A stretch of DNA of 22,011 bases, from positions 1 through 22,011 of the IMG/VR virus record IMGVR_UViG_3300009129_000097; one strand, given 5' to 3'. The notes below the pieces were generated by a model that saw nothing but the letters and a program-made list of their open reading frames with translations, was not told the origin of the DNA and made no database searches. A program made the translations under genes and the position numbers. This DNA comes from a virus. Positions 1 to 22,011 of the stretch are shown piece by piece. Positions within the stretch are counted from its first letter, which is position 1. Each line of letters begins with the position of its first letter.

Positions 1-170
1 AGTCTTTTAAAAATAAGATCCCTGGCGGCTCGCTGGGCGCGCTTCTTCAACGCTTGAGGATCTGCAAAACGATTCAACTTTCGTTTTCTGGCGCGGGCAA
101 TGACCTTGGCCTTGCGCTTCATCCTCTGACCTTGCTTGCGCTTTCTTTGTATTGTCCATGCTTCGTTCAT
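1..170 (-). CDS. Small highly basic conserved phage protein (5' part only)
   Basis: This is the N-terminal part of a gene that runs off the left edge; 56 codons are visible. The protein starts MNEAWTIQRKRKQGQRMKRK and stays very rich in Lys and Arg, with segments such as KKRAQRAARDL, which suggests nucleic-acid or capsid binding. I recall similar short basic proteins starting with NEAWTIQ in marine T4-like phages, with no assigned function. I chose the ATG at 170 because GGAG lies 8 nt upstream. An in-frame ATG at 185 (MENLP) has no such site and would sit at the expected transcript start of the CTAAATAC promoter at 191-198. The gene directly follows the ligase-like gene. Function unknown. 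Confidence 0.7.
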   Translation of the reverse strand, partial: MNEAWTIQRKRKQGQRMKRKAKVIARARKRKLNRFADPQALKKRAQRAARDLIFKR

Positions 171-190
171 CGGCAGATTCTCCATATATA

Positions 191-198
191 GTATTTAG
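191..198 (-). promoter_or_regulatory. Candidate late promoter CTAAATAC
   Basis: The minus strand reads CTAAATAC, one base from the T4-type late motif TATAAATA. It sits 21 nt upstream of the ATG at 170, and the TAA stop of the upstream gene (195-197) lies inside it. The same octamer recurs upstream of the holin-like gene at 3194-3201. Identification is by motif and position only. Confidence 0.4.
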
Positions 199-1439
199 GA
201 ATCCCAGTTCTTTATTGCCGTAAAATTCTGATGAGAAAACTCAAGACGGTCTACCAGTTTGACAGTTTTTCCTAACTTATCTACTGCCACAAATCCTTCA
301 TCTCCAGTAACTTTCAACCCTGTATTTGTTTTGACAAATGTTCTGTATTTGTTTGCTCCACTTCCCAACTTGTCTACGATAATGTTCTTTGAATACACAA
401 TATTAGACTGACACTCAATCACGGCAATTAGAGTATTCTTCGTCTTCCGAATAACTTTAAGCTGCTCCTTCTTTACCTTCTCTTTGGCACTCTTTGCCTT
501 CGGGGTCTTTACAGAAGCAATATGTGTATCCCACCAAGATTCAAAGTATTTGATATATTCATGAACGTGTGCCCTTGGATTTTTAATAGCTTCTCCTGCT
601 CGGACCTTTGTATTATTAAAAGTTTTCAAAGAAGACCCAATTCCTACAGAGGGAATCATATCCTGCATTCTGAGAAACAACTTCAAATCCTTTGAATTAA
701 TCTTACGAAATGCCTTGCCTGCTCGCGAAAGATGGCGGTCTATTCCTTTGACTTCTTTCGGCGTAAACAGAATGTTTCCAGAGACATCGTGATAGTTTGC
801 GTTGTCATACCAGACACTCTTGACATTCTTGAATCCTGCAATGTTCACTCCAATGGATGCCGACATCTCTGGAAGAGAGTCGCCCGTATATGTCGTGTGC
901 CAGACAACTCCCATCTTTGCTGCCTTTATTTTCTTGGCCATTTCAGAATTCACAGGAACCGCATAGACAATTGTATTTGGCTGAAAGGTAATATAGGATT
1001 CCCCATCAATCTTCTGGGTGTCCAAATCATCCTTGGTGAACATCATGTCACCCTGAATAACTCCATTGATTCCTATCTTTGGTAATTCTTTTAGGGCAAC
1101 CTTTAGTTTATCTGCAAGGCCGCCTGAATATCCATACTTCTTTATGTCGGCATTAGACTTGACTAATTTTGCATTCTTGGCAAAGACGCCTTTTGTTCCT
1201 ACAAAAAACTTTCCATCGGCAGGGTCTGTTCCTGCAAATACAGCCGGGGCGCCATCCCACTTAACATGAAGGTCTACCTTTTTATTCGTATTCCCAGAGA
1301 GCATGTCGCGAATAGACTGAATAAAATTAATACCAGAACGAACACCATCAATACCATACAAGAACACAAGGTCTTCAAGATGTTCAAGATGAAGATTCTT
1401 TGTTGCGTCTTCTGTCAGAAATTGATTAAATGATTGCAT
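195..1439 (-). CDS. Ligase-like nucleotidyltransferase-fold protein (DUF6267-like)
   Basis: A 414-aa protein that I associate with the DUF6267-type conserved proteins of marine T4-like phages, usually annotated as hypothetical. The sequence shows a series resembling the covalent nucleotidyltransferase (DNA/RNA ligase) motifs. These are VKWDGAP at 59-65 (motif I, K60 as candidate AMP-accepting Lys), VIQGDMM at 127-133 (like motif III), EGFVAV at 381-386 (motif IV) and VKLVDR at 393-398 (motif V). Motifs I and IV are about 320 residues apart, much farther than in typical ligases, so an insertion or a divergent fold is likely. Residues 310-335 are Lys-rich. It begins 2 nt after the nuclease-like gene ends. 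The motifs are seen; ligase activity is inference. Confidence 0.75.
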   Translation of the reverse strand: MQSFNQFLTEDATKNLHLEHLEDLVFLYGIDGVRSGINFIQSIRDMLSGNTNKKVDLHVKWDGAPAVFAGTDPADGKFFVGTKGVFAKNAKLVKSNADIKKYGYSGGLADKLKVALKELPKIGINGVIQGDMMFTKDDLDTQKIDGESYITFQPNTIVYAVPVNSEMAKKIKAAKMGVVWHTTYTGDSLPEMSASIGVNIAGFKNVKSVWYDNANYHDVSGNILFTPKEVKGIDRHLSRAGKAFRKINSKDLKLFLRMQDMIPSVGIGSSLKTFNNTKVRAGEAIKNPRAHVHEYIKYFESWWDTHIASVKTPKAKSAKEKVKKEQLKVIRKTKNTLIAVIECQSNIVYSKNIIVDKLGSGANKYRTFVKTNTGLKVTGDEGFVAVDKLGKTVKLVDRLEFSHQNFTAIKNWDS

Positions 1440-1441
1440 AG

Positions 1442-2503
1442 TTATTCAGCTATTAACTGCGTTGTCGCAGAACCCTTTTCCACATAATTCCTCACAGTTA
1501 ATGGAAGCCTTTTTCCCTTTGAACTAACCCGATTCCCTTCAAGTTTTAATCTCACTATAAGAAGAACATCTCCGGTAGAATCTAACGTAAACTCAATTTT
1601 TGGAATTTTACTCCCACCCTTATACCCTCCGCCAGATAATTTATCCGTAATCCCAGTAGTTAGCTCTACATTAACTTTATGTCCTGTTAATTTTGTTCCT
1701 AAAACACCAAAATCATAAAGTTTAGATTCGCCTTTATTTAACTGAACCAATACTACATCCTTTTCCCCCCGCGTAGCATGGTAATCCATAAAATTTGAGA
1801 TATTTTTAATAAGAGTCTTTTGTCGCCTTCTTGATATTTGTTTAACCGCCTCAGAATATGCAAGTGTTAATGCCGGAGATATTTTTTTCTGCGACAGCAG
1901 CTTAATGTATTTATTTTTTGTTGCAGAATTAAACTTAACCCCAAAGGGAGAAAACAATTCTACCATACTTTCTACCCTAGATCCACCAACCTGGCCAAAC
2001 TGTTTAACATCTCCATATTTTAATGATATTCCAACACCAGCCTGAATTCCATCAATATGAACCTTCAAATCAACCTTCGTTCCAGTTTGATCTAATAATC
2101 CTTCCGACAAAACCTCTATAATATTTTTTTGATTATTATTATACATCATATCAGCCCACTCCATAATAGAGTTGCCGTTAGCAAACTTAACAGCGGCTGT
2201 GACAATTTCCTTTATTTCTTTATTTCTATATATTCCCCGACTAAGAAACGCCTTCATATTAACTTCTGCTAGGTTAACTTTACACTTCACAATATCAATA
2301 ACTTTAGGCTGGGCATTCGGAGAACGAAATTCTGTGAGGGAAGTAGCTCCCTTAGATCCCCCCTTCGGAGCTTTATTTAATTTATTAATTACTTTAATAA
2401 CATCAGAATCTGAAATTCTTTTTGTTTTTGATAAAAATCTTGCAGTAATAGCAGCAGCTAATATGCCCTCTGAAACATCTCCTTTATTAAACTTGGCTGC
2501 CAT
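1442..2503 (-). CDS. Conserved phage protein, possible PD-(D/E)XK nuclease
   Basis: A 353-aa protein beginning MAAKFNKGDVSEGILAAAIT, an N-terminal pattern I recall from other phage proteins without assigned function. The middle has KVDLKVHIDG (143-152) followed by VGISLKYGD (157-165). This resembles the D...(E/S)xK arrangement of PD-(D/E)XK restriction-type nucleases, with D145 or D151 and K162 as candidate residues. A basic stretch, RRRQK, follows at 225-229. The DNA is clearly more AT-rich than its neighbours, with long runs of A/T-ending codons, which hints at recent acquisition. A clean SD (AAGGAG, 2511-2516) and a TATAAATA late promoter (2532-2539) precede it. The nuclease assignment is tentative. 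Confidence 0.65.
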   Translation of the reverse strand: MAAKFNKGDVSEGILAAAITARFLSKTKRISDSDVIKVINKLNKAPKGGSKGATSLTEFRSPNAQPKVIDIVKCKVNLAEVNMKAFLSRGIYRNKEIKEIVTAAVKFANGNSIMEWADMMYNNNQKNIIEVLSEGLLDQTGTKVDLKVHIDGIQAGVGISLKYGDVKQFGQVGGSRVESMVELFSPFGVKFNSATKNKYIKLLSQKKISPALTLAYSEAVKQISRRRQKTLIKNISNFMDYHATRGEKDVVLVQLNKGESKLYDFGVLGTKLTGHKVNVELTTGITDKLSGGGYKGGSKIPKIEFTLDSTGDVLLIVRLKLEGNRVSSKGKRLPLTVRNYVEKGSATTQLIAE

Positions 2504-2531
2504 TATAATTCTCCTTAAAATAATACAATAT

Positions 2532-2539
2532 TATTTATA
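2532..2539 (-). promoter_or_regulatory. Candidate late promoter TATAAATA
   Basis: An exact T4-type late promoter octamer on the minus strand, 28 nt before the start codon at 2503. Transcription starting about 6 nt downstream would leave a leader of roughly 22 nt that still contains the SD at 2511-2516. The TAA stop of the deaminase gene (2535-2537) lies inside the octamer. Confidence 0.55.
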
Positions 2540-2960
2540 AGAGAGAATAGTTGCCAATTCCTTCTTCTGAAAAAATCACATTCTGAATCCCAAAGGTCGC
2601 AATGGCTCGCTGACAGCCCACGCAAGGTTTAGAAAGCCCCCATGTAATCTTCTTGGTCTTCCTGTTTCCAGAATCAAACTTGACTCGGCAAACATAGAGG
2701 GTGGCCTTAGAAAGTTCATCCTCTGATATTCTCTTCAAAGCATTCTTGATGGCATCTGTCTCTGCATGGAGAAAGATGGCACCTTCGCGCTCCGAGAATT
2801 GAGAATGAAACGGGTGGGACTTATTCTGGTTCACTCCATATGCAATGATTTGATTCTTATAATGGAGTGCAGACGCAAGTCTGGCACCAGAGCGATTTAT
2901 ATTCTTATCAAGATCCTCTGCAATTTTTGCAAGGGACTCCATAATTTTCAAGTGTTCCAT
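2535..2960 (-). CDS. Deoxycytidylate/cytidine deaminase family protein
   Basis: A 141-aa zinc-dependent deaminase. LHAETDAI supplies H65 (zinc ligand) and E67 (proton shuttle), and KPCVGC supplies C113 and C116, giving the full HAE...PCxxC signature. By family it would deaminate dCMP or a related cytosine nucleotide, feeding dUMP to thymidylate synthesis; the dUTPase in the same window fits that role. Substrate specificity cannot be read from sequence. ATGs occur at 2960 and 2942, and neither has a strong SD, so translation may be coupled to the holin-like gene ending 18 nt upstream. Its stop codon is embedded in the TATAAATA promoter of the next gene. Confidence 0.85.
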   Translation of the reverse strand: MEHLKIMESLAKIAEDLDKNINRSGARLASALHYKNQIIAYGVNQNKSHPFHSQFSEREGAIFLHAETDAIKNALKRISEDELSKATLYVCRVKFDSGNRKTKKITWGLSKPCVGCQRAIATFGIQNVIFSEEGIGNYSLL

Positions 2961-2977
2961 AATGTTTGTATAGGGAA

Positions 2978-3154
2978 TTAGCCGTTCTTTGCCTTCCCTA
3001 CGTTTCCACCAAGAGCGTTGACAATATTCAAGATAAAATCAACAGCCTTGTTATCACTTGAGTTGGGAGTGAGTGCAGCCACAACGGCAGCAATGCCCAC
3101 GACCTTGAATGCAATATCCAAAATACTTCCCCAGTTTGCTGTAAGCCAGTCCAT
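2978..3154 (-). CDS. 58-aa holin-like membrane peptide
   Basis: A short gene starting MDWLTANWGSILDIAFKVVG. It has one hydrophobic segment at about residues 9-29 (ILDIAFKVVGIAAVVAALTP), a polar middle (NSSDNKA) and the ending NVGKAKNG. I recall short peptides of this shape in marine T4-like phages, sometimes labelled putative holin. A holin would let the signal-less amidase at 9129-9878 reach the cell wall. An ideal SD (AAGGAGA) precedes the ATG, and a CTAAATAC late promoter lies 40 nt upstream, which fits late lysis timing. A single predicted span is few for a classical holin, so another small membrane role remains possible. Confidence 0.75.
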   Translation of the reverse strand: MDWLTANWGSILDIAFKVVGIAAVVAALTPNSSDNKAVDFILNIVNALGGNVGKAKNG

Positions 3155-3193
3155 AATTGTATCTCCTTATAATAAAATAATGTTAGAACAGTA

Positions 3194-3201
3194 GTATTTA
3201 G
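3194..3201 (-). promoter_or_regulatory. Candidate late promoter CTAAATAC
   Basis: The minus strand reads CTAAATAC, identical to the site at 191-198. It is 40 nt upstream of the holin-like ATG, leaving a leader of about 33 nt that includes the SD. The TAA stop of the helicase gene (3198-3200) is inside the motif. Confidence 0.45.
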
Positions 3202-4562
3202 TCAACAATAAAATCTGAGAAGTCCCTTTTAGGAACACCCCCCAAGGAATCGTCATCCATCAGGTCTTCTTGTGCTTCTTCTTCACAATCAAACAGACGC
3301 ATCTTTGTTCTGTCTACACCAACGACAAAGCGTCGGTTCTGCGTCATATCTGCATACCGATTCTTCAGTTGCTTGACCATCATCTGGCCCAATTCATCAA
3401 GTTCGTCCGTCCGAATCAACGCCAAAAACAAGTCAGCCGTTGCAGGAAGTCCAAAACTTTCCGCGACATTTTCCATCGAAACGTCCGAACTCGCAGCACC
3501 AGACCTGTTAATTTGAGTTGCAGTAATGATCGGAACCACCAGTTCGACAGCCAACCCACGCAACTCTTCCGCAATACTCTTAATTTTCTCATAGCTCGAA
3601 ACATTGGCACCCCGATACACCATTGATTGACACAAGTTAATATAATCAATGAAGACAACATCTGACTTGAAGTTGCGCTTCATCTCCAACTCTTTTATCA
3701 AATGCCTAAAGTGTCCTGCCCCTGCCTGAACCGTGGGATACTCTTTTACAATCAGTTTCCCTACAGTCTTCTTTTGAATATCCTCAATCTTCTTGTCATA
3801 TATCTTCTTTCCCATTGATTCAATATCTGCCATTGCAACGTTCATTAGGTTGGCATCAATTCTCTCTGAGATTCTTTCCTCCGACATCTCCAATGTAATA
3901 TATAGGACATTCAATCCGGCAGTCATGTATCCTGCTGCCATGTGACACATTGCGAGTGTCTTACCTGCACCCGGAGATGCCATCAAGACATTCAGAGTCT
4001 TGCTCGTCAGTCCTCCACCAGTAATCTTATTGAGCATATCCAAATCAAAAGGAATGCGAGTTTCCTTCTTTGTGTAAAATGCATATCGGTCATCTGCATC
4101 CTCGATATAATCGTGCCCAATATGAGAATCAAACGAAACCGAAAGTGCCTCTGTCAACAACGTCGGAATTGCTCCCTTGTCCTTCTTCGTCTTGCCATCA
4201 AGAATTTCAATCGACTCCATGATTGAATTATAGATTGCCTTATCCTGACAGAACTTCTCTGCATTGTCCGTCAACCACTTGGAATCCAAATCATCAATGG
4301 ATGTCGCATCAATCTCTTCAAACACTTCTACTACAGATTCATATTCCTTTCCGAGATTATCATTTTCAGTCAATTCAATGAGCAATGCATCCTTTGTCGG
4401 ATTCGACTGATACTTGTTTACATAATCTACGATTGAATCGAATACAATCCTCTCCGACCTCTCATGGAAATACTCACTCCTCAAGAACGGGAGTGCTGTT
4501 TTCATAAAAGACTCGTCTTTCAAAAGACTCGTCAATATCACCTTCTCTATTCGTGTCGTCAT
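3198..4562 (-). CDS. 41: Replicative DNA helicase (T4 gp41-like, DnaB family)
   Basis: A 454-aa RecA-fold helicase of the DnaB/gp41 family that unwinds DNA 5'-3' at the phage fork and loads the primase. An N-terminal helical domain (about 1-130) is followed by the motor. The motor has Walker A ASPGAGKT at 195-202, Walker B VVFIDY at 302-307 and the ATATQINRSG motif at about 346-355 typical of DnaB-type helicases. The early sequence IEKVILTSLL matches gp41 N-termini, supporting the ATG at 4562, which has an AGGG SD. Its first 89 nt overlap the end of the upstream unknown gene in another frame. The order uvsX-unknown-41 is as in marine T4-like phages. The C-terminus is acidic. Confidence 0.95.
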   Translation of the reverse strand: MTTRIEKVILTSLLKDESFMKTALPFLRSEYFHERSERIVFDSIVDYVNKYQSNPTKDALLIELTENDNLGKEYESVVEVFEEIDATSIDDLDSKWLTDNAEKFCQDKAIYNSIMESIEILDGKTKKDKGAIPTLLTEALSVSFDSHIGHDYIEDADDRYAFYTKKETRIPFDLDMLNKITGGGLTSKTLNVLMASPGAGKTLAMCHMAAGYMTAGLNVLYITLEMSEERISERIDANLMNVAMADIESMGKKIYDKKIEDIQKKTVGKLIVKEYPTVQAGAGHFRHLIKELEMKRNFKSDVVFIDYINLCQSMVYRGANVSSYEKIKSIAEELRGLAVELVVPIITATQINRSGAASSDVSMENVAESFGLPATADLFLALIRTDELDELGQMMVKQLKNRYADMTQNRRFVVGVDRTKMRLFDCEEEAQEDLMDDDSLGGVPKRDFSDFIVD

Positions 4563-4890
4563 AATCTACCCTTACATTTTTTTCTGTGTGTTTCTTCACC
4601 AAATCAAAAAGAATACTCATCAACAATCTATCAAAACTTTCTTTCATTTCATCTGGGTATTGAATATTTTGAATTTCATCCGGCACATGAATAACATCAA
4701 ATTCATATTCAACATCCAAAGAACTATTTTCTACCTCAGAGCTTGGTTTAATAAATTTAAATTCTCCATATTGATACTTCATACCCGTAAATGGCCCAAG
4801 AATTATTTCAACAATAACATCCTTTGGTTCTTTATCTTCTGCATCTACTGTATAATAATCTTCAATATTAATATTATCATTATCCCACAT
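4474..4890 (-). CDS. Conserved unknown protein between uvsX and helicase
   Basis: A 138-aa acidic protein starting MWDNDNINIEDYYTVDAEDK. It contains a conserved-looking core, DVIVEIILGPFTGMKYQYGEF, and an acidic C-terminus. I know no function. Small unknown proteins occur at this position in marine T4-like phages, so a link to recombination-dependent replication is plausible. I chose the ATG at 4890, which overlaps the end of uvsX by 11 nt and has GGAGGAG upstream; an upstream ATG at 4908 has less support. The final 89 nt are read in a second frame as the start of the helicase. That overlap contains a 12-nt direct repeat (4506-4517 and 4522-4533). Confidence 0.8.
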   Translation of the reverse strand: MWDNDNINIEDYYTVDAEDKEPKDVIVEIILGPFTGMKYQYGEFKFIKPSSEVENSSLDVEYEFDVIHVPDEIQNIQYPDEMKESFDRLLMSILFDLVKKHTEKNVRVDYDDTNREGDIDESFERRVFYENSTPVLEE

Positions 4891-5905
4891 CTTCAGACTC
4901 CTCCTCATTCATTCCATATAAATATTCTTTTCTTGCTGCTGCATCCAATTGGTCTAAAATTTCTTTTGTGAAATACTTCTCTGGGTCTTCATTGATATGC
5001 TTTGCAAAGTTCTTGGAGCCATCAGGAAATTCAATTCTATTTGAAACGCTCTTGAAAATCCCATGCAACAATCCAAGTTCAATCAAACCATAATACCTAT
5101 TTAGACCAGTATCATAACGAAGAAGAACATCAACCAATTTATTTTCTACAGTCAAACGAGATTTATAGTTACGACAATGAACTATATTTCCTACAACATC
5201 CTTTCCATCCTTTTCCTTTCGCTTTGAAAGAAATACAATAGAGTCGGCAGAATATTTTAAGCCGCTACCTCCTGCCAATTCCTTTTCTGGATATAGGCTA
5301 CCAATCTTGTCATAGGTATGGTTTGTGACCACCATAGGGATTCCGAGTTTGCCCAATTGAATTGTCAGAACACGAAATGCTCCCTTTATCATGGGTGCGC
5401 GGGTCATGTCTCGCTTTTCACTTCCCGTTGTCACATCCTCTACTTCTTTAGAAGTGGACAATTGGCCCAGGCTATCCAGACAAAACAAAAGAGGCATTCT
5501 CTTTCCTTCTGGAAGTTCTTCTACCCTTTTCAATATGGTCATTGCCTGTGTTCGGAATTGCTCTACTGTTGCCACAGGATACATTTGAATCCTATTAGTA
5601 TCAATCCCACGCTGATTCAACATGGACTCACTAATTGCAGATTCACTTTCAAAGAAAATAATCCCACCATCTTTGTGGTCTTCAATAAACTGTCTCATCA
5701 TGCCCAAAAGAAAATAAGTTTTCCCTGTTGCAGATTCTCCAGCCAATGCCGTCACTTTATTTCCCGGCAATCCTCCATAAATAGACCCCGAAAGTAACGC
5801 ATTGAAAATATACGACCCGGTATCAATATACTTATCCACATCTGCATACTGATTCACATACGGATTTATTTTTTTCACATCTCCAAGAAAATCGAATGTT
5901 CCCAT
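4880..5905 (-). CDS. uvsX: UvsX recombinase (RecA/Rad51-like)
   Basis: A 341-aa strand-exchange protein that coats single-stranded DNA and drives recombination-dependent replication and repair. Walker A is GESATGKT (56-63). A candidate catalytic Glu lies in FFESES (84-89). Walker B is LLFCLDSLG (139-147), and a putative DNA-binding loop spans about 151-172 with charged and Gly residues. NHTYDKIGSLYPEKELAGGS (195-214) is typical of phage UvsX proteins. The acidic end (EEESEDV) could serve for partner binding. The length is somewhat shorter than T4 UvsX. It begins 1 nt after clpP ends and overlaps the next gene by 11 nt, so it is probably co-translated. Confidence 0.95.
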   Translation of the reverse strand: MGTFDFLGDVKKINPYVNQYADVDKYIDTGSYIFNALLSGSIYGGLPGNKVTALAGESATGKTYFLLGMMRQFIEDHKDGGIIFFESESAISESMLNQRGIDTNRIQMYPVATVEQFRTQAMTILKRVEELPEGKRMPLLFCLDSLGQLSTSKEVEDVTTGSEKRDMTRAPMIKGAFRVLTIQLGKLGIPMVVTNHTYDKIGSLYPEKELAGGSGLKYSADSIVFLSKRKEKDGKDVVGNIVHCRNYKSRLTVENKLVDVLLRYDTGLNRYYGLIELGLLHGIFKSVSNRIEFPDGSKNFAKHINEDPEKYFTKEILDQLDAAARKEYLYGMNEEESEDVG

Positions 5906-5906
5906 A

Positions 5907-6533
5907 TTAATACATTTCCTTTACTTTATCACATAGCCCATACTTCTTTGCTTCCTTTGCATTCAGCCATACATCCTGCGGAGGCAAAAGAACCTCTCGA
6001 ATCTTCTTTTCGGTAAGCCCTGTGCATTTCATATAATGAGACAATATCATTTCGGAAGTCAAGTCGATTGCGCGAGATGAATTGACCAACTCATGCTCCT
6101 TTCCCCACCTTCCCCATGAATATTGGTGAGAAAGAACTGACGAATTCGGAGTCATTACCCGTTCTCCCTTGTGCCCTGCCATGAATATCATCAATGCGGC
6201 ACTTGAGATTTCCCCCAGGCCAATCGTATGCACAGGAATCGCAGAACCCTTCATGGTGTCAATCAATGCAAACGCATCGCCCACACTTCCGCCACCGGAA
6301 TTGATAATCAAAGTTAAATTTTGAACTGGGGATTGTGTGATATTATTTTTAAGTATCCATTCAATCACGGGCTTTACTGATTCACTATTAATGTCACTCA
6401 TTAATAAATATACACCCAACTTTTCCAGACTGGGTTCTGCATCCGCAGACAGAATGGCACTCAATGACACATCTGCCTGCGGACCCTTATCTACATTATT
6501 CCCCTTCTTTTTCATTTTCTTCTTTGCTGTCAT
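5907..6533 (-). CDS. clpP: ClpP-like serine protease subunit
   Basis: A 208-aa protein of the ClpP family, normally the barrel-shaped proteolytic core fed by ClpX or ClpA. The catalytic triad looks complete. S111 is in GEISSAAL (aligned with the GQAASM of bacterial ClpP), H136 is in VLSHQY and D187 is in QDVWLNAKEAKKYGL. The oxyanion loop INSGGGSVGDA is at 77-87. The N-terminus is a Lys-rich extension (MTAKKKMKKK) with no obvious propeptide. No Clp ATPase is visible in the window, so it may use host ClpX/A or mix with host ClpP. It overlaps the DNA polymerase stop by 4 nt (ATGA). Phage ClpP genes are known in some marine phages. Confidence 0.93.
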   Translation of the reverse strand: MTAKKKMKKKGNNVDKGPQADVSLSAILSADAEPSLEKLGVYLLMSDINSESVKPVIEWILKNNITQSPVQNLTLIINSGGGSVGDAFALIDTMKGSAIPVHTIGLGEISSAALMIFMAGHKGERVMTPNSSVLSHQYSWGRWGKEHELVNSSRAIDLTSEMILSHYMKCTGLTEKKIREVLLPPQDVWLNAKEAKKYGLCDKVKEMY

Positions 6534-9109
6534 ACAAAAAACCTTTCTAGTGAACTCGTCTCTTCAGAATTCCAGCCCACCGATTTTAGTATTCCCTCGA
6601 CAGGATCGAGGAAAGCCTTCACAAATTGTTTGTCATAATCAATATACTCTCTCAATCCAAATTCAGAAGGAAGGTTATTGACAATTGAAATCACAGAATC
6701 CTTTACAGGGTTTGGTGATTTCAAATACAGGAATTTAATTTTATCTCCGTCTGCAATCCTTTCATAGTCATTTTGGAGTCCATTCTCCGCAATCAGCCTA
6801 TTATAAATGATTGACCCCTTTACATGAATGGGGGTATGTTTTATATAGGTCACACCGTCTGGTGCATACTTTCTTATTCCATTTACTCCTCTCGGAAACG
6901 CAACCTCTTCAGGAGGAAGGGATTTAAACTCCTCCTTGAAGTCATCAATAAACTTTTGCGTATCCTTTTCGGTTCCGCTCATGATTACCTTGAGTGCATC
7001 TTTAATTTTCTCTCGACACACTTCTGGAGTCGAAGACTTGACGGCCTCCATTCCCATGATTTTCAACTTGGGTTCTGCATATCGCACACCTTCGTTGTCA
7101 TAGACATTGAGGGCATACCGCTTCTTTGCAGTCCAGATCCCTCTGGATGCAATTGCTTCCCTCTTCATGAACATCTTCTGGTCAAACGCATTCATATAAT
7201 CGGCAAGGTCATTATAACACTTGTCGATATAGGGTTCAATTCGTTCGGAAGATGCCTTGTCAAGAAAATCAACAACTCTTTCGTCTGTGACTGGCTCGTC
7301 CCCATATACCATCTGAATCACTTCATCGAAGCGAACGTAAATGGAATCTGTGTCCGAAGCAATTACAAAATCTCCTCCTTCTGTTTCCAGAGCATCATTC
7401 ATGTATTCATTCATTCTCTCCTCAATCCAACGAATGGACAACTGGCCTGCCTTGGTAACTGCCTCGGCAATGCGAACATCAAAGAACCTGAACCACTTAT
7501 TTCCCAATGCGCCATAGGCACTATTCAACTGCACCTTTCGAGCAAGCTGATCGTTGTTGTGCTTGGCAACCTGATTTAGATGTCTGCGCTTCTCCACTCC
7601 CGAAGATTTCTCGGCAAGTTTCTGAAACTCAATCATCTTCTTCTTTGATTCAGTTCGCTTTCGATACAAGTCTTCAAGAATCTCAGGAAGAAATCCCTGT
7701 GAATCTGTCCTAAAGAATTGGCCATTGGGCGCGGCAGTCAACGCATACTTGTCCAGAAGAGAAGTATCAAAAGTCTTTTCAATAACCTTAGACACATCAT
7801 CCATGCCAGACAAGGAACCACGAAGGTCTTCGGGAACCCTGTCAATAGGGACCAGTTTTTCGGGACTCAAGTTATACTGCATCATCAAATGAGGATACAG
7901 AGAATTCAAGTCAAAAGAAACCACCCAGTCATGGGCACCCACTTGCGGTGCCTTGACATATGCTCCCTCATACCGAAAGTCCTTGTCGGCACTTCTCCTA
8001 GGAGGCACCACAATGTTCTTGGGGCGAAGGTGATGATAACAAATGCTATCCCACATCTTCACCTGGGAGAACACATCATCAAAGTTCACCTTTGCCGAAT
8101 ACGCGAGCGCAACTGCCATCTCAATGAATTTCATTTTATCATCAAGGCGGCTGACGAGTTCCACATCCTTTACATTATACTCAATGAATTTATGATAATC
8201 CCTTTTATACAATGTATGCAAGGTTCCGAATTCGTCATAGGACAACTTGCCCTCTCCGAGTTCCACATGAGAAATATAGTCCAGACGATAACTCTCTTGG
8301 TTTGCATATGTAAACTTCTTATACATCTCAAGATAGTCGAGGGTGGCAACCCCGGCAATGTCAACCACCATCTGTTCCTTGCCGTATGCTGCCGTGAACG
8401 TTCGCGTCTTGACAAACTTCCACGGTGATAGTTCCGACACTTTTTTCTCGCCCAGCACCTTTACGATTCTGTTGTGCAGATACGGAATATCAAATCCAGA
8501 CACATTCCACCCGGTCACAATGTCCGGGCCATGCTGATTCCAACACGCAAGAAAACTTCCGAGAAGATCGGCTTCATCCTTACAGGAAACATATTTAATA
8601 TGCTGCCTGCTCAGAGTTTCCTCAATCTCACAATCCTCGGGTTCGTTGAAACCAAATACATAGAAATCTTCATGGTTAAATTTAATTGCAATTGAAATAA
8701 CAGGAGATGCCGCAGTCTCGGGATAAGGAAACCCATCATCAGATGCGACCTCAATATCAATATTGGCAACCACAATATCCTTTATATCATATTCAATATC
8801 CTCGGGATAGGTATCACCAACAAAAGAAAACGCAAAATTCTCGTTTCCATAGATAGTAAAACTGTCCAAATCTTTATATCTGTCATAAAAATCTCGCATC
8901 TCTTTGATGGACTTCTTGTAAATGGGCTTTAAATTTTTACCACCAAGGGTCTTGTACTTGCCATCTTCTATGCCATTATTGATCTGGCTCGCTGCCACAA
9001 AGGCAGTCGGACCATAATTCACCTTCTTCTTTTTGGGTGCCCCATCTTCATCAATGTATCGCAGATAAACTTGGTTACCTACGACACGCACGTTCGTATA
9101 ATATTCCAT
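6530..9109 (-). CDS. 43: DNA polymerase, family B (T4 gp43-like)
   Basis: An 859-aa replicative polymerase with 3'-5' proofreading. The exonuclease motifs are NIDIE (about 116-120), NVSGFDIPYL (about 202-211) and YNVKDVELV (about 311-319). The polymerase motifs are A, SFDLNSLYPHL (about 398-408), B, KVQLNSAYGALGN (about 525-537), and C, ASDTDSIYV (about 584-592) with both catalytic Asp. T4 gp43 is 898 aa, so this is a full-length member. I chose the ATG at 9109 (MEYYTNV, usual for the family, with a GAGG-type SD) over an ORF start at 9163 that would overlap the amidase. The C-terminal end presumably binds the sliding clamp. It is followed by clpP with ATGA coupling. Confidence 0.97.
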   Translation of the reverse strand: MEYYTNVRVVGNQVYLRYIDEDGAPKKKKVNYGPTAFVAASQINNGIEDGKYKTLGGKNLKPIYKKSIKEMRDFYDRYKDLDSFTIYGNENFAFSFVGDTYPEDIEYDIKDIVVANIDIEVASDDGFPYPETAASPVISIAIKFNHEDFYVFGFNEPEDCEIEETLSRQHIKYVSCKDEADLLGSFLACWNQHGPDIVTGWNVSGFDIPYLHNRIVKVLGEKKVSELSPWKFVKTRTFTAAYGKEQMVVDIAGVATLDYLEMYKKFTYANQESYRLDYISHVELGEGKLSYDEFGTLHTLYKRDYHKFIEYNVKDVELVSRLDDKMKFIEMAVALAYSAKVNFDDVFSQVKMWDSICYHHLRPKNIVVPPRRSADKDFRYEGAYVKAPQVGAHDWVVSFDLNSLYPHLMMQYNLSPEKLVPIDRVPEDLRGSLSGMDDVSKVIEKTFDTSLLDKYALTAAPNGQFFRTDSQGFLPEILEDLYRKRTESKKKMIEFQKLAEKSSGVEKRRHLNQVAKHNNDQLARKVQLNSAYGALGNKWFRFFDVRIAEAVTKAGQLSIRWIEERMNEYMNDALETEGGDFVIASDTDSIYVRFDEVIQMVYGDEPVTDERVVDFLDKASSERIEPYIDKCYNDLADYMNAFDQKMFMKREAIASRGIWTAKKRYALNVYDNEGVRYAEPKLKIMGMEAVKSSTPEVCREKIKDALKVIMSGTEKDTQKFIDDFKEEFKSLPPEEVAFPRGVNGIRKYAPDGVTYIKHTPIHVKGSIIYNRLIAENGLQNDYERIADGDKIKFLYLKSPNPVKDSVISIVNNLPSEFGLREYIDYDKQFVKAFLDPVEGILKSVGWNSEETSSLERFFV

Positions 9110-9128
9110 AATATATGCCTCAGTTTTT

Positions 9129-9878
9129 TTAGTTTCTTTTTTCTGGATTATCCAGAGATTCAATAAATTCGTTCAATTTTTTCTGTGTGACTGGTCCGAG
9201 TATTCCATCGGTGTATAAATTATTTTTTCTTTGAAATCGAGTGACCACCAATGCCGTTGACGGACCATAGAATCCATCAACAAATAGATAGTCTCTGATA
9301 GACCCTTTCGGTGTGGCTTCTGAAATCCAAGTATTTAATTTAAGTTGAATTCCTCGCACATCATCCCCGGTCGCAAACACATCGTAAACGTGTGCGCTGC
9401 TCTTCTTGGATGATGGATGATAATTTGCTCCTGCATTAAACTTTCCATATTCATTGAGATTCAAAATTCGTTTATAATCAAACACCGGACAAAGTTTACT
9501 CGAAACTTCTCGGTGCCCGCGAAAGGTAAGTTTCAAATCCCCATAGGCATCATTGATTTGCTTACATAAAAGAATCAATGCTTTATATTGGTCTTCTGTA
9601 AAATCTTCTTCATTCAGACCATGCAGACAAATTGCAATCGACCCGCGATTATATCCCTTCTGGGCGGCTGGAACCTTTTCTAAATCTCTACCCGATTGAA
9701 TGGTTCCGTCCGTGCGAATGAAATAATGATACCCAATGTCGGACCATCCCTTTTCGGTATGCCATCGTCGAATTACTTGAACATGGTCATGGAACGGGCT
9801 ATTACTCGCAGAGCAATGTAAGAAAACTGTGTTCACATATCTTTCTGGCATGACAAACTTAAAATGGTCATTTGCCAT
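9129..9878 (-). CDS. Endolysin: N-acetylmuramoyl-L-alanine amidase with C-terminal peptidoglycan-binding domain
   Basis: A 249-aa T7-lysozyme-like amidase that cleaves the MurNAc-L-Ala bond of peptidoglycan. Zinc ligands H21 (FLHCSAS), H122 (RGHREVSS) and C130, with Y50 and K128, match T7 lysozyme residues H17, H122, C130, Y46 and K128. A linker (about 145-165) leads to a PG_binding_1-type domain at about 170-237, including DGFYGPST and DGILGPVT repeats. There is no signal peptide, so release needs a holin; a candidate is at 2978-3154. The ATG at 9878 has AAAGGA 7 nt upstream and gives a T7-like N-terminus. The longer ORF to 9986 is a coding shadow of the small gene at 9868-10041. Confidence 0.93.
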   Translation of the reverse strand: MANDHFKFVMPERYVNTVFLHCSASNSPFHDHVQVIRRWHTEKGWSDIGYHYFIRTDGTIQSGRDLEKVPAAQKGYNRGSIAICLHGLNEEDFTEDQYKALILLCKQINDAYGDLKLTFRGHREVSSKLCPVFDYKRILNLNEYGKFNAGANYHPSSKKSSAHVYDVFATGDDVRGIQLKLNTWISEATPKGSIRDYLFVDGFYGPSTALVVTRFQRKNNLYTDGILGPVTQKKLNEFIESLDNPEKRN

Positions 9879-10041
9879 TCGTATTCCTTTCGAGTTCTTT
9901 TCTATCGGAGCATTCTGAACAAGCGTATAATGCTTCGGCCAAAACACGGTCATACCCAACATCGAGAGCAATTCTTTTAACTTCATCTACATCCTCTTCA
10001 CAAAAATCACAAACAAATCGACGTTCGTTAACTTCTTTCAT
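9868..10041 (-). CDS. 57-aa Cys-pair (zinc-ribbon-like) protein
   Basis: A small gene starting MKEVNERRFVCDFCEEDVDE and ending ERNTNGK. It has CDFC (11-14) and CSEC (43-46), two CxxC pairs in the arrangement of a small zinc ribbon. A strong SD (GGGGA, 5 nt before the ATG at 10041) supports it, and its end overlaps the amidase start by 11 nt, as is typical of coupled phage genes. The function is unknown; a role as a small regulatory or adaptor protein is a guess. It is the first gene after the terminator at 10059-10084. Confidence 0.75.
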   Translation of the reverse strand: MKEVNERRFVCDFCEEDVDEVKRIALDVGYDRVLAEALYACSECSDRKELERNTNGK

Positions 10042-10058
10042 ACATTCCCCTGATGCAC

Positions 10059-10084
10059 AAAAACGGGGGAGGTTTCCCTCCCCC
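10059..10084 (-). terminator. Intrinsic terminator after hsp20
   Basis: The minus-strand RNA has a perfect 8-bp stem GGGGGAGG/CCTCCCCC with a GAAA tetraloop, followed by G and UUUUU. It lies 18 nt after the Hsp20 stop codon and before the Cys-pair gene. It is the only convincing intrinsic terminator I found in the window. Confidence 0.85.
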
Positions 10085-10098
10085 TTGTGGGTTCTTGC

Positions 10099-10106
10099 TA
10101 TTTATT
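10099..10106 (-). promoter_or_regulatory. Possible late promoter AATAAATA
   Basis: The minus strand reads AATAAATA, one mismatch from the late motif. The Hsp20 stop TAA (10102-10104) lies inside it. Transcription would start near 10093, so the terminator hairpin (10084-10065) would lie in the very first part of the RNA, which makes promoter use uncertain. Confidence 0.22.
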
Positions 10107-10581
10107 CATTCAACGGCTGGGGATCGCTCGTATACCCATTGTTGATATGAATCTGTCTCGGTTGCTTCTCCTTCGGGATTTCATTCACCAAATTAACAAT
10201 AAGAAGCCCATTTACAAAAGAGGCTTCTGTTACCTTAATTGTTGGACTGAGTGTCCATGAACGCTTGAAATTGCGGGCTGCAATTCCTTGGTGAACATAC
10301 ACAGCAGAATCGGCGCTATGATCCTTCAAGGATTCGACAGTAAGAACGTCTTCCTTCACCGTAACCTCAATTTCCTCTTCTCCAAACCCAGCCAAGGCAA
10401 TTTCAATAGCAAAGTTATTGGAATCGCCACTCCTTACAATATTGTATGGGGGATATGAAGTTGCCTGTGCCGTTCCTGCTCCCGACGAAACTAGACGATC
10501 AAAAAGTTGATCGAATCCCAAAAGAAATGGGTCGCTCCGTAGTTGGTCGAATAGTGCGGGTGTCCTTGTTGATACTACCAT
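10102..10581 (-). CDS. Small heat-shock protein (Hsp20/IbpA family)
   Basis: A 159-aa alpha-crystallin-domain chaperone. It has an N-terminal arm with LFDQLRSDPFLLGFDQLFDR (11-30) like IbpA proteins. The crystallin domain runs from about YPPYNIVR (43-50) to the mid-130s, with the characteristic GLLIVNLVNEIPKEKQPRQI near its end. Such proteins hold unfolding proteins in soluble form, and Hsp20 genes are common in marine T4-like phages, possibly to help assembly. SD AAGGAG precedes the ATG at 10581. The gene follows regA after a 76-nt gap and is followed by a terminator. Confidence 0.93.
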   Translation of the reverse strand: MVVSTRTPALFDQLRSDPFLLGFDQLFDRLVSSGAGTAQATSYPPYNIVRSGDSNNFAIEIALAGFGEEEIEVTVKEDVLTVESLKDHSADSAVYVHQGIAARNFKRSWTLSPTIKVTEASFVNGLLIVNLVNEIPKEKQPRQIHINNGYTSDPQPLNE

Positions 10582-10657
10582 ATTAATTTCTCCTTAATTA
10601 TAAGCAAGATTGCTTTTATTTAAACTGGCCCGACCATCGGCACCAATCTAAAACTTT

Positions 10658-11095
10658 TTATTTCTTATTTCCAATATTATACTTGGCAACGAGTTCCCAA
10701 TCAGACTTGTCTTTGTGGGCAATTATTTTAATCTGCCCCAAAGGAACAACAGGCTCGGCTGTCTTCTTTGCGTCTACCAATGTTAATAATCCCCATTCGG
10801 CTAATAGATTTACAATTGCATTTCTTCGACCCAAATCATTATCGCTAAAGTTTGTCGGTTTCCCATCCAGGGCAAACAACTCTTTGAAATGCACAATGTA
10901 ATACTTGCTTCGCTTGTGAAGAATGTGACATGATTGATATAGGGTGCGGTCCTTGCGACTCGCGATACCAATCCGAGTGAGTGTTTCTCGTATCTTCAAG
11001 AAATCTTCATCATCATTCAATTCAATCTCTGCAAGACTATCCAAATCTACTGGAACTACTTTACGCTGGTCTGTTTCCTCGCTTTGATTTGCCAT
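10658..11095 (-). CDS. regA: RegA translational repressor
   Basis: A 145-aa homologue of T4 RegA, which binds the start regions of early phage mRNAs and blocks their translation. The match is clear in EDFLKIRETLTRIGIASRKD, LYQSCHILHK, YYIVHFKELF and the C-terminal WELVAKYNIGN. T4 RegA has 122 aa; here about 23 extra residues (MANQSEETDQRKVVPVDLDS...) precede the family start. The ATG at 11095 has an AGAGGTGG SD and overlaps gene 62 by 35 nt. The order 62-regA is as in T4. Likely targets include the neighbouring replication mRNAs, but specific sites cannot be called from sequence alone. Confidence 0.95.
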   Translation of the reverse strand: MANQSEETDQRKVVPVDLDSLAEIELNDDEDFLKIRETLTRIGIASRKDRTLYQSCHILHKRSKYYIVHFKELFALDGKPTNFSDNDLGRRNAIVNLLAEWGLLTLVDAKKTAEPVVPLGQIKIIAHKDKSDWELVAKYNIGNKK

Positions 11096-11477
11096 GTGTC
11101 AATCCACCTCTTTCCAATCGTTTATGAATAAGAGATAGTTGGTCACCTGTAAGAACTTTTACAATTTCATTGGCTTTGCTATAGCTACAATTGTAATACT
11201 CTTTTATTGCATCAATGTCCTCATTCTTCTCAGGCTTCAACCATCTCGAAAAGCGTTTCTTGGCTCGTACACTATTTATAAGATATTCAAATTGAAGTCG
11301 GTGGTCTGCGTGTCCCCGCAGGTTAATTTCATTTGCGTGCAATACCGTATCTGGAAAATATGAAAGAGTTCGATTGACAACGAACGGAACATATTCCCGT
11401 TCGGCCATCGAATCCTCTTCCATTATATTTTCCTTTGTAATATTAATCGCTCTCAGATAATCACTTAAATTTGCCAT
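11061..11477 (-). CDS. 62: Clamp loader small subunit (T4 gp62-like)
   Basis: A 138-aa protein corresponding to gp62, which joins four gp44 subunits to open the sliding clamp and load it on primed DNA. Family-typical segments are YVPFVVNRTLSYFPDTVLHA (29-48), RLQFEYLINSVRAKKRFSRW and the C-terminal LTGDQLSLIHKRL. It is shorter than T4 gp62 (187 aa), as in marine T4-like phages. SD AAGGAA lies 6 nt before the ATG at 11477. In T4, 62 directly follows 44 with coupled translation; here four genes separate them. Confidence 0.9.
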   Translation of the reverse strand: MANLSDYLRAINITKENIMEEDSMAEREYVPFVVNRTLSYFPDTVLHANEINLRGHADHRLQFEYLINSVRAKKRFSRWLKPEKNEDIDAIKEYYNCSYSKANEIVKVLTGDQLSLIHKRLERGGLTHGKSKRGNRPA

Positions 11478-11480
11478 ATA

Positions 11481-11870
11481 CTATTTCCTTACAATCACAT
11501 GAGTAGAAACAACTTTACCGGCAAAAAACTCTTTTGCAAATTGAATTGCCTTATACTGGTCAAAGTCCTTACAAGTAAAGATGTTCAGATAGACTGCTTT
11601 CAAATCTGTGAGTGTATGAATAGTGAAATTGGATGTGCTAATAAACTGCACCGCCGAGATTCCATTCAGATGTGGAATGTCCTTCCACTCTGGAGGACAC
11701 TCGTCCATCGTCCACCAATAACGTTTGCACAATTCCATATCTGTAAGGTCGGCCAATTCAACAAAAAACTTATCCAGAGAAAACTTATTGAATTTCTCTA
11801 CATCGCAATTATGCAAATCAAGGATTAGTTCTTTTCCGTAAGGCTTATCATTCGTCAATGTCTTCGTCAT
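11481..11870 (-). CDS. speD: S-adenosylmethionine decarboxylase-like protein
   Basis: A 129-aa relative of the short bacterial AdoMet decarboxylases (SpeD/SpeH), pyruvoyl enzymes that make the aminopropyl donor for spermidine. The active-site layout is kept. S72, S80 (would become the pyruvoyl group), H85 (in FTIHT) and C100 (in IFTCKD) have the same spacing as S55, S63, H68 and C83 of the Thermotoga enzyme. The junction residue before the reactive Ser is Thr rather than Glu, and the following His is Asn, so self-processing may differ. GKELILDLHNCD (12-23) matches the N-terminal strand. It overlaps the membrane-protein gene by 23 nt and has a GGGAG SD. Confidence 0.75.
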   Translation of the reverse strand: MTKTLTNDKPYGKELILDLHNCDVEKFNKFSLDKFFVELADLTDMELCKRYWWTMDECPPEWKDIPHLNGISAVQFISTSNFTIHTLTDLKAVYLNIFTCKDFDQYKAIQFAKEFFAGKVVSTHVIVRK

Positions 11871-12129
11871 ATTCTGATACTCCCATTATTTTATTTACTT
11901 TTTCTTCTGCCTCTTTCATGTTAAGCCGGGCCGCCTGCATATTTGCAATCATGGATTCTATCTCTTCCCGTTTCAGTTGAAAAGAAATAAAATCCGCATC
12001 TTGTTTTTCAATGCGTTCGTCTACATTGTCATGTGGTAGCCTGTCAAGTGCCAACTTGACAAGCACGGTAAGAACAAACGCACCAATCGTCCACACGACT
12101 ATTCCAATTATGATTGTTGTCCACGGCAT
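11848..12129 (-). CDS. Small membrane protein with coiled coil
   Basis: A 93-aa protein with one N-terminal transmembrane segment (about 4-28, TTIIIGIVVWTIGAFVLTVLV). A charged region likely to form a coiled coil (about 48-82, FQLKREEIESMIANMQAARL...) and an acidic tail (EYDEDIDE) follow. No family is recognised. The N-in membrane anchor plus coiled coil is the general shape of an inner-membrane spanin, but I see no partner lipoprotein in or beside it, so that reading is weak. It starts directly after the DUF4406-type gene (stop TAA then ATG), with a GAGGAAAG SD. Confidence 0.7.
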   Translation of the reverse strand: MPWTTIIIGIVVWTIGAFVLTVLVKLALDRLPHDNVDERIEKQDADFISFQLKREEIESMIANMQAARLNMKEAEEKVNKIMGVSEYDEDIDE

Positions 12130-12486
12130 TTACTCTTTCCTCGGCGGAACTTCTGTCAGAATTTCTATTCCGTTCTTTGCTGCAAACGTATGCTCGACTA
12201 TTGTTCCCTTTCCTTTTTGCCATCCGGGGCAAAAGAAAATTGCATCACATCTTTCGATGATTGCCAAATCGGAATCAAGGGTATCCTGATATGTAATAAT
12301 ACCATCTTCGTAGGCCCATTCGTCGTTCTCAATCGGACAAATGACTGCATACCCTCGCTTCATAAATTTAATGGCATAATATCGCATGACATTGCGATTC
12401 TTCCACTTCTCTTCTTCGCTTAGTGTGTTTCCATCACTAAACCGTCCTGCAATATATATAACAGGCTTTAGGTTATTCTTTCCCAT
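12130..12486 (-). CDS. DUF4406-type, nucleoside 2-deoxyribosyltransferase-like protein
   Basis: A 118-aa protein with the fold pattern of nucleoside 2-deoxyribosyltransferases and nucleotide N-hydrolases. VIYIAGRF (9-16) begins the domain. A VICPIEND strand follows, then DSDLAIIERCDAIFFCPGWQ and KGTIVEHTFA, where the Glu corresponds to the usual catalytic position. By family it would cleave or exchange the base of a (deoxy)nucleotide; the substrate is unknown. I prefer the ATG at 12486 (MGKNNLKPVIYIAG), since the ORF extension to 12603 overlaps the upstream gene and has no family similarity. A 14-nt overlap with the upstream gene suggests coupling. Confidence 0.78.
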   Translation of the reverse strand: MGKNNLKPVIYIAGRFSDGNTLSEEEKWKNRNVMRYYAIKFMKRGYAVICPIENDEWAYEDGIITYQDTLDSDLAIIERCDAIFFCPGWQKGKGTIVEHTFAAKNGIEILTEVPPRKE

Positions 12487-12817
12487 CTTGATACACATCT
12501 CCATTCTGTTCACATTTCTCATCTTCATACGGAGCAATCTGCCTCCGATAAAGTTCTTGCTTGGCGCATTCCAGCACACCAATGGCAGAATTGTATTTTT
12601 CATAATTTGGGTTCTCTCCCAAATACCAAACCACCATCCTTGTAATAATATAATTTAACGTGCCCGGTTTGCATGGCCAGTCTTCTTTTCCTACACAGAA
12701 ACTCTCGCATAGATTGTCCAACTTATTGAAAAAGTCATCCAGACCACTATAGTAATACTGGCCATCCGTCCCACTACCGTCAATCAGTTCTCTGTCTTCC
12801 TTTTTAATATACGGCAT
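12473..12817 (-). CDS. DUF6899-type conserved phage protein
   Basis: A 114-aa protein starting MPYIKKEDRELIDGSG. Later segments are GTLNYIITRMVVWYLG, SAIGVLECAKQELYRR and APYEDEKCEQNGDVY. This combination is one I know from widespread phage proteins of the DUF6899 type, whose function is not established. It is a compact, mostly helical protein without membrane segments. It lies 1 nt after the clamp loader gene and overlaps the DUF4406-type gene, placing it within the replication transcript. Confidence 0.8.
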   Translation of the reverse strand: MPYIKKEDRELIDGSGTDGQYYYSGLDDFFNKLDNLCESFCVGKEDWPCKPGTLNYIITRMVVWYLGENPNYEKYNSAIGVLECAKQELYRRQIAPYEDEKCEQNGDVYQDGKE

Positions 12818-12818
12818 T

Positions 12819-13769
12819 TTACTTGTACTCCAATTCTACCATCAGTTCCGCAAGACACGCAACCAAGTTCAATTCCAAGTCGGCAACAAACGCAGACTTG
12901 TATTGATAATCTGCAATCTTGATTGCTGCCTCTGGAATGCTTTGCGGTTTCACATGACCATACAACCCATCAAAAATCATACGATAGATACGCGCAGGGT
13001 CATCATCCAGATTCTCTACCACCCACTTTCTCATGCCCTTGAAGTCTTTTGTCTTCAAATGCCCCATGAGCTTCTTTACCGACTGCTCGGTGATAGTCGT
13101 GAGAATCCCGGCATCAATCTCACCCGAAACTGAATACCTTTGCAGTTCATTGAGAACTCTTCGGAAGTCAGGAAAGTATTTTTGAATCAGTTCGACAATA
13201 ACCTTTTCATTATACTTTACGTTTTCCTTTTCGAGAATTTCAATAACTCGCTTCATCAGGCCCATTGCCAACTTCGGGCTTTCCTTCTTTGCAAACCGAA
13301 AATCAATTACACTACACCGAGAATGAATCGGTTCGATAATACGATTTCTGAAATTGCAAGTGAAGATGAATCCACAGTTCTTTGAGAATTCTTCGATGAA
13401 CCCACGAAGGGCCGGCTGCGTTGATTGGGGATTGAGATAGTCAGCTTCGTCAAGGATGACGATCTTGCGTTTTCCAGTAGAAGTTATGGAAACGGCTGAC
13501 GCGAACGAACGAATGTCGTTTCGCAGAGTGTCGATGTTTCCACTCTCACTTCCATTGATTAGAATATAATCAACACCCATCTGCTCACAGAGGGCCCGGG
13601 CAACCGTGGTTTTTCCCACACCAGCAGTTCCGCACAGAAGTAGATTAGGAACATCACCTTGCTTGACGAAATCAAGAAAGGTTTCTTTCAAGTTCTTTGG
13701 GAGAATGCATTCTTCAATTGTATGCGGTCGATACAACTGACTCCAAATAAAATCATCACGAAGTTTCAT
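12819..13769 (-). CDS. 44: Clamp loader large subunit (T4 gp44-like AAA+ ATPase)
   Basis: A 316-aa RFC-type AAA+ ATPase that with gp62 loads the sliding clamp. Walker A is GTAGVGKT (47-54), Walker B is IVILDEAD (103-110), sensor 1 is in FIFTCNFRNR (134-143) and the SRC arginine finger is at 150-152. The start YRPHTIEECILP (13-24) is typical. The length matches T4 gp44 (319 aa). A GAGG SD lies 10 nt before the ATG. The gene is preceded by a 179-nt non-coding gap with a structured hairpin and a TATAAATA element. Confidence 0.96.
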   Translation of the reverse strand: MKLRDDFIWSQLYRPHTIEECILPKNLKETFLDFVKQGDVPNLLLCGTAGVGKTTVARALCEQMGVDYILINGSESGNIDTLRNDIRSFASAVSITSTGKRKIVILDEADYLNPQSTQPALRGFIEEFSKNCGFIFTCNFRNRIIEPIHSRCSVIDFRFAKKESPKLAMGLMKRVIEILEKENVKYNEKVIVELIQKYFPDFRRVLNELQRYSVSGEIDAGILTTITEQSVKKLMGHLKTKDFKGMRKWVVENLDDDPARIYRMIFDGLYGHVKPQSIPEAAIKIADYQYKSAFVADLELNLVACLAELMVELEYK

Positions 13770-13803
13770 TTTATATTTGCCTCATTATCATTATGTATAT
13801 GCC

Positions 13804-13858
13804 GAACCTCATCGACCCACCGTGCCACAAAGGACAGCGATGGGTCGAGAGGGGGTTC
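13804..13858 (-). promoter_or_regulatory. Structured leader hairpin upstream of gene 44
   Basis: An imperfect hairpin with an 8-bp perfect core (13812-13819 with 13841-13848) and a 21-nt loop. It is extended by CCTC/GAGG pairing and then GAA/TTC pairing across small bulges. No U-tract follows on the minus strand, so it is not a simple terminator. It ends 34 nt before the gene 44 start codon and could act in translation control, RNA processing or stability. Confidence 0.5.
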
Positions 13859-13888
13859 AGCGTCGTTTTCACCACATTACTATAAAAC

Positions 13889-13896
13889 TATTTATA
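13889..13896 (-). promoter_or_regulatory. Candidate late promoter TATAAATA
   Basis: An exact late-promoter octamer in the gap between the porin gene and gene 44. Initiation about 6 nt downstream would give a leader of roughly 114 nt containing the hairpin at 13804-13858. A late promoter before a replication gene is unusual, so this could also serve other purposes. Confidence 0.45.
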
Positions 13897-13948
13897 ACGC
13901 TTTTCCTACTTTCCCGAAGGATTTTTTTCAGTCACACTAACTTTTTCA

Positions 13949-14980
13949 TTAAAACACTACTTGAACTCCCACAATTGCACCATCATTGCTTGGCCCACGC
14001 GCAGCATCTTCGTTGAAATACTGAACGGTAACCTTTGAACCTGCAAAATCAGCCAAGTTGAAGTTTGCACCCACATCAAACCGCTCGGTATCACCCGAAC
14101 GATATTCATCATAATCAAAACTCTGATAAAGGAAGAAGGGTTCAAATCCAACATTCAATGATGCAACCTTATGGACGTTTGCCAATGCAATTGAAGCACC
14201 TGCCGAAAAACCAGTTCCGGCATTGCGTCCAGAACCTTGATAATAACGGGCACCATCAAGGTCATAGTCTGCAAACGAAGCAGTAAGAGAAACTGTTCCA
14301 GGGTCAACTGTAGTGGTATAGAGTGCATCAACCCCAACCCCGAAAAAGTCCTTGTTGCCACGAAAGGCATCGTTCTGGGATTGAATGTTAATTCCCAAAG
14401 CCAAGCCTTCCAATGCTGCGATTGCAAGATCCACTCGCGCAGCAACCAGAGCATCGCCCCGTCCACCGTCGAACAGTCCTACGTTGTATGCAATGCCGAC
14501 ACCTTCGGCTGCATCTGTGGAACCAGAGAGTGCAACTCCGTCACCACGACCGAAGTCCTCTGGGGATGCCCACTTGGAAACCACGTTCGTTCCATCCCAA
14601 GTAGTCAGACCATAGAGGTTCTCCGATGCATTTCGGTCGGCAGGAATTAGAAACCGTCCAACCTTAACGTCTGCAAGATTCTTGTGTAATGAAGTACCAA
14701 GTGATGCATCAAGAATGTTCAAATCTGAACCATCATACTGAACAGACGCAAACGCATCAAAACCACCCTTCGATGCTGTTGCATTTAGACGAACATTCTC
14801 AAGGTCAAAATTGTTTCCATTGTCATCAAAAATTCCTGCGGCGCGTGACTCTGCACCCAATGCCACAGCGGTATCTCCGCTGGCGGCTGCTGCATCTTCG
14901 GCCGAAACGCTAACTGCGCTCAGACAAAATGCAAGTAATGTAACAAACAAACACTTACTAACGCTGCTAATACTACTCAT
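13949..14980 (-). CDS. Outer-membrane porin-like beta-barrel protein
   Basis: A 343-aa protein with a signal peptide. A hydrophobic core (CLFVTLLAFCLSAVSVSA) ends at a good cleavage site after A27, followed by EDAAAAS. The rest alternates short amphipathic strands with Gly/Asp/Asn turns, and the protein ends GVQVVF. The C-terminal Phe is the barrel-assembly signal of Gram-negative outer-membrane proteins. Segments such as FDLENVRLNATAS, FASVQYDGSDLNILDASLGT and DVKVGRFLIPADRN resemble phosphate-selective (OprP/OprO-type) porins. Its codons look more GC-rich than its neighbours, suggesting host origin. It has an AAGGAG SD, its own CTAAATAA promoter and a leader hairpin. No tail or fibre features are seen. 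Function (nutrient channel, receptor masking or other) is inference. Confidence 0.85.
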   Translation of the reverse strand: MSSISSVSKCLFVTLLAFCLSAVSVSAEDAAAASGDTAVALGAESRAAGIFDDNGNNFDLENVRLNATASKGGFDAFASVQYDGSDLNILDASLGTSLHKNLADVKVGRFLIPADRNASENLYGLTTWDGTNVVSKWASPEDFGRGDGVALSGSTDAAEGVGIAYNVGLFDGGRGDALVAARVDLAIAALEGLALGINIQSQNDAFRGNKDFFGVGVDALYTTTVDPGTVSLTASFADYDLDGARYYQGSGRNAGTGFSAGASIALANVHKVASLNVGFEPFFLYQSFDYDEYRSGDTERFDVGANFNLADFAGSKVTVQYFNEDAARGPSNDGAIVGVQVVF

Positions 14981-14997
14981 CTTGTTTCTCTCCTTAT

Positions 14998-15040
14998 ACC
15001 CAATGGGAAGCCCTGGAACTTCCGAGGCTTCCCATTAGGT
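14998..15040 (-). promoter_or_regulatory. Long hairpin in porin mRNA leader
   Basis: The minus-strand RNA forms a 15-bp stem (14998-15012 with 15026-15040, one G-U pair) and a 13-nt loop. It starts about 6 nt after the expected start of a transcript from CTAAATAA (15052-15059) and ends 3 nt before the porin SD. No U-tract follows, so a 5' stability or processing hairpin, or control of ribosome access, is more likely than termination. Confidence 0.65.
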
Positions 15041-15051
15041 CAGATTAAAGG

Positions 15052-15059
15052 TTATTTAG
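15052..15059 (-). promoter_or_regulatory. Candidate late promoter CTAAATAA
   Basis: The minus strand reads CTAAATAA immediately after the gene 45 stop TGA (15060-15062). It is 71 nt upstream of the porin start codon. It shares CTAAATA with the sites at 191-198 and 3194-3201. Confidence 0.42.
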
Positions 15060-15812
15060 TCATTCTGAAATGGTAGAAAGTTTGTGTTCTGCGGAAATCC
15101 AATATTCCACATCAACTTCCTTGTTTACAAAATGCCCAATTCCCTTGTTGGAAATCTTTACATCATAGTCTCCAGGGAAGAGAATAATATTGTCAACCTT
15201 GAAGGTCATGCAATATTTTTCAAAATTATCCCAGTTTTCCACCGACGAAGAGAACTCTTCAGAAAAGGAAACAGCCTTTCCATCCAATTCCAACTCAAAT
15301 GCATTGGATGCCTTTGGGTTTTCCTTGTCCGTCACGGCAAGAATAAGTCCACTCGCATCAGTTGTATGAATACAAATGTGCGGCAGCTTCATTGCCCCGG
15401 ATGCCTTCAAGAGTGTCTTCAAATCATCCTTCTTAATTTCAAATTGAATATCCCCATCTTCTGGAAAATCAACCTTGCCTCCATTCGGAGGTTGAGTCAC
15501 CAAGGTCGGGTCGGTGTATCCATAATTCACAGTATGTCGCGAATTACCTGCCTTGATCTTGACCGAGCTTTCATTGAACGTAAACTGAGGGTCTTCGAGC
15601 AAACTAATTGCACTCAGAAATTCATTCAACTGGTAAATTGCAAAATCACATGGGAACTTCTCATCCACCGATGCCCGGGCCAAGATGTTCTTGCCTTCGG
15701 AAATCGTAGAAAACTCAGACCCCTGTTTAATTGCAATCCCTTGATTGATTACAGAAAGGTTACTCAAAATCGAAAGTGTCTCTTCCGAAATACTCAATGA
15801 CGAAGATGCCAT
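15060..15812 (-). CDS. 45: Sliding clamp (T4 gp45-like)
   Basis: A 250-aa processivity clamp that forms a trimeric ring around DNA and, in T4, also activates late promoters. Family-typical segments include SISEETLSILSNLSVINQGI, FPCDFAIYQLNEFLSAISLL and NSRHTVNYGY. I chose the ATG at 15812 (MASSSLSISEE), which has a GGAG SD and follows the upstream stop by 1 nt; an in-frame ATG at 15836 overlaps the DUF3310 gene. T4 gp45 has 228 aa. The order 45 before 44 is as in T4, but the porin gene is inserted between them. Confidence 0.95.
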   Translation of the reverse strand: MASSSLSISEETLSILSNLSVINQGIAIKQGSEFSTISEGKNILARASVDEKFPCDFAIYQLNEFLSAISLLEDPQFTFNESSVKIKAGNSRHTVNYGYTDPTLVTQPPNGGKVDFPEDGDIQFEIKKDDLKTLLKASGAMKLPHICIHTTDASGLILAVTDKENPKASNAFELELDGKAVSFSEEFSSSVENWDNFEKYCMTFKVDNIILFPGDYDVKISNKGIGHFVNKEVDVEYWISAEHKLSTISE

Positions 15813-15813
15813 A

Positions 15814-16086
15814 TCACTTGTCTCCTTGTTTTCCATTACTAAAGTACATCATTAAAATAATATAGTGTGCAGCCTTCAATAAATCTTTTCTATTGAAGCC
15901 TTCTTTCTTTCCCAAACGAGCCAGATACTTCATTGCACTTGCCTGACAAAACGGCACGGCAATATCAATAGAGTGGAGAAGGTCTTGAATCTGAAATTCA
16001 TTCTTGCCAACATAATGCTGACCATATGTAGATTCAATATACTCTTCTATCTCCTTCAAACTTTCTTTCTCATTATATTTCATCAT
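15814..16086 (-). CDS. DUF3310-type conserved phage protein
   Basis: A 90-aa protein with the DUF3310 pattern. QHYVGKNEFQIQDLLHSIDI is followed by PFCQASAMKYLARLGKKEGF and RKDLLKAAHYIILMMYF. It corresponds to the small helical domain found across phages, whose biochemical role is not settled. It starts MMKYNEKESL; either of the two adjacent ATGs could be used, and no strong SD is visible. It lies between the glycosyltransferase and the clamp gene, and its stop is 1 nt before the clamp ATG, so it probably belongs to the early replication transcript. Confidence 0.85.
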   Translation of the reverse strand: MMKYNEKESLKEIEEYIESTYGQHYVGKNEFQIQDLLHSIDIAVPFCQASAMKYLARLGKKEGFNRKDLLKAAHYIILMMYFSNGKQGDK

Positions 16087-16089
16087 GTG

Positions 16090-17127
16090 TTATTTCGCCT
16101 TTGCTTTTTTCTTCTTAGATTCCTTTCGTTTCTTTCTACGCTCTTCGGCTTCTGCTCTTCGTCGTTCTGCGCGAGATGCCAACTGGCCAGAGTCTGCCTT
16201 TGGAAACGGAATCACCGGGGCAGGTGGTTTTGGGGGCTGAACCTGTAGCGGCGATCCAGTTCCTCCAGCCCCAGACATTTTCGCCACAGGCCTGTCAACC
16301 ACCCCACCATGCGATGCATTTGGTAATTGGGAAATTGCAGGAAGATTTCCTGCAAATACATACGACCCGATATGCTGAAGCATCATCCACGGGCACATCC
16401 ATACTTTGAAACCAATTTTTCGCGACCATTGGCAGAACATATAATCTTCCGAAAGATACCGTTTAGAATCCTCGTCGATGATAGTGTCGAAGAATGCAGT
16501 AATCTCTCGCGAACCATCAAAATGTTCTGAACGATTGTGGTCTGGAAGATAACTGGCAATGTCCTTATATTCCTCGGCATACTTCACCAAGACATCCCGC
16601 TGAATACACATAAATCCTGTGCCGCCTTCTAATACTTCGACAGGTTCTCCAATTGCCATACGAGCAGCGCCACCAACAGGATTAAAAACAAAATCTCCAA
16701 CATACTGTTCAAGGTCGGCTGGATTTCCGTCAGGAGGAATTCCGTTTTCTACTGCCGACACAATCCTTTCCCATGCAATACACTTCTTTGGATACGGACC
16801 ACACACAATATCTCGGTCAGACTCTTCGTCTGCGAGCGCAACAAGTGCGAGCGCATCGTGTGGATTAAATCCAATATCACTATCCAAAAAGAGTAGGTGA
16901 GTGAACCCGGAACGCAAAAACTCGTCTGCAATATAATTCCGGGCCCGAGTAATTAGACTTTCATTAAAGAGGTAAAAGAATCGAAGCTCGATTCCCATGT
17001 TGGCACACATGGCTGCCAAGTCACAGCAAGCCTTTGCATACATTCCATGACATTGGCCACCATACATTGGAGTCCCAACAAATATCTTTTTCTTTCTCAT
17101 TTCTTCAATAGAGACTTCTAGCTTCAA
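16090..17127 (-). CDS. GT-A type glycosyltransferase with basic C-terminal tail
   Basis: A 345-aa protein. KKIFVGTPMYGG (13-24) opens a nucleotide-sugar-binding domain. FNESLITRARNYIADEFLRS (54-73) and the LLFLDSDIGF motif (78-87, D82-x-D84 binding metal and sugar-nucleotide) follow, and later FMCIQRD and SEDYMFCQWSRKIGF. This matches phage glycosyltransferases related to the Anp1 type. The target (DNA base, virion or host envelope sugar) is unknown. From about residue 295 there is a Pro-rich linker and then a Lys/Arg/Ala-rich tail (RAERRRAEAEERRKKRKESK...), which may bind nucleic acid. The start is TTG at 17127 with an AAAGGAG SD 7 nt upstream; an internal ATG at 17100 is the alternative. 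Confidence 0.85.
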   Translation of the reverse strand: MKLEVSIEEMRKKKIFVGTPMYGGQCHGMYAKACCDLAAMCANMGIELRFFYLFNESLITRARNYIADEFLRSGFTHLLFLDSDIGFNPHDALALVALADEESDRDIVCGPYPKKCIAWERIVSAVENGIPPDGNPADLEQYVGDFVFNPVGGAARMAIGEPVEVLEGGTGFMCIQRDVLVKYAEEYKDIASYLPDHNRSEHFDGSREITAFFDTIIDEDSKRYLSEDYMFCQWSRKIGFKVWMCPWMMLQHIGSYVFAGNLPAISQLPNASHGGVVDRPVAKMSGAGGTGSPLQVQPPKPPAPVIPFPKADSGQLASRAERRRAEAEERRKKRKESKKKKAKAK

Positions 17128-17149
17128 TTCAATTCTCCTTTATAATGAT

Positions 17150-17335
17150 TTAATCATCGTCTTGTTTTATCGGTCCTTTATATTCATGCCATGCCGGGTC
17201 ACATCCCAACATGAATTCCTGCCACTTCTCATATTCAAGTTTCGCCTCTCCGCGAAGTAGGTGAGGTCGTACAAATAGATACTTGTCTTTGATTTTATTT
17301 AGTTCATCCTGTTCCAGTCGATCCGAAGCCGCCAT
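17150..17335 (-). CDS. 61-aa hypothetical protein
   Basis: A small protein starting MAASDRLEQDELNKIKDKYL and ending YKGPIKQDDD. It is rich in charged and aromatic residues (KWQEFMLGCDPAWHEY) with no membrane segment, and no family is recognised. Its first 32 nt overlap the dUTPase end in another frame, within the region coding for dUTPase motif V. An AAAGGA SD lies 9 nt upstream of the ATG, which supports real translation. Confidence 0.6.
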   Translation of the reverse strand: MAASDRLEQDELNKIKDKYLFVRPHLLRGEAKLEYEKWQEFMLGCDPAWHEYKGPIKQDDD

Positions 17336-17801
17336 CGCGAGAAGTCCTTTCTGGTCGTATATGCGTTTCTCTAATCATATAATAATTGGTTTTAATTAAT
17401 TCTGCCTGGGCGATTCGTTCGCCATGCTCAATCTGAATTACATTTTGAGTCTGATTAATAACAGAAACAAAAACCTCTTCCACATAATCCGAGTCAATTA
17501 CCCCTTCGCAATTTGAAAGAGTAAGTCCACGTTTGAATGCAAGACCAGACCTTGGATGCAGTCGTATTGAATTTCCCTTTGGAATACTAAAAACAATTCC
17601 AGTAGGAATCAATGCTCTTGCCCCTGGACTAAGATGAAAAACGCCATCCTTTGCACCAGAGAATTCATTATCGCGAACCTTTATTATATCCCAATCTTGT
17701 AGGTATGCCCGCAAATCAAAGCAGGCAGACCCCGATGTCGCAAAGTCTGGCTCCACGACATCATCATACAGTTTGTAATATTCCAGCTTTGCTAATCCCA
17801 T
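17304..17801 (-). CDS. dut: dUTPase (dUTP diphosphatase)
   Basis: A 165-aa trimeric-type dUTPase that hydrolyses dUTP to dUMP and pyrophosphate, keeping uracil out of phage DNA and supplying dTMP synthesis. All five motifs are present: SGSACFDLRA (23-32), HPRSGLAFKRG (82-92), GVIDSDYVEEV (100-110), GERIAQ (127-132) and RTSRDGGFGSTG (152-163). The DYVEEV form has Glu where many enzymes have Gly (DYxGE). I chose the ATG at 17801 with a GGAGG SD 7 nt upstream; the ORF continues to 17834 without support. It overlaps the upstream Cys-pair gene by 10 nt. Confidence 0.95.
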   Translation of the reverse strand: MGLAKLEYYKLYDDVVEPDFATSGSACFDLRAYLQDWDIIKVRDNEFSGAKDGVFHLSPGARALIPTGIVFSIPKGNSIRLHPRSGLAFKRGLTLSNCEGVIDSDYVEEVFVSVINQTQNVIQIEHGERIAQAELIKTNYYMIRETHIRPERTSRDGGFGSTGTG

Positions 17802-18094
17802 ACAATTTCCTCCGTCTTCTGAAGACGGACCCATGCATCAGTCCACATTTTTTCAAGACGTTCTACAGTTTCCTTCGGCTGGTTTCGCTTGTTATATTCC
17901 TCTCGATAATCATACCCATACGGGTCGAAATCATCATGCATGATATACTGTGCCCGTGACGGACTACAATTAATATGCCGTGCATGATACATCAGGATTG
18001 CCGGAGTATTTTTGGCAATTGCCTCAAGCCATGTCACATCCTCTTTTCTCTCGACCGACTCTCCACACTTGTCACACGTTGCTGAACTCTTCAT
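17792..18094 (-). CDS. Cys-pair protein of unknown function
   Basis: A 100-aa protein starting MKSSATCDKCGESVERKEDV. One CxxC pair (CDKC) is near the N-terminus and a possible third ligand group (HARHINC) lies farther on, suggesting a single zinc site. The C-terminal half is Tyr- and charge-rich (DPYGYDYREEYNKRNQ) and ends in a helix with Trp residues. I do not recognise the family. The ATG at 18094 has AAAAGGA 10 nt upstream; an in-frame ATG at 18118 overlaps the phoH stop and is the alternative. Confidence 0.7.
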   Translation of the reverse strand: MKSSATCDKCGESVERKEDVTWLEAIAKNTPAILMYHARHINCSPSRAQYIMHDDFDPYGYDYREEYNKRNQPKETVERLEKMWTDAWVRLQKTEEIVWD

Positions 18095-18110
18095 TATATA
18101 GGTATCCTTT

Positions 18111-18860
18111 TCATTCATATAAACTTAATACTTCACTTACTACAGGGTGTCTCTCAATTTCTTTGAAATTAAATTCGACCGACGCAATCATCTTTGCCTT
18201 GCGCGTGGCCAATCGTTCCATAAATCCTTTCAATCCGTTATCATCATATCCTCGGTCATACTGGTCTAAGTCTCCTGTTATTACTAACTTGCTACCCTCA
18301 CCAATTCGCGTGAGTAACATTTTCATTTGCGAGTCTGTCGCATTCTGCATTTCATCCGCGATAATCACGGAGTTCTTGAAAGTCCTCCCACGCATGAATG
18401 CAAGCGGAGCAATTTCAATTATGTTTTCATCTAAAAGATATTTAATATCTTTCGGAGAGTAGTATTCCTCGAAGACATCCATGATGGGTTTCGTCCACGG
18501 GGTCATCTTTTCAATTAATGTGCCGGGGAGAAATCCGTGTTGCTCGTCAACACTCACGGCGGGTCTGGTAATGACAATCTTGTCTATCGAACCTTCTTTG
18601 AATCTGCGAATTGCATACAGGGTACTTATCAATGTCTTCCCGGTTCCTGCCGGCCCTGTCGCAAATACAATATGATTATTCTCATTCTCTAACTGTCTCA
18701 CTAAATCATATTGCTTTTTATTTCTGGGGACAATTTCAACATCTTTCTTCCTTCGGCGTTTATGTTTTGCCCCGCCATTCAACACTTTCAAATTAGATTC
18801 ATTCTCTTCTTCTGTTGCCTCTACCTTTACTGCCTTTAATCTCCGACTTTTTTTTGACAA
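18111..18860 (-). CDS. phoH: PhoH-like P-loop ATPase
   Basis: A 249-aa PhoH-family ATPase. A basic N-terminal region (about 1-45) precedes NKKQYDLVRQL and Walker A GPAGTGKT (69-76). VITRPAVSVDEQHGFLPGTL (96-115), LAFMRGRTFKNSVIIADEMQN with Walker B (165-170) and VITGDLDQYD (193-202) follow. PhoH proteins are very common in marine phages and are thought to be linked to RNA metabolism or phosphate stress, without a settled function. The start is TTG at 18860, supported by GGAGGT 5 nt upstream. A GATAAATA late-type motif lies about 40 nt upstream of the start. Confidence 0.93.
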   Translation of the reverse strand: MSKKSRRLKAVKVEATEEENESNLKVLNGGAKHKRRRKKDVEIVPRNKKQYDLVRQLENENNHIVFATGPAGTGKTLISTLYAIRRFKEGSIDKIVITRPAVSVDEQHGFLPGTLIEKMTPWTKPIMDVFEEYYSPKDIKYLLDENIIEIAPLAFMRGRTFKNSVIIADEMQNATDSQMKMLLTRIGEGSKLVITGDLDQYDRGYDDNGLKGFMERLATRKAKMIASVEFNFKEIERHPVVSEVLSLYE

Positions 18861-18897
18861 TAGCTACCTCCCGAAAAGTGAATAGGGTGTATATTGA

Positions 18898-18905
18898 TAT
18901 TTATC
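18898..18905 (-). promoter_or_regulatory. Candidate late promoter GATAAATA before phoH
   Basis: The minus strand reads GATAAATA, one mismatch from TATAAATA. It is set within the inverted repeat TTGATA-AA-TATCAA (18894-18907). Initiation would leave a leader of about 32 nt with the phoH SD. It lies in the 57-nt gap after the oxygenase gene. Confidence 0.35.
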
Positions 18906-18917
18906 AAAAAAACATTT

Positions 18918-19622
18918 CTAATTTTTTATAACCTTTTTAATAAATTGCATTTCTAAAAAACTAATTCTAAGACATAAATCATCAATTTTATTTTTCATAT
19001 CAACATTTCCTTCATCTAAATTATCAGAAATTTCATAAAGTTCATTGACACATTTATTTAATTCCACCAAAAGGTATCTATCGCTAGAAGATGATATTAA
19101 ACAATCTATAAACCCAATAACAACTATACGCTTTCCACCAGTAACGCGATGAACTTTATGAAGAAGGCCATGTGGATAAAAAATAGCTTGGCCAGGAGAT
19201 TCTTTAAATATAGACTCTCCAAAATCATGCCTAATCAACAACTCTCCTCCAGAATATTCAGATGGATCATTTAACCATATTGTATATGATATTTTTACAC
19301 TTCTCCCATCTCCTTTCGTCAAACTATCTAAATGCCAATCATAAAAATCATCAACATTATATATAGCTATTGCACTAGATATATTATTAAACTCACTACC
19401 AGTAACTTCATTTGAAACTATATCTATATTTTTATTATTAAATATTATTTTATGAAGGCTTCTGTCTATAGAGTCATCATATACCGTACTATTTTTTTTA
19501 TATTTTATTGCTGCACCAGCACTTTTCTTACCATCTCTGGGACTCAATTGACCAGATGTAATCATATTAAAAATAGTTTGTATTTGATCTGAAGATAAAA
19601 AATTATCAATATTACTTATCAT
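18918..19622 (-). CDS. 2-oxoglutarate/Fe(II)-dependent oxygenase (PKHD type)
   Basis: A 234-aa oxygenase. DWHLDS gives H97 and D99, and LLHKVHRVTGGKR (153-165) gives the distal Fe ligand H155 and R165 for 2-oxoglutarate. This is the HxD...H...R set of prolyl-hydroxylase-like (PKHD) enzymes. Conserved strands ISYTIWLND and YSGGELLIR lie between. A further stretch of about 60 residues, probably helical, follows the catalytic domain and ends FIKKVIKN. Such oxygenases are frequent in marine T4-like phages, but substrates are unknown. The gene is markedly more AT-rich than both neighbours, with A/T-ending codons throughout, which suggests recent transfer. Confidence 0.88.
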   Translation of the reverse strand: MISNIDNFLSSDQIQTIFNMITSGQLSPRDGKKSAGAAIKYKKNSTVYDDSIDRSLHKIIFNNKNIDIVSNEVTGSEFNNISSAIAIYNVDDFYDWHLDSLTKGDGRSVKISYTIWLNDPSEYSGGELLIRHDFGESIFKESPGQAIFYPHGLLHKVHRVTGGKRIVVIGFIDCLISSSSDRYLLVELNKCVNELYEISDNLDEGNVDMKNKIDDLCLRISFLEMQFIKKVIKN

Positions 19623-19635
19623 ATTACATTCCTTT

Positions 19636-20046
19636 CTACTCGTCCTCTTTCTTCATAAACCGCTCTAACCATTTTTTATTTGCCTTCTTTGTCCATTGCC
19701 TGCTCTTGGCCTTAGACAGTTTTTCGACCAGAAGAGTTCGCCCACAATTCTTATTATCCGAATGAAGGTGTCCTATAATACCCTTTTCCTTGATAAGATG
19801 ATTGACAAACTCGTCCGGCAGTTCCTCAAAGGGAATCTCCCGCACAGAACCATCTCCGCGAGTCACCTTGAAATTGACCGTTTCCCGGCCCACATCAGCC
19901 CAAGTCTGAACGCACGCGCCATGCTCATAGGCATCGGGAATCAACTTCTGGATTCTATGTGAATTCTCCAATTGAGTATAAAGAGCATCTACCTCTTTAC
20001 GCTTCAAAAAAAGAGTATCCAACATTTCTTGAAATGCATCTTTCAT
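19636..20046 (-). CDS. 136-aa hypothetical protein
   Basis: A protein starting MKDAFQEMLDTLFLKRKEVD, with a helical N-terminus. A central part with strands and polar turns follows (ETVNFKVTRGDGSVREIPFE), then GHLHSDNKNCGRT and a strongly basic end (SKAKSRQWTKKANKKWLERF). No family is recognised; the basic tail could bind nucleic acid. Its ATG overlaps the stop of the upstream gene (ATGA), which is strong evidence of coupled translation. It ends 13 nt before the oxygenase start codon. Confidence 0.7.
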   Translation of the reverse strand: MKDAFQEMLDTLFLKRKEVDALYTQLENSHRIQKLIPDAYEHGACVQTWADVGRETVNFKVTRGDGSVREIPFEELPDEFVNHLIKEKGIIGHLHSDNKNCGRTLLVEKLSKAKSRQWTKKANKKWLERFMKKEDE

Positions 20047-20237
20047 AGTACAACAATTCCTTTCCGAAACACGCTATCTGACTTCTTGCAGCAAAATACC
20101 ACAACATCCCGTCCCATATAATCCTCAGAATAATTCTGAATAATCACCTCTTCTGTGAAATGAAAATCGTCACACCCGGAACAATGAACCTTGGGCTTGG
20201 GGACATACTCATACTCTTCTTTGTTATTCTTCATCAT
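20043..20237 (-). CDS. Small Cys-containing protein
   Basis: A 64-aa protein starting MMKNNKEEYEYVPKPKVHCS. A CSGC pair followed by DDFHF and a later CC could form one zinc site. The rest is a short beta-rich segment ending FRKGIVVL. The function is unknown. Two adjacent ATGs (20237 and 20234) follow the purine-rich sequence AGAGAAAAAGAAG, and the ORF could also be opened by a TTG at 20261. The gene overlaps the SprT-like gene at its start and the next gene by 4 nt at its end. Confidence 0.65.
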   Translation of the reverse strand: MMKNNKEEYEYVPKPKVHCSGCDDFHFTEEVIIQNYSEDYMGRDVVVFCCKKSDSVFRKGIVVL

Positions 20238-20649
20238 CTTCTTTTTCTCTTTCTGAAGCAATGCATGGGTTTTCCATTAGGTCCGTCCAGAGTTGGGCAT
20301 ACATTACACCAAAGTCTGGACCGTGGTCACCATACTTCTTATGTCGCGACTGTTCTACTTTCTTTGAGGAAGACCATGTATGCACATGAGCCAATTCATG
20401 CGGCAATGTGCATATGGCAAAGTCTCTGCCATGAGGAGTGGTCATTAGTTTATCCTCAAAAGCAATTTCAAAATATCTCTTTGAACCCTTTCCCTTTAAC
20501 TCACATGATGCAAAATTTCCTTCCATCTTTAATTCATCGACAAACACAACCCGAACAGGAAACTCAGGAACGTGCCCCAATATCTCGGCACGGGTGACAT
20601 ATTCCCGAATCTCTTTCCTGCCCTTTTTATTTTCTTTGGTTAATCCCAT
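20224..20649 (-). CDS. SprT-like zinc metalloprotease domain protein
   Basis: A 141-aa protein with LPHELAHVHTW, a clear HExxH zinc-protease motif (H84, E85, H88), and a downstream DHGPDFG with H109 as the probable third ligand. This matches the short SprT-like (Spartan-type) family, whose eukaryotic members degrade proteins crosslinked to DNA. A role in clearing DNA-bound proteins is possible but unproven. The N-terminus is basic, and the C-terminus is strongly acidic (SEREKEDDEE). The ATG at 20649 has a GGGGGGAT SD and overlaps the upstream gene by 10 nt. Confidence 0.85.
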   Translation of the reverse strand: MGLTKENKKGRKEIREYVTRAEILGHVPEFPVRVVFVDELKMEGNFASCELKGKGSKRYFEIAFEDKLMTTPHGRDFAICTLPHELAHVHTWSSSKKVEQSRHKKYGDHGPDFGVMYAQLWTDLMENPCIASEREKEDDEE

Positions 20650-20912
20650 TCATCCCCCCACTCAAATGCACCTATTCCACTCTGCTCTTCAGTTTGATAT
20701 TTCCCTTCGCCGCTCAAAAACTTTTTTGATAGAGATTCCCATTCCACATTATCGGGGGCCGTGGGAGGAAGAAAGCGAGCCGGAGTTTCTATTCCATTCC
20801 TTTCACGCCATGCTGCATTTTTTGCTTTAATTTTGGCTTTATTTTTTCGATAATATGCTCTTTGATATGCTCTACGTTCTTTATCTTTACGTTCTTCATC
20901 TGTCATTGCCAT
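20640..20912 (-). CDS. 90-aa basic/acidic hypothetical protein
   Basis: A small protein whose N-terminal half is a highly basic predicted helix (ERRAYQRAYYRKNKAKIKAK) and whose C-terminus is acidic and Gly/Trp-containing (GIGAFEWGDEWD). The YYRKNKAKIKAKN pattern resembles the basic stretch that precedes HNH domains in phage endonucleases, but no HNH motif follows, so I make no functional call. A second ATG at 20906 is possible. AAAGGAA lies 12 nt upstream of the first ATG. Confidence 0.65.
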   Translation of the reverse strand: MAMTDEERKDKERRAYQRAYYRKNKAKIKAKNAAWRERNGIETPARFLPPTAPDNVEWESLSKKFLSGEGKYQTEEQSGIGAFEWGDEWD

Positions 20913-20933
20913 CTTAACATTCTTTCCTTTTGC

Positions 20934-21134
20934 TCACCACGGCTGCCTGGATGAGAGTCCAGTATCTTCATATGGACATACTGAATATTCATCCTCGCGA
21001 CGGCCGTCGCGCAACAAATCAAAGAGCCATTGCTGATTATCCTTTTCCTCCTCATACATCAGCAAAGTTAAACTCGTATCAATCTTACTCACTAGAAAAG
21101 TTGGCTTGTATTGTATTCTATTTGCAAAATTCAT
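20934..21134 (-). CDS. 66-aa hypothetical protein
   Basis: A protein starting MNFANRIQYKPTFLVSKIDT and ending DTGLSSRQPW. I place the start at the ATG at 21134, 1 nt after the upstream stop, with an AGAGGT SD 8 nt before it; the longer ORF to 21230 would overlap a real gene. No motif is recognised. Within it lies a GC-rich 16-bp perfect palindrome (20996-21011) coding for part of LLRDGRRED. Confidence 0.6.
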   Translation of the reverse strand: MNFANRIQYKPTFLVSKIDTSLTLLMYEEEKDNQQWLFDLLRDGRREDEYSVCPYEDTGLSSRQPW

Positions 21135-21135
21135 T

Positions 21136-21429
21136 TCAATGTACCTCTTCGTTGAACCATTGTACCTTTGATGCCCAGCCTTCGGGAACAACCGAAACAA
21201 TCTTAAAGTCCTTCGTTTGATTATTTCCAATTATCCAATTCCAGCCTCGGCCAAAGGTCGCGCATTCCATACAACTACACTTGGCACTTTCAAGGGTAAC
21301 GGACGGACCAGAAAACAATCGGTCATATTCTGTTTCCTTTACCACTCGCCACTTCTTGCCATGCTTCTTGACGCGGGCTTTCCCTTTTTCAGAATTGCCT
21401 TTGAACTCCACGATTATTTCATCTTTCAT
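21136..21429 (-). CDS. 97-aa Cys-containing hypothetical protein
   Basis: A protein starting MKDEIIVEFKGNSEKGKARV. A basic segment (KKHGKKWRVVKETEYDRL) is followed by CSCMEC (three Cys in six residues) and a Trp-rich end (GWNWIIGNN, WASKVQWF). The Cys cluster may bind metal. No family is recognised. I chose the ATG at 21429, which has GGGGAG 7 nt upstream, over an in-frame ATG at 21444. It overlaps the end of the 63-aa gene by 11 nt. Confidence 0.65.
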   Translation of the reverse strand: MKDEIIVEFKGNSEKGKARVKKHGKKWRVVKETEYDRLFSGPSVTLESAKCSCMECATFGRGWNWIIGNNQTKDFKIVSVVPEGWASKVQWFNEEVH

Positions 21430-21610
21430 ATCTATACTCCCCATCTCTCCCTGTTATTGAAAATATACGCCTCATTCCACCCGGAAGAGCAGCATAAATC
21501 TGACGTTGCTGGGGCAATGACAACTTCAATGCCGCAGAAAAATCACGGGTTTTATTAATTTGTTTAACGTATTTTATTACTTCATTATTACTGAGTCTCA
21601 TATAAATCAA
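21419..21610 (-). CDS. 63-aa hypothetical protein, TTG start
   Basis: A small basic protein. The first codon is TTG at 21610, which overlaps the upstream stop as TTGA and has AAAGGA 5 nt upstream. An ATG at 21601 would have poorer spacing. The sequence contains SNNEVIKYVKQINKTRDFSA and a basic end (GGMRRIFSITGRDGEYRYER). It looks like a helical domain; function unknown. Confidence 0.6.
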   Translation of the reverse strand: MIYMRLSNNEVIKYVKQINKTRDFSAALKLSLPQQRQIYAALPGGMRRIFSITGRDGEYRYER

Positions 21611-21921
21611 CTAATTCCTTTCTGGTATCCGCCCACAAGTGCGGCATATCTATCAATGTTATTATGATCCATGAACGGATTCGGTTCCATGTTAAACAGC
21701 CCCTTATGGGAACAGTAACCACAATGCAATTCAACAGTCAACTTTTCTGGAGCATAACAAGAAACCCAATCAGAAACATCCAAGCGTTTCATTACTCCGC
21801 TACGGAATTCTATATTACATTCTTTACATTTCACCTTTCCATTCAAAAGAATGCGAATCAATCTAATTCGGTTAATGGAATATCCTTCATGCTCTGCCGT
21901 AAAGATTCTTTTATTATTCAT
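21607..21921 (-). CDS. Zinc-ribbon-like hypothetical protein
   Basis: A 104-aa protein with CKECN in the first half and CGYC in the second, two CxxC pairs about 35 residues apart as in a zinc ribbon. A further Cys (WVSCYAP) lies between them. The N-terminus (MNNKRIFTAEHEGYSINRIR) is basic. No specific family is recognised. It starts 3 nt after the preceding gene's stop, and its own end overlaps the next start, so it is part of the same small-gene operon. Confidence 0.68.
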   Translation of the reverse strand: MNNKRIFTAEHEGYSINRIRLIRILLNGKVKCKECNIEFRSGVMKRLDVSDWVSCYAPEKLTVELHCGYCSHKGLFNMEPNPFMDHNNIDRYAALVGGYQKGIS

Positions 21922-21924
21922 TTA

Positions 21925-22011
21925 CTATGCATTCCCTCGCATGACTTCAATACTTTCAATGCCTTGTTCCATCTTGGTCCGGGCTGAAACGTTTGCCGAG
22001 TGAACCGTGAT
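21925..22011 (-). CDS. C-terminal end of a gene running off the right edge
   Basis: An open frame reads from the right edge to a TAG at 21925-21927, giving 28 residues that include NVSARTKMEQGIESIEVMRG. The 3-nt spacing to the next start codon and a GAGGG sequence near its end, usable as SD by the next gene, fit the compact operon. Too little is visible to identify it. Confidence 0.5.
   Translation of the reverse strand: MTVHSANVSARTKMEQGIESIEVMRGNA

Follow-up and report, generated by a model that had tools for sequence, protein, structure and literature searches.

The locus between gp45 and gp44

The window, that is, the whole stretch of DNA analysed, is the 22-kb virus record IMGVR_UViG_3300009129_000097 (positions 1 to 22,011), which carries T4-like replication genes on its minus strand. 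Within it, a 343-aa open reading frame with an ATG start (13949..14980, minus strand) encodes a porin precursor, as judged from its homology to a bacterial Porin_O_P protein, a 16-strand barrel predicted by AlphaFold2 and Foldseek matches to solved porins. The gene is flanked upstream by the sliding clamp gene gp45 (15060..15836, minus strand; phrog_223, E = 9e-58) and downstream by the clamp loader gene gp44 (12819..13769, minus strand; phrog_168, E = 3e-120), which agrees with the position given in the original prediction. By gp44, the closest annotated phages were Methylophilales phage Melnitz (59%), a Stenotrophomonas phage, cyanophages and pelagiphage HTVC008M. Since gp45 and gp44 lie only ~20 bases apart in Melnitz and HTVC008M, the porin ORF splits an ancestrally adjacent pair. 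The virus is a T4-like phage of a Gram-negative, probably marine host, the marine origin being suggested by its nearest relatives. An identical porin (100% protein identity) was found in three other contigs from other metagenomes, and one base differed between the two contigs compared over a 1291-base stretch; because of these near-identical copies, the ORF is not an assembly artefact. Elsewhere in the replication operon, an amidase-type endolysin with a C-terminal peptidoglycan-binding-like part (9129-9986, minus strand) lies by the DNA polymerase gene, and it appears shorter or replaced in contigs L117 and L118. In phages with gp44 at 81-85% identity to that of the window, the sliding clamps (15060-15836 in the window) are only 42-55% identical to one another; gp45 evolves much faster than gp44 there.

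Directly after the gp45 stop lies a late-type promoter element of the porin gene, CTAAATAA (15052..15059, minus strand). A motif of this type is by itself within chance in the window (2 matches vs 1.02 expected). Equivalents (TATAAATAA or CTAAATA on the coding strand) were present 49-166 bases upstream, usually near -80, in all 12 viral porin copies examined; the case for a late promoter would thus rest on the constancy of the motif across genome contexts, not on its rarity in the window. The element is followed by a leader hairpin with a 16-bp outer stem and a short inner stem (14999..15040, minus strand), whose folding energy of -32.6 kcal/mol was equalled by 0 of 200 shuffles (z = -5.7), and by the ribosome-binding site AAGGAG (14990..14995, minus strand). 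Most viral homologues have this ribosome-binding site, and most have a strong hairpin between it and the promoter.

The 3' edge of the porin cassette is marked by a late promoter of gp44, TATAAATA (13889..13896, minus strand), which aligned in the relatives with a porin in the same slot. In the gp44 leader (13770-13900, minus strand), the late promoter TATAAATAG is followed by (A)GACGCTGAACCCCC and a hairpin, an arrangement common to the in-slot relatives, and the leader part was also kept in two relatives in which the slot is empty (L038 and L040). The leader had no match in Rfam and is possibly a conserved RNA element; a tRNA scan and an Rfam scan found nothing. With a promoter of its own and a leader that is retained where the slot is empty, gp44 forms a resident unit, and the porin unit was inserted upstream of it. 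These results support the earlier view of the gene as an independently controlled cassette with its own promoter and hairpin.

Porin homology and predicted fold

On inspection, the N-terminus of the protein, MSSISSVSKCLFVTLLAFCLSAVSVSA followed by EDA, looked like a signal peptide. The probable Sec signal peptide comprises residues 1-27 with cleavage after VSA (14900..14980, minus strand), and the viral homologues have N-termini of this type that align with it. The C-terminus (...AIVGVQVVF) agrees with an outer-membrane beta-signal; G-x-x-hydrophobic-x-F was found at the C-terminus of nearly all 11 viral copies, with the terminal F invariant.

The window porin had no direct match in Pfam, PHROGs, NCBIfam or PDB sequences. 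Profile searches gave the same outcome: the general-porin Pfam families did not match the window protein, and Porin_O_P (PF07396) matched neither it nor seven viral homologues at E ≤ 1. A six-frame search (tblastn) of 72,556 plasmids returned one match for the window porin, on a Niveispirillum plasmid (E = 8e-8). The Niveispirillum porin is 28% identical to window residues 53-343 (BLASTP pairwise E = 1e-16) and scored above the Pfam Porin_O_P cut-off (31.4 vs 20.9 bits). Furthermore, a profile of eight viral homologues matched it in hhalign with a probability of 99.5 and E = 1e-22. By full-length homology to an accepted member, the window protein can be classed as a remote member of the Porin_O_P superfamily.

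AlphaFold2 with only three sequences gave a pLDDT of 31, and a deeper alignment of 11 viral sequences was used instead, which yielded a 16-strand barrel (mean pLDDT 72, pTM 0.69). Foldseek matched this model to V. cholerae OmpT, Omp32, OprP, OprO and OmpF at E values of 1e-9 to 1e-6 (OprP 2e-8, OprO 4e-8, OmpF 8.5e-7). There were 192 PDB matches at E ≤ 1e-3 and, among the matches listed, nearly all were bacterial porins; in the viral library, the model matched an uncultured siphovirus protein named phosphate-selective porin O and P. Porins fold a constriction loop after strand 5. In the model, strand 5 is followed by a loop of 33 residues (112-144, IPADRNASENLYGLTTWDGTNVVSKWASPEDFG; 14549..14647, minus strand), placed at low confidence, which by topology and conservation is the probable constricting loop L3; P.DR, W and VVS in this candidate loop are shared with the cellular porins of urea operons.

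Since homology to a Porin_O_P protein is joined by a 16-strand barrel like those of OprP, OprO and OmpF, the window protein is almost certainly an outer-membrane porin. The original prediction of a phage porin was thus borne out through the Niveispirillum intermediate and the predicted structure: no non-barrel fold and no homology to a virion family emerged, and the best matches were solved 16-strand porins. Its OprP/OprO-like segments were not confirmed by sequence, and OprP and OprO are linked to the protein only via the intermediate and the structure. A late promoter would also suit a component of the virion, as opposed to a protein in the infected cell's membrane, but the signal-peptide-like N-terminus, the beta-signal C-terminus, the porin homology and the 16-strand barrel all speak against this, no PHROG structural family was matched, and we consider a virion role extremely improbable.

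Viral homologues, genome positions and selection

Both gp44 and the porin alignment served as queries to gather homologues from IMG/VR; most of the viral contigs are fragments, and neighbour genes without a family match were named by reading their sequence. The porin family spans at least 10 T4-like virus lineages, with 27-88% identity between mature parts. Seven lineages hold the porin in the 45-44 slot (the window, L031, L033, L034, L035, L036 and L037), and the slot lacks it in nearby relatives (L038-L041, gp44 74-82% identical). Elsewhere the porin occupies four positions, each with its own late promoter, making at least five genomic contexts in all: after a DNA methyltransferase-like gene and the gene of a 1531-1619 aa Gly-rich protein in L004 and L006 (in L004 a secreted endonuclease I follows), between HNH-like and glutaredoxin-like genes in L115/L116, shortly after phoH in L119 and after a methyltransferase-like gene in L120. 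The inserted position between 45 and 44 is supported, but the picture of a single phage porin in an unusual place is too narrow, for the gene belongs to a family of T4-like viruses. A tblastn search with the window porin and one homologue gave no match in 50,697 phage records, a collection from which the family is therefore missing. Stretches resembling GRF[LIV][IV]PADR, sought with a degenerate motif, occurred only in unrelated proteins besides the known loci.

Several neighbours and contigs deserve separate mention. The Gly-rich protein directly upstream of the porin (L004:1281-5876, L006:895-5754) had no family match and is possibly a tail adhesin. L006 (DTRI01000197.1) is filed in the Flavobacteriales MAG UWMA-0021 and is probably a mis-binned phage contig; it was rejected as evidence of a Flavobacteriales host, having the viral L004 gene order, and 98 other Bacteroidota genomes gave no match. 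Secreted nucleases were found as cargo, namely Endonuclease_NS in the 45-44 slot (L067:2657-3535) and Endonuclease I beside the porin (L004:7139-7897); exported proteins recur as cargo in the slot or beside the porin in related phages.

In the porin tree, the window and L004 copies are sisters despite their different genome positions, and the L119 porin groups with two cellular porins (100/100); in this tree, which holds two cellular sequences only, viruses may have acquired the porin more than once. Among in-slot phages, gp44 is 79-96% identical and the porin 38-96%, with slot copies only 38-48% identical to the window porin beside gp44 at 81-85%. Because L118 and L113 share 92% of gp44 and only 39% of the porin, while the porins of L118 and L117 are 56% identical, porin alleles have probably been exchanged in the slot. 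Within alleles, dN/dS in the mature part was 0.11-0.24, and the porin is under purifying selection. With T4-like flanks, some ten lineages, this dN/dS range and cellular homologues, the porin is a host-derived, non-virion auxiliary gene in a genuine viral genome.

Porin divergence beside a conserved gp44 could reflect receptor-type selection or allele swapping instead of a nutritional role, and both receptor replacement and an envelope change are possible. Under the main rival explanation, a late phage porin would dilute or mask the host receptor porin, so that sister phages cannot adsorb. The Lc protein of lambdoid phage PA-2, a phage-encoded 16-strand porin, acts so on OmpC and is a functional precedent; PA-2 is temperate and Lc a general porin of OmpC type, whereas the window porin is of Porin_O_P type in T4-like genomes. 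Superinfection exclusion of this kind would fit a porin far more divergent than its neighbours, the apparent allele exchange (L118/L113/L117), the possible adhesin adjoining the porin in L004/L006 and loops trimmed relative to the cellular homologues. However, the predicted outer loops were hardly more variable than the strands (1.48 vs 1.28 bits, with 1.85 bits in periplasmic turns), unlike the loops of a receptor in an arms race; dN/dS is well below 1, the cellular relatives found are urea-operon porins, and one sister phage adds AmtB. We therefore regard receptor replacement as a minority possibility. Extra barrels might alternatively weaken the outer membrane before release, to which the late-type promoter and the secreted nucleases, close to the porin in L004 and in the 45-44 slot in L067, would lend themselves; the conserved pore loop and purifying selection argue against such a lysis aid, no link to holin or spanin genes was seen, a urea-porin ancestry would be needless for it, and it appears very unlikely.

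Possible links to nitrogen uptake

The two full-length cellular homologues found both sit at urea-transport genes. On the Niveispirillum cyanobacteriorum plasmid, the porin gene lies directly upstream of urtA and then a urtB-like gene, and in Methylosinus trichosporium OB3b (WP_003612718) it lies directly upstream of urtABCDE-ureD; as both come from the plasmid collection (n = 2), the apparent urea link might stem from the kind of porin that plasmids carry. The phage porin resembles these proteins along its full length, in the GR-L-P-DR, W, VVS and GR-DG residues in or around the constriction loop and in the C-terminal F. It differs in being ~45-55 aa shorter (with a trimmed loop and turn in the region from strand 7 to strand 9) and more acidic. 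The urt linkage of the two cellular homologues is not shared, since no urt or fmd transporter genes were linked to the viral porin, and neither UrtA nor P-II genes were found on the 25 viral contigs searched, most of them fragments. Against the ExtI porin family of Geobacter (NF040900), the cellular homologues scored 105-115 bits and viral L119 75 bits, all below the 150-bit cut-off, and the window protein had no match.

In a sister phage (L033/L114, gp44 84% identical), gp45 is followed by the porin, a small membrane protein, AmtB (PF00909, E = 1e-105) and gp44. AmtB adjoins the porin in this one viral population only; L032 was dropped as a second independent case, since it seems to represent the L033 population again and its contig breaks off within amtB. 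T4-like contigs carry two different AmtB genes, one beside the porin in the 45-44 slot (L033:2726-3982) and one before a gp47-like nuclease gene (L122:1471-2637). From the ETSP oxygen minimum zone, two viral contigs have been described that carry glnK and amtB together with a porin gene named ompL (Gazitua et al., PMC8115048). In those contigs, too, a viral porin gene lies by an ammonium transporter gene, and the genes were interpreted as nitrogen-uptake auxiliary genes. By description, the only level at which we compared them, they differ in having no reference virus in their cluster and in the name ompL; no PII gene was found near the porins of the present family.

FmdC has been described as a urea/amide porin (Mills 1997, as cited in PMC7078480 and PMC5877670), and the same papers report a urea/amide-type porin in comammox nitrifiers. 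The proposed function of the phage porin is like that of FmdC, urea-type porins being associated in these papers with the use of urea and amides; the likeness is at the level of description. That Melnitz, the nearest cultured phage by gp44, infects Methylophilales fits this comparison. Substrate induction, as the papers give it for FmdC, cannot apply to a phage late promoter.

The mature porin contains 20 Lys/Arg vs 43 Asp/Glu, and this acidic composition would speak against anion selectivity. Phosphate uptake of the OprP/OprO type, one of the roles suggested originally, found no support: this excess of acidic residues runs counter to expectation for an arginine-ladder channel, and the closest identified cellular relatives are urea-operon porins. 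The protein resembles OprP and OprO of Pseudomonas aeruginosa in superfamily name and barrel fold (Foldseek E = 2e-8 and 4e-8), but with at most 15% identity in the structural alignment, an acidic rather than arginine-rich character and no phosphate context. More broadly, a general or phosphate channel might offset the loss of host porins or feed nucleotide synthesis. The Pfam name Porin_O_P, the presence of OprP and OprO among the structural matches and the L119 gene shortly after phoH could be read in this way. Yet no sign of an arginine-rich channel was seen in this strongly acidic protein, OmpF, OmpT, Omp32 and OprP match the fold at similar scores, so that the fold does not indicate phosphate, and a single phoH adjacency is weak because PhoH is common in T4-like marine phages. 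A nutrient porin unrelated to nitrogen is thus unlikely.

We favour an auxiliary channel in the outer membrane that would be expressed late and pass small nitrogen compounds, because of the urea-operon relatives, AmtB in a sister phage, the published precedents and the acidic protein, and we give this role an even chance. An identity of 28% does not fix the substrate, and late expression would leave limited time to help uptake, which counts against a nitrogen role. In the nitrogen-channel model, gp55-type late transcription from CTAAATAA would yield a hairpin-headed mRNA late in infection; after export by Sec, the porin would be folded by BAM as an outer-membrane barrel of 16 strands, acidic overall, whose outer loops are short and whose inward loop is conserved. 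The barrel would raise permeability to small nitrogen compounds that are uncharged or cationic (urea, short-chain amides, ammonium/methylammonium), which may feed host inner-membrane transporters or, in the sister phage, the phage's own AmtB, and nitrogen supply would continue while the infected cell makes new phage DNA and protein. Somewhat more tentatively still, and at less than an even chance, we propose that in a whole uncultured T4-like lineage a dedicated, streamlined urea/ammonium porin forms a late cassette, complete in itself, which changes position and swaps alleles, and that viruses thereby control both membranes of nitrogen uptake, with porin and AmtB together in one member.

Phage porins are already known, including those of the glnK-amtB-ompL contigs; what is new here is the porin family and its genomic context. 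Pfam, PHROGs and NCBIfam all missed this family, and annotation therefore overlooks such genes. Most known viral auxiliary genes for nutrient uptake concern the inner membrane (AmtB, FocA). If the nitrogen model is true, the porin would be the first defined component by which viruses capture nutrients at the outer membrane. A porin family that recurs in this way would be evidence that T4-like phages likewise remodel the outer membrane, which is both the first barrier to solutes and the surface that phages bind, and it makes a question testable: does the phage alter the passage of solutes across the outer membrane of the infected cell, or which phages attach to it?
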